Origin: Eubacterium sp.
GTDB taxonomy: Bacteria > Bacillota > Clostridia > Lachnospirales > Lachnospiraceae
Reading direction: 5' to 3'
Assembly: GCA_024698585.1 (NCBI GenBank)
Contig: JAILRB010000025.1
Span: forward strand, 1-46,104
Length of the DNA stretch: 46,104 bases
The translations under genes and the position numbers were made by a program. How positions within the stretch are numbered: position 1 is the first letter of the stretch; every line of letters starts with the position of its first letter. The notes beneath the pieces are model-generated. The model was not told where the DNA came from, did not search any database, and saw only the letters and a list, made by a program, of their open reading frames with translations. Positions 1 to 46,104 of this stretch are shown one piece after another.

Positions 1-83
1 AGCCGGTGGTTTATTTGTTTATTAAAGCTCCGTTTTTTCTACACAAAAAACTTCGCAATAATAAACAGGGCCTTGCCCTATAC

Positions 84-114
84 AAAAAAAGAATCCCTTT
101 AAATAAAGAGATTC
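84..114 (-). terminator. Intrinsic terminator of tmRNA
   Basis: On the minus strand the arms GAATC-CTTT and AAAG-GATTC form a hairpin at 91-114, followed by a run of seven T (84-90). It lies a few bases beyond the tmRNA 3' end. The remaining bases 1-83 show no gene. Confidence 0.85.
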
Positions 115-119
115 TCGAG

Positions 120-459
120 TGGACTAGATGGGAATCGAACCCATATCCCAAAGTCCTTCCACCGTTCTTCTACTATCATAGTTCGTTATTTAACATTCCC
201 TCAGGATAACGGAAACGAACATCCTTTATCCTTCAGTAGCTTCATAAATCTCCTAATTGCGCAAAGCTTTGCAACCAGGGTGTCCTACAAAAAGTCGATG
301 CCAAATCTCAGGGTGTAGGAGTCCTAAGACTGACAGCTGCCGTAATTAGGCAGCGTATGCTAATTTGTTATCAGCGTTTAATTTAATTGTGTGAGTTAAC
401 GCATCACCTGCGGATAGCTTCACCAGATTCCAAACCCCTGTCGAAACCAGTACTAGCCC
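120..459 (-). ncRNA. ssrA: tmRNA (transfer-messenger RNA)
   Basis: Rescues stalled ribosomes: it enters as a tRNA-like molecule, its short reading frame tags the unfinished protein, and the tag directs proteolysis. The 5' acceptor strand GGGCTAG (453-459) pairs with CTAGTCC (121-127), with one G-U pair. It is followed by the hallmark ACTGGTTTCGACAGGG. The 3' end carries a T arm (ATGGG, TTCGATT, CCCAT). The tag reading frame runs from the resume codon GCT at 373-375 to TAA at 346-348 and encodes ADNKLAYAA, ending in the usual small hydrophobic residues. CCA is not encoded after the discriminator base and must be added. The gene stands alone with its own terminator, downstream of purF. The boundaries come from acceptor pairing and should be right to the base. 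Confidence 0.95.
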
Positions 460-570
460 TTACTGGATATTTAATCTGTTCCAAGAACATCGCACATTTC
501 CCGGGAAAAATCAACCGCTTTTACGGCGACATTTTTCTTTTTTATTTGAATCGTAAATGCAACATATGCA

Positions 571-602
571 AAGGAAAAAGGATGAAGAAATACTCCATCC
601 TT
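571..602 (-). terminator. Intrinsic terminator of purF
   Basis: A 10-bp stem (AAGGATGGAG with CTTCATCCTT, one G-U pair) and a 5-nt loop at 578-602 are followed on the minus strand by a T-rich tail. It begins 16 nt after the purF stop codon. Confidence 0.85.
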
Positions 603-617
603 TCCTATCTTTCATTC

Positions 618-2000
618 CTATTTCACCGGATAATGATTGTCAAAGCATGCCTTACAAATCGGCAAGTCTCCTACCATAGTCTTAAAGTCCTCGATTTGCA
701 GATACTGCAATGAGTCTGCCCCGATGTTATTGCAGATGAATTCCACGGAATGCTCTGAAGCAATTAACTGATTGCTGCTTGGCACATCCGTTCCGTAATA
801 ACATGGATACAGGAATGGTGGAGAGCTGACTTTTACGTGAACTTCCTTGGCTCCCGCCTTTTTCAGCATCTCGATAATCTGCTTCATGGTGGTTCCACGG
901 ACAATGGAGTCATCAATGATGATGATGTTCTTTCCACGAACCACATTGTCAATGACGCTTAGCTTCATGTGAACGGCTTCTCTTCGTTCTTCATCCGTCG
1001 GTTTGATGAAACTTCTTCCAATGTAACTGTTCTTATGAAATGCCAATGCAAAGGGAATTCCCGATTCCTTTGCATACCCTGCCGCTGCTGCCAGACCGGA
1101 ATCCGGTACTCCTATGACAACATCTGCCTTCACGTCTGATTTTCGTGCCAAAGCTCTTCCTGCACGCTCTCTGGCTTCATGAACTTCGATTCCGTCCATT
1201 ACGGAATCCAGTCTTGCAAAATAAATATATTCAAATATACAATGTGCATGCTGTTTGTTGCATAAGTCCTCATTACTCTTTATTCCATCCGGGGTAATTG
1301 TTATGATTTCTCCCGGTTTAATGTCACGAATCACTTCGCCTCCCACTGCACTGATTGCAACGCTTTCTGAAGCAAGTATATAAGTATCCTCTCGCTTTCC
1401 AAGAATCAATGGTTTGATTCCCTGTGGATCTCTCATTCCGACCAGTTTCCTTGGACTCATCACAATAACTGCATAACCGCCGTGAATGCGGTCTGCCGTA
1501 TTTTCAATTGCTTCTTCAATTGATTTTGTTTTTACACGCTCACTAATGATTTCATAGGTGAGTACTTCCGAATCAGAGGAAGTATAGTGTGCCTGCCCCC
1601 GATACATCTGTTCCTTCTTAATTTCATCTGCATTTACAATGTTTCCATTGTGTACCACTGCAAGACTTCCTTTGATATAATTCATTGCAATGGGTTGTGC
1701 ATTCTCCGGAGTGCTTCCTCCGGTAGTGGAATATCGGACGTGTCCTACCCCAATATTTCCCACAAGTTCCTGAAAATCCTGATGGGCAAACACTTCACTG
1801 ACAAGCCCCATTCCCTTCTTTGTTTTGATATTTCCCATAGGTCCGGTGGTATCAGAAACTGACATTCCTGCCGATTCCTGACCTCTATGCTGTAATGAAA
1901 TCAATCCATAGTAGATATCCTTTGCCACAGCTTCTCCTTCCGGTGAATAAATTCCAAACACGCCACACTCTTCATGGAGTTTGTCATCCGAAATTCCCAT
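618..2000 (-). CDS. purF: Amidophosphoribosyltransferase
   Basis: First step of de novo purine synthesis: PRPP plus glutamine give phosphoribosylamine. The protein is 460 aa, normal for the family. The N-terminal class II glutaminase begins after an 11-residue propeptide; Cys12 in HEECGVFGIY would become the N-terminal nucleophile. The C-terminal phosphoribosyltransferase half has the PRPP loop IIIIDDSIVRGTT near residue 360. Cysteines near the C-terminus (ICKAC) and in HAHCIF and LYPCYYG fit the [4Fe-4S] form known from Bacillus. The ATG at 2000 was chosen because GGGAGG stands 9 nt upstream; a longer in-frame extension to 2048 would read through the leader terminator. It stands apart from other purine genes and lies beside the glutamine/ammonium genes. 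Its leader contains an attenuator. Confidence 0.96.
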   Translation of the reverse strand: MGISDDKLHEECGVFGIYSPEGEAVAKDIYYGLISLQHRGQESAGMSVSDTTGPMGNIKTKKGMGLVSEVFAHQDFQELVGNIGVGHVRYSTTGGSTPENAQPIAMNYIKGSLAVVHNGNIVNADEIKKEQMYRGQAHYTSSDSEVLTYEIISERVKTKSIEEAIENTADRIHGGYAVIVMSPRKLVGMRDPQGIKPLILGKREDTYILASESVAISAVGGEVIRDIKPGEIITITPDGIKSNEDLCNKQHAHCIFEYIYFARLDSVMDGIEVHEARERAGRALARKSDVKADVVIGVPDSGLAAAAGYAKESGIPFALAFHKNSYIGRSFIKPTDEERREAVHMKLSVIDNVVRGKNIIIIDDSIVRGTTMKQIIEMLKKAGAKEVHVKVSSPPFLYPCYYGTDVPSSNQLIASEHSVEFICNNIGADSLQYLQIEDFKTMVGDLPICKACFDNHYPVK

Positions 2001-2018
2001 AATATTGTTCCTCCCTGC

Positions 2019-2062
2019 AAAAAAAGGCACTTTGAGCTCAATACTCAAAGCGCCTTTGCTTT
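2019..2062 (-). promoter_or_regulatory. purF leader attenuator with AANGRC hexaloop
   Basis: An 11-bp terminator stem (2026-2036 with 2044-2054) is followed by seven T (2019-2025), ending just before the purF ribosome binding site. Its 5' arm can instead form AAAGC-[AAAGGC]-GCTTT (2047-2062), a 5-bp hairpin with a six-base loop having A at position 1 and G at position 4. That is the loop signature of ANTAR-protein RNA targets. The two folds share 2047-2054 and exclude each other. The refolding is seen in the sequence; ANTAR control is inferred, and only one hexaloop is evident instead of the usual two. Confidence 0.6.
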
Positions 2063-2093
2063 TTACTTCATATATTCTTGTTATGTCTCCTCT

Positions 2094-2122
2094 ATTAAAG
2101 CACTATAAAAAGTGAATGTCAA
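2094..2122 (-). promoter_or_regulatory. purF promoter, sigma-A type
   Basis: TTGACA (2117-2122), 17-bp spacer, TTTAAT (2094-2099) on the minus strand. The predicted leader is about 85 nt, too short for a PRPP or purine aptamer plus the terminator it contains. Confidence 0.75.
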
Positions 2123-2135
2123 CCAATATTTCTCA

Positions 2136-2180
2136 TAAAATAAAAGAGTCATGCTTCCATCTTGGAATCCATGACTCTTT
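2136..2180 (-). terminator. Intrinsic terminator of the amt fusion gene
   Basis: An 11-bp perfect stem (AAAGAGTCATG with CATGACTCTTT; 2143-2153 and 2170-2180) is followed by a T-rich tail on the minus strand, 31 nt after the amt stop codon. Confidence 0.85.
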
Positions 2181-2211
2181 CTTAATTTACTTATCTTGTT
2201 TTCCTATGCAG

Positions 2212-3969
2212 TTATTCAACGTCCTGTAACGCTTCTCCGTTTTCTTCACCGGTTCGAATCTTTACAACACGGCTAACTGGGTAAACGAAGATTTTACCAT
2301 CGCCGATTTTTCCAGTATATAATGTTTTCTTTGCGGTATCGATTACGCTGTCTACCGGAATATCACTGACTACGACTTCCAATTTAATCTTTGGTAATAA
2401 GGTAAGATCCATTTCAACTCCACGGTACATCTGGCCGGCACCTTTCTGAATACCACAACCACTTACCTGAGTTACTGTAATACCTGTTACACCGAGATTA
2501 TTTAATGCTCTCTTAATCTTGTCATATCTTGATAATTTTGTAATGATAACAATCTTGTACATTCCTGTATCTAAGGATGTTCCCTTAACTGTTTCCACTG
2601 TATTTTCCACCTTAACAGAAGCTTTCTTCATTGCTTCGCTGGCAACTTCATATTCATCTACACCAAGTTTTGTGTTTTCGTTAGCAAACATTGCAGATTC
2701 TGTGATATCCACGATAGAGAAACCTGCATATGCAGAGGTAAGACCATGTTCCTTAACATCCAAACCTTCAATTTCTTCATCTTCTGTAACACGAAGTCCA
2801 AAGATTGCTTTAATGATTGCAAATACGATTGTCATTCCTACTGCGGTCCAAGCTGCTACAGTTACAATACCTAACAACTGAATTCCTAATAACTTAAATC
2901 CACCGCCGTAGAATAAACCTTTCAGGGTATCATTTCCAGGTGCTGAAGTTGTAGCAAATAAACCGACTGCAATGGTACCCCAGATACCATTCATCATATG
3001 AACTGCAACCGCACCAACAGGGTCATCAATGTGAAGTTTGTAATCTAAAAGCCATACACCGAAGCATACCAAAAGTCCTGCAACTGCCCCGATTACAACA
3101 GCGCCAAATGCATCTGTTACGTCACAAGGAGCTGTGATTGCCACAAGACCTGCAAGGGATGCATTCAAACACATCGAAACATCCGGCTTGCCATATTTCA
3201 CCCAGGTAAATACCATACATACAACAGTTGCAATAGATGGTGCAACGGTAGTTGTTAAGAATACGGAAGCAAGCTGATCAGGAGTTGTACAAGCTGCACC
3301 GTTAAATCCGTACCATCCAAACCAAAGGATGAATACACCTAAACATCCAACTACAATGTTATGACCCGGAATTGCGTTAACTTTTTTCACTTTTCCGTTT
3401 TCATCGGTGTCAAACTTACCAATTCTGGCACCTACCATCTTAGCACCGATAATCGCTGCAATACCACCTACCATGTGGATTGCACAGGATCCTGCGAAAT
3501 CGTGGAATCCCATCTGTGAAAGCCAGCCGCCACCCCAGATCCAATGTGCTTCAATCGGATAAATCAATCCTGAGATGATTCCTGAGTATACACAGTAGCT
3601 TAAGAATCTTGTTCTTTCTGCCATGGCACCGGAAACAATTGTTGCGGTTGTAGCACAGAACACTAAGTTAAATACAAAATTTGACCAATCAAAATTGCTG
3701 TAATTTGTAAAAATGTCTATTCCCGGTTTTCCGATAAAACCAAATAAATCTTCACCGAGTAATAATCCAAAACCAATGATGATGAACATTGCACAACCAA
3801 TACAAAAGTCCATTAAGTTCTTCATCAGGATATTCCCTGCATTCTTTGCTCTGGAAAAACCTGCTTCCACCATTGCAAATCCTGCCTGCATCCAAAATAC
3901 AAGAGCTGCTCCAATCAAAAACCAAACAGCGAATATCTGTCCGTTTACTGCATTCATAATTTCTTCCAT
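2212..3969 (-). CDS. amt: Ammonium transporter fused to a PII regulator
   Basis: Residues about 1-430 are an Amt/Rh ammonium channel with about eleven membrane segments; the N-terminal FWMQAGFAMVEAGFSR and the Trp/His-rich pore segments such as HWIWGGGW are typical. After a linker of about 50 residues, residues about 468-585 form a complete PII (GlnB/GlnK) domain: MYKIVIITKLSRYDKIK, a T-loop with QMYRGVE (Tyr near 515) and the B-loop TGKIGDGKIFV. PII proteins normally bind ATP, ADP and 2-oxoglutarate and plug Amt as separate trimers; here regulator and channel are covalently joined. ATG at 3969 follows AAAGGAG by 9 nt. The gene lies 127 nt after glnN, across a terminator that may be regulated. 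Confidence 0.95.
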   Translation of the reverse strand: MEEIMNAVNGQIFAVWFLIGAALVFWMQAGFAMVEAGFSRAKNAGNILMKNLMDFCIGCAMFIIIGFGLLLGEDLFGFIGKPGIDIFTNYSNFDWSNFVFNLVFCATTATIVSGAMAERTRFLSYCVYSGIISGLIYPIEAHWIWGGGWLSQMGFHDFAGSCAIHMVGGIAAIIGAKMVGARIGKFDTDENGKVKKVNAIPGHNIVVGCLGVFILWFGWYGFNGAACTTPDQLASVFLTTTVAPSIATVVCMVFTWVKYGKPDVSMCLNASLAGLVAITAPCDVTDAFGAVVIGAVAGLLVCFGVWLLDYKLHIDDPVGAVAVHMMNGIWGTIAVGLFATTSAPGNDTLKGLFYGGGFKLLGIQLLGIVTVAAWTAVGMTIVFAIIKAIFGLRVTEDEEIEGLDVKEHGLTSAYAGFSIVDITESAMFANENTKLGVDEYEVASEAMKKASVKVENTVETVKGTSLDTGMYKIVIITKLSRYDKIKRALNNLGVTGITVTQVSGCGIQKGAGQMYRGVEMDLTLLPKIKLEVVVSDIPVDSVIDTAKKTLYTGKIGDGKIFVYPVSRVVKIRTGEENGEALQDVE

Positions 3970-4002
3970 ATGTCATTTCTCCTTTCACTGTTGCCATACG
4001 CA

Positions 4003-4030
4003 ATTATTACTTATTTCATAGACTTGTAAA
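4003..4030 (-). promoter_or_regulatory. Possible amt promoter
   Basis: TTTACA (4025-4030), 16-bp spacer, AATAAT (4003-4008), placed after the glnN-amt terminator. It is a moderate match, so amt may be transcribed independently as well as by readthrough. Confidence 0.35.
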
Positions 4031-4035
4031 CATAG

Positions 4036-4081
4036 AAAAAGCCACCCCACTCTCCGTTTGCCACGTCGTTGTGGGATGACT
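4036..4081 (-). promoter_or_regulatory. glnN-amt intergenic terminator with AANGRC hexaloop
   Basis: An 11-bp stem with G-U pairs (AGTCATCCCAC with GTGGGGTGGCT; 4071-4081 and 4040-4050) ends in five T. The 5' arm can also form CCAC-[AACGAC]-GTGG (4061-4074), again a hexaloop with A1 and G4 closed by C-G. It can act as the glnN terminator or as a controlled readthrough point into amt. The terminator is clear; the regulated switch is inferred from the same arrangement at purF and glnN. Confidence 0.65.
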
Positions 4082-4096
4082 CTTTTTATTTTCATT

Positions 4097-6196
4097 TTAA
4101 TATACGCTAAACAATAACTTGCCGTAGCTTGGGAATGGCCAGTATCTTTCTGAGGTAAGCATTTCTGCTTCATCCACATACTTTCTTACGGTATCCATTG
4201 CCGGCAGAATCTCATCTCTCATCACTTCTGATGTCTTGATGATATTGTCGTAGTCTACGAGTTTTTCAAGTTTCTCTTCCAAATCGCTGGTAGCGCTTGA
4301 AATGGAATCAGTTAATTCAGAAAGTCTTTCCATGGTTGTAATTTCATAATTACATTTTACATTGGAACTTACTGACTTCATTAAAGATGTTGTCTTTGCA
4401 AGGCTATACAGATATCCTTCGATGGCTGCAAGGTAATTCTTTCTTACCATGTCTACCATTGTATGAGCTTCGATATTGATTGTCTTGCAGTAGTTCTCTA
4501 ACATGATTTCACATCTTGAGTGAAGTTCTGATTCTGAGAATACTTTATGTTCCATAAGCATATCCACGTTCTTCTGATCTAAAAGATGTGGCATTGCGTC
4601 AGCTGTTGTTTTAAGATTGGAAAGGCCACGAACCTTAGTCGCTTCTTCAATCCATTCTTCACCATATCCATTACCATTGAAGATAATTCTTTCATGCTTC
4701 TTAATGGTATCCTTAATTAATTCATGAAGTTCGCTTTCGAAATCAGCCGCTCCTTCTAACTGATCAGCAAACTGCTTCAAGCTTTCTGCAACTGATGCAT
4801 TTAACATAATGTTACAGCATGCAATACTGTTTGCTGAACCAAGAGAACGGAACTCGAACTTGTTTCCTGTGAAAGCAAATGGTGATGTTCTGTTTCTGTC
4901 TGTTGTATCTCTTGAGAATCTTGGAAGTGAGTGAACTCCAAGTTTCATGATTACCTTTTCTGTTCCTTCGTATGGAGTGTCATTCTTAATAGAATCAAGA
5001 ATTGCTGTCAGTTCATCTCCAAGGAAGATTGAAATGATTGCAGGTGGTGCTTCGTTCGCTCCAAGTCTGTGGTCATTTCCTGCTGTTGCAACGGAAAGTC
5101 TTAATAAATCCTGATATTCGTCAACAGCCTTGATTACTGCACAAAGCATTAATAAGAACTGTGCATTTTCGCTTGGTGTATCTCCAGGGGAAAGAAGGTT
5201 CACTCCCTTATCTGTAGCCATGGACCAGTTGTTATGCTTACCGGAACCATTCACTCCTGCGAATGGTTTTTCATGAAGTAAGCAAACCATTCCGTGCTTT
5301 CTTGCAACCTTCTGCATGATTTCCATTGTTACCTGGTTGCTGTCTGTTGCTACGTTTGTTGTTGAGAAGATTGGTGCTAATTCGTGCTGTGCAGGTGCTA
5401 CTTCGTTATGTTCTGTCTTAGCAAGAATTCCAAGCTTCCAAAGTTCTTCATTCAATTCTTCCATGAATGCGCAAACTCTAGGTTTGATAACACCAAAGTA
5501 ATGGTCATCTAATTCCTGTCCCTTTGGAGGCATTGCTCCAAACAATGTTCTTCCTGTATATACAAGGTCAGGTCTCTTTTCGAACATTTCCTTATCTACT
5601 AAGAAATATTCCTGTTCCGGACCTACGCTTGTTCGAACGTATTTTACGTCGTTTCCAAATAATTTTAATACTCTCTTAGCCTGACGGTTCAGTGCCTGCA
5701 TGGATCTTAACAATGGTGTTTTCTTATCCAATGCATCACCAGAGTATGAACAGAATGCTGTTGGAATACAAAGGGTATGATCTTTAATGAATGCATAAGA
5801 TGTTGGGTCCCATGCTGTATATCCTCTTGCTTCGAATGTTGCTCGAAGACCTCCGGATGGGAATGATGATGCATCCGGTTCTCCTTTGATTAATTCCTTT
5901 CCGGAGAATTCCATGATAACGCCTCCGTCTGGTGATGGAGAAATAAAGCTGTCATGCTTTTCTGCGGTAATTCCTGTCAATGGCTGGAACCAATGAGTGT
6001 AATGTGTTGCTCCGTTTTCTAAAGCCCATTTTTTCATTTCTGTTGCAACTGCGTCTGCAACCTTGTCATCTAATCTTGTATTTTCGTCAATTGTCTTCTT
6101 GAGCGAACTGTAAATATCCTCCGATAATCTCGCTCTCATCACTCTGTCATCAAATACAAGTGATCCAAACATTTCAGGTACGTTTTGTGTTTTCAT
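4097..6196 (-). CDS. glnN: Glutamine synthetase type III
   Basis: Makes glutamine from glutamate, ammonium and ATP. At 699 aa it has GSIII length, far above the 440-470 aa of GSI, and its start ([12 protein letters not shown]) and [10 protein letters not shown] are GSIII-like. Catalytic-core signatures include PEQEYFLVD, the long segment around [23 protein letters not shown] and the [17 protein letters not shown] arginine region. GSIII enzymes form dodecamers and are common in Bacteroides and Clostridia. ATG 6196 follows AAGGAG by 7 nt. It is preceded by a perfect-consensus promoter, an attenuator-like terminator and a further leader of about 130 nt. Its neighbours Amt-PII and PurF form a glutamine-linked group with it. 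Confidence 0.96.
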
Positions 6197-6324
6197 AATG
6201 ATTCTCCTTCCTTATTTCCATCTCGGTTGACGCTTTCCCTTGTCTTTGTATTGAGTACAGACCCTGGTGCGTCCTGGCTACGCTCATTCTTTTCAAGCGT
6301 TTTATGGAACTTTTAAATTTCCAC

Positions 6325-6368
6325 AAAAAAAGCGCCTCGGAGTGTTTTCTCCAAGACGCCCTTGCCTT
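6325..6368 (-). promoter_or_regulatory. glnN leader attenuator with AANGRC hexaloop
   Basis: A strong 11-bp stem (6349-6359 with 6332-6342, loop AAAACA) is followed by seven T (6325-6331). It begins within about a dozen bases of the predicted transcription start, so unregulated transcripts should abort. The 5' arm can refold as AAGGC-[AAGGGC]-GTCTT (6353-6368), a hexaloop with A1 and G4. The remaining leader (6197-6324) holds no gene; a short inverted repeat ACGCT/AGCGT lies at 6280-6300. In solventogenic Clostridium, glnA is known to sit beside an AmiR/NasR-like (ANTAR) antiterminator gene, which fits this reading. Confidence 0.65.
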
Positions 6369-6377
6369 ATGTTGTGG

Positions 6378-6406
6378 ATTATATCTGCTTAATTTTTCTC
6401 TGTCAA
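6378..6406 (-). promoter_or_regulatory. glnN promoter, perfect sigma-A consensus
   Basis: TTGACA (6401-6406), 17-bp spacer, TATAAT (6378-6383). A perfect consensus promoter directly followed by a terminator suggests that control is exerted after initiation. Confidence 0.88.
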
Positions 6407-6473
6407 GTTTTTTTCGTTTTTCTTAAAAATATAAACCATTCACTTAAGTTATTTAGTTTTTCCTTTTCTTTTG

Positions 6474-7388
6474 TTAGACCTCATGTTCCTCAATATATTT
6501 GCTTGCCGCCAAAGCTGCCACAGCACCGTCTGCTGCCGCAGTAGTTAGTTGTCTTACTTCTTTCGTCCGGCAGTCTCCCGCTGTAAACAGGCCACCTGTC
6601 TCTGTGATACAGGCTTCCGTTGCCACAACATATCCATGATCATCCAGCTCCACAGCTTCCTTGAAATTCTCATTTTCCGGAATCTGCCCCACTGCCACAA
6701 AAATTCCCTGAACTTCCAGAACTCGTTCTTCATTCGTCTTGACATTTTTGACTTTCAATCCGGTTACCATCGGTTCCCCTTGGATTTCCACTGGCACGCT
6801 ATCAAGCACCAGTTCCACGTTTTCCTTCTCTTTTAAAATGGAGGACAGTTTCTGCTCCCCTCGGAAGGAATCTCTTCGATGCACCAAATAAACCTTGGCG
6901 CAGTAATTCGACAGGAATATTGCATCCTCCAATGCTGTATTTCCTCCACCGACTACCACCACAGTTCTGTTCCGGAAAAACATTCCATCACAAGTGGCAC
7001 AATAACTTACCCCGGCACCAATCATTGCTTCTTCCCGTTCCAGTCCCAGCGTTCTACGCTTCAGCCCGGTAGCAAGAATCACCGTCTTTCCTTCATATTC
7101 ATTCTTTCCGGTCTTCACCTTCCAGACATTATTTTCCTTTTCAATTTTTTCGGCTTTTTCATAAACCACTTCTGCCCCCAGATTTTTCACCTGGTTAAAC
7201 AGATTTGTGGCAAACTCAAATCCGGACACCTTTGCAATCCCCGGGTAATTTTCAATCTCCGGTGTATTCACAATCTGTCCGCCATAACTCTTTTCTTCAA
7301 ACATCACTACGCTTCTACCAGCACGAAGTCCGTAAATAGCTGCAGACATCCCCGCCGGTCCGGCACCTATAATCATAATATCATACAT
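6474..7388 (-). CDS. trxB: Thioredoxin reductase
   Basis: NADPH-dependent flavoenzyme that reduces thioredoxin. At 304 aa it is close to the usual 305-320. The N-terminal FAD-binding loop IIGAGPAGMSAA lies at residues 5-16, the redox-active CATC near 131-134 (SYCATCDG), the NADPH-binding GGGNTALEDA near 150, and the C-terminal FAD signature TGGLFTAGDCR near 270. ATG 7388 follows AGGAGG by 7 nt. It lies downstream of trxA, separated by 161 nt containing a terminator, so it is either co-transcribed by readthrough or has a promoter I cannot identify. The only identified glutaredoxin- or thioredoxin-type partner in the window is the adjacent TrxA. Confidence 0.96.
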   Translation of the reverse strand: MYDIMIIGAGPAGMSAAIYGLRAGRSVVMFEEKSYGGQIVNTPEIENYPGIAKVSGFEFATNLFNQVKNLGAEVVYEKAEKIEKENNVWKVKTGKNEYEGKTVILATGLKRRTLGLEREEAMIGAGVSYCATCDGMFFRNRTVVVVGGGNTALEDAIFLSNYCAKVYLVHRRDSFRGEQKLSSILKEKENVELVLDSVPVEIQGEPMVTGLKVKNVKTNEERVLEVQGIFVAVGQIPENENFKEAVELDDHGYVVATEACITETGGLFTAGDCRTKEVRQLTTAAADGAVAALAASKYIEEHEV

Positions 7389-7496
7389 CGCATTTCCTCC
7401 TATAAATCACCAAAATCGCTACGCTTATTTCGGGATTGTTTCACGATTATCAAATGCACGAAAGCAGGCTTTCTGCATTTTCCTCGTCGTGGAAAC

Positions 7497-7536
7497 AAAA
7501 AGGGAAAGTCCCGTTTTCTTCTGCGAACTTTCCCTT
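7497..7536 (-). terminator. Terminator after trxA
   Basis: GGGAAAGT (7502-7509) pairs with ACTTTCCC (7527-7534), followed by five T on the minus strand. It lies between trxA and trxB and would make trxA the more abundant transcript. Confidence 0.75.
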
Positions 7537-7549
7537 CCTCCCTCATTTA

Positions 7550-7861
7550 TTATTGACTGATGAACTGAACCAGCTCATCCTTTGAAACCAAACCAATATT
7601 TCTAGCCACTTCCTGACCGTTCTTATATAAAATCATTGTAGGGATAGACATAATCTGGTACTTCATCGCTGTCGCTGGATTTTCATCAACATCCATTTTG
7701 CAAATCTTGATATCCTCGGTTTCGCCTGCTACCTGCTCCACAATTGGTCCAAGCATCTGGCATGGTCCACACCATGTTGCCCAGAAATCAACCATTACAG
7801 GTTTTTCTGATTTTAAAACTTCTTCCTCAAATGTTGCATCTGTTACATGTGTTAATGCCAT
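7550..7861 (-). CDS. trxA: Thioredoxin
   Basis: Cytosolic protein-disulfide reductant of 103 aa, the standard length. The fold is complete with the active site WCGPC (Cys31, Cys34) and the cis-proline segment SIPTM near residue 75. ATG 7861 follows GAGGAGG by 7 nt. The promoter at 7939-7967 is near consensus and its -35 box lies inside a perfect palindrome, a likely repressor site. The gene is followed by a terminator and then trxB, so reductase and substrate are made from one locus. Confidence 0.97.
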   Translation of the reverse strand: MALTHVTDATFEEEVLKSEKPVMVDFWATWCGPCQMLGPIVEQVAGETEDIKICKMDVDENPATAMKYQIMSIPTMILYKNGQEVARNIGLVSKDELVQFISQ

Positions 7862-7938
7862 AATACATTCCTCCTCTACAAAATAGTATTTTTCATTTTT
7901 TGCAAATCATACATCCCTGTATTTCTTTGCTTGAATGA

Positions 7939-7967
7939 ATTATAACACGCTTTTAATTAAATTGCAA
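7939..7967 (-). promoter_or_regulatory. trxA promoter
   Basis: TTGCAA (7962-7967), 17-bp spacer, TATAAT (7939-7944) on the minus strand. Confidence 0.8.
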
Positions 7968-7978
7968 GCAATTTAATT
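7955..7978. promoter_or_regulatory. Perfect palindrome over the trxA -35 box
   Basis: The 11-base arm AATTAAATTGC (7955-7965) and its exact reverse complement (7968-7978) are separated by AA. The -35 hexamer is at the centre, so a bound dimer would block RNA polymerase. No T-run follows, so it is not a terminator. I infer an operator; the regulator is unknown. Confidence 0.6.
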
Positions 7979-8040
7979 TCGCACATTTTAATTTGCATTA
8001 CATTTTTCTTTTTTCGTTTTATATGGCATCCATTTTTGAC

Positions 8041-8214
8041 CTTCAATCTGAAGCAAGCATTATATTTCAATTATTTAATTCTATACCGCCCCCGCTTCAC
8101 AAATTCGCGCTGAAACAGACGGTATATTTCAATATTTTCATTCTGTACCGCCCCCGTTTCACAAATTCGCGCTGAAACAGACGGTATATTTCCTAATTTC
8201 TATTCTATACTGCC
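8041..8214. repeat. 62-bp tandem repeat array with nested hairpins
   Basis: About 2.8 units with an exact 62-bp period (TATATTTC at 8061, 8123 and 8185; ACCGCC or ACTGCC at 8085, 8147 and 8209). The two central units are nearly identical and the outer ones are diverged or partial. Each full unit folds as nested inverted repeats: TACCG with CGGTA outside, TTCA-type arms (GTTTCA with TGAAAC) inside. The last partial unit ends at the stop codon of the aminopeptidase gene. There are no unique spacers, so this is not CRISPR. It fills most of the 353-base gap between trxA and the peptidase gene. Confidence 0.8.
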
Positions 8215-9594
8215 CTACGCATCCTTCAAGAATGCTTTGTAGCACTTGTAGGTTTCATAAACATCCGCCTTGCTGGTAATTTCCCAAGGTGCATGCATAT
8301 TGAGAACTGCGACACCGCAGTCGATTACTTCCATTCCATACAGGGAAAGAATGTATGCGATTGTTCCACCGCCACCTTTATCGACTTTTCCTAATTCTGC
8401 CAACTGGAACTGTACATTATTTTCGTCCATGATTTTACGAAGTGCTGCCAAATATTCTGCATTGGCATCATTGGAGCCGGATTTTCCTCTGGCACCGGTA
8501 AACTTATTGAATACCACGCCACGACCTAAGAATGATGCACTTCTCTTTTCAAAAGCATCTGCAAACAATGGATCAAATCCTGCGTTCACGTCGGAAGAAA
8601 GCATTCTACTGTTCTTCAGGCATCTGCGAAGGATTAAATCATTGTATGTTCCATTTAAGTTTAATAATTCAGCCACAACGTTTTCAAAGAAATGAGACTG
8701 CATTCCTGTAGCCCCCACACTACCGATTTCTTCTTTATCCACTAACAGGCAGCATGCACTCTTTTCAAGTTTTTCTGCTTCCAGCATTGCAATCAATGAG
8801 GTATAAGAACAAACTCTGTCATCCTGACCATATGACATTACCATGCTCTTATCAAATCCTAATTCTCTTGCACGGCCTGCAGGAACTACTTCTAATTCAG
8901 CAGACAGAAAATCTTCCTCTTCAATATCATAATTCTTCTTCAGAATATCTAATACGCCAAGCTTCACGGCATCCTTTTCTTCTGTGTTCAATGGCATATT
9001 TCCTACTAGTACATCCAGGTTTTCTCCCTCAATGACTTTGGCAGCCTTCTTATCCATCTGGTCTGCTGCAAGATGGATTAATAAGTCGGATACGCAGAAT
9101 ACCGGATCATCTTCTTTTTCACCAATGGCAATTTCCACCACGGTTCCATCCTTCTTTGCAACCACGCCATGAATTGCTAATGGAATTGTTACCCACTGAT
9201 ATTTCTTGATTCCACCATAATAGTGAGTATCCAGATAAGCCATATCATCGGATTCATAAAGTGGATTCTGTTTCACATCCATTCTTGGGGAATCAATGTG
9301 CGCTCCCAGAATGTTCATTCCCTCTTCCAGCGGTTTCTTTCCAATTTGGAATAATGCAACTGCCTTATTCATGTTTACTGCATAAACCTTATCTCCAGTC
9401 TTTAATGCGGCACCTTTTTCCAATGCTTCTTCCAGCGAAATATATCCGGCTTCTTTTGCCTGCTTAACTATTTCCTTTACACATTCTCTTTCTGTTTTGC
9501 ACTGGGATAAAAAGTCAATATAATTTCCATTTAACTGATTTAACTCAGCGACTGCTTTCTCATCGTATGTTGTCCAAACGCTTTTTCTTTCCAT
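8215..9594 (-). CDS. M18 family aminopeptidase
   Basis: Cytosolic zinc aminopeptidase of 459 aa, typical for the bacterial M18 (aspartyl aminopeptidase-like) family, which releases N-terminal residues from peptides as tetrahedral dodecamers. Predicted metal ligands are His and Asp in GAHIDSPR (near residue 98), the DKEEIGSVGATG motif (Glu near 285) and the C-terminal His of HAPWEI (near 435). VSDLLIHLAADQMDKK is typical of the dimerisation segment. ATG 9594 follows GGGAAGG. Promoter at 9659-9686. Instead of a terminator it is followed directly by the 62-bp hairpin repeats. Substrate preference cannot be read from the sequence. Confidence 0.93.
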   Translation of the reverse strand: MERKSVWTTYDEKAVAELNQLNGNYIDFLSQCKTERECVKEIVKQAKEAGYISLEEALEKGAALKTGDKVYAVNMNKAVALFQIGKKPLEEGMNILGAHIDSPRMDVKQNPLYESDDMAYLDTHYYGGIKKYQWVTIPLAIHGVVAKKDGTVVEIAIGEKEDDPVFCVSDLLIHLAADQMDKKAAKVIEGENLDVLVGNMPLNTEEKDAVKLGVLDILKKNYDIEEEDFLSAELEVVPAGRARELGFDKSMVMSYGQDDRVCSYTSLIAMLEAEKLEKSACCLLVDKEEIGSVGATGMQSHFFENVVAELLNLNGTYNDLILRRCLKNSRMLSSDVNAGFDPLFADAFEKRSASFLGRGVVFNKFTGARGKSGSNDANAEYLAALRKIMDENNVQFQLAELGKVDKGGGGTIAYILSLYGMEVIDCGVAVLNMHAPWEITSKADVYETYKCYKAFLKDA

Positions 9595-9658
9595 TTGAAA
9601 TACCTTCCCTTCTGTCTAAAGCTTTTATTAGTTTTACATAAATTCATACTTACTATTC

Positions 9659-9686
9659 ATTATACTAAAAAAGCAGGCATTTTCAA
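9659..9686 (-). promoter_or_regulatory. Aminopeptidase promoter overlapping a terminator
   Basis: TATAAT (9659-9664), 16-bp spacer, TTGAAA (9681-9686). The -35 box lies in the 3' arm of the upstream Nudix terminator hairpin. Confidence 0.6.
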
Positions 9687-9709
9687 TGTTTCCCCATTGA
9701 AAACCCTGC
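9667..9709 (-). terminator. Terminator of the Nudix gene
   Basis: GCAGG...TTTTCAATG pairs with CATTGAAAA...CCTGC (small bulge, loop GGGAAA), then six T. It lies 7 nt after the Nudix stop codon. Confidence 0.85.
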
Positions 9710-9716
9710 ATGCATT

Positions 9717-10181
9717 CTAATATTCCTTGAGGACACTCTCCACCAGTTTTTCCCCTTCATATCGTACCTTTAACGTGAAAAATCTGTCATCCTTCAACAA
9801 CTTGGTAAGGAAAATCTTATCCCCTTCCCAAAGATTTAATTTCAAAAGTTCTTCCTGTGGAATCCACTGTAAATCTCCTTCATCACATTCCTGAAGTTCC
9901 CCGGTAAATCCATCCGCATCAAAAAGATACATGTATTCCGTAATCCATTCGTTGGAAATAAAAGTAATAACACCACGAAGACGATACTCCGTAAGAGTCA
10001 GCCCTGTTTCTTCTCGAACTTCTCGAAGCATACACTCTTCCGGTGTTTCATTTTCTTCAAACTTTCCGCCCACTCCAATCCACTTTCCTTCATTAATGTC
10101 GTTTTCTTTTTTTGTGCGATGAAGCATTAAATATTGCTTATCTTTTTTGATATAACAAAGCGTTGTATTGATATGTTTCAT
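9717..10181 (-). CDS. Nudix hydrolase, MutT-like
   Basis: 154-aa hydrolase of nucleoside diphosphates linked to another moiety, of the 8-oxo-dGTP diphosphatase-like subgroup. The Nudix box runs from Gly39 (GGKFEENETPEECMLREVRE, then ETGL), with all catalytic acidic residues present. The N-terminal LCYIKKDKQYLMLHRTKK and GKWIGVGGKFE are typical of MutT-like proteins; a short C-terminal extension follows. ATG 10181 has GGAAG 8 nt upstream. Its promoter abuts the stop codon of the subtilase gene. The sanitising substrate (8-oxo-dGTP) is inferred from family resemblance only. Confidence 0.9.
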   Translation of the reverse strand: MKHINTTLCYIKKDKQYLMLHRTKKENDINEGKWIGVGGKFEENETPEECMLREVREETGLTLTEYRLRGVITFISNEWITEYMYLFDADGFTGELQECDEGDLQWIPQEELLKLNLWEGDKIFLTKLLKDDRFFTLKVRYEGEKLVESVLKEY

Positions 10182-10206
10182 TAGTCTCTCTTCCTTTTTT
10201 TTCCTA

Positions 10207-10234
10207 ATAATAGCATCTGATAATTATTTGTCAA
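10207..10234 (-). promoter_or_regulatory. Nudix gene promoter
   Basis: TTGACA (10229-10234), 16-bp spacer, TATTAT (10207-10212), starting one base after the upstream stop codon. Confidence 0.65.
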
Positions 10235-10235
10235 C

Positions 10236-11924
10236 CTATAGACTATTCCGCAAACATAACGCCCCCCACCCTGAAATTGGATTGGGAACCATCGTCGTTC
10301 CCGGAAGTCTCCTTGCCCCTCGAATCAGATAAGCCTTCACTTTCTCTCCATACATAAACAGGTCATTTCCCCGAACAATTCCCCATTCCATCATTAGCGC
10401 TGCGCTTCCTGTTACAAAGGGCGTTGCCATTGAGGTTCCTGTCATCCGAGTCAATCCGCCACCAACCGCTGCCGAAACAATCTCTACTCCCGGTGCCACC
10501 AGATCCGGTTTCACCTGATTGGTCTCTCTTAAAAAACCTCTCCCGGAAAATGCTGCTACCGTATCGTTTCTCACATCATAAGCCCCTACAGAAATTACTT
10601 TCAATGAAGTGGAGGGTACTGTCAAAGTCGTGAGAGGCTCCGGCATCAGAAAACCGGTATTTTCATTAACCGCTCTTGTTCCGGGAAGCCACAAATCATA
10701 ATTACCTACCCGGATTCTTTCGGGAAAAATCTGAATTGTCCAAATACCCGGTGTCACATACATTCCCTCCGGGATAAATTCCATATAGATTTCCTGATAT
10801 TTGCTGTAAGGCACTGGCATCCCGTACAAAACCGCAACATTTGTTTGATCAATTTGAAATTTCCGAACCCGTTCCCCCTCCTGAAGAAAATCCGTCCGTT
10901 CCCCCGATGGTGCAATGACCTGAACCACGAACACATCACTAAAATCTTTCCACAACTGAATATTAAATCCCCTTTGAAAATCTGATACTTGGAATTCCAC
11001 TGCCGTTGGGATTCCTTCCTCCACGACACCACCTGCATGGCCAATGCTGTCTCCTTCATTTCCCGTACCAATTTGCACGGAAATCCTATTGTCATTGATA
11101 ACTGAATCCAAGTAAGTATCCAACAAGGAATTTCCATCATGAGAACCATAGGAATTTCCGAAGCTGATATTCAAAGAAAGAGGCATCTGCATCCTTCGTG
11201 CCTCCTGAACAACAAAATCTATTCCTTCCATTAGCCTGCTGGTTCTGGGAAACGAATTATCAGAAGCTGTAGCCATCTTCACAATTAACAGGGCACTTCT
11301 AGTAGCAATCCCCAGATTATCTTCCGGATTTTCTGCGAAATTTCCTGCAGCAATCCCTGCCACATGTGTTCCATGTCCTGTCACATCCCTGCTTGGAACA
11401 ATTTGAAAAGGCTCTGAACTTTCCAGAGCCTTGTTTATTTCATCCTTATCATATATTCTGTCTGTCACCTGATCCCAAAGTTTTACAATTCGTGTCGTTC
11501 CATCCGGATTGCGAAATGCCGGATGGGTGTAATCGATTCCGCTGTCAATCACTCCAACCAGAACACCTTCTCCAGTCAGCCCCAAAGTTCCTTCTACCTG
11601 TACTTCATCAATACAAGATGCCCGTTTTCCTGTAACAACCGAAAACTCCAATGACTTTGGTTTTTCGATGTATATAATTCCCGGAAGACTTGCCAGCGTT
11701 TCAATCCATTCTTCCGCAACTCGAATAATGGCATATCCGTTTTGCAATTCCTTAATCTGAATTCCCGGAATCTCTCTTGCTTCATCGAGACTTTCAAAGC
11801 GGACAATCAATTCCCATTGTGTTCCATTGATTCCTTCCATTAAACTTTCCGATTTTTCCCGTTCTGCTTCCGGTAATTCCAATGCAAGATTTAATTGATT
11901 TTCAATTTTTTCGTTCATGGACAT
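10236..11924 (-). CDS. Csp-like subtilase (S8) germination-type protease
   Basis: 562-aa subtilisin-family protease without a signal peptide. Residues about 30-95 form a prodomain (WELIVRFESL...YIEKPKSL) like that of clostridial CspB, which cuts pro-SleC during spore germination. The triad is intact: Asp near 126 in GVIDSGIDYTHP, His near 186 in GHGTHVAGIAAG, Ser near 496 in GTSMATPFVTGSAAL. A long insert between His and Ser (SVQIGTGNEGDS...FVVQVIAPSGERTDF...) matches the jelly-roll domain of Csp proteases. Lachnospiraceae often carry several such paralogs, so the exact role is uncertain. The start has no clear ribosome binding site; the N-terminal segment (KIENQLNLALELPEAEREKS) looks family-typical, which supports it. 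A sigma-E-like promoter lies just upstream. Confidence 0.85.
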   Translation of the reverse strand: MSMNEKIENQLNLALELPEAEREKSESLMEGINGTQWELIVRFESLDEAREIPGIQIKELQNGYAIIRVAEEWIETLASLPGIIYIEKPKSLEFSVVTGKRASCIDEVQVEGTLGLTGEGVLVGVIDSGIDYTHPAFRNPDGTTRIVKLWDQVTDRIYDKDEINKALESSEPFQIVPSRDVTGHGTHVAGIAAGNFAENPEDNLGIATRSALLIVKMATASDNSFPRTSRLMEGIDFVVQEARRMQMPLSLNISFGNSYGSHDGNSLLDTYLDSVINDNRISVQIGTGNEGDSIGHAGGVVEEGIPTAVEFQVSDFQRGFNIQLWKDFSDVFVVQVIAPSGERTDFLQEGERVRKFQIDQTNVAVLYGMPVPYSKYQEIYMEFIPEGMYVTPGIWTIQIFPERIRVGNYDLWLPGTRAVNENTGFLMPEPLTTLTVPSTSLKVISVGAYDVRNDTVAAFSGRGFLRETNQVKPDLVAPGVEIVSAAVGGGLTRMTGTSMATPFVTGSAALMMEWGIVRGNDLFMYGEKVKAYLIRGARRLPGTTMVPNPISGWGALCLRNSL

Positions 11925-11938
11925 TTTCGTTTTTTCTC

Positions 11939-11966
11939 AGTATATGCACTCGTCAAATAAAATATC
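11939..11966 (-). promoter_or_regulatory. Sigma-E-like promoter before the Csp-like protease
   Basis: GATATT (11961-11966), 14 bp, CATATACT (11939-11946) on the minus strand matches the sporulation sigma-E pattern ATATT-N14-CATANNNT. The leader would be only about 8 nt, which is odd and lowers confidence. Confidence 0.4.
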
Positions 11967-11984
11967 CACATACAGAAATCCCGC

Positions 11985-12902
11985 CTATTTCCTTTTCACT
12001 TTAACCCCTTTCTTAAGCCCCTTTACTATCAGCGACTTATCACAAACAAGCTTCTCTAACTTATTCTGTCCTGTTAAGTCAATAGAAGTCAATTTGTTAC
12101 TCTGACAATATAATTCTGAAAATTCCTCACTAGGATTTTCAACGGTTAAGCTAGTCAATTGATTATGATCGCATCGCAGAATCCAAATAAAATGCGAGCA
12201 AACTCTCAATGTCTTAATCTTATTAAAGGAACAATCCAAAATATTATCAACAGACTCCGCATCCTTTGGCAATTGTTTCAGCTGATTATGGTCGCACCAC
12301 AAATAACCCAGACAAACATCTTCAAAATCCAGACTTTTTAACTTGTTATGACTACAATCAACTCGAATATATCCAAGATTTTTTAATTCTAGTGTTTTCA
12401 TTCCATTGTTATTGCAGGAGAAAAATTCCAACATCTCTACTCCTTCAATATGCAATGCAGAAATTTTGTTATAAGAACAATCAAGCTCCGACAGGTTTTT
12501 TAATTTGTTCACTGAAATTTTTGTAATTTTGTTATAAGAACAATCAAACTCCGACAGTTTTTTTACTTTGTCCACTGAAATTTTTGTAATTTTGTTATCA
12601 CAAACATTAATTGCTTCCAATCCTGATAATGAATTGAAACTAATCTTTCCTTTCAGTTTCTTCTTTTTCCAGGTTATTCTCTCCAATCTTCCGGTTTTCT
12701 TATTCCATCCGTACTGTTTTTTATTATTTATATCACTACTGATTTTTGCACCTCGTTTTTTCTGCACCGATATAATTTTCTGCAGATTCCGTATATCCTT
12801 TGAATTTTTTGTTTTCGCTGACACTCCCTGTGTTGCCACCAAGATGCAACACGCAATGACCATTGAAACAACAAGTCTCTTTAAAATTTTCTTACATCTC
12901 AT
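11985..12902 (-). CDS. Secreted leucine-rich-repeat protein
   Basis: 305 aa beginning MRCKKILKRL with a hydrophobic segment (VVSMVIACCILVATQGVSA) that reads as a signal peptide. From about residue 70 to the end there are roughly ten leucine-rich repeats of about 21 residues of the form L..L.CS.NKI..I.V. Most units carry a Cys before the Asn position (DCSYNKI, WCDHNQL, DCSHNKL). Such arrays mediate protein binding on the cell surface; the ligand is unknown, and there is no sortase motif or membrane anchor. ATG 12902 follows GGGAGG by 8 nt. Two consecutive repeats are nearly identical at DNA level, showing a recent unit duplication. Confidence 0.85.
   Translation of the reverse strand: MRCKKILKRLVVSMVIACCILVATQGVSAKTKNSKDIRNLQKIISVQKKRGAKISSDINNKKQYGWNKKTGRLERITWKKKKLKGKISFNSLSGLEAINVCDNKITKISVDKVKKLSEFDCSYNKITKISVNKLKNLSELDCSYNKISALHIEGVEMLEFFSCNNNGMKTLELKNLGYIRVDCSHNKLKSLDFEDVCLGYLWCDHNQLKQLPKDAESVDNILDCSFNKIKTLRVCSHFIWILRCDHNQLTSLTVENPSEEFSELYCQSNKLTSIDLTGQNKLEKLVCDKSLIVKGLKKGVKVKRK
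12468..12600 (-). repeat. 63-bp internal tandem duplication in the LRR gene
   Basis: Units starting at 12468 and 12531 differ at only a few bases, and the start of a third copy appears at 12594. 63 bp equals one 21-residue leucine-rich repeat, so the frame is kept. Confidence 0.85.
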
Positions 12903-12965
12903 CCCCAAATCCTCCCTTTTGTCATTGATATACTATTGAAACGTCATTTTTCTCAACTTTCTTTC

Positions 12966-13005
12966 AAAAAAACAGAGGTTTCAAAACATTCTTTAAAACC
13001 TCTGT
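12966..13005 (-). terminator. Terminator of the addB-sufB operon
   Basis: ACAGAGGTTT pairs with AAACCTCTGT (12972-12981 and 12996-13005) and is followed on the minus strand by T's (12966-12972), 8 nt after the sufB stop codon. Confidence 0.88.
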
Positions 13006-13013
13006 ATTAATTC

Positions 13014-13931
13014 TTATCTTAAAAATCCATTGACAATCTGTTCTTCTGCTTCTTCTTCAGTCAATCCCAAAGTTTGTAACTTGATGAGCTGTTCCCCTGC
13101 AATTTTTCCGATAGCAGCTTCGTGAATCAAAGAAGCCTCCAAATCATTGGCAGTAATTTCCGGAATAGCACTGATTTTTGCATTATCCATAATGATGGCG
13201 TCACATTCCGAGTGACCATTACATTTAGCATTTCCATTAATGACGGAATAAAATGTCTGCTTAGAATTATCTTTTGCAACGGAACGGGAAATGACATTAG
13301 CACTAGAGCCGTCCCCATCCATATCTACATCAAAGCGGGTTGTTGCAACCTGATTTCCATGGGTCATCAATCGCTCTGTAATCACGATTTTCGCATCCTT
13401 TGCAAGCTTTCCGGTTGTTACACGGTCTGTGGAATCAATTCCTTTAATCTGAACAGTTTCCATTTCCATATAACCGCCTTCTTCGATGTTCACCACAGTA
13501 GTCGGGTTCATGACATTTTCACCGGTGCCTTCCCCCTTACCATAATGCTTTTCCACATATTTTACACGGGCATTTTTCCCAATGTAAAAGGTATGAATTC
13601 CATCATGACGGGAACGCTTATCCCCACCGTTGTGAATGCCACAACCAGCTACGATGAGCACATCTGCCCCTTCTCCAATATGGAAGTCATTGTAGACACA
13701 TTCTTCCAGCCCGGTCTTACTGATAACAACCGGAATGTGAACACTTTCATTCTTTGTTCCCGGTTTGATATAAATATCAATTCCGTCTTTATCGTCCTTT
13801 GTTACAATATCTATATTTTCTGTCGTATTACGACTGTCTTTCTGACTGTTTGCTCGAATGTTATAAGCTCCTGCAGGGATTTCATGAAGCCCTGTCAACT
13901 GCTCAAACAATTCCATTTGTATCTGATCCAT
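13014..13931 (-). CDS. SufB/SufD-like Fe-S scaffold subunit, minimal type
   Basis: 305-aa SufBD-family protein, much shorter than classical SufB (about 470 aa). It holds the beta-helix core (DFHIGEGADVLIVAGCGIHN, FYIGKNARVKYVEKHYG, VTTGKLAKDAKIVITERL) and the C-terminal helical segment with HSECDAII (Cys) and SLIHEAAIGKIAGEQL (His), the conserved cluster-assembly positions. With SufC next to it this is the two-component SufBC pair found in methanogens and Clostridia (also described as SMS, a SUF-like minimal system). It probably assembles Fe-S clusters in the cytosol using ATP hydrolysis by SufC; no SufS or SufU is present here. ATG 13931 follows AGGAGG. Last gene of the operon. Confidence 0.88.
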   Translation of the reverse strand: MDQIQMELFEQLTGLHEIPAGAYNIRANSQKDSRNTTENIDIVTKDDKDGIDIYIKPGTKNESVHIPVVISKTGLEECVYNDFHIGEGADVLIVAGCGIHNGGDKRSRHDGIHTFYIGKNARVKYVEKHYGKGEGTGENVMNPTTVVNIEEGGYMEMETVQIKGIDSTDRVTTGKLAKDAKIVITERLMTHGNQVATTRFDVDMDGDGSSANVISRSVAKDNSKQTFYSVINGNAKCNGHSECDAIIMDNAKISAIPEITANDLEASLIHEAAIGKIAGEQLIKLQTLGLTEEEAEEQIVNGFLR

Positions 13932-13955
13932 CGATTTCCTCCTAGCTTCTCTATC

Positions 13956-14684
13956 CTATGACTGCAACTTTTCGCAGACACCATTTTTTCCCGGGCCTAA
14001 AACCATGGGCATGATTTTTTCTTTGGTACCCCTAGCTTTTACCAATCCATCGGATAACAGAATAATTTCGTCTGCAATATCCAAAATTCTTTCCTGATGA
14101 GAAATAATCAGAATGGAATTTTTATTGTTTTTCTGCATTCTTTCAAATACTTTAATTAAACTGTTAAAACTCCAAAGGTCAATTCCTGCTTCCGGTTCAT
14201 CAAATACGGAAAGTTCTGTTCCTCTGGCAATGATAGTTGCGATTTCAATACGCTTTAATTCCCCACCGGATAAACTTCCGTCTACCTCACGGTTAATATA
14301 ATCCTTTGCGCATAATCCTACCGCAGACAAATATTCGCAGGCTTCCGTAATGGTCAACTGTTTTCCTGCTGCCATACGAAGAAGATCCAACACTTTAATT
14401 CCTTTAAATCGAACCGGCTGCTGGAACGCAAAACTGATTCCCAATTTTGCACGATCGGAAATCGACATATGAGTGATGTCTGTTCCGTTAAATAAAATCT
14501 GACCTTCTGTCGGTTCAAAAATACCAACAATTAATTTCGCCAATGTGGATTTTCCGGAACCGTTTGGTCCGGTAATTGCTACAAACTGATTTACATCTAA
14601 TTTTAAATTCACTCCGTTAATGATATGTTTTTCCTGTCCATTATCATCACGAACGCTGAATTTCACATTCTTTAATTCAAGCAT
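13956..14684 (-). CDS. sufC: SufC-like Fe-S assembly ATPase
   Basis: 242-aa ABC-type ATPase without membrane segments. Walker A is GPNGSGKSTL (near residue 40), the signature is LSGGELKRIEIA (near 139), and Walker B is LSVFDEPEAG (near 165), followed by the SufC-typical GID and a switch His in IISHQERIL. SufC dimerises on SufB/D and powers cluster assembly. ATG 14684 overlaps the end of the upstream S66 peptidase gene by 8 nt, implying translational coupling. The partner sufB follows after 24 nt. The FDEPEAGID segment distinguishes it from transporter ATPases. Confidence 0.9.
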   Translation of the reverse strand: MLELKNVKFSVRDDNGQEKHIINGVNLKLDVNQFVAITGPNGSGKSTLAKLIVGIFEPTEGQILFNGTDITHMSISDRAKLGISFAFQQPVRFKGIKVLDLLRMAAGKQLTITEACEYLSAVGLCAKDYINREVDGSLSGGELKRIEIATIIARGTELSVFDEPEAGIDLWSFNSLIKVFERMQKNNKNSILIISHQERILDIADEIILLSDGLVKARGTKEKIMPMVLGPGKNGVCEKLQS

Positions 14685-15687
14685 ATTTTACTGCTCCCTT
14701 TCCATCTTTACTGGTAATCGTTGCTTTGGCTCCCATAACCATTGGGAACTGTGGACCTTTATGTCCCACATCGGCATCAAAGATTACCGGCACGTCAAGA
14801 TCACCTAAAATCGACATGATTGCCGTCTGGTAATCCTGGTCTATCCAGCTATTATACATCAAAGGACGTCCAAAAACAAATCCCTTAACATTTTTGAAAT
14901 ATCCCTGTTCTTTCATTTGCCAAAGATGGGTGATCAGAACCACATCTTCCATATTGAAACTTTCCAGCACCCAGATAATTCCATCGTCTCCGTATTTTTC
15001 CACGAACTGCTTTCCGCCATCAAATTTCGTGCCCAGTAAAAAGACAATCACATCTAGACAGCCTCCAATCAGACGTCCGGACATTTCAATGGATTCTTCC
15101 CCTCTACCGTTCTTCCAACAAACAGCCTCGTCCTGATAGTATCCCTCCAGACCGGTTTCGTATTCATGACGTTCTCCTTCAAAGAAATCATAGGAATGAA
15201 GTTCCTTAACCGTTCCATCAAGAACGCCTAAATTATCCTTAACCGACTGTCCCCAGGTTTCCATACCAAAGTCACTGAAGTTACTGCCGTAAATCGCAGC
15301 CACATCGCAAGTGGTTACAATGGAATACACCAGACCGGTGTTATCGGAATAGCCCTGAAACCATTTCGGATTTTTCTTGATGGATTCAAAATCTACATCG
15401 GAAAGCATTTCCATCAGGTAGTCTCCTCCTGCCGGAGAAAAAATGGCAGACACCTTCGGATCCTTTACCAATGCATTGAATGCCTTGGAACGTTCCTCTC
15501 CGGTGGCACAACATCCACGCCAGTCAGCAGTGTAGACATTGTCACTCACCTGAACCGAATATCCTTCTTCCGTCAGCTGTTTCACTCCATTCTCAATTCT
15601 TATTTTTTTCAATTCATCCGTAATCCCATTGGATGTTCCGGTCACTGCCAAAACATCTCCTGGCTGAATATTCTTTGGAATAATCAT
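14677..15687 (-). CDS. S66 family LD-carboxypeptidase-like protein
   Basis: 336 aa. S66 serine peptidases include LdcA, which trims D-Ala from muropeptide tetrapeptides during cell-wall recycling, and MccF, which cleaves microcin C. Seen here: N-terminal GDVLAVTGTSNG, the nucleophile region FQGYSDNTGLVYS (Ser near 114), Glu in WVLESFNMED and His in DADVGHKGPQFPM. The oligomer core and length fit the family. ATG 15687 was chosen because AGGTG lies just upstream; an ATG 12 nt earlier overlaps the addA stop codon without a good binding site. It is embedded between addA and sufC in an operon whose members have no obvious common pathway. Substrate uncertain. Confidence 0.87.
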   Translation of the reverse strand: MIIPKNIQPGDVLAVTGTSNGITDELKKIRIENGVKQLTEEGYSVQVSDNVYTADWRGCCATGEERSKAFNALVKDPKVSAIFSPAGGDYLMEMLSDVDFESIKKNPKWFQGYSDNTGLVYSIVTTCDVAAIYGSNFSDFGMETWGQSVKDNLGVLDGTVKELHSYDFFEGERHEYETGLEGYYQDEAVCWKNGRGEESIEMSGRLIGGCLDVIVFLLGTKFDGGKQFVEKYGDDGIIWVLESFNMEDVVLITHLWQMKEQGYFKNVKGFVFGRPLMYNSWIDQDYQTAIMSILGDLDVPVIFDADVGHKGPQFPMVMGAKATITSKDGKGAVKYA

Positions 15688-15699
15688 TTCACACCTCAT

Positions 15700-18600
15700 T
15701 TATTCTGCAATCGTAATTTCATCGCCTAACGTAACGGAATAAATAATCATTTCCGAAACATCAATGCCGGCTATCTGCTCCAACGCCTGACGGTAACTCT
15801 TTAACTGAATCTGATATTTCTCCACCAGTTTCTGCAAGGTATCCACCTGATCCGTCTTATAATCTGCCAGCACGAATTTTCCATCTTCCAGAAAACATAC
15901 GTCAATAATCCCCTGAATGACTACCATGTCATCCGTTTTCTGAAGATGCTCTTTGCCTGCCAAAGAAGATGCCGGAACGCCCATTAAAAATTTTCGTTCC
16001 CGATACAACTCTCCACGCTGGAATGCCGCCTGCATTCTTCGGAATAAATCCGTCTCAGTAAAGGATACAATATCTGACGGATTGATGCAATCCGCCTCTT
16101 CCCTGGTAAGCATTCCCTGTTCCACATATTCCTGAATCAGATGTTCAATCACTTCTGGCGTATATTCCTCTAATGCCATGTCCAGCAATTCAAAGACTCT
16201 ATGATATGCCGTCCCTCGTTTTGCTCCGGTAAGTCGCTGTTCTTCCACTGAATCCTTCATGAATTCCGGAATGATTTCCTCTAATTCTCTCTTCGGCTTT
16301 TCTCCAAATATGGCAAAGCCATCCTGCTCTTCTTCATAAGCCATACTTTGCTTTTTAATTTCTGTTACACTGGCTTTCGAGTACATGGAAATATAATCCT
16401 TAAAAGGATACTCATATTCCACCATGGTCTCAATTGGTTCCGGATCCATCACTGCCGCCACATCGGACAATGCGATTCGGAAGGCTTCCCGTGAAGCATC
16501 CTGTTCCAGATATTCTTCAGCGGTACCGGACAGAATATCCTCTTCCTCCACAGCAACTACCTTAAAACAACTGTCCTCATAATAGCTTTCATTGAACTGC
16601 GCATCCCCCTTCTCCGGCGCCAGCTCCTCGAAGGCAATGTTTCTTCCCACTGCATTTCCAATCCACTCCTGAAAGGATTTCTGTGAGGAAAGATGAGACA
16701 CGGAAATCACCTGGGAAAGATTGCAACGCTGACTGGCATAAGCAGCAATTTTTTTAGACATATTGGAAACCCGTCCCGTAATAAACAGTTTCTCTTCTGC
16801 TCGGGTCATTGCCACATAGAGAATTCTCATTTTTTCTGCCAAATCTTCTGCGTTGTTTTTCCTGTCGATACACTTCTTGAACAACGTTTCATTTTTTGTT
16901 CGTAATTCCGGATCAATGCAATTTACCCCAATGTTTCCGTCATCATCCACAACAATCTTACCGTTTTTCTGTCCCTGTCCTCCTGCGGTTTCACACAGGA
17001 ATACCACTGGGAACTGTAAGCCTTTACTTTTATGGATTGTCATGATACGGACAAGATTTTCCTGTTCTCCCACGGTGGAGCTTTCTCCTTCTTCTCCGGA
17101 CAATTCCTTAATGCGTTCAATGTATCGGGTAAAATGGAATAACCCCTTATAACTGGTAGCATCATAAGATACCGCCTTTTCTTTTAAAGCCTCTAAATTC
17201 ATCTGTCGTCTTTTTCCGTTTGGCATTGCCTGAAGATATAAGTCATATCCGGTTTCCCGTAAGATTACCTGAATCAGTTCGTACACTGTGGTGTAAGGAA
17301 CCATGTCACGAAACCGCTTCAACATGGTCAGAAACGTCTCGACCTTTTTCTTTAAAGCCTCATCGCTTCCATCGAGAAAATAGTATTCCACCGATTCATA
17401 AAAACAGGAGCGATGACTTTCAATTTTAATCTTTGCCAAATCTTCATCTGTAAATCCAAACATCGGACTTGCCATAATGGATACCAGGGGAATGTCCTGA
17501 TATGGATTATTGATTACCGATAAGAAATCCGTAATGGTACGCACTTCCAAGGTTTCATAAAAACCGGTCTTATTTTCTGCATAGGACGGAATTCCATATT
17601 CCTCTAACTGCTCCTGGTAGGTTTCACTGACGCCCTTGCTGGTGCGTAAAAGAATTGCGATATCCCGATATTCCACCGGTCTCAAGTTCCCGTCTTTTTT
17701 CGTGATTTTCATTCCCGTTTCCGGATTGGTTATTTGTGCTATTTTTCTGGCAACATAAGCAGCCTCGTTTTCCCTGCTTTTGGTTTCTAACAGAATAAAC
17801 TCTGTTCGTTGTTCCTGTCCTTCCGGAACTTCTTCGTACTCTGCTCCCAGAGTCAAGCGGTTCTCTGTTCGATAATCAATTCCACCAAAATCTTTCTGCA
17901 TAATATAGTCAAAGACAAAGTTAACACTATCAATAATCTCCCGTCTGCTTCGGAAGTTCTTATCTAAAATAATTTTTCGGTTTGGTGCCTGCGAGTCTGT
18001 TTCAAAAGTATCAAATTTATTCAGGAATAATTTCGGTTCTGCCTGACGGAATTTATAAATACTTTGCTTCACATCTCCCACCATGAACATATTGTTGATT
18101 CCCTGTCCCTTGGAAACCGCAGAAAGAATTGCTTCCTGAATGTAATTGCTGTCCTGATACTCGTCAATCATGATTTCATGAAACTGCTTTGCCATGTTCT
18201 GCGCCACGGATGATGGATGAAGATTTCCTTCTTCATCTCTGTCATTTAAAATGCGCAGTGCCAGATGTGCCTGATCTGTAAAGTCAATGACACCCTTCTC
18301 CAGTTTTTTCTCCCGGAAGCGCTTCATAAATTCCATCGTCAATTGCTGAATCATCTTTACAGAAGCCCGGCTGTTTTTAATATCCTGTAATACCTCATCA
18401 ATATCCTGACGGAAGAATCCCTGTAACATTTCTTCCTTACAAACCTTTACCACTCTGGTTTTCAGTTCTGCAATCTGGGATTTCACATCCGGATTGACCT
18501 TTTTTGAAATACGAAGGGTAACGGTTTTCTCTATATTGGTCAAGGCATTTCGAATTTCCTCGTAACTTTCCTGATGAGATGCCAGTTGAACAATGCCATA

Positions 18601-19353
18601 AATCCAATCAATGGTTTGCGCAGACTTATCATCTCCGTAGTAAACCAACTGCTTCCTTGCCTCTGCCAATTGCTCCAGGAATTCTTTCATTATTTCCTGA
18701 TAGTATTCCATCAGGCTCCGGTACAATTCGGTCTGTTCCAATTCCTCCACTGTGGAAACATCATAAATCTTACTACAGTTTTCCAGCCATTCCTCCGGGT
18801 TGTACTGTCCCGTTGCAGCACAATATAACCGGTTAATCAATTCACCGATTCCATCATTCATCTTCGAAGAAGTATACTGTTCAGCCAGATTCATAAAATC
18901 CGGATTTGCCTCCTCGTAATATTCTTCCAATAATTCCTCGATGATATCTGCCTTCATCATTTCCAGTTCCACTTCATCCCCAATGCGGTAATTGGGATCC
19001 ATTTCAATCTGTTCGAAATGCTCCTTGACCACTCTGGTACAGAAACTGTCGATGGTTGTAATCTGTGCATTATGGATATAAGAAAGCTGTTTTTTTAAAT
19101 TTTCATCTTCCGGATTTTTGGCTGCCCGCTCTTCTAAAGCCTTTCGCACACGCTCCTTCATTTCCGAAGCAGCTGCTCGCGTAAAGGTTACAACCAACAA
19201 TTCATCAATATTCACCGGTTTCTCCGGATTGGTAATCATTTCTACAATTCGCTCGACTAAAACCGCTGTTTTTCCTGAACCGGCTGCAGCGGATACCAGA
19301 ATATTTCTGTCTCTTGCATCAATGACGTCCCTTTGTTTATCTGTCCACTTCAT
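15700..19353 (-). CDS. addA: ATP-dependent helicase/nuclease subunit A
   Basis: 1217-aa UvrD-like helicase with a C-terminal RecB-type nuclease. With AddB it processes double-strand breaks for RecA loading. Walker A is near residues 25-34 (SAAAGSGKTAVLVERI), Walker B-type IDEYQDSNYIQE near 410, and later helicase motifs include VGDVKQSIYKFRQAEP, MTIHKSKGLQFPVVFL and LYVAMTRAEEKL. The nuclease motif DYKTDQVD is near 1160. ATG 19353 was selected because AGGAGA lies 6 nt upstream; the ATG 15 nt earlier is less suitable. It overlaps the addB end by 17 nt, as expected for a coupled pair. Length matches the family (1200-1250 aa). Confidence 0.96.
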   Translation of the reverse strand: MKWTDKQRDVIDARDRNILVSAAAGSGKTAVLVERIVEMITNPEKPVNIDELLVVTFTRAAASEMKERVRKALEERAAKNPEDENLKKQLSYIHNAQITTIDSFCTRVVKEHFEQIEMDPNYRIGDEVELEMMKADIIEELLEEYYEEANPDFMNLAEQYTSSKMNDGIGELINRLYCAATGQYNPEEWLENCSKIYDVSTVEELEQTELYRSLMEYYQEIMKEFLEQLAEARKQLVYYGDDKSAQTIDWIYGIVQLASHQESYEEIRNALTNIEKTVTLRISKKVNPDVKSQIAELKTRVVKVCKEEMLQGFFRQDIDEVLQDIKNSRASVKMIQQLTMEFMKRFREKKLEKGVIDFTDQAHLALRILNDRDEEGNLHPSSVAQNMAKQFHEIMIDEYQDSNYIQEAILSAVSKGQGINNMFMVGDVKQSIYKFRQAEPKLFLNKFDTFETDSQAPNRKIILDKNFRSRREIIDSVNFVFDYIMQKDFGGIDYRTENRLTLGAEYEEVPEGQEQRTEFILLETKSRENEAAYVARKIAQITNPETGMKITKKDGNLRPVEYRDIAILLRTSKGVSETYQEQLEEYGIPSYAENKTGFYETLEVRTITDFLSVINNPYQDIPLVSIMASPMFGFTDEDLAKIKIESHRSCFYESVEYYFLDGSDEALKKKVETFLTMLKRFRDMVPYTTVYELIQVILRETGYDLYLQAMPNGKRRQMNLEALKEKAVSYDATSYKGLFHFTRYIERIKELSGEEGESSTVGEQENLVRIMTIHKSKGLQFPVVFLCETAGGQGQKNGKIVVDDDGNIGVNCIDPELRTKNETLFKKCIDRKNNAEDLAEKMRILYVAMTRAEEKLFITGRVSNMSKKIAAYASQRCNLSQVISVSHLSSQKSFQEWIGNAVGRNIAFEELAPEKGDAQFNESYYEDSCFKVVAVEEEDILSGTAEEYLEQDASREAFRIALSDVAAVMDPEPIETMVEYEYPFKDYISMYSKASVTEIKKQSMAYEEEQDGFAIFGEKPKRELEEIIPEFMKDSVEEQRLTGAKRGTAYHRVFELLDMALEEYTPEVIEHLIQEYVEQGMLTREEADCINPSDIVSFTETDLFRRMQAAFQRGELYRERKFLMGVPASSLAGKEHLQKTDDMVVIQGIIDVCFLEDGKFVLADYKTDQVDTLQKLVEKYQIQLKSYRQALEQIAGIDVSEMIIYSVTLGDEITIAE

Positions 19354-22300
19354 CGCCGTTCTCCTCATCCTTCTTCTCTAAATACTCTTTTACCTTTTTC
19401 CAATCCCATTTTTCCTTTTCCCGGAAACGACTTCCCAGTTTTCTGTCAAATCCACAAATTCCTCCAAATTTACAATAGGTACATGCTTCCTCGATTGGAT
19501 TTAAGGAAATGTCTCCCTTAAAAATCTGTTCTTGCATATCCTCTGCTAAACCAGAGACATACTCCATCAATCCTTCCAGATGTTCCGTATCCAATGCATG
19601 GGATTTATCACTTAACTCTTCTCCCTTCATTTCCACCGGTAAGATTTTTGATTTTCCTTTTGTCATCCCAGCCAAATCATGATCCATGGAAGAAATCACA
19701 TCCGGATGACTGTTTACCAGACCTGTCATTCGGAAGGTTTCATATTTCAGTTCCTCTACGGAAGCTTCCAGTACTTCCCTTCTAATACTCTCATCTGTAA
19801 TTGTCTTCTCAGAAATTGGCTTATCCACATAAGGATGGTCAATATGAAAATACAGTCCACCGGCCGGCACTACAGATTTATCCGGATGCTTCGTCTGTTC
19901 ATAGCGAACTGCATCCTTTAAATAAATCATTAACTGAAGCTGTAGTCCCAGGAAGGTATTCTGAATATCAAACTTCGTGCTTCCTGATTTATAATCAATG
20001 ACCTTAACGTATAATTTATCTTCTTTTTCCATGACGTCCACACGGTCAATTCTTCCATGGGCCACACGGAGTTCATATTCTGCCGGTTGGAATTTTCCGG
20101 ACTTAATATGACGAATCAAGGTATCCACCGTACACTCTGCGGTAGTCTTTACCTGCTTCTTTATGAAATCACTGCGGGAAGAGGTGTCTAACATATCATT
20201 CTCATAATCGTTTACCACCTGTTCCACACACTGTCCAATCAGTGTTCGTCCCTGCTCTTTCTCAATGGTTCGCCAATCCAGTTTCTGTCGCTCTACTTCC
20301 TTAAAGAACGCATCAATCGCTCCATGGTAAAGATTTCCGATGTCAAAAGCAGCCAATCGGAATACATCACGCTCTCTTAATTTCAATCCGTCATTTAAGA
20401 AAAACTGATATCCACATCCAGCAAACCGTTCAATCTGAGTGATTCCGATATTCTCCTTATGCTCGTACATTCGTTTTGCAATTTCCTCGGTAATCTTTGG
20501 TTCCTTCATCTGATAGAAGGCACCCTGACAAATCTTATCCATGAACTCCTTGGTTTTCGCTTCACCATTCATATAAACACAAAGCGGAAGAAACTCCTGA
20601 TCCATCTTTTTATTACCAAAATCTCTGATGTTTTCTGCAATGTACTCCAAGGCAATCCCCGGATTCGAAATACTTTTGGCAGTAATCTGTTTTTGTTCAT
20701 CCCTGATTACCGGAACCTTTTCAAACAATCTGGACACTTCGGATATTAAATAAGATGGTCGTGCCGATTTGCGATCAAAGGAAATCTTATGATAGCACAA
20801 ATAAATCTGCTCTGTCGGCTTTGCAAACAGGGAATACAGATATAAGCGTTGCTGGAAAAGACTTTCTCTCGCTGTCGGTGCCAAGGCATAATTTCTTTCT
20901 CCCAAAAGTTCTCGCTCCCGATCCGTAATGACACTGCCGGCAGGCGCCGCTTTTGGAATAATTCCGTCATTGGTTCCAAGAACAAATAAAACCTTTTTCG
21001 TATCTTTTAAACGGGTTCTTTGAATGTCCCCCACCATAACCGTATCCATTCCCGGTGGAATGATTCCCACCTTAATGGTCTCAAATCCGGTTTCTAAAAT
21101 CTTTTGATATTCTTTCACAGAAATCGTGGCACTGCCCAGTAACTGTACCAGCTGGTCAAACATACCAATAATTTCCTCATAAGTCTGCTGATATTCCTTT
21201 TCCTTACTGAGATTTCCCTGCTGTTGAAAGGTTACCGTATAATCATCCATTTTCCGCTGCATCTGTGTTGCGACAACAAAATCATAGACGGCTCTCGTAT
21301 AATCCTCCACCGTGGCATTTTTCTTCTTCAAAGCTTTTCTGAAGGGTTCCATCAATTCTTTCAGTGTTTCTCTTGCCTCATTCACCAGAGTCAGATGTAC
21401 TTCATCCATGTTCCGGTATAGTTTCGTCCAATTCTGGGAATAACTTTTATATCCACGCTTTCCTGAACGAAGCACATAGTTTTCCAATAAGTCCACATTG
21501 GTTCGTTCTATGTCACAGACTCCCAGACGTAAAAACCTAAGTACGGAATCAAAGGAAAAGTCCTGCTCCACGATTTCGATTGCTGCAAGAATCCCATCCA
21601 CGAAAGGATTATTGGCAATACTTCTTTTATGGTCTATAAAGACCGGAATGTCATATTTTTCAAAAATTTCATCTACATACCGATAATAATTTTCCATGGC
21701 ACCGGTAATGATGGCAAAATCATTGTAGCGATATCCCCGTTTCGATACCAGTTCAGAGATTTTCGATGCCACATAAACCACTTCTCCATAAGGATCCTTC
21801 ATTTCGCAAAACAAAATGCTGTCCTTCGTCATTTTCATTGGCTCTGCCGGTACTTTCTGGAAAAGATGCTTTTCCACAAAACACAGTTCTTCGTTTTCTC
21901 GGATTCGATACGGCACTTCTTCCTTTCCTACTACAATCATTTCTTTCGTATTCACACCGTTTCGTTCTGCCAGTTCTGACAGGCGCACCAATGTTTCTTT
22001 ACTCAGTGCGAAGACTTCCGTCTTTTCGTAATTCCAGTAGCTTTCTTCCCGTTCCGGCAAAGTCACTGCCACAACCACATCCTTCGCATATTTTAATAGC
22101 AGTTCCAAGACCTGATACTGCACCGGTGTAAAGCCTGTGAATCCATCAAAATAAAAGGATGATTTTTTAATCAGTTCCGACGTTGCAATATATTTACAAA
22201 GCTGACTCAGCACATCCTCTGTGGTAATCATTTTTTCCTGAATATACGATTCAAAGGCATCGTATATCACCTGAATGTCTTTTAACTTATGAGTCAGTGC

Positions 22301-22747
22301 CGGACTGTCCACCTCTTCCATCATCTGTTCTAAGGTTTCCCCGGAAATTCCGTACTGCTTTAATTCCGACAACACACTCTTCATCTTTTCCGCAAATCCC
22401 GGATTATCCGCCTTTTTTCTGTAGATAACCAAGTCATCCCCACAGGCTAACAGAACCTTCCGCATTACCAGCGTTTTTCCCAAATCATCCATAACCTGGA
22501 AACCGCTGTATCCCTGCTCTTCAAAAACAGCATAGGCCAATCGATAAAAACTGGTCACCTCAATCTGGAAGCTGCCGTGCTTTTCATGCTGTTCCAGGAT
22601 TTCCTTCTGCGTTTCCAAAGAATACTGTTCCGGAACTACAGCAATAAAATTTTTATTTTCATCCTGTTTTGCCGATTCAATCATCATCTGATGCAACCGG
22701 TAGGATTTTCCCGCTCCCGCTTTTCCGATAATAAACTGTAATGCCAT
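19337..22747 (-). CDS. addB: ATP-dependent helicase/nuclease subunit B
   Basis: 1136-aa partner of AddA: it recognises Chi-like sequence and carries the second nuclease. Walker A is FIIGKAGAGKSYRLH at residues 5-19. The RecB-type nuclease motif VIDYKSGSTKFD is near 917. Four cysteines expected to hold a [4Fe-4S] cluster are visible: one in FAGCGYQFF near 775 and three in ACTYCKFGGICGFD near the C-terminus. ATG 22747 was chosen over an upstream in-frame ATG at 22915 because GAGGT stands 7 nt before it and the family starts at MxLQFIxGxAGxGKS. First gene of the five-gene operon; promoter at 22820-22848. Confidence 0.95.
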   Translation of the reverse strand: MALQFIIGKAGAGKSYRLHQMMIESAKQDENKNFIAVVPEQYSLETQKEILEQHEKHGSFQIEVTSFYRLAYAVFEEQGYSGFQVMDDLGKTLVMRKVLLACGDDLVIYRKKADNPGFAEKMKSVLSELKQYGISGETLEQMMEEVDSPALTHKLKDIQVIYDAFESYIQEKMITTEDVLSQLCKYIATSELIKKSSFYFDGFTGFTPVQYQVLELLLKYAKDVVVAVTLPEREESYWNYEKTEVFALSKETLVRLSELAERNGVNTKEMIVVGKEEVPYRIRENEELCFVEKHLFQKVPAEPMKMTKDSILFCEMKDPYGEVVYVASKISELVSKRGYRYNDFAIITGAMENYYRYVDEIFEKYDIPVFIDHKRSIANNPFVDGILAAIEIVEQDFSFDSVLRFLRLGVCDIERTNVDLLENYVLRSGKRGYKSYSQNWTKLYRNMDEVHLTLVNEARETLKELMEPFRKALKKKNATVEDYTRAVYDFVVATQMQRKMDDYTVTFQQQGNLSKEKEYQQTYEEIIGMFDQLVQLLGSATISVKEYQKILETGFETIKVGIIPPGMDTVMVGDIQRTRLKDTKKVLFVLGTNDGIIPKAAPAGSVITDRERELLGERNYALAPTARESLFQQRLYLYSLFAKPTEQIYLCYHKISFDRKSARPSYLISEVSRLFEKVPVIRDEQKQITAKSISNPGIALEYIAENIRDFGNKKMDQEFLPLCVYMNGEAKTKEFMDKICQGAFYQMKEPKITEEIAKRMYEHKENIGITQIERFAGCGYQFFLNDGLKLRERDVFRLAAFDIGNLYHGAIDAFFKEVERQKLDWRTIEKEQGRTLIGQCVEQVVNDYENDMLDTSSRSDFIKKQVKTTAECTVDTLIRHIKSGKFQPAEYELRVAHGRIDRVDVMEKEDKLYVKVIDYKSGSTKFDIQNTFLGLQLQLMIYLKDAVRYEQTKHPDKSVVPAGGLYFHIDHPYVDKPISEKTITDESIRREVLEASVEELKYETFRMTGLVNSHPDVISSMDHDLAGMTKGKSKILPVEMKGEELSDKSHALDTEHLEGLMEYVSGLAEDMQEQIFKGDISLNPIEEACTYCKFGGICGFDRKLGSRFREKEKWDWKKVKEYLEKKDEENGDEVDR

Positions 22748-22819
22748 CTCATTTACCTCGCTTCGTCTTTTCACGTCCATCTTATCATTTTTGAAGTTCC
22801 AAAAATGACACATATATGT

Positions 22820-22848
22820 AGTATAAACAATTTTCATCCATCCCGCAA
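22820..22848 (-). promoter_or_regulatory. addB operon promoter
   Basis: TTGCGG (22843-22848), 17-bp spacer, TATACT (22820-22825). It lies in the 192-base divergent gap to the plus-strand membrane protein gene. Confidence 0.55.
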
Positions 22849-22939
22849 TGAAGCAATCCCCCCGGATTTTTATGGCATACTTTCCGGTAAGACATAATAG
22901 ATTAGAATATAACAATATTTCTTATGTGAAGGAGTGCAT

Positions 22940-23386
22940 ATGTCAGGAAATCCAAAATTCATGGTCATTCATTTTAAAGAACTTTTATATACAATTGTAT
23001 TCATTATTTTAGGAATTCTATTCTTAGTCTCCCTGATTTTGATGTTCCATCAGAATTCCGGCAATAAAAAAGAGGAGCAATCCACCGACGCCACTTATCA
23101 GGCCGGTGTTTACACCTCTTCAATTACGTTAAACGGAAATCCCATGGACATTACAGTCACATTGGATTCCGATCATATCAATTCCATTAAGATGGAGAAT
23201 GTCAGTGATGCCATCGCCACCATGTATCCTTTGGTACAGCCTTCTTTTGAGGACATTGCCAATCAGATCGTGACCACTCAGTCGCTTGACAACATTCAAT
23301 TTTCAGAAGACTACCAGTATACGTATACATTGCTGTACGATGAAATCTGTAATCTCATCAATTCTGCAAAACCGGAAAACTCTTAA
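22940..23386 (+). CDS. Membrane-anchored FMN-binding-like small protein
   Basis: 148 aa with a single membrane segment (LLYTIVFIILGILFLVSLIL, residues about 14-33), followed by a polar linker and an outward-facing domain. The domain pattern G-Y-T/S...N-G-x-P-M-D-I-T-V-T-L-D-x-D-x-I-x-x-I and IVTTQSLDNI resembles the FMN_bind fold of RnfG/NqrC-type proteins. The flavin-attachment SGAT motif is absent, so covalent FMN is unlikely. ATG 22940 follows GGAG by 5 nt; a GTG two codons earlier is within the binding site. One of only two plus-strand genes here; its stop codon interlocks with that of nadE. Function unknown. Confidence 0.7.
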   Translation: MSGNPKFMVIHFKELLYTIVFIILGILFLVSLILMFHQNSGNKKEEQSTDATYQAGVYTSSITLNGNPMDITVTLDSDHINSIKMENVSDAIATMYPLVQPSFEDIANQIVTTQSLDNIQFSEDYQYTYTLLYDEICNLINSAKPENS

Positions 23387-25305
23387 TACAATTCTTCCAA
23401 CCATTCCTTAACGCAGGCGTCAGAAGGCATTCTTAAATCTCCTCTTGGAGATACGGCGACAGAACCAACCTTTGGTCCGTCCGGAAGACAACTACGCTTA
23501 AACTGCTGTGCAAAGAATCTTCGATAGAATGTCTGAAGCCATTTCAGAATGGTTTCTTCATCGTATTGGTTTTCGAAGGCATGCTTTGCCAGGAACAAAA
23601 TTTTCTTTGGTGCATAGCCAAAACGAAGTACATAGTACAGGAAGAAATCGTGGAGTTCATATGGGCCTACCAAGTCTTCCGTTTTCTGTGAAATAACGCC
23701 ATCCTTTGGCGGCAGTAATTCCGGACTTACCGGTGTGTCTAAAACATCCAGCAAAATCTTTTCCAGTTTTTCTTCTCCACAGGTATCTGCATAATAGCGA
23801 ACCAAGTGTCTCACCAATGTTTTAGGCACACCACTATTTACACCATACATGGACATGTGGTCCCCATTGTAAGTCGCCCATCCCAAAGCCAGTTCGGACA
23901 AGTCTCCGGTTCCAATAACCATTCCATTGTATTCATTGGCAAAATCCATTAACAGGTATGTTCTCTGTCTCGCCTGTGCATTCTCGTAGGTCACATCCTT
24001 TTGTTCCATATCGTGACCAATCTGATTTAAATGAAGGGTGGTCGCTTCAGAAATATTCACTTCCTGAAACGTACATCCCAGAATGTCAATTAAGGTTACT
24101 GCATTGGTGTAAGTACGGTCTGTGGTTCCGTATCCCGGCATGGTAACCGCCACGATTCCCTTTCGATCCAATCCCAACAGATCAAAAGCACGTACTGTTA
24201 CCAATAACGCAAGAGTGGAATCCAATCCACCGGAAATTCCTACCACTGCACACTTGCAATTCGTATGTTCTAATCGTTTCTTTAATCCATAAGACTGAAT
24301 ATTTAAAATCTCTTCGCAACGTTTCTTACGCTCTGATTCATTGGAAGGAACGAACGGTGCCGGGTCGATGAAGCGCTCCACTGCTCCATCCAGCAATTCC
24401 ATCTCAATGAATTCTTCCACATACTCATCTTCTGTTTCCACTTCAAAGGTGGTCATGCGTCTACGCTCAGCCACCAGACGATCCAAGTCAATATCAGCAA
24501 TCACCGTTTCATTCTGAAACCGTTCTGCTTCTGCTAAAATGTTTCCGTTTTCTGCAATGATATTGTGTCCGGCAAACACCAGATCCGTCGTAGATTCTCC
24601 TTCTCCGGCATCTGCATAAATATACGCTGAAACGGTTCTGGCAGACTGACCGGATACCAGTGTCTTTCGGTAACTATCCTTTCCTGTCACTTCATCACTG
24701 GCAGAAAGGTTAGCAATCACTGTTGCTCCGTGAAGAGCATGTTCCGTACTAGGCGGATGTGGAACCCACAGGTCTTCACAGATTTCCAACGCCAGTTCCA
24801 TTCCCGGAATTTTTTCAAAGACAAACTTTGTTCTCGGAGAAAAACTACAACAGATTTCGTCGCCATCCTCATCCACGCCAACACAGATTTCTCCATCCAC
24901 GTCTTTTCCGGAAACAAAATGTCTCTGCTCGTAAAACTCGGAATAATTCGGTAGGTAACTCTTTGGCACCACGCCACGAACCTCACCGTCATACAAAACG
25001 GCACCGACGTTATATAGTTTATTCTTATATACCATCGGCAGTCCCACAACTACCGTAATTTCCTTTCCTTCGCAGTATTCTGCTATCACCTGAAGCTGCT
25101 TTCTGGCATTCTCAAGCATGGTAGTCTGCCAGAACAAATCGCTACAGGTATATCCTGTAATACACAGTTCCGGGAATACCACCAACTGAACCTTTTTCGC
25201 ATAAACTTCTTCAATTTTTTCGCAAATCTGCTGTGCATTATAGCCGCAGTCGCCAATCTTTATCTTTGGAGTTGCTGCCGCAACCTTAATAAATCCGTAA
25301 CTCAT
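23383..25305 (-). CDS. nadE: Glutamine-dependent NAD+ synthetase
   Basis: Last step of NAD synthesis: deamido-NAD is amidated using ATP, with ammonia channelled from glutamine. The N-terminal nitrilase-type glutaminase (residues 1-about 300) has its Glu in VVFPELCITGYT, Lys in VVPKSYLPNY and nucleophile Cys in LEICEDLWVP (near 175). The synthetase domain has the PP-loop GISGGLDSTLALL near 353, and later TGDLSELALGW. 640 aa is normal for the two-domain bacterial form. The ribosome binding site is weak (AGAAAAAGA). Promoter at 25357-25385. It ends at a TTAA shared with the convergent gene. Confidence 0.96.
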   Translation of the reverse strand: MSYGFIKVAAATPKIKIGDCGYNAQQICEKIEEVYAKKVQLVVFPELCITGYTCSDLFWQTTMLENARKQLQVIAEYCEGKEITVVVGLPMVYKNKLYNVGAVLYDGEVRGVVPKSYLPNYSEFYEQRHFVSGKDVDGEICVGVDEDGDEICCSFSPRTKFVFEKIPGMELALEICEDLWVPHPPSTEHALHGATVIANLSASDEVTGKDSYRKTLVSGQSARTVSAYIYADAGEGESTTDLVFAGHNIIAENGNILAEAERFQNETVIADIDLDRLVAERRRMTTFEVETEDEYVEEFIEMELLDGAVERFIDPAPFVPSNESERKKRCEEILNIQSYGLKKRLEHTNCKCAVVGISGGLDSTLALLVTVRAFDLLGLDRKGIVAVTMPGYGTTDRTYTNAVTLIDILGCTFQEVNISEATTLHLNQIGHDMEQKDVTYENAQARQRTYLLMDFANEYNGMVIGTGDLSELALGWATYNGDHMSMYGVNSGVPKTLVRHLVRYYADTCGEEKLEKILLDVLDTPVSPELLPPKDGVISQKTEDLVGPYELHDFFLYYVLRFGYAPKKILFLAKHAFENQYDEETILKWLQTFYRRFFAQQFKRSCLPDGPKVGSVAVSPRGDLRMPSDACVKEWLEELY

Positions 25306-25356
25306 TCTTTTTCTGCCGACAGTAGCCTGTCCGCTTTCCTTTCCTAAACTTTCTTC

Positions 25357-25385
25357 ATTATAGCATTGTCAATTTTTCTGGTCAA
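25357..25385 (-). promoter_or_regulatory. nadE promoter
   Basis: TTGACC (25380-25385), 17-bp spacer, TATAAT (25357-25362). The leader contains an imperfect hairpin (GGACAG with CTGTC, loop GCTA) shortly before the start codon. Confidence 0.7.
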
Positions 25386-25404
25386 ATTGGTTCTTACAGT
25401 GAGA

Positions 25405-25440
25405 TACCTATAGATTCGCAGTTTTGCAAATCTATAGGTA
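25405..25440. repeat. Long inverted repeat after the amidase gene
   Basis: TACCTATAGATT (25405-25416) pairs perfectly with AATCTATAGGTA (25429-25440), with one mismatch and two more pairs inside around a 6-nt loop. No T-run follows on either strand, so it is not a standard terminator. It lies 9 nt after the amidase stop codon and about 20 nt before the nadE -35 box. Confidence 0.75.
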
Positions 25441-25449
25441 CATGCCCTG

Positions 25450-26217
25450 CTACGATACGATAAACGTATTATATCCCATCATCCGAAGCGTCTGTTCCAG
25501 TTCCACTGCAGCATCCAGACTGGCGAAATCACCGATTCGCACTTTATAGAGTCCGTCCTCCATAACGATGTTTGCTTGAAATCCTTGATTCCTTAATTCA
25601 TAAGTCAACTGAATTGCCAGATTTCGGTTTCGAAACGCCCCAATCTGCACCGCATAATTCATCCCTCCATTGCCATAAATGCCCTGGCTTCCCAATGTAT
25701 CAATGATGGCGTCTGCAATTCCCTCCGCAATTTCATCAATGCTTCCATCGAATCGTTCATTGTCCTGATCCGAATTAATAAAACCGACTTCCACTAAAAC
25801 CGCCGGCATCTTTGTTCGACGAAGCACCACCAGATTCGGACGCTCCACCACTCCGAGATTTCTAAAGCCCAAAGCTTCCAGATTATCATTGATGTTTCTT
25901 GCCAACTGTGCCTTCATTCCGCTGTCATTGTAAACCAGAGTCTGAACCCCATCATAAGTATTTGCAGTAGGCGAGGAGTTTCTGTGAATGGAAACAAACA
26001 AGTTTGCTCCTGCCTGATTTGCCTTCGTTGCTTTCTCAAAGGGAGTATCATAAACATCTGTTGTTCTGGTATAGTCCACAGAAAATCCTGCATTGGACAA
26101 ATAGTTTCCCACCCGCATTGCCAGTGCCAGTGTGTCATCCTTTTCCTGTCGTCCATTATACACTGCGCCCGGATCACTACCTCCATGCCCTGCATCCACT
26201 ACGATTTTATATGCCAT
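25450..26217 (-). CDS. N-acetylmuramoyl-L-alanine amidase with SPOR domain
   Basis: 255 aa. Amidase_3 domain (residues 1-175) with zinc ligands His in VVDAGHGGSDPG, Glu of the NGRQEKDDTLAL segment, His in VSIHRNSS and the catalytic Glu in VLVEVGFINSDQD; it cuts the bond between muramic acid and the stem peptide. Residues about 185-255 form a SPOR domain (YAVQIGAFRNRNLAIQLTYE...) that binds glycan strands lacking stem peptides. There is no signal peptide, as in Bacillus CwlC, a sigma-K-dependent enzyme of mother-cell lysis. ATG 26217 follows AAGGTGG; an upstream GTG is inside the binding site. The sigma-K-like promoter upstream supports a late-sporulation role. Confidence 0.92.
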   Translation of the reverse strand: MAYKIVVDAGHGGSDPGAVYNGRQEKDDTLALAMRVGNYLSNAGFSVDYTRTTDVYDTPFEKATKANQAGANLFVSIHRNSSPTANTYDGVQTLVYNDSGMKAQLARNINDNLEALGFRNLGVVERPNLVVLRRTKMPAVLVEVGFINSDQDNERFDGSIDEIAEGIADAIIDTLGSQGIYGNGGMNYAVQIGAFRNRNLAIQLTYELRNQGFQANIVMEDGLYKVRIGDFASLDAAVELEQTLRMMGYNTFIVS

Positions 26218-26244
26218 TTCTTCCACCTTAAAATTTACTCACAT

Positions 26245-26271
26245 TATTATATGCATAGAAGCTTCTAAAGT
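26245..26271 (-). promoter_or_regulatory. Sigma-K-like promoter of the amidase gene
   Basis: AC (26270-26271), 16 bp, CATATAATA (26245-26253) on the minus strand matches the sigma-K pattern AC-N16/17-CATANNNTA. A TATAAT is contained within it, but no sigma-A -35 box is suitably placed. Confidence 0.5.
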
Positions 26272-26310
26272 TTCTCCGCAATCATCGAAACCACTACTCT
26301 ATCGTACAAA

Positions 26311-26344
26311 CAAAAAAAGAACACTGGTTCATCCAATGTTCTTT
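26311..26344 (-). terminator. Terminator of the lipoprotein gene
   Basis: AAGAACA-TGG pairs with CCA-TGTTCTT and is followed by seven T on the minus strand, 10 nt after the stop codon. Confidence 0.85.
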
Positions 26345-26354
26345 CCAATGTAGA

Positions 26355-26642
26355 TTAATCTTCTAAATCAGATTCCACTTCATCCACTTTTGTTTCGGCG
26401 TCATCAATGATATCACCCACAACACCGTCATCCTTACGATCTTTCTTTGTTTCTTCATCCGCTTCACGTTCTGTCGTCACTTCTTCCATGGTAGTTTCTT
26501 CTCTTGTTGTCTCTTCCAGTGTCGTCACTTCTTCAGTCGCCAAGGAATCTTCATCAGCTCCCTTGTCCATACCGCAAGCAACCAGACCAACGGATGCCAC
26601 AGTCAGCATCATAACCAGTAAAATATTTTTCATTGCTTTCAT
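26355..26642 (-). CDS. Small Thr/Glu-rich lipoprotein
   Basis: 95 aa. MKAMKNILLVMMLTVAS and the lipobox VGLVAC (Cys about 23) mark a lipoprotein. The mature part is almost entirely Glu, Thr, Asp and Lys, with repeated EETT/VTTxE blocks and an acidic C-terminal segment (DDAETKVDEVESDLED), so it is probably an unfolded surface tether. No family recognised. ATG 26642 follows GGAGG by 8 nt; earlier in-frame codons lie before the binding site. It lies 66 nt after dapB with no clear terminator between, so it may share the dapAB transcript. Confidence 0.7.
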   Translation of the reverse strand: MKAMKNILLVMMLTVASVGLVACGMDKGADEDSLATEEVTTLEETTREETTMEEVTTEREADEETKKDRKDDGVVGDIIDDAETKVDEVESDLED

Positions 26643-26708
26643 ATAATCATCCTCCAATTTTTCTTGGTTCGATTATAGTTTGTGCAATTTCAAAATTTTT
26701 ATTCAAAA

Positions 26709-27464
26709 TTAACCGATTACGTCAGACATATTGTAAAGACCTGCAGATTTTCCTGCAAGATATTTTGCAGCATCAATCGAACCTTTTGCAAAAACTGCTT
26801 TGGAATAAGCACGATGCTTGATTTCAATCACTTCATCAGTTCCTGCATAAATTACATCATGGTCACCAACAATAGTTCCACCACGCACTGCCGAAATACC
26901 GATTTCTTTTTTCTTTCTCTTTTCACGAACGGTACTTCTGTCGTATGTATAATCATATTCATTGTTTAATACCTGATTAATGCAATCAGCTAATGCAAGT
27001 GCTGTTCCACTTGGCGCATCTAATTTCAAATTATGATGTTTTTCAACAATTTCAATGTCAAAGCCTCTGTCCGCTAATACTTCTGTTGCCATCTGTAACA
27101 GCTTCATCAAAGTGTTAATTCCTAAAGACATATTCGCTGATTTCAGAACTGCAACTTTTTTGCTGGTTTCTTTAACTTTTTCCAACTGTTCTGCAGAAAG
27201 CCCTGTAGTACAAAGTACTACAGGAGTCTGGGTATCCACTGCGTAATCTAATAAATCATCTACAGCAGCTGCAACAGAGAAATCAATAATTGCATCTGCT
27301 TTTACTGTACATTCTTTAATGCTTTTAAATACCGGATACTCATTTTCCACGCCAGTGTAAGCATCTACACCGGCAACAATCTGAATGTCCGGATCTTCTG
27401 CAACAAGACCGGTAATAACTCTTCCCATATGTCCGTTACAGCCGTGCATAATAACGTTTACCAT
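26709..27464 (-). CDS. dapB: 4-hydroxy-tetrahydrodipicolinate reductase
   Basis: Second step of the lysine/diaminopimelate branch: NAD(P)H reduction of the DapA product. 251 aa. The N-terminal nucleotide-binding loop is IMHGCNGHMGRVI (residues about 5-17); the catalytic and substrate signature is VEKHHNLKLDAPSGTA (near 140-155). SAVRGGTIVGDHDVIYAG is also typical. ATG 27464 follows TGGAGGG by 6 nt. It lies 30 nt after dapA and is controlled through the lysine riboswitch upstream of dapA. Diaminopimelate from this route feeds peptidoglycan, and dipicolinate feeds spores. Confidence 0.97.
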   Translation of the reverse strand: MVNVIMHGCNGHMGRVITGLVAEDPDIQIVAGVDAYTGVENEYPVFKSIKECTVKADAIIDFSVAAAVDDLLDYAVDTQTPVVLCTTGLSAEQLEKVKETSKKVAVLKSANMSLGINTLMKLLQMATEVLADRGFDIEIVEKHHNLKLDAPSGTALALADCINQVLNNEYDYTYDRSTVREKRKKKEIGISAVRGGTIVGDHDVIYAGTDEVIEIKHRAYSKAVFAKGSIDAAKYLAGKSAGLYNMSDVIG

Positions 27465-27494
27465 TTCAAACCCTCCAAATCATATCTTTTGTTC

Positions 27495-28379
27495 TTATAA
27501 AATTCCGTAATCTTTCATTGCCTTTTCGAGTCTTGCTTTTCCGGCATCTGTCATTTCAGTCAATGGAGCACGAACAATTCCTGCATCATATCCGAGCATG
27601 TTCATTGCAGCCTTAACCGGAATTGGATTTACTTCACAGAATAATGCGCCACATAAATCAATGGCTTCTAACTGTAACTTTAGTGCTGTTTCCACATCCC
27701 CTGCTAAATAAGATGCAACCATGTCATGAACCTGCTTTGGTGCCACGTTAGACCATACAGAAATTACACCCTTTCCTCCTAAGGAAAGCAATGGAACGAC
27801 CTGATCGTCATTTCCTGAATAAATATCAAGACATCCATCAGCGATTGATGCAAGTTTTACTACCTGGCTGATGTTTCCTGAAGCTTCCTTAATTGCAACA
27901 ACATTCTTTACTTCTTTTGCAATTCTAACAGCAGTTTCCGGTAAGATGTTTGTACCTGTTCTGGATGGAACATTGTACATAATGATTGGAATATTTACCG
28001 CATCTGAAATTGCTTTGTAGTACTCATAAAGACCATCCTGAGTCGCTTTATTATAATATGGAGTCACACAGAGGAGTCCGTCTGCTCCCATTTCTTCTGC
28101 TTTCTTAGAAAGGTTTACTGCTTCTCTGGTACAGTTTGAACCAGTACCTGCAATCACTGGAACTCTTCCTGCAACCTTATCAATACAATACTTGATAGTA
28201 TCAAGGTGTTCCTGATCGCTCATAGTAGAAGCTTCCCCCGTTGTTCCACATACAATAATGGAATCTGTTCCTGCAGCAATCTGGTCTTCAATAATCTTAC
28301 CAAATGCCTCATAGTTAATACTTTCATCATCATTGAATGGTGTGATAATTGCTACACCTGCGCCTGTAAAAATAGACAT
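27495..28379 (-). CDS. dapA: 4-hydroxy-tetrahydrodipicolinate synthase
   Basis: Condenses pyruvate with aspartate semialdehyde, the committed step to diaminopimelate and lysine. 294 aa, (beta/alpha)8 aldolase fold. Seen: VCGTTGEASTM near residue 45, YNVPSRTGTN with the catalytic Tyr near 133, the Schiff-base Lys in VAIKEASGN near 161, and SGNDDQVVPLLSLGGKGVISV. ATG 28379 gives 8 nt to AGGAGG; an ATG six bases earlier is too close to the binding site. Followed by dapB. Preceded by an L-box riboswitch, so high lysine should end transcription early. Confidence 0.97.
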   Translation of the reverse strand: MSIFTGAGVAIITPFNDDESINYEAFGKIIEDQIAAGTDSIIVCGTTGEASTMSDQEHLDTIKYCIDKVAGRVPVIAGTGSNCTREAVNLSKKAEEMGADGLLCVTPYYNKATQDGLYEYYKAISDAVNIPIIMYNVPSRTGTNILPETAVRIAKEVKNVVAIKEASGNISQVVKLASIADGCLDIYSGNDDQVVPLLSLGGKGVISVWSNVAPKQVHDMVASYLAGDVETALKLQLEAIDLCGALFCEVNPIPVKAAMNMLGYDAGIVRAPLTEMTDAGKARLEKAMKDYGIL

Positions 28380-28464
28380 TTTCATATCCTCCTATAAAAT
28401 ATATTTATTTCATTAAACTTTAGTATTCTACTCTTTTCATCAGCACTTGTTCCTCTTTAGATAT

Positions 28465-28492
28465 AAAAAAGGGAGCTTTCAAAAAGCTCCCT
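28465..28492 (-). terminator. Riboswitch expression-platform terminator
   Basis: AGGGAGCTTT pairs with AAAGCTCCCT and is followed by six T on the minus strand, directly after the lysine aptamer. Confidence 0.88.
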
Positions 28493-28493
28493 A

Positions 28494-28680
28494 CAAGTCT
28501 CACTGCTTATAAGTAGCTCTCCATCTTTCGATGACAGTCATATGACTCTTAATCATATGCCCAGGATCAATGCTCCGCAACACTTTCACCTTCGGCGCTA
28601 AATCCTTTCAGAAATGTTCCTCTGCCCACGGAGGCATCCCATCTCGTACTCATAAGTAGCGCGACCTCTACTATCGTTTA
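28494..28680 (-). ncRNA. Lysine riboswitch (L-box)
   Basis: About 185 nt between promoter and dapA. It carries L-box hallmarks on the minus strand: GATAGTAGAGGTCGCG at the 5' side, AGTACGAGATGGGATG, GGATTTAGCGCCGAAGGTGA in the middle, GTTGCGGAGC, and the closing CAGTGAGACT pairing region. Family knowledge: lysine binding stabilises a fold that lets the following terminator form. Its position before dapA-dapB fits exactly. Together with its terminator it fills the 382-base gap before dapA. Confidence 0.93.
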
Positions 28681-28689
28681 ACTTTTATT

Positions 28690-28718
28690 ATCATAACATT
28701 GTCATTTTTGTCTGTCAA
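28690..28718 (-). promoter_or_regulatory. dapA promoter
   Basis: TTGACA (28713-28718), 17-bp spacer, TATGAT (28690-28695), just upstream of the riboswitch. Confidence 0.82.
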
Positions 28719-28761
28719 CACCTATATCTTATCCTATTCCGATAAGTCTGTATGTGACACA

Positions 28762-30012
28762 CTATTCTTTTACGACATCCTCTTTTTCATTGTCCGTCGG
28801 GGTGGAATATTTCGCATCTCCATATCCTTCCGGCATTCCCACCTTCATATACAGCTTTCCTAAGCTGGTAATATCTCCGGTATAATGATTAAACATAGCC
28901 GATGCACCATTTCGCCGGTCTGTCGTCTGGAATGAGAACCATGCGTAGCGTTCCACGTACTCTCTCTTATCTAATTCCGCAACAACCTTCTTCATATAGT
29001 GGCGCACGACTTTTCTTGCTCTTTCATCCACATCCGGAACACCGCTAATAGCAAATTCTGTAATCCAAATCGGTTTATGATACATCTCATAACTTTTATC
29101 AACCAATTCCAAGAAAGCATCAACACCTTCATCATCATACCAGTTCCAATAATGGTGAAGTGGTATAAAATCGAATTCCCATTTTTTTGCGTCCACTTTT
29201 TCCATAAATGGCTGGAACCAATCCTTAGACCAAGGTGGCAATAATGCCGTAGCCGGAGCACCTAATAGAACGTCTCCCTTATTGGCAAATACAGTCTCTA
29301 ATCCCTTCATAACCTCATCCACGGTTAGATTCGCCTGTTCTGCAAGGTCCGGTTCATTATATGCCAATACATAGGTGAAATCATAGGAATTAAATAACTG
29401 CATATTCCGATCATCAGACGGTCCGATAGTCCATAGCATCGGCACATAATCTAAATCCTGAAATGACGTCAGCTTAAACGGGAACATCGCCCAATTATAA
29501 TACCAGGAAACACCCCAATCCGTGGCATTTAAATTCATCGCCATGTCCTTATTCGTACAGAATCCTTTCTTATTCGTAAAGAATGTATTCACATCCGAAT
29601 AAAGCACCGAACCATTTCCCATATCCGCTTCCACATAAACAGTATGCTTCGTGACCTTTGTCGTGTAATAGGTACAGGTAGTCGTCTCACCATCGGTGGA
29701 TTCCACTAATTCATTATCCACGTAAACCTTATAACCTGATACCTTCCCCATTTCATCCGCAGGGTTCCATGTGATTTTTATCACACCACATGCCTTTAAC
29801 GAACCTGCAGCAGGAGAAACTACTGCGGTATTCTCCCACTGCTCCTTGTTCTCACGGATACTCTTCGTTTCTTTTTCCGAAGTTTCTTCCGCTGTTTTTT
29901 TTGTTGTTATTGCTCCCTTATTTCCGGAATCACGTTTTGCAAGGAAAACGCCTCCCACAACAGAAGCACAGCATATAACTAATGCTAAGATTAATATTAG
30001 TTTTTTCTTCAT
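28762..30012 (-). CDS. Membrane-anchored GH128-like glycoside hydrolase
   Basis: 416 aa. Residues 5-25 form an N-terminal membrane or signal segment (ILILALVICCASVVGGVFLA), then a Lys/Glu/Thr linker, an Ig/FN3-like domain (about 62-150), and a TIM-barrel catalytic domain resembling Asl1-like glycosyl hydrolases of family GH128, known endo-beta-1,3-glucanases. Predicted acid/base Glu in VLAYNEPDL (near 222) and nucleophile Glu in PIWITEFAIS (near 316); YVERYAWFSFQT is also family-typical. It lacks the basic C-terminal domain of its two paralogs. ATG 30012 starts one base after the upstream gene's stop codon with no good binding site, suggesting coupled translation. Substrate is inferred from the family. 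Confidence 0.8.
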   Translation of the reverse strand: MKKKLILILALVICCASVVGGVFLAKRDSGNKGAITTKKTAEETSEKETKSIRENKEQWENTAVVSPAAGSLKACGVIKITWNPADEMGKVSGYKVYVDNELVESTDGETTTCTYYTTKVTKHTVYVEADMGNGSVLYSDVNTFFTNKKGFCTNKDMAMNLNATDWGVSWYYNWAMFPFKLTSFQDLDYVPMLWTIGPSDDRNMQLFNSYDFTYVLAYNEPDLAEQANLTVDEVMKGLETVFANKGDVLLGAPATALLPPWSKDWFQPFMEKVDAKKWEFDFIPLHHYWNWYDDEGVDAFLELVDKSYEMYHKPIWITEFAISGVPDVDERARKVVRHYMKKVVAELDKREYVERYAWFSFQTTDRRNGASAMFNHYTGDITSLGKLYMKVGMPEGYGDAKYSTPTDNEKEDVVKE

Positions 30013-30013
30013 G

Positions 30014-31549
30014 TTATTTCGTTTTAACTTTCACTGGCATAATTTTACTCCAGCTATAGTATACCTTTTTACCAAGAATCGTTTTATACGCTCTTACCCT
30101 AACATAATATTTAATCTTTTTCAATTTCTTTTTCTTAATTTGTTTCTTTTGCTTCTTAGAAAATTTAACTTTGATACTTGCTGCAGTTTTAGTCACATTC
30201 TTTGACTTTGCACCAGTCATTTTTTTGCTTGTTCCAAACTGAATTTGATATCCAATGGCTCTTTTCACCGGCTTAATGTCATATTTGAACGCTTTTTTCT
30301 TTGCCGTAACATTGTATAAGGATGTTGGCATTGCACTGACGCATCCTGCAATAGAAGTGTTTACATTTGAAGAAGATGCTACACCATAAGTAGTTGCCTT
30401 ATATCCCGATGGATTTCCAATCTGTGCATAGATTTTCCCGATATTCGTTAATGCTCCTGTCTTGTAATCATAAAGAGCAGATGAACTGGCATCATTTCCC
30501 TTTAAATTAGGAACAAACCAAGCGTATCTTTCCACATAACTTCTTTCATTCAAACCTTTACATACTGTTTTCAGAAATTCTTCTGCTTTCGCTCTTTCCT
30601 TCTGGTTTGCATCGCCTTTTAACCAAAGCGCAAATTCGGTAATCCAGATAGGTTTTTTATATGTACTATAGGTCTCATCAATTAACATCAAAAATTCTTT
30701 TGCTGTCGTAGCATTATAGTTTTCATAATATTTATGTACAGATACAAATGTAGTTGCAGCCTTATCAGAAACAGATAAAGTATTCCAGTATTCCTTCCAC
30801 CATTTTGATTCCACCAATGGACTTGCAGTAGAAATTGCAGGGGAACCTAGTCTGATGTCATTTTTGTTCGGCACAAAGTAATTGGTCCATCTGGAAGCAG
30901 CAACTCTTGCTGAAATATTAGATTCAAATGATAAATCTGGTTCATTGAATCCGAGAATATACTTATATCCCTGTGCTTTGACTCTGGAGAAAATACTTCC
31001 GAATTCTTCGTTTGGCTCTCCATAAATCATTGGAACGAAATCCAATCCATAGAATTTTTTGTTCTTATACTTTAATTCTTCAAAGGATTTTGTTCCCCAG
31101 TCATAATACCAACCAAGATTCAATGCGGCAGGATCAACGGCCTCACCCATATCTTTGGTATTAACTCCTAAACCTTTTTTCGTAACATAGAAAGTTCTCG
31201 TATCTGTCTGAACGGTGGAACCATCTTTTAATTTAGCAACAATGTATACAGTATGTGTACTTACTGAAACAGTGTACATTTCCGCAGACAATACTTCCGC
31301 TGATGAAGCGTTTACAGTCTTTAATGCTTTGTTGTCAACGTATACTGTGTAAGATGATACATTATCTAAGTCATTATTCCACCTAATGTCAATATATCCG
31401 GCACCGATTAATTTTCCTTCGCCAGGTGCAATAATTGCTGATGCTTTCCATGCATCTGCTGTTTCCGCTTTCACAATAGAAACGTTTCCAATTGATAACG
31501 AAGTAACAAATAAAGCCACTGTCATTAAAAATGATAAAATCTTTTTCAT
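30014..31549 (-). CDS. Secreted GH128-like glycoside hydrolase with basic FN3 tail
   Basis: 511 aa. Signal peptide (ILSFLMTVALFVTSLSIGNVSIVKA), an Ig/FN3-like domain (about 35-125), a GH128-like barrel (about 130-390) with acid/base Glu in ILGFNEPDLS (near 201) and nucleophile in IWITEFALW (near 303), then a Lys-rich FN3-like domain ending in YSWSKIMPVKVKTK. The overall order matches the paralog at 34484-36250. Two adjacent ATG codons; the second (31549) is preferred because it lies 6 nt from GGAGG. The gene is followed one base later by the third paralog. Predicted to act outside the cell on beta-1,3-glucan; substrate unproven. Confidence 0.82.
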   Translation of the reverse strand: MKKILSFLMTVALFVTSLSIGNVSIVKAETADAWKASAIIAPGEGKLIGAGYIDIRWNNDLDNVSSYTVYVDNKALKTVNASSAEVLSAEMYTVSVSTHTVYIVAKLKDGSTVQTDTRTFYVTKKGLGVNTKDMGEAVDPAALNLGWYYDWGTKSFEELKYKNKKFYGLDFVPMIYGEPNEEFGSIFSRVKAQGYKYILGFNEPDLSFESNISARVAASRWTNYFVPNKNDIRLGSPAISTASPLVESKWWKEYWNTLSVSDKAATTFVSVHKYYENYNATTAKEFLMLIDETYSTYKKPIWITEFALWLKGDANQKERAKAEEFLKTVCKGLNERSYVERYAWFVPNLKGNDASSSALYDYKTGALTNIGKIYAQIGNPSGYKATTYGVASSSNVNTSIAGCVSAMPTSLYNVTAKKKAFKYDIKPVKRAIGYQIQFGTSKKMTGAKSKNVTKTAASIKVKFSKKQKKQIKKKKLKKIKYYVRVRAYKTILGKKVYYSWSKIMPVKVKTK

Positions 31550-31576
31550 CATAAACCTCCAACCATACTTTTAATA

Positions 31577-31632
31577 ACTGAAAAAGGTAGAACTCATTAT
31601 ATGAGCTCATATAACCCGTTCTACCCTTTTTC
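31577..31632. terminator. Bidirectional-type terminator with internal palindrome
   Basis: AAAAAGGTAGAAC pairs with GTTCTACC-TTTTT across the element; inside it lies the perfect palindrome TTATATGAGCTCATATAA. It has A- and T-runs on both sides. It serves as terminator for the carbohydrate-binding protein gene to its right on the minus strand. Confidence 0.75.
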
Positions 31633-31651
31633 AATCATTTCAATAATCTAA

Positions 31652-33013
31652 TTATTTAACTACTGCAATCTTCTTTTTAGACCATTTTCCGTAAACTCTG
31701 TTTCCCAAAGAATCTAAGTTATATCCTCTAACCTGAATGTAGATAAATGATCCTGATTTTAATTTCTTAATTGTATATGCAGTCTTTGTTGTTGACTTAG
31801 ACTTAGCACGCTTCATACTCTTCTTTGAAGAATACTTAATCTGATATCCAACAGCATTCGCTGCCTTCTTTACAGTAACTTTCATTTTCTTCTTAGAAGG
31901 ACTCTTCGCTGAAGAAATCTTGACTTTTTTTGGTTTCTTAGTCTTTACATAATGAGCAGCTAATGTGATATCTTTATTAACTGCAGCGCCGAAATTATAC
32001 TTTGCTCCATTTAATGTATAACAATCAATTGTGTATTTCTTCTTTCCGAGCTTAGAAGCAATGGAAGAATTTACAGATGCTCTAGAACCACCATTAACAT
32101 ATGATGCATAAGACTTTCCATTTCCTGTATATGTAACTTTATACTGATTTCCTGCAACAATCTTAAAATCAGATACAGATACATATCCAGACATAGCTAC
32201 CTCATCTGGGTACGAAACCTGTCTAGCACCTAAAGCAAACATAATTCCCATATAGTCGCTGCCATATTTTGCTGGAATTGTAACATTTGCAGTTATTGTC
32301 TTCCATTCATCCTTAGATGAATCTAATTCAATCATTCCTGCTGTAGTAGCACCGGTTACAGAATCAAGGTCAACTGCTGGACCACCCTTTGAAACGGTGT
32401 CATAAAGTTTGAATGAAATATGCTTGATATAATTATCTTCTTCAACTTCTTTACCGTTTACCTTTACCACATCGCCATTTTCGTCAACAACTTTCTTCTT
32501 TCCCTTTAATGTACTCTTAATCTTGAATGATACTGTATACTTACGTCCTTTTTCAATGGAAACACCGTTTCCTAATAACTGTACAGTCATTCCCCAAGGA
32601 TTATCAGCTACTAAATTTCCATTATAGTATTCTCCATCCCATCCTGTATTCTTAGCATAGAAATCAAATCCTGAAGCTGTAGGAGCCGCACTAAAATATC
32701 CCTGTGTATAACTTTCATAACCATCTGCTTCTCTAACAAGAGCATTATATTCTGTCTGATCAATTTTACCAGCTTCAAAATCAGCTAAAGCTGCAGCTTT
32801 AGCTTTCTTAATTTCTTCCTGAAGAGCAATATGCCATTCTGTATCTGCCTTTCCATTTAAATCATCTCTTACTGAAAAGCTGTCCCAAGACACCTTGCTC
32901 GCTATGTTTGAACCATTTGCCGCATGTGCTGCTGATACAATGTTTGCTGCACCAATAACCATAGTCAGAGACAAGGCAACTGCAGTAACTTTTTTCATAA
33001 AATTCTTTCTCAC
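31652..33013 (-). CDS. Secreted carbohydrate-binding-like protein with basic FN3 tail
   Basis: 453 aa starting at GTG 33013, which lies 8 nt after AGGAGG; an ATG 15 nt further in is less well placed. Signal peptide (VTAVALSLTMVIGAANIVSA), a charged helical stretch (ALQEEIKKAKAAALADFEAG), a jelly-roll-like CBM4/9-type domain (about 90-290: KNTGWDGEY...NPWGMTVQLL...KGRKYTVSFKIKS), a short beta-repeat segment like InlB/Flg_new repeats (KYNFGAAVNKDITLAAHYV), and a Lys-rich FN3-like domain ending YGKWSKKKIAVVK. No catalytic motif seen. It probably binds polysaccharide at the cell surface; the glycan is unknown. Confidence 0.75.
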   Translation of the reverse strand: MRKNFMKKVTAVALSLTMVIGAANIVSAAHAANGSNIASKVSWDSFSVRDDLNGKADTEWHIALQEEIKKAKAAALADFEAGKIDQTEYNALVREADGYESYTQGYFSAAPTASGFDFYAKNTGWDGEYYNGNLVADNPWGMTVQLLGNGVSIEKGRKYTVSFKIKSTLKGKKKVVDENGDVVKVNGKEVEEDNYIKHISFKLYDTVSKGGPAVDLDSVTGATTAGMIELDSSKDEWKTITANVTIPAKYGSDYMGIMFALGARQVSYPDEVAMSGYVSVSDFKIVAGNQYKVTYTGNGKSYASYVNGGSRASVNSSIASKLGKKKYTIDCYTLNGAKYNFGAAVNKDITLAAHYVKTKKPKKVKISSAKSPSKKKMKVTVKKAANAVGYQIKYSSKKSMKRAKSKSTTKTAYTIKKLKSGSFIYIQVRGYNLDSLGNRVYGKWSKKKIAVVK

Positions 33014-33048
33014 TTTAACATCCTCCTGATTTATTGACTTGTAAACAT

Positions 33049-33075
33049 TTGCCCAATGCATTACGCATTGGGCAA
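33049..33075. repeat. Perfect intergenic inverted repeat
   Basis: TTGCCCAATGC (33049-33059) and its exact reverse complement (33065-33075) with a 5-nt loop, between the two carbohydrate-binding protein genes. It has no T-run, so it is more likely an mRNA processing or stability element than a strong terminator. Confidence 0.75.
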
Positions 33076-33102
33076 CGTCATCTTTCTTTTATCAAAGAAC
33101 AA

Positions 33103-34257
33103 TTATTTCTTGATTTTAACCTTTACTGTCTTACTATACTTTCCTGCTTTGTATCCGTTTGCTGCTGCTGCACGAACTTTAATCTTATAAGTCTTACCCT
33201 TCTTAAGTCCCTTCTTAACTACATACTTCTTAGCACCAGCTTTAGATGTGTAAGTTTTCTTTCCAACTTTAATCTGGTACTTCTTAGCACCAGTAACTTT
33301 CTTCCAAGAAACAGTAACTTTACCCTTCTTGTTGTTCTTAGCCTTAACACCCTTAACCTGTGCAAAAGTCTTGCTTACAGGCTTAACAACTGGCTTAGTA
33401 GTCTGAGGTGCAGAAGTTGCCTTTTCTGTAGTAGTTTCAGGATTTGTCCAAGGTGTTGGGTCTGTTGAAACCGGAACCTTGTTTCCAAGATCTACTACTG
33501 TGAAATCACTGAAGATAACTGTACCATTCCAGTTATTTTCTGTGTCTGCACCAACAATATCTGAGATATCATTTCCAGCAAAATCTTCAAATGCATCAAA
33601 CGCACCAAGCATGATATCTGTAGAGATTTCTGATGCTGAAACCCAGTTGGCAAATACAAAAGTAAATGTCTTTTCTGCTGTTCCAAGTGCAATTGTCTGC
33701 TGTGCAGGAGTTGTCATATCTTCATCTACATATACAGTATCTTCACCCATTGGAGTTGTTCCTTCTACGTTACATCCAAATGCGATATAAGCTAATTTCT
33801 TCTTAGAAGCTTTAGCCTTAAATGTTACCTTATATGCATGTCCAGCTTCTGCCTCAATTTTATTAATAGCCTGAACAGACCATGGATTAATTCTGTTTGC
33901 TGAATAACCTGTTACGTCTTTCCACATACAATCCCAACCAGTATTTTCAATACTCATTGTGAAACCATTAGATGCCTGTGTAGCTGTCTGTTCCTGATTA
34001 GAAGAACCATCGCCACGCTTCCATCCGGTAAGCTGTTCATTTGTTCCTGCCATTGTTACATCATTAATATAACCTACGTTACCCCATTCTGTTTCCTGAG
34101 CGTTAGCATAAACACCAGCCTGTGAAAATGTCCATGTACCTGTTACCGGAACAGAATCACCTTTTACTGACTGTGTAGCACTGAAACCTGTTGCCAAGCT
34201 TGCTACTAAAGCTGCTGTAGTAGCACCTGCTAAAAACGTTTTAAAAATTTTTCTCAT
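33103..34257 (-). CDS. Secreted carbohydrate-binding-like protein with basic FN3 tail
   Basis: 384 aa. Signal peptide (IFKTFLAGATTAALVASLATGFSA), a CBM4/9-like jelly-roll (about 30-255) with IENTGWDCMWKD, RINPWSVQ and EAGHAYKVTFKAKASKKK, matching the paralogs at 31652 and 37249, a Thr/Pro linker (NPETTTEKATSAPQTTKPV), then a Lys-rich FN3-like domain ending GKYSKTVKVKIKK. No catalytic residues identified. ATG 34257 lies 8 nt after GAGGAGG; an earlier in-frame ATG at 34293 precedes the binding site. Good promoter at 34324-34352. Very Lys-rich at its C-terminus, so probably held on the anionic wall by charge. Confidence 0.75.
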   Translation of the reverse strand: MRKIFKTFLAGATTAALVASLATGFSATQSVKGDSVPVTGTWTFSQAGVYANAQETEWGNVGYINDVTMAGTNEQLTGWKRGDGSSNQEQTATQASNGFTMSIENTGWDCMWKDVTGYSANRINPWSVQAINKIEAEAGHAYKVTFKAKASKKKLAYIAFGCNVEGTTPMGEDTVYVDEDMTTPAQQTIALGTAEKTFTFVFANWVSASEISTDIMLGAFDAFEDFAGNDISDIVGADTENNWNGTVIFSDFTVVDLGNKVPVSTDPTPWTNPETTTEKATSAPQTTKPVVKPVSKTFAQVKGVKAKNNKKGKVTVSWKKVTGAKKYQIKVGKKTYTSKAGAKKYVVKKGLKKGKTYKIKVRAAAANGYKAGKYSKTVKVKIKK

Positions 34258-34323
34258 TTTCAAATCTCCTCCTCTTAAATGAATGTTTTTCATTAAAACA
34301 CAATCTTTTTTTAGCTAAGACCA

Positions 34324-34352
34324 ATTGTATCATAAACGTTTTTATTTTACAA
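34324..34352 (-). promoter_or_regulatory. Promoter of the carbohydrate-binding protein gene
   Basis: TTGTAA (34347-34352), 17-bp spacer, TACAAT (34324-34329) on the minus strand. Confidence 0.65.
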
Positions 34353-34483
34353 TCGCATTTTGTGTTTTTTTACTAAATCAAGAACGTCATTTTCATTTTT
34401 TTGTAATATTTTTCACATATCACTCAATTTTTCTATCCATTTTCATTGTGAAAATTGCTTTTCTTTTCTTATTTCAGCATAAA

Positions 34484-36250
34484 TTATTTTCTAATTTTTA
34501 CTTTTTTCGTCTTTGACCATACACCAGCACCATTTGCATTAATTGCTCTTGCTCTGAAGAAGTATGTTTTTCCCTTCTTCAGTTTTGAAATTTTTACAGT
34601 AAGCTTTGATACAATTTTCTTTTTTGCCGCTTTAAATGAACCCTTTGTGGCATACTGAATTTCAAACTTCTTTATACCACTCATTTTCTTTAATGTAATT
34701 TTTACAGATTTTTTCTTAACATTTTTGGCTTTAGAAATCTTCACTCTGCCTGGAGCAACTTTCTTGACAGATGTCTTTTCCGATGTTGCCACCTTCTGTG
34801 TCGTTGTACTTTCTGCTGCTGTTGTAACCTCTTTCTTTGTAGTAGCTTCAGGTGTTATTTCTTCGGAAGTAGTTTCCTGTGGTGTTGTTTCTTCCGGTGT
34901 AGTTGTTTCAGGAGCCACGTATACATACATCATATCATCCGTGATTGTTTTTGCTTCATACCCTTCCGGATTACCCAGCTGTGAATATAATCTACCTAAC
35001 TCTGTATAGTTACCTGTTTCATAATCAAACATTGCTGTCGCTCCGGAACCGGTTATTCCATCTAATTCATTAGCACTCTGAACGTTATATGAGAACCAGC
35101 AGTATCTTTCAACATATGGAAGTCCTTCTAACGCATTCACCATACCTTTCACAAATTCAGCCATCTGCTCTCTTCTTTCAGGGATTTCATAACTAAAGTC
35201 ATTTGATTCACCCTTCATTCCTGCAACAGATACCTCTGTTACCCAAACAGGTTTATGGTATGTGTCCCAAAGAGTGTTTACAGCATTGATCAATCCATTT
35301 AAATCAATCCATCCCTGATAATAATGAAGTACCACTGCATCCACGTCTTCATTTACACCTGCAATCCATGTTTTCGATGCCTCATCCTCATAATCCTTAT
35401 ATAATCCCCAAGAACCATCATTCAGGAAATTATTCAGGCAGATATAGTCGCCAAACATAAATCTCTTTAACCAACCGGAAGTACCATTTGGAAGAGCCGG
35501 TGCCGGTGAAACCTTTCTAATATTGTTTAATGGTCTGATATAATCATTCCAGACTTTAACCCCATCCCAAAATTCCATATTTGCCTGTGACTTAATGTCC
35601 GGTTCATTGAATCCAAGAATATAGTCAGAATCTGTTGTAAATGTCTTCATAGCTTCAATATTATCTTCTCCACCGCCCCACATCATTGGAACGTGATCAA
35701 CCCCTGCATCAACTTCACTATTAATCGGGTCTGTACTCCAGTTATAGTACCATGATACATTTAAATCCTGCATTGTAATCTTATCCGTCATATCACTTCC
35801 TAACGCAATACCTTTCTTTGACACATAAAACTCACGAGGACTTGAAACTATCTTTTCTCCACCCTTTACTGCTTCTACAGTAATTTCATGTTTGCTCACT
35901 GTAGTCGTATATACTTCTGTCTTTGCAGAATCTTCAGAAGTGAATGTTTTTATTTCTGATGATTCTGTTGTGGTTTCTCCTATTTCGGTACGTACAATAT
36001 CATCTCCATTCCAGTACATTGGTTTACCATCCAATAATACTGTATATGTATATCCTTCCATAGAATTATCAAATTCTACAGGAATGTAACCTGCACCAAC
36101 TAATTTCCCATCAGCCGGTGTTATTACTGCATTTTCTTTCCACTGTTCTGTTGTTGTTGCAGCATCAACACTCTTTGTGTAGTTTACTCCGCCCCAAGCC
36201 ATTGTAAAAGTCATTGTCATGGCAACTACCTTTTTTAATACTTTTTTCAT
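34484..36250 (-). CDS. Secreted GH128-like glycoside hydrolase with basic FN3 tail
   Basis: 588 aa, the largest of three paralogs. Signal peptide (VVAMTMTFTMAWGGVNYTKS), an Ig/FN3-like domain (about 40-145), a GH128-like barrel (about 150-450) with acid/base Glu in ILGFNEPDIK (near 214) and nucleophile in PVWVTEVSVA (near 337), and YVERYCWFSYN. Then a Thr/Glu-rich linker of about 50 residues (TTPEETTPQETTSEE type) and a Lys-rich FN3-like domain ending GVWSKTKKVKIRK. Compared with its paralogs it has insertions between the two catalytic Glu, which may alter substrate length or branching preference. ATG 36250 follows AAGGAG. No clear terminator is visible after it. Confidence 0.82.
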   Translation of the reverse strand: MKKVLKKVVAMTMTFTMAWGGVNYTKSVDAATTTEQWKENAVITPADGKLVGAGYIPVEFDNSMEGYTYTVLLDGKPMYWNGDDIVRTEIGETTTESSEIKTFTSEDSAKTEVYTTTVSKHEITVEAVKGGEKIVSSPREFYVSKKGIALGSDMTDKITMQDLNVSWYYNWSTDPINSEVDAGVDHVPMMWGGGEDNIEAMKTFTTDSDYILGFNEPDIKSQANMEFWDGVKVWNDYIRPLNNIRKVSPAPALPNGTSGWLKRFMFGDYICLNNFLNDGSWGLYKDYEDEASKTWIAGVNEDVDAVVLHYYQGWIDLNGLINAVNTLWDTYHKPVWVTEVSVAGMKGESNDFSYEIPERREQMAEFVKGMVNALEGLPYVERYCWFSYNVQSANELDGITGSGATAMFDYETGNYTELGRLYSQLGNPEGYEAKTITDDMMYVYVAPETTTPEETTPQETTSEEITPEATTKKEVTTAAESTTTQKVATSEKTSVKKVAPGRVKISKAKNVKKKSVKITLKKMSGIKKFEIQYATKGSFKAAKKKIVSKLTVKISKLKKGKTYFFRARAINANGAGVWSKTKKVKIRK

Positions 36251-36329
36251 ATTCTCTCTTCTCCTTCTCCGGTACTTTGAATACTTTCTTCAAAGCAACC
36301 CATAGTATGTGTAAATTTTATCACAAAAA

Positions 36330-36376
36330 AAACGCCCTCTCAACACAAACAAGCCTGTGCGAGGTGCGTTTTTTTT
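36330..36376 (-). terminator. Terminator of the SSB-like gene
   Basis: AACGC-CCTC arms pair with GAG-GCGTT around a long loop; eight T follow on the minus strand and an A-run precedes it, so it could work in both directions. It lies 14 nt after the stop codon. Confidence 0.78.
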
Positions 36377-36389
36377 ATAGGTGTCTTTT

Positions 36390-37019
36390 TTATTCTTCTA
36401 AGTATTCCAGCTTACTTACGGACACTTCGTAAGCCACATGTTTCTCGGTTTCTTCCTCATTAATCCGCTTCACATATTCCCGGCTTTGAACTCTTCCCCA
36501 AATTTGGATATGGCCTCCAACTTCGAAAGATGATGCATATCTTGCATTTCTTCCCCATGCAATGCAAGGGATGTAGTCGGATTTTCCGTACGGTCTGTTT
36601 ACAGCCACTAACAAGTCTGCAATTTCTCTTCCCAATGGAGTTTTTCTGTAGATTGGTTCCTTACAAATAAATCCATCCAGAAAAATCTGATTCGTTCGAC
36701 CACTCTCATAGTCGTTTTCAACCTCTTCCCATTCTCTCACAAAAATGGATAAAATCAATTTATTCTTTGTTCCCTCGTGACGGTTATAAGAACGGAACTG
36801 ACCGGAAACCTCCACTTGCCTTCCTATGTAATCTTCTGTAACATCTACCAATCTTTCAGATACCATTAAAGGAATCACATCTGTCAAATCACTTAATCGG
36901 TCCACAGAAAGATCTACCATATAGAATCCTTCTCCAAACACATCATGACTATACCTAAATTCAGATACAATCTCTCCTGTCATACTTACTCGGTTGTTTT
37001 CAATTACTTTGTCAATCAT
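36390..37019 (-). CDS. SSB-like protein with two OB folds
   Basis: 209 aa. Two tandem single-strand-binding OB-fold domains: residues about 1-95 (NNRVSMTGEIVSEFRYSH...VEVSGQFRSYN) and about 107-205 (TNQIFLDGFICKEPIYRKTPLGREIADLLVAV...YIPCIAWGRNARYA...GHIQIWGRVQSREY). The second is the better match to bacterial Ssb/PriB; the first is diverged. It lacks the acidic DDDIPF-like tail that recruits repair proteins in housekeeping Ssb, so it is probably an accessory ssDNA-binding protein. ATG 37019 follows AAGGGGG. It sits alone with its own terminator among extracellular glycan genes. The upstream region carries repeated TCGAA motifs. Role unknown; a sporulation or competence link is speculation. 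Confidence 0.8.
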   Translation of the reverse strand: MIDKVIENNRVSMTGEIVSEFRYSHDVFGEGFYMVDLSVDRLSDLTDVIPLMVSERLVDVTEDYIGRQVEVSGQFRSYNRHEGTKNKLILSIFVREWEEVENDYESGRTNQIFLDGFICKEPIYRKTPLGREIADLLVAVNRPYGKSDYIPCIAWGRNARYASSFEVGGHIQIWGRVQSREYVKRINEEETEKHVAYEVSVSKLEYLEE

Positions 37020-37066
37020 TGTATTTCCCCCTTTTCTATTACTTTGGTTTATTTTTTATCATTACT

Positions 37067-37159
37067 ATTATATTCAACTTCATCCAAAATATGTAAAAAA
37101 TCCATCGCCTTTTTTCGACCTCATTTCGACCTTTTGTCGAAAAAAGACGAAACGACAAA
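37067..37159 (-). promoter_or_regulatory. SSB-like gene promoter with Spo0A-box-like cluster
   Basis: A TATAAT (37067-37072) lies about 18-19 bp from TTTACA/TTACAT, a long spacer. Upstream are four or more motifs related to the 0A box TGTCGAA: TTCGACC at 37115 and 37127 (reverse), TTGTCGAA at 37134-37141, and CGACAAA at 37153-37159, which forms an inverted repeat with TTTGTCG at 37133-37139. Spo0A binding is inferred. Confidence 0.45.
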
Positions 37160-37196
37160 CAAGCAACCATTTTTATTTTTCCCTTGCTGAAGACGC

Positions 37197-37228
37197 AAAA
37201 AATCCCCCACATAAACTATGTGGGGGAT
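37197..37228 (-). terminator. Terminator of the third carbohydrate-binding protein gene
   Basis: ATCCCCCACATA pairs with TATGTGGGGGAT, a tiny loop, then six T on the minus strand. A very strong intrinsic terminator 20 nt after the stop codon. Confidence 0.92.
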
Positions 37229-37248
37229 AATCTCTTATATTCAGTTAA

Positions 37249-38136
37249 TTATTTAACTTTAACCTTCTTAGCCTTGCTCCATGGTCCATAGAACTTCTTA
37301 GACTTATCCATTACTCTAACCTGAACTTTAACTTTCTTACCGCTCTTGAATTTTTTATTCTTTACAGTAATAGTAGTCTTATTTTTCTTAACTGTCTTCT
37401 TTCCAACCTTAACTACGTAACCACCAACTGACTTAACAATTCCAGTCTTAGCTTTCTTCACCTTAACAGTTACTCTTTTAGCCTTTTTAGACTTAGCTGA
37501 GAACTTAACTGTCGGAAGGATGCTGAAGTTTGTTACATTAATTGCTGTAGCAGATGTATAATCACCATTTGCATCATCAGCAAGTACTACTGCGTGATCT
37601 TCCTTGAACTGCTTATCAAATACAGAATATCTGATTGCTGCATCTTCATCTGTAGATACATCTTCTCTGTTTCCTACATCACCGCCAAGTCCGAAATAAA
37701 CTGTGTTAGCGTTTGCCTTTGCAGTGAAAGTTTCCTTTACAGTCTTTCCTGATGTACCTGCTGGAACCTTAACCCAAAAACTATGAGCTAATACTTCTCC
37801 TGTAGCAATCTTTACGTAAACATATTTGTTAACATTAGATGATTTAATCTTAAAGTTTACTGTATACTTTTCACCCTTCTTAACATTTACAAGTTTCGTT
37901 TCCGGTGTAAGGAACACCTGTGCTCCCCAAACACCACCCCAACCTACTGTTTCAAGGTTTGCAGTAAATGCAGTAACAGCATTAGCGTTCGCTAATGATC
38001 CTGAAGCTCCTTCATACCAATCCTGATCAGCACCAAAGTAGCTTCCCCATGTTTCACCAAAACATGTTGTGCTTACAGCGAATACTAACGAAAGTGAAAG
38101 TGCTGCAGCAGCAAATTTCTTTGCAAATTTTCTCAT
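37249..38136 (-). CDS. Secreted carbohydrate-binding-like protein with basic tail
   Basis: 295 aa. Signal peptide (KFAAAALSLSLVFAVSTTCFG), one CBM4/9-like jelly-roll domain (about 30-210) with LETVGWGGVWGAQVFL, VKKGEKYTVNFKIKSS and a matching C-terminal strand ATAINVTNFSILP, then a Lys-rich domain (about 213-295) of FN3-like spacing ending YGPWSKAKKVKVK. It is the shortest of three related binding proteins in this region. No catalytic motif. ATG 38136 follows GGAGGAG. It has its own strong terminator, so it is transcribed apart from the others. A long upstream region carries a promoter candidate and an inverted repeat. Confidence 0.75.
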   Translation of the reverse strand: MRKFAKKFAAAALSLSLVFAVSTTCFGETWGSYFGADQDWYEGASGSLANANAVTAFTANLETVGWGGVWGAQVFLTPETKLVNVKKGEKYTVNFKIKSSNVNKYVYVKIATGEVLAHSFWVKVPAGTSGKTVKETFTAKANANTVYFGLGGDVGNREDVSTDEDAAIRYSVFDKQFKEDHAVVLADDANGDYTSATAINVTNFSILPTVKFSAKSKKAKRVTVKVKKAKTGIVKSVGGYVVKVGKKTVKKNKTTITVKNKKFKSGKKVKVQVRVMDKSKKFYGPWSKAKKVKVK

Positions 38137-38173
38137 CTTTGCTCTCCTCCTTATAATAAAACAAAATAAATTC

Positions 38174-38197
38174 GTGAAAAATCGAAACGTTTTTCAC
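38174..38197. promoter_or_regulatory. Operator-like inverted repeat in the leader of the 37249-38136 gene
   Basis: GTGAAAAA (38174-38181) and TTTTTCAC (38190-38197) flank an 8-nt core. It lies between the promoter candidate and the ribosome binding site, where a repressor would block elongation or an RNA hairpin could form. Confidence 0.4.
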
Positions 38198-38241
38198 ACC
38201 GTCGAGATTTGATGTCTCAATGTCAAACCCTTTCCACCTAT

Positions 38242-38269
38242 TCTATAACACATTCCACAGTTTCTGCAA
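38242..38269 (-). promoter_or_regulatory. Promoter candidate for the 37249-38136 gene
   Basis: TTGCAG (38264-38269), 16-bp spacer, TATAGA (38242-38247) on the minus strand. The gap 38137-38520 otherwise holds only T-rich sequence, one inverted repeat and the efp terminator. Confidence 0.45.
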
Positions 38270-38475
38270 TAGATTTTTTCAAAAAAAATAGTTTTATTTT
38301 GTTTTTTTGCACAAAACTCTACTCAAATCCACCGTTCTTTTCAACATTGTCACTATACAAATTATTTCCATCCTTTCAGAATGTCATCATTTTCCACATT
38401 TTTCCTTTCCACAAGTTGTTCATCCTTGCAGAACGATAATTCTATCGGGAAGTTTAAAGTGCCTTCCTCTAAAAT

Positions 38476-38506
38476 AAAAAAAGACCTTGGATTTCTCCAA
38501 AGTCTT
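38476..38506 (-). terminator. Terminator of efp
   Basis: AGACTTTGGA pairs with TCCAAGGTCT (loop GAAA), then seven T on the minus strand, 14 nt after the stop codon. Confidence 0.9.
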
Positions 38507-38520
38507 TCTAACATTCTTTC

Positions 38521-39084
38521 CTAGTTACCTACTCTCTTAGAGTATTCTCCTGTACGAGTATCGATAACGATTGTTTCACCCTGTTCTACGAACAATGGTA
38601 CGTATACAGTAGCACCTGTTTCAACGATTGCAGGTTTTGTAGCGTTTGTAGCTGTGTTACCCTTAAATCCAGGTTCTGTTTCTGTAATTACTAATTCTAC
38701 AGTGATTGGTGGTTCGATAGCGAAGATATCTCCGTTACAAGAACAAATCTTAACTTCTTCGTTTTCTTTCACGAACTTTAATGCATCCCCTACATTATCC
38801 TTACTGATAGCGATCTGATCATATGTTTCGCCATCCATGAAGTAATATAAATCACCATCGTTATATAAATACTGCATATTCTTTCTGTCGATATGAGCAT
38901 TTTCAAATTTTTCTGTTGGTCTGAAAGATGTTTCTACAACACCACCATTTTTAATGTCTTTTAATTTTGTTCTAACGAACGCTGCGCCTTTTCCCGGTTT
39001 TACGTGCTGGAATTCAACAATCTGATAAATCTTTCCATCATATTCAATCGTAATACCATTCTTAAAATCGCCTGCTGTTACCAT
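38521..39084 (-). CDS. efp: Translation elongation factor P
   Basis: 187 aa, standard length, with the KOW-like N-terminal domain and two OB domains. EF-P binds between the P and E sites and relieves ribosomes stalled at polyproline. The loop tip is [14 protein letters not shown] with Lys32 at the modification position; the C-terminus has the conserved [20 protein letters not shown] 39084 follows AGGAGG by 7 nt. Promoter at 39131-39159, terminator just after the gene, so it is monocistronic. No modification enzyme gene is visible in the window. Confidence 0.98.
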
Positions 39085-39130
39085 AATTTTTCCTCCTAAT
39101 GTTCATACGCATAAACGCACATTTGATATG

Positions 39131-39159
39131 ATTATAATTTATTTACCCGTATAATTCAA
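39131..39159 (-). promoter_or_regulatory. efp promoter
   Basis: TTGAAT (39154-39159), 17-bp spacer, TATAAT (39131-39136). The sequence GTATAATTCAA is exactly duplicated in tandem at 39149-39170, giving a second -35-like box. Confidence 0.7.
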
Positions 39160-39175
39160 GTATAATTCAACATTT

Positions 39176-40474
39176 TTATCCTTGAACCTGTAAAGCGCCA
39201 CTTCTCTTTAATTCTGTCAGGATTTCATAACAAATCTTCACGCGATCATTACAATCCACTGAAACCTGCAAATCTGTCACTGACACATAGCGCGGCTCTC
39301 TCTTCTGCATTAGTTCCTTAATATATTCCACATTCATATTTCCATTCAGAATCGGACGACTGGTGTCATCCTTCACCCGTTCAAAAACAGTTTCCGGTGT
39401 GGCTTTCAGTAAAACAATCTCTCCCGACTTTTTCAGAATTTCAACATTTTCATCCCGAAGCACTGCTCCGCCACCACAGGAAATAATCTGTCCTATTCCT
39501 TCGGCAATCTTACGCAAGGCTTCCGTCTCAATGTCGCGGAACCCTTCCTCACCTTTTTGTGCAAAGATTTCATTAATGGACATCCCTTGTGTTTCCACAA
39601 TATACTGATCCGCATCAATTTCCGCAAAACCGGTAATCATTGCCAGCGCACGGGAAATCGTTGTTTTCCCTGTCCCCATGAATCCTATCAAAGCAATGTT
39701 TCCCTTTAAGGCACATCCACGATTGATTTCCAATAAGCCTCTTACTGTTTCCACATCTAACTGTCCCGGTGCAGAAGCGTTGACCCCTGCTGCAAAAGTT
39801 AATACAGAGCCGGTTCGATTGGTTGCCACACGTGTGATGGAGCCCGGCTCAGCCATGGACATTGTAATGAGCGGTTTCGCAATCTGTCGGTTCGCTTCCT
39901 GAGATGCGCGAACGAGACGTTCCACATCACTATAGTTTTCCGGCATTACCGCCAGTTTACATACATCTGCTCCCGTTTCATCAATTGCCTTTAAGATTTC
40001 AACCAGTTCTTCTTCTGCCGGGGTTTCAAAGAAATGATGATTCGAGCCGATGACCGCTACTCCTTGCTGCTGAATCGCCTCAATCAATTCCGCGGAATTC
40101 TGCAGACGTATTGCCTCCACATCTATAAAATCTACATGATAGTTTTCAGCAATTCCAGCCACAAGCAGGCAGGCCTTCCGATACTCTTCATCGGAGCAAT
40201 CCCACGCTCCACCTTCTGCCTTTGTACGGATTGTGTAAATTAATGGAATCTCGTCCAAACATTCACTAAGGGCTTCTAAAATATCCTGAACCATTTCCAG
40301 TTCCAGAATCGCTCCCTGAAGATAGTCTGCTCTCCATTCCACAATGTCCGGCTGCATTTCCTTTACCTTGCTTGCCTGACTTAAGATTTCATCCTTGGAC
40401 TTTCCTGTGATTGGAACACAGATTTTTGTCACCTCGCTATTCAGCTCTATGTTTTTTGTCTTTAACTGTTTCAT
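39176..40474 (-). CDS. Bifunctional 3-dehydroquinate dehydratase / shikimate kinase
   Basis: 432-aa fusion of two shikimate-pathway enzymes. Residues about 10-250 are a type I dehydroquinase (AroD): EWRADYLQG, the His pair GSNHHFFETP, Schiff-base Lys in VCKLAVMPEN, and the C-terminal TFAAGVNASAPGQLDVE. Residues about 258-420 are shikimate kinase (AroK): Walker A IGFMGTGKTTISRALA, EIDADQYIVE, Arg in EEGFRDIE, ISCGGGAVLRDEN and the lid region DDTSRPIL. It would carry out steps 3 and 5 of chorismate synthesis, while the divergent aroE supplies step 4. ATG 40474 has GAAGG upstream. Both active sites look intact, so this is a working fusion. Confidence 0.93.
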   Translation of the reverse strand: MKQLKTKNIELNSEVTKICVPITGKSKDEILSQASKVKEMQPDIVEWRADYLQGAILELEMVQDILEALSECLDEIPLIYTIRTKAEGGAWDCSDEEYRKACLLVAGIAENYHVDFIDVEAIRLQNSAELIEAIQQQGVAVIGSNHHFFETPAEEELVEILKAIDETGADVCKLAVMPENYSDVERLVRASQEANRQIAKPLITMSMAEPGSITRVATNRTGSVLTFAAGVNASAPGQLDVETVRGLLEINRGCALKGNIALIGFMGTGKTTISRALAMITGFAEIDADQYIVETQGMSINEIFAQKGEEGFRDIETEALRKIAEGIGQIISCGGGAVLRDENVEILKKSGEIVLLKATPETVFERVKDDTSRPILNGNMNVEYIKELMQKREPRYVSVTDLQVSVDCNDRVKICYEILTELKRSGALQVQG

Positions 40475-40542
40475 CGTACCTTCTCAACGGTTCATTTGAA
40501 TAATCAACCGCTCTTTCACTTTCTATATTATTCAGTTTACTT

Positions 40543-40572
40543 TTTGACTATTTAAAATTATACTTATATGAG
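40543..40572 (+). promoter_or_regulatory. aroE promoter candidate
   Basis: TTGACT begins at 40543, with a TATATG/TATGAG -10-like sequence 16-18 bp further on. The 128-base divergent gap must also hold the promoter of the aroD-aroK fusion, for which I see no strong match. Confidence 0.4.
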
Positions 40573-40602
40573 AAAAAAAATCAACAGAGAAGAGGTATCC
40601 AT

Positions 40603-41475
40603 ATGGCTTGTATTGAAAACATTACAGGAACGACAAAATTAACCGGTCTGTTAGGCAGTCCGGTAGCACATAGCAAATCCCCATTGATGCACAACGAAGC
40701 ATTTCGCTTATTAGGTTTAGATTACGTTTATTTGTGCTTTGATGTTGGAGAAGATGACTTGGAAACAGCCTACGAAGGATTAAAGAAATTGAATGTGGCA
40801 GGATTTAACTGTACCATGCCTGACAAAACAAGAATGGCTCAGCTGGCAGACGAATTATCTCCTGCAGCTTCCTTAATCGGCGCAGTCAATACTGTTGTAA
40901 ATAACAACGGAACTTTCGTGGGACATAATACCGACGGAATCGGTTATATGACATCATTAAGAGAAACAGGAAATGATATTGTAGGAAAGAAAATGACATT
41001 GATGGGTGCCGGCGGTGCTGCTTCTTCCATTATGGTTCAGGCCGCTTTAGACGGAGCTCGGGAAATCGATGTGTTCAGTTTAAAAGACCGCTTCTGGGAT
41101 AAGGCAGAAGCAATGATTTCTAATATTAATGTGAAGACAGATTGTAAGGTAAATCTAATCGAAATGAATTCCGATGACGTTCTCGGCGCATCCATTGCAG
41201 AAAGTGATATTCTCTGCAATGCAACTACCGTAGGTATGGCGCCGAATGATGATAAGTGTCTGATTAAGGACCCGAACATGTTAAGAGAAGGTTTAATCGT
41301 TTCCGACATCATTTATAATCCATTGGAAACAAAACTATTTAAGATGGCTCAGTCACAGGGGTGCACCGTATTTAACGGATTGTATATGCTTCTGTACCAG
41401 GGAGCCGAAGCCTTTAACCTTTGGACTGGTCAGGAAATGCCTGTAGATATCATTAAGAAAAAATATTTTGATTAA
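40603..41475 (+). CDS. aroE: Shikimate dehydrogenase
   Basis: 290 aa. Reduces 3-dehydroshikimate to shikimate with NADPH. The substrate domain has LLGSPVAHSKSPLMHNEAF and FNCTMPDKTRM, with the catalytic Lys; the usual NVT is NCT here. HNTDGIGY contains the catalytic Asp. The nucleotide loop is MGAGGAASSIMVQAA (near 135), followed by CNATTVGMAP and FNGLYMLLYQGAEAF. The C-terminal part and length also resemble YdiB-type quinate/shikimate dehydrogenases, so cofactor preference is open. ATG 40603 follows AGAGG. Divergent from the aroD-aroK fusion, and convergent with yqeG, with which it shares a terminator. Confidence 0.93.
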   Translation: MACIENITGTTKLTGLLGSPVAHSKSPLMHNEAFRLLGLDYVYLCFDVGEDDLETAYEGLKKLNVAGFNCTMPDKTRMAQLADELSPAASLIGAVNTVVNNNGTFVGHNTDGIGYMTSLRETGNDIVGKKMTLMGAGGAASSIMVQAALDGAREIDVFSLKDRFWDKAEAMISNINVKTDCKVNLIEMNSDDVLGASIAESDILCNATTVGMAPNDDKCLIKDPNMLREGLIVSDIIYNPLETKLFKMAQSQGCTVFNGLYMLLYQGAEAFNLWTGQEMPVDIIKKKYFD

Positions 41476-41476
41476 G

Positions 41477-41562
41477 AAAAAAGGACTGTTAAAAAATACC
41501 TCCCTCCAATCGTTAGATTTTTGGTCTAACTTTTTGGGGACGGTACAAAACAGTCCTTTTTT
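41477..41562. terminator. Bidirectional terminator between aroE and yqeG
   Basis: The 14-base arm AAAAAAGGACTGTT (41477-41490) pairs perfectly with 41549-41562; A- and T-runs serve both strands. The loop of 58 nt is unusually long and holds a small inner hairpin (TAGA...TCTA). Confidence 0.8.
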
Positions 41563-41566
41563 CATG

Positions 41567-42079
41567 TTATTCTTTATTTTTCTTTAATAAGCGCTTGCGC
41601 CATCTCCACAAAACAAATTTCTCCGGAATTCTTTTCAAGACAATCTGAATTTCTTCCTTCTTATCAATCTGCTTTACCATAACCGTCTGTATTCCACAGC
41701 GGTTCGCTCCCCAGATATCCGTAAAAATCTGATCCCCGAGAAACAATGTCGTTTCCTTTGTGGTTCCCATTAACTCCATCGCTTTTTCGTAGTTTTTCGT
41801 GGACGGCTTATGTGCATTAAAAATATATTTCGATTCCACCGCATAAGCAAAAGGCTCCACGCGGGATTCTTTATTATTTGATATTAAACAGGTATCGATT
41901 CCCTTCTGATGCAATTCCTTGAAATAAGCAATAATCTCCGGTGTGGCCGGTGCACCATGAGGAACCAGGGTATTATCAATGTCCGAAATAATTCCGCGAA
42001 TCCCTTGTTTATAGTACATATCCCAATCAATATCCTGAATAGAATCTAGATATTCATTCGGAAAAAATCTCTCCAGCAT
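41567..42079 (-). CDS. YqeG-family HAD phosphatase
   Basis: 170-aa HAD superfamily IIIA phosphatase. Motif I is SDIDNTLVPHG (near residue 32), motif II CLISNN (near 64), motif III Lys in NAHKPSTKNY, motif IV FLGDQIFTDIWGANR. All catalytic residues are present. In Firmicutes yqeG lies with aroE and ribosome-assembly genes; here it converges on aroE. YqeG-type proteins resemble mitochondrial phosphatidylglycerophosphatase, so lipid phosphate is a possible substrate, unproven. ATG 42079 follows AGAGG. It lies 16 nt after nrdR, probably the last gene of the sporulation-sigma operon. Confidence 0.9.
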   Translation of the reverse strand: MLERFFPNEYLDSIQDIDWDMYYKQGIRGIISDIDNTLVPHGAPATPEIIAYFKELHQKGIDTCLISNNKESRVEPFAYAVESKYIFNAHKPSTKNYEKAMELMGTTKETTLFLGDQIFTDIWGANRCGIQTVMVKQIDKKEEIQIVLKRIPEKFVLWRWRKRLLKKNKE

Positions 42080-42095
42080 TTTCCTCTAGTCCTCT

Positions 42096-42545
42096 CTATT
42101 TCAGTAATTTTGCCAATTCATCCATAAAGGTATTCACGTCTTTAAACTCACGGTAAACCGATGCAAAACGAACATAGGCAACCTGATCTAAAGCCTTCAG
42201 ACGTTCCATGACCAATTCTCCGATCACTTCACTCTGAATTTCTTTTTGTTCCATATTAAAGATTGCATTTTCAACTTCTTCCACAGTTGAGACAATCTGG
42301 TCATAGGATACCGGACGTTTATGACAGGAACGTAAAATTCCAGCCTCAATCTTTCCTCGATCGTAAGGTTCTCTGATGTTTCCTTTTTTTATAACAATCA
42401 AAGGAATGCTTTCCACCTTTTCATAAGTTGTAAAACGTTTGGAACATTGTTCACACTGACGTCTTCTTCGAATCGCGTTATTATCCTCAGCCGGACGCGA
42501 ATCAATTACTTTCGTATCATCTGCTCCGCAATATGGACACTTCAT
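42096..42545 (-). CDS. nrdR: Transcriptional repressor NrdR
   Basis: 149 aa. Represses ribonucleotide reductase genes when its ATP-cone binds dATP. N-terminal zinc ribbon CPYCGADDTKVIDSRP...RRRRQCEQCSKRFTTYE with two CxxC pairs, then the ATP-cone (residues about 46-136; VIKKGNIREPYDRGKIEAGI). ATG 42545 follows AAAGGAGGA and gives the standard MKCPYC start; the frame is open further upstream but that extension is not conserved. Located after ylmC in the spoIIGA-sigE-sigG cluster, an order common in Clostridia. Confidence 0.96.
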   Translation of the reverse strand: MKCPYCGADDTKVIDSRPAEDNNAIRRRRQCEQCSKRFTTYEKVESIPLIVIKKGNIREPYDRGKIEAGILRSCHKRPVSYDQIVSTVEEVENAIFNMEQKEIQSEVIGELVMERLKALDQVAYVRFASVYREFKDVNTFMDELAKLLK

Positions 42546-42601
42546 TCGTCTTCCTCCTTTAGGTTCACATAAAACGATTATAAAAAATATTGCCCTATCG
42601 G

Positions 42602-42865
42602 TCAAGGTATTTTCACTTTTTGGCGAACCCTGTTTTCCTCTACTTCAACCAGGATAATATCCGGTCCCACCTGGGTAATACAGGAAATCGGAATCACATA
42701 TTCATAATCACTGCAAAAGAGTCCAAACCACTTTGATGGTGCAGTCACAATTAAAGCTCGGATTTCTCCGGAGCACAAATCAAATTCCAAATCACGGGCA
42801 CATCCAAGCACCCTACAGGAACAAGTATTAACAATTTCTTTTCTTTTTAAATCCTGAATTCTCAT
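42602..42865 (-). CDS. YlmC/YmxH family sporulation-associated protein
   Basis: 87-aa single PRC-barrel protein. Conserved start RIQDLKRKEIVNTCSCRVLG, then DLEFDLCSGEIRALIV and the WFGLFCSDYEYVIPISCITQVGPDIILV strand pair. Homologs are regularly found behind sigG in endospore formers; the molecular role is not established. I see no clear ribosome binding site before ATG 42865 (ATAAGATAAAATAAAA), so its translation may depend on upstream coupling, although sigG ends 31 nt away. Confidence 0.9.
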   Translation of the reverse strand: MRIQDLKRKEIVNTCSCRVLGCARDLEFDLCSGEIRALIVTAPSKWFGLFCSDYEYVIPISCITQVGPDIILVEVEENRVRQKVKIP

Positions 42866-42896
42866 TTTTATTTTATCTTATGCACAAATCCACTTT

Positions 42897-43673
42897 TTAG
42901 CGAATATAATTTTTCATTGTTTTCAATGCATTCTTTTCCAAACGACTGACCTGCGCCTGGGAAATACCAATTTCTTCCGCAATTTCCATCTGCGTTTTCC
43001 CATTAAAAAACCGCATATCGATAATTTTTCGTTCTCTTCCCGTCAGCTTGTTCAAAGCCTCTGACAGAACAATGCTTTCCACCCACTTTTCTTCCTTATT
43101 TTTCTTATCGCTAATCTGATCCATGACATAAAGGGTATCGCCCCCTTGCTCATACACCGGTTCAAAGAGGGATACCGGACTTTGGATGGCATCTAATGCG
43201 TAAGCCACATCCTCAACCTTCACCCCGATTTCCTCAGCGATTTCCTCCATGGTCGGCTCCCGATTCGTCGTCTTCGCAATACGCTCCCGACAGTAAATCG
43301 CCTTATAAGCAATATCCTTCACCGAACGACTTACTCGAATCGCCGCATTGTCTCTTAAGAATCTTTTCAGTTCCCCGGCAATCATCGGCACCGCATAGGT
43401 AGAAAATTTCACATTCAGCGTATCGTCGAAATTATCAATCGCCTTAATCAATCCCACGCAGCCAATCTGAAACAGGTCATCCATGTTTTCCTTGCTTCCG
43501 GAAAAGCGTTGTAAAATGCTTAGCACCAGTCGGAGATTTCCCTGAATATATCGTTCTCTCGCTTCCATATCCCCCTGCTTTATTTTTTCAAACAGTTCCT
43601 TCTTTTCCTCTTCTGAAAGTATCGGTAATTTGGAAGTGTTCACTCCACAAATTTCAACTTTATAAAGAGCCAT
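42897..43673 (-). CDS. sigG: Sporulation sigma factor SigG
   Basis: 258-aa late forespore sigma factor. The diagnostic N-terminal KVEICGVNTSKLPIL is present, then region 2 (NLRLVLSILQRFSGSKENMD, DLFQIGCVGLIKAIDNFD), region 3 and a region 4 helix-turn-helix (GKTQMEIAEEIGISQAQVSR). It drives forespore genes after engulfment. ATG 43673 was chosen because GGAGG lies 6 nt upstream and it restores the family N-terminus; an open extension reaches 43730. It follows sigE by 57 nt, and is likely also reached by readthrough from spoIIGA-sigE. Confidence 0.98.
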   Translation of the reverse strand: MALYKVEICGVNTSKLPILSEEEKKELFEKIKQGDMEARERYIQGNLRLVLSILQRFSGSKENMDDLFQIGCVGLIKAIDNFDDTLNVKFSTYAVPMIAGELKRFLRDNAAIRVSRSVKDIAYKAIYCRERIAKTTNREPTMEEIAEEIGVKVEDVAYALDAIQSPVSLFEPVYEQGGDTLYVMDQISDKKNKEEKWVESIVLSEALNKLTGRERKIIDMRFFNGKTQMEIAEEIGISQAQVSRLEKNALKTMKNYIR

Positions 43674-43730
43674 TGTTTTCCTCCAATCTATACTTCTATA
43701 GCATTGCCAAAACACCGGCTCTTTATTCAA

Positions 43731-44465
43731 TTATTCATATTTTAAAATTTCCCGTTTCAACCGCTTAATGATTTTCTTTTCCAGTCGCGAAATATAGGAT
43801 TGGGAAATTCCAAGCCTCTCCGCCACCTGCTTCTGAGTCAGTTCCTTTCCGTTCCGCTCGCTTAATCCATAACGCATTTCCACGATTTCACGTTCCCTGA
43901 CATTCAACTTTTCGATTGCCTTATAAAGCAATCGACGCTCCACCTCCGACTCCAAGTCCCTGGAAATCAAATCTTCATCTGTTCCAAGAATATCGGAGAG
44001 CAGCAATTCATTGCCATCCCAATCCACATTTAGCGGTTCATCAATGGAAACCTCCATTTTTACCTTGCTGTTTTTTCTTAAATACATTAAGATTTCATTC
44101 TCAATACATCTGGACGCATAGGTAGCCAGCTTGATATTCTTATCCGACTTAAAGGTGTTAATCCCTTTAATCAATCCAATGGTTCCAATGGAAATCAAGT
44201 CCTCCACGCCCACACCCGTATTATCGAATTTCTTTGCAATGTACACTACAAGCCGGAGATTATGTTCAATGAGTTTGCTCCTCGCTCCTGTATCCTGTTC
44301 TTCACAAAGCATCCGGATACATTCTGCTTCTTCCTCGGTTTCCAGTGGCGCCGGCAAAACATCATTTCCACCAATATACCTTAATTCTCCTGCGCCTGTT
44401 AAAATCCACCCTCTAAACACTCTCCATTTTTCTGTCCAAAACGTCCTTTCTTTTTCTGCAATCAT
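43731..44465 (-). CDS. sigE: Sporulation sigma factor SigE (pro-form)
   Basis: 244-aa early mother-cell sigma factor, made inactive and activated by SpoIIGA cleavage of its pro-sequence. The N-terminal segment to about residue 29 (rich in Trp and basic residues) precedes [13 protein letters not shown], so the pro-sequence is about the Bacillus length. Region 2 holds [20 protein letters not shown] and [17 protein letters not shown], region 4 ends [23 protein letters not shown] 44465 follows GGGGGAG by 6 nt; a TTG at 44486 is inside that site. The gene start overlaps the spoIIGA end by 53 nt in another frame. Confidence 0.97.
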
Positions 44466-45285
44466 ACGCAACTCCCCCTTCTTCAAAATATTTTGGATGC
44501 AAAATCATCTCATATCCACTGCTTCGCTCCCAGCCTCCATGATGTACCGCCACCGGAACGTTCTCATAAGCATTTCCGCAGACACTTAACCGTTCAGCCC
44601 AAAACCCCTGCAAGATTCCGTTTTCACGATCAATCGTGTTATATGGAATAAAGATAATTTTTTCAATTTCAATATCTTTGACACTGGCAGCACTTATCAC
44701 ACACGCCGGCTTTCCGGTTATCGGCTCCCGCAAGCAGTTGCCCGTATCACAAAGAGCCAATATTCTTTTCTTTGACTTTCCAACCAACAGTTCCACTGTT
44801 TCCACATGTTTTCGAATCTGCCAAGTCTGTTTCAGTCGCCCAATCAGACAGTAAAACATGCTCCCCACAATCAATGCCAATCCCACACACAGTTTTCCGT
44901 CGATTTCTCCCACCATACCGGTAGCCCGATACACTCCTCTTCGTTTATTCTGCAAATCCGCTACAACCACCAGCATTCCACACAGAAAAAACATTCCCAT
45001 ATATAAAGAAATCACCCGGGATAAATGCCTTTGAATCCCCCTCCATTTCAGACTGATTACCACCAGAACCTGTCCCATAACCCAATAGGTCAATATCCAT
45101 TGCACCAGCTCTACAACATTCAGCACCTCCATTACAACTGCGTATATCCCGCCAATAACGGAAGCCAAACAGCAATACCGGATTCCTTTTTCATCCTGTT
45201 CCCAAATCCGGAGGATCCATAAAACAAGAAAATCCATCAGCATATTAAACGCAAAATACACATCCAAATAAATATAACAAACCAT
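44413..45285 (-). CDS. spoIIGA: Sigma-E processing peptidase SpoIIGA
   Basis: 290-aa membrane aspartic protease that cleaves pro-SigE at the sporulation septum. The first about 150 residues form five hydrophobic segments ([20 protein letters not shown] at the start); the cytosolic half carries the catalytic [16 protein letters not shown] with Asp near 176, and later IPYNTI and a conserved terminal AYDCRKRK-like region. It acts as a dimer, one Asp from each subunit. ATG 45285 follows AGGAG. Its substrate gene sigE begins inside its 3' end, ensuring coupled synthesis. A TATAAT at the start of the leader, and 0A-box-like sequence upstream, fit Spo0A control as in Bacillus. Confidence 0.95.
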
Positions 45286-45321
45286 TCCCTTCTCCTTGTG
45301 ATTTATTATATTTTTTTCCGT

Positions 45322-45354
45322 AAAAAAAGTCCGTCGAAAAAAGTTCCGACGGAC
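45322..45354 (-). terminator. Terminator before spoIIGA, containing 0A-like boxes
   Basis: GTCCGTCGGAA pairs with TTTCGACGGAC (one G-U or mismatch near the loop), then seven T on the minus strand. The stem halves contain GTCGAA/TTCGAC, close to the Spo0A box, about 25 bp before a TATAAT at 45305-45311 vicinity. Confidence 0.75.
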
Positions 45355-45382
45355 AATATTTTCTATTCAGTTTTTTAGAAGA

Positions 45383-45438
45383 GGCGTCACCGGCATTTCA
45401 CCGGTGACCTTTTCCCTTGGGAGTTTTCAGCCCCAAGG
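45383..45438 (-). other. Pair of GC-rich hairpins, possible structured RNA
   Basis: Two stems side by side: CCTTGGG with CCCAAGG (45415-45438) and GTCACCGG with CCGGTGAC (45386-45408, 8 bp, loop of seven). They lie between a small secreted protein gene and the terminator before spoIIGA. I do not recognise a riboswitch class. A short minus-strand reading frame runs through both hairpins to a TGA inside the second, so a remnant coding element is an alternative. Confidence 0.5.
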
Positions 45439-45509
45439 CTTCCATACATTCCCCCGTGCTTTCACACATTTTGTCCCACCAATTTATCAATCAAAAACTT
45501 GTAAGCTAA

Positions 45510-45965
45510 TTAATTGTAGACAACGTTTGATGACCACTTTTCAGCAGTTTCTATAACAGTGCCTGCACTGTTATAAATCCGAACTTCGACCTTGATTTTG
45601 TACGTATACCCCTTCGAAACATTAGTTGATTTGGTCAAAGATTTAACTCCTGTTCCCGAAAAACTTTGTGCCCAGGACTTGATTTTCGTGTACGCACCAG
45701 ACGAAGAACTCTTGTAAAGATGAATATACAATCTACTGTCGTAATTCTTTTTCATAGTTACCGTACCCGTACAAACCGCCAAACCAGAACTGTTTATGGT
45801 CAATCCTGCTGAAATAAGTGAGAGATTGGTATATCTTAATGAAATTTCATCATCACTTGCCACTTCGCCTCCATCTGCCTTGACTAGTTCATACGGACTA
45901 ATTACTAAAATTGTAATCATCAATAAAATAGTTAGTAGTTTCTTCAAGTTTTGCCTCATAAGCAT
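45510..45965 (-). CDS. Small secreted protein, DUF6147-like
   Basis: 151 aa (149 from the second Met). Signal peptide KLLTILLMITILVISPYELVKA followed by a charged stretch GGEVASDDEISLRYTNLS and a beta-rich domain with alternating Ser/Thr/Tyr (LTINSSGLAVCTGTVTM, KIKSWAQSFSGTG, VSKGYTYKIKVEVRIYNSAG). This layout resembles short secreted Firmicute proteins grouped as DUF6147; function unknown. No good ribosome binding site is visible before either ATG. Its 3' end is followed by the GC-rich hairpins. It is not part of the sporulation operon by any sequence sign. Confidence 0.65.
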   Translation of the reverse strand: MLMRQNLKKLLTILLMITILVISPYELVKADGGEVASDDEISLRYTNLSLISAGLTINSSGLAVCTGTVTMKKNYDSRLYIHLYKSSSSGAYTKIKSWAQSFSGTGVKSLTKSTNVSKGYTYKIKVEVRIYNSAGTVIETAEKWSSNVVYN

Positions 45966-45997
45966 GCAATGTCATTAAGTTAAGATGACAAAATTAA

Positions 45998-46034
45998 GAT
46001 CTCAGTATTAGAAATAATACTGGGGTCTTTTTTT
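45998..46034 (+). terminator. Strong plus-strand terminator without an assigned gene
   Basis: A 13-bp stem (GATCTCAGTATTA with TAATACTGGGGTC) closed by a GAAA tetraloop, then seven T on the plus strand. There is no plus-strand gene before it; transcription would come from antisense to the small secreted protein gene or from a small RNA. Confidence 0.7.
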
Positions 46035-46074
46035 CAAAAAAAGGTTGACAGAAATTCAAAATTGTGCGGCCGCT

Positions 46075-46104
46075 TTCGCTATTGAATGATAATGAAGTAG
46101 CGAA
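46075..46104. repeat. Inverted repeat at the window edge
   Basis: TTCGCTA and TAGCGAA, exact complements, are separated by 16 nt and end at the last base of the window. A TTGACA at 46044-46049 lies nearby but has no -10 at proper distance. Confidence 0.4.

Follow-up and report, generated by a model that had tools for sequence, protein, structure and literature searches.

Small hairpins that precede genes of glutamine and ammonium metabolism in a Eubacterium species of the Lachnospiraceae are very probably ANTAR-type switches of transcription termination with a single hexaloop, and this is the best explanation of the elements as a whole. ANTAR antitermination itself is known; what is new here is the single-hexaloop form, and no description of a single-hairpin ANTAR class or of the glutamine regulon was found in the literature (open-licence PMC papers). 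The window, i.e., the whole stretch of 46,104 nucleotides that was analysed, is contig C37 of a 2.51 Mb draft genome, and the genus set used for comparison comprised 23 genomes. The features of interest in the window are as follows.

4097..6196, minus strand: glnN, type III glutamine synthetase, 699 aa (PF12437 GSIII_N and PF18318)
2212..3969, minus strand: amt-glnB fusion, ammonium transporter with a C-terminal PII domain, 585 aa (TIGR00836, above cut-off)
621..2000, minus strand: purF2, second amidophosphoribosyltransferase paralogue, 460 aa (TIGR01134, 500.6 bits)
6401..6406, minus strand: predicted -35 box of glnN, TTGACA, from sequence, with a 17-nt spacer
6378..6383, minus strand: predicted -10 box of glnN, TATAAT, ending 8 nt from the hexaloop hairpin
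6352..6369, minus strand: glnN hexaloop hairpin UAAGGC[AAGGGC]GUCUUG, putative ANTAR site and antiterminator, from sequence and covariation
6325..6360, minus strand: glnN intrinsic terminator, hairpin 6331-6360 plus U-run, overlapping the hexaloop's loop and 3' arm
4061..4074, minus strand: amt hexaloop hairpin CCAC[AACGAC]GUGG, between glnN and amt, from sequence
4036..4080, minus strand: glnN-amt intergenic terminator, hairpin 4041-4080 plus U-run, from folding
2117..2122, minus strand: predicted -35 box of purF2, TTGACA, from sequence
2094..2099, minus strand: predicted weak -10 box of purF2, TTTAAT, 31 nt from the hairpin and below the promoter-scoring rule
2047..2062, minus strand: purF2 hexaloop hairpin AAAGC[AAAGGC]GCUUU (R2, 52.5 bits, by a model built with the purF2 element)
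2019..2057, minus strand: purF2 intrinsic terminator, hairpin 2023-2057 plus U-run, from folding

The preliminary description had proposed that one element is shared by glnN, purF2 and amt, and the three elements are real, all on the minus strand and where it had placed them. At glnN (AAGGC[AAGGGC]GUCUU) and purF2 the leader can form a hairpin of 5 bp whose hexaloop fits AANGRC, with A1, G4 and C-G closure, and this hairpin competes with an intrinsic terminator, whose 5' arm is made of the hexaloop's loop and 3' arm. The layout at amt is unlike that of the other two, the 5' arm of the terminator being the hexaloop's own 5' arm. The idea of a shared element stands, with the amt element, built differently, as the weaker case: it occurs at 4 of 21 genus amt loci and was not recovered by the covariance model in its own genome. 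The PII models match residues 470-581 of Amt-GlnB below their whole-protein cut-offs, and a search of Rfam gave no ANTAR family or riboswitch match at the elements (window; 1900-6500).

Unconstrained folds yield the terminator at all three sites, with energies of -28.7 (glnN), -25.8 (purF) and -27.2 (amt) kcal/mol, and forcing the hexaloop gives -15.3, -12.6 and -15.1 kcal/mol, respectively, a cost of 12-13 kcal/mol. With the terminator the more stable fold at every site, the hexaloop state would need stabilising. The same energies suit the view that these leaders hold nothing but common terminators and that their hexaloop hairpins are accidental, as G-rich terminator arms can pair with themselves. 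However, the 5' arm of the hexaloop lies outside the terminator and yet covaries with its partner arm, and a terminator-matched comparison pointed the same way. Among 1014 other terminator calls, which came from at least 37 of 80 GlnN loci and included some terminators called twice, just three combined an A..G.. hexaloop and a C-G closing pair without fitting AANGR, and 47 had an AANGR hexaloop, with 28 of the 34 of these examined preceding glutamine or glutamate genes. This control is not a clean negative, since 47 of its 50 matches are further AANGR elements and only the other three are background. A chance hairpin in plain terminators was ruled out by the covariation and by the co-occurrence with ANTAR proteins described below, and we regard it as extremely improbable.

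Two covariance models were used, R1, built from genus elements and holding the hexaloop pairs only, and R2, which includes the terminator pairs; both were built with the glnN element of the window, which scores 50.1 bits with R1 and 54.6 bits with R2. Every one of the 20 genus genomes with glnN has the element there, and of 22 glnN copies 20 have it, the two misses being extra paralogues (the GlnN of one genus neighbour, G008, is 100% identical to that of the window after rounding). The four amt loci with a hexaloop have loops AACGAC, AACGGC and AATGGC and an invariant stem core. Eight of 21 purF2 loci have an element of their own, the 13 without one including a locus with a partial match (L087); purF2 immediately follows glnN in G002 and amt in G007, in neither case with its own element.

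Covariation of the hexaloop stem among relatives, on which the preliminary description had staked its reading, was found both in the genus and in a more diverse set. For the genus, 18 elements gave a hexaloop helix with 100% of cells paired, a figure that leans upward as the detector demanded a stem of at least 4 bp, and with two-sided changes in three of its five pairs. In 59 diverse elements it is paired in 99.3% of cells with two-sided changes in four of five pairs, and the terminator helix is paired in 95.2% of cells with two-sided changes in nine of 12 pairs, although the latter count alone is not above control, as a slide of -2 also gave nine. The covariation scores were 0.614 for the hexaloop helix (slid controls at most 0.278) and 0.693 for the terminator helix (at most 0.236), and the paired-cell fractions of both were also well above the slid controls. 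The two helices are mutually exclusive, having five bases in common (alignment columns 14-18), and both covary. Since R1 held hexaloop pairs only, the terminator pairing is independent of the search model; the hexaloop covariation is not, the genus glnN set excepted.

Over 148 leaders (94 plus 54, partly from the same organisms), A1 was found in 147, G4 in 148, R5 in 148 and C6 in 136. The detectors favoured loop positions 1 and 4 (and position 2 in 72 leaders), and R5 and C6 were not demanded. Because G4, R5 and C6 also form the base of the terminator at glnN and purF2, they may owe some of their conservation to it, though the amt loops, whose bases stay out of the terminator base, still fit the pattern. 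The carA element of the same genome as the window, which is outside the 148 leaders, has G1 in place of A1.

The genes that follow the element have a common theme, which is glutamine amidotransferases. In the genus, R1 matches beyond the training set lay in the leaders of gltB (G007, G009), carA (the window's genome, G002 and G008), pyrG (G003), a hisC-type aminotransferase (G011, G022) and a LysR-type regulator (the window's genome, with a like match in G008); one member of each target type was named by profile, gltB being a partial protein just below cut-off. Weaker genus R1 matches whose arms are of the TAAAGGACAC type resemble simple terminators and were set aside. Searched with R2, the window's genome gave glnN, purF2, carA and the LysR gene, and nothing else better than E 0.1. 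Across 250 family genomes (one per genus), R1 found the element in 103 at E<=0.01. Of 72 family matches examined, 69 had a gene in reach: glnN in 30 cases, amt in nine, gltB in five, purF2 in three, glnA in two, carA in one and others in 19. The others include five asparagine synthases (one confirmed, four by eye), a glutamate dehydrogenase, an LL-diaminopimelate aminotransferase and an amino-acid ABC ATPase that matches GlnQ best, below cut-off. Also among the 19 are genes with no evident glutamine link, e.g., a TauE-type permease, a PucR regulator and an RraA-like protein. Extra elements in the GlnN loci precede asnB-like genes, gltB, gltD, gdhA, amt and glnA, and another precedes a glutamate-synthase amidotransferase domain (all by BLAST or by eye).

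Over the relatives taken together, the putative targets are glnN, amt-PII, gltB, gltD, asnB, purF2, carA, pyrG, gdhA and glnA-ANTAR, and the nitrogen regulon that the preliminary description had suggested from three genes is supported, with the element marking a nitrogen and glutamine regulon across the family. Its inclusion of purine synthesis held only for the second PurF paralogue: the other purF of the genome lies elsewhere (G000:C59:52606-53757, contig C59) and is 32% identical to purF2.

The sites bound by EutV consist of two hairpins, P1 and P2, with a linker of 5-12 nt, and both are needed for antitermination in vivo, the deletion of P1 abolishing induction according to PMC3369931. By the EutV model, then, a lone hexaloop should not work, and one has to ask if the elements described here are dual-hairpin ANTAR sites after all, with a partner that is non-canonical (e.g., the tetraloop hairpin of one genus clade), farther off or supplied in trans. 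Within 35 nt upstream, an A..G.. hexaloop of 4 or more bp was found in none of 94 leaders (shuffled expectation 3.0), and within 60 nt upstream in four of 94, which is below the shuffled 6.3. The test does detect a classical dual site when there is one, at an amt of the same phylum (G300; ggugc[AGUGCU]gcacc), which also demonstrates that a classical P1 exists in the phylum. A strong promoter (score >=10) was predicted in 69 of the 94 leaders, with none by this rule in 25, and in 65 of the 69 the hexaloop hairpin starts 6-15 nt downstream of the -10 box, compared with 1 of 93 in the control region. Transcription starts about 7 nt after the -10 box. From this start and the short distance to the predicted -10 box, the hexaloop hairpin is probably the 5' end of the mRNA, leaving no room for P1 and too little RNA for another hairpin.

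GlnN loci found by protein only (80 loci) gave a similar picture, with the element in 54 of 78 that were testable and, where there was a strong promoter, no more than 15 nt away in 37 of 40. Three of these 54 leaders have a weak upstream A..G.. hairpin that is not C-G closed. At least four of the 24 GlnN loci without an element (L272, L274, L275, L291) have one further upstream, before an asnB-like gene. A second full element lies 62-77 nt upstream in at least five of the 54 glnN leaders, and L301 and L314 also have two, which would suit a dual site, but the tandem copies examined each have their own terminator call. Downstream, a second hexaloop was found at 6-45 nt in none of the 148 leaders, and at 45-110 nt in 12 of 148 compared with 1.0 in shuffled sequences, part of these being tandem elements. 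In favour of a hidden partner are also eight genus glnN leaders that are longer, have a small upstream tetraloop hairpin (by eye) and lack a strong adjacent promoter; at the purF2 of the window, too, the promoter is not adjacent, the predicted one being 31 nt off. With the need of EutV for P1 set against the promoter spacing and the downstream result, a dual-hairpin site is unlikely. The single-hexaloop form, at which the preliminary description had guessed in speaking of a single-hairpin variant, is well supported by the promoter position and the absent P1.

An ANTAR gene elsewhere in the genome had also been called for, and the genome has exactly one, directly downstream of a type I glnA that encodes a second glutamine synthetase. 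The protein scores 57.9 bits against PF03861 (curated cut-off 27.3), is similar to PDB entries 1s8n, 4akk and 6wsh, and resembles Rv1626, NasR and EutV. The linkage to glnA is general: glnA lies directly upstream of the ANTAR gene in 19 of 19 family regions and at 20 of 21 genus loci, the remaining one stopping at a contig edge. The glnR of C. saccharobutylicum is another clostridial antiterminator linked to glnA. The receiver of the ANTAR protein encoded in the window's genome lacks the phospho-acceptor Asp, having Gly instead, and among 38 glnA-linked ANTARs the phospho-Asp is kept in eight and missing in 30.

The contacts of EutV with RNA have been mapped to Tyr164, Met172 and the basic residues R142, K143 and K147 (PMC8934654). 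At these positions the protein of the window's genome has His for Tyr164, keeps Met172, and has Q, Q and E for the basic residues. In the 38 glnA-linked ANTARs the Met172 position is Met in all 38, the Tyr164 position is His in 34 and Phe in four, and R or K occurs at R142 in nine, at K143 in 18 and at K147 in seven. By comparison, 16 of 16 ANTARs that belong to other families of the phylum, hand-picked and not a sample, have R or K at all three basic positions. These residues distinguish the glnA-linked ANTARs from the others and may reflect a different mode of RNA binding.

That most of these proteins lack the basic contacts of EutV, which all 16 chosen others keep, also lends something to the idea that the hexaloop is bound by a different factor, such as another RNA-binding protein or a small molecule, e.g., glutamine, and that the presence of ANTAR is incidental. 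In the family, the element occurs in 101 of 222 genomes with an ANTAR protein and in two of 28 without (Fisher p 6e-5; the two are G207 and G098). As this contrast was lopsided, with 222 of 250 genomes ANTAR-positive, it was repeated across the phylum (398 genomes), where at E<=1e-6 an ANTAR protein was found in 41 of 42 element genomes versus 166 of 356 others (p 1e-11) and, with the window's own family left out, in 36 of 37 element genomes. At E<=1e-3 the figure is 81 of 91, the ten element genomes with no ANTAR found being G513 and nine weaker ones, and weak R2 matches include plain terminators since R2 contains the terminator pairs. Within the genus, G001 (96% complete) has no ANTAR, glnN, amt or purF2 and its element matches are no better than E 0.54, and G014 (81% complete) has the glnN element with no ANTAR found. 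Those ten genomes speak for a factor other than ANTAR, but the strong statistical link, the joint absence in G001 and the lack of an Rfam match at the elements speak against it, as does the RNA itself, whose A1/G4 loop and C-G closing pair fit the mapped ANTAR site and whose loop fits the eut 13-mer AGCAANGRRGCUY given in PMC3369931 save for the last loop base. A factor other than ANTAR is, in our estimation, even less likely than a dual-hairpin site.

The mechanism that we envisage for the single-hexaloop ANTAR switch is a simple one. On leaving a strong sigma-70 promoter, RNA polymerase would at once make the small hairpin with its AANGRC loop, which the active ANTAR protein encoded behind glnA would bind and hold. 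The downstream arm of the terminator would then have nothing to pair with, and transcription would run on into glnN, purF2 and the other targets; without active ANTAR, the far more stable terminator would form and transcription would stop. Walshe's model assigns recruitment to P1, and here being the first RNA to emerge from the polymerase may do that job instead, so that one hexaloop may be sufficient. By such means one ANTAR protein could set the makers of glutamine (glnN, amt-PII and, in some genera, glnA) together with its consumers (gltB, asnB, carA, pyrG and purF2). The phospho-Asp is missing from most of these ANTARs, and glnA adjoins every one for which enough flanking DNA was examined, so the signal would come by contact with another protein, glutamine synthetase or PII being the likeliest partners, and not from a kinase. 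The supply genes among the targets suggest activation in nitrogen shortage, and the demand genes (asnB, carA, pyrG and purF2) could also be compatible with glutamine plenty. The full proposal is that one 5'-terminal hexaloop, as the first RNA made, is enough for antitermination, and that a kinase-independent pseudo-receiver ANTAR, gated by contact with the adjoining glutamine synthetase, runs a family-wide regulon of glutamine supply and demand in Lachnospiraceae and other Clostridia; this we put forward tentatively, at rather less than even confidence.

A switch of this kind would offer a general answer to how these gut clostridia co-ordinate the making and use of glutamine, and would tie a paralogous purF and the synthesis of carbamoyl phosphate, CTP and asparagine to one nitrogen regulator. 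Walshe 2022 closes by asking how far single hexaloops serve as ANTAR sites (PMC8934654), and the elements described here, which occur in 103 genera among the 250 sampled from a dominant gut family, provide a natural set of single hexaloops at terminators. The published collections of ANTAR sites modelled or required two tandem stem-loops (PMC3369931, PMC8164766), so that a single-hairpin class could be missed there.

Among known systems, nitR of C. acetobutylicum and Clo1313_2030 of C. thermocellum are, as here, ANTAR or antiterminator genes tied to ammonia assimilation (PMC4676874); the passage on them mentions no RNA site, single hexaloop, or purF, carA, pyrG or asnB targets. The receiver of EutV can be phosphorylated and the system has a kinase, whereas 30 of 38 glnA-linked ANTARs are without the phospho-Asp and 34 of 38 have His for Tyr164; EutV sites have two hexaloops, where here there is one hairpin, mostly right at the promoter. 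For all these differences, the elements are like the eut RNA of Enterococcus faecalis in their A1/G4 hexaloop, their conserved closing pair and the competition of the hairpin with an intrinsic terminator (PMC3369931, PMC8934654), and like that system too in having an ANTAR protein in the genome and nitrogen-related targets. In their reach, they are like the ANTAR regulons outlined for Desulfotomaculum (Ramesh 2012, PMC3369931; Mehta and Ramesh 2021, PMC8164766), which span multiple nitrogen operons and include genes for glutamate and glutamine synthesis.

Full hexaloop-terminator elements stand in tandem 5' of the type III glutamine synthetase gene, glnN, at loci L294, L303, L312, L322 and L323, and also at L301 and L314. 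Additional glnN paralogues occur without an element in the relatives G007 (L042) and G009 (L043), in which a regulated glnN copy is also present. Judged by eye, divergent elements lie 5' of genes for glutamate synthase or for the amidotransferase domain of that enzyme (L306, L322, L311, L314, L295 and L318, minus strand); several of them are long-stemmed, with the pattern AAAUGAGC[AAAGGC]GUUCAUUU.

In the carA leaders, the loop is AAAGAG in the relative G002 and GAAGGG in the window's own genome (G000) and G008, the latter sequence breaking A1 while keeping G4 and the C-G closure.

G000, contig C34, 72300-72346: carA leader with GAAGGG loop (L133)
G008, contig C81, 4256-4302: carA leader with GAAGGG loop (L131)

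An LL-diaminopimelate aminotransferase-type gene has its own hexaloop element in genome G065 (locus L161). By eye, the gene next after glnA-ANTAR at L002 (6097-7311) resembles this aminotransferase.

Rfam identified two other RNAs in the window.

117-459, minus strand: tmRNA gene
28506-28678, minus strand: lysine riboswitch

The glnN leaders of eight genus members (L034-L041) carry, by eye, an extra upstream hairpin with a variable stem and a four-base, often GAAA-like loop, situated roughly where P1, the first hexaloop hairpin of textbook dual ANTAR sites (EutV), would be expected.
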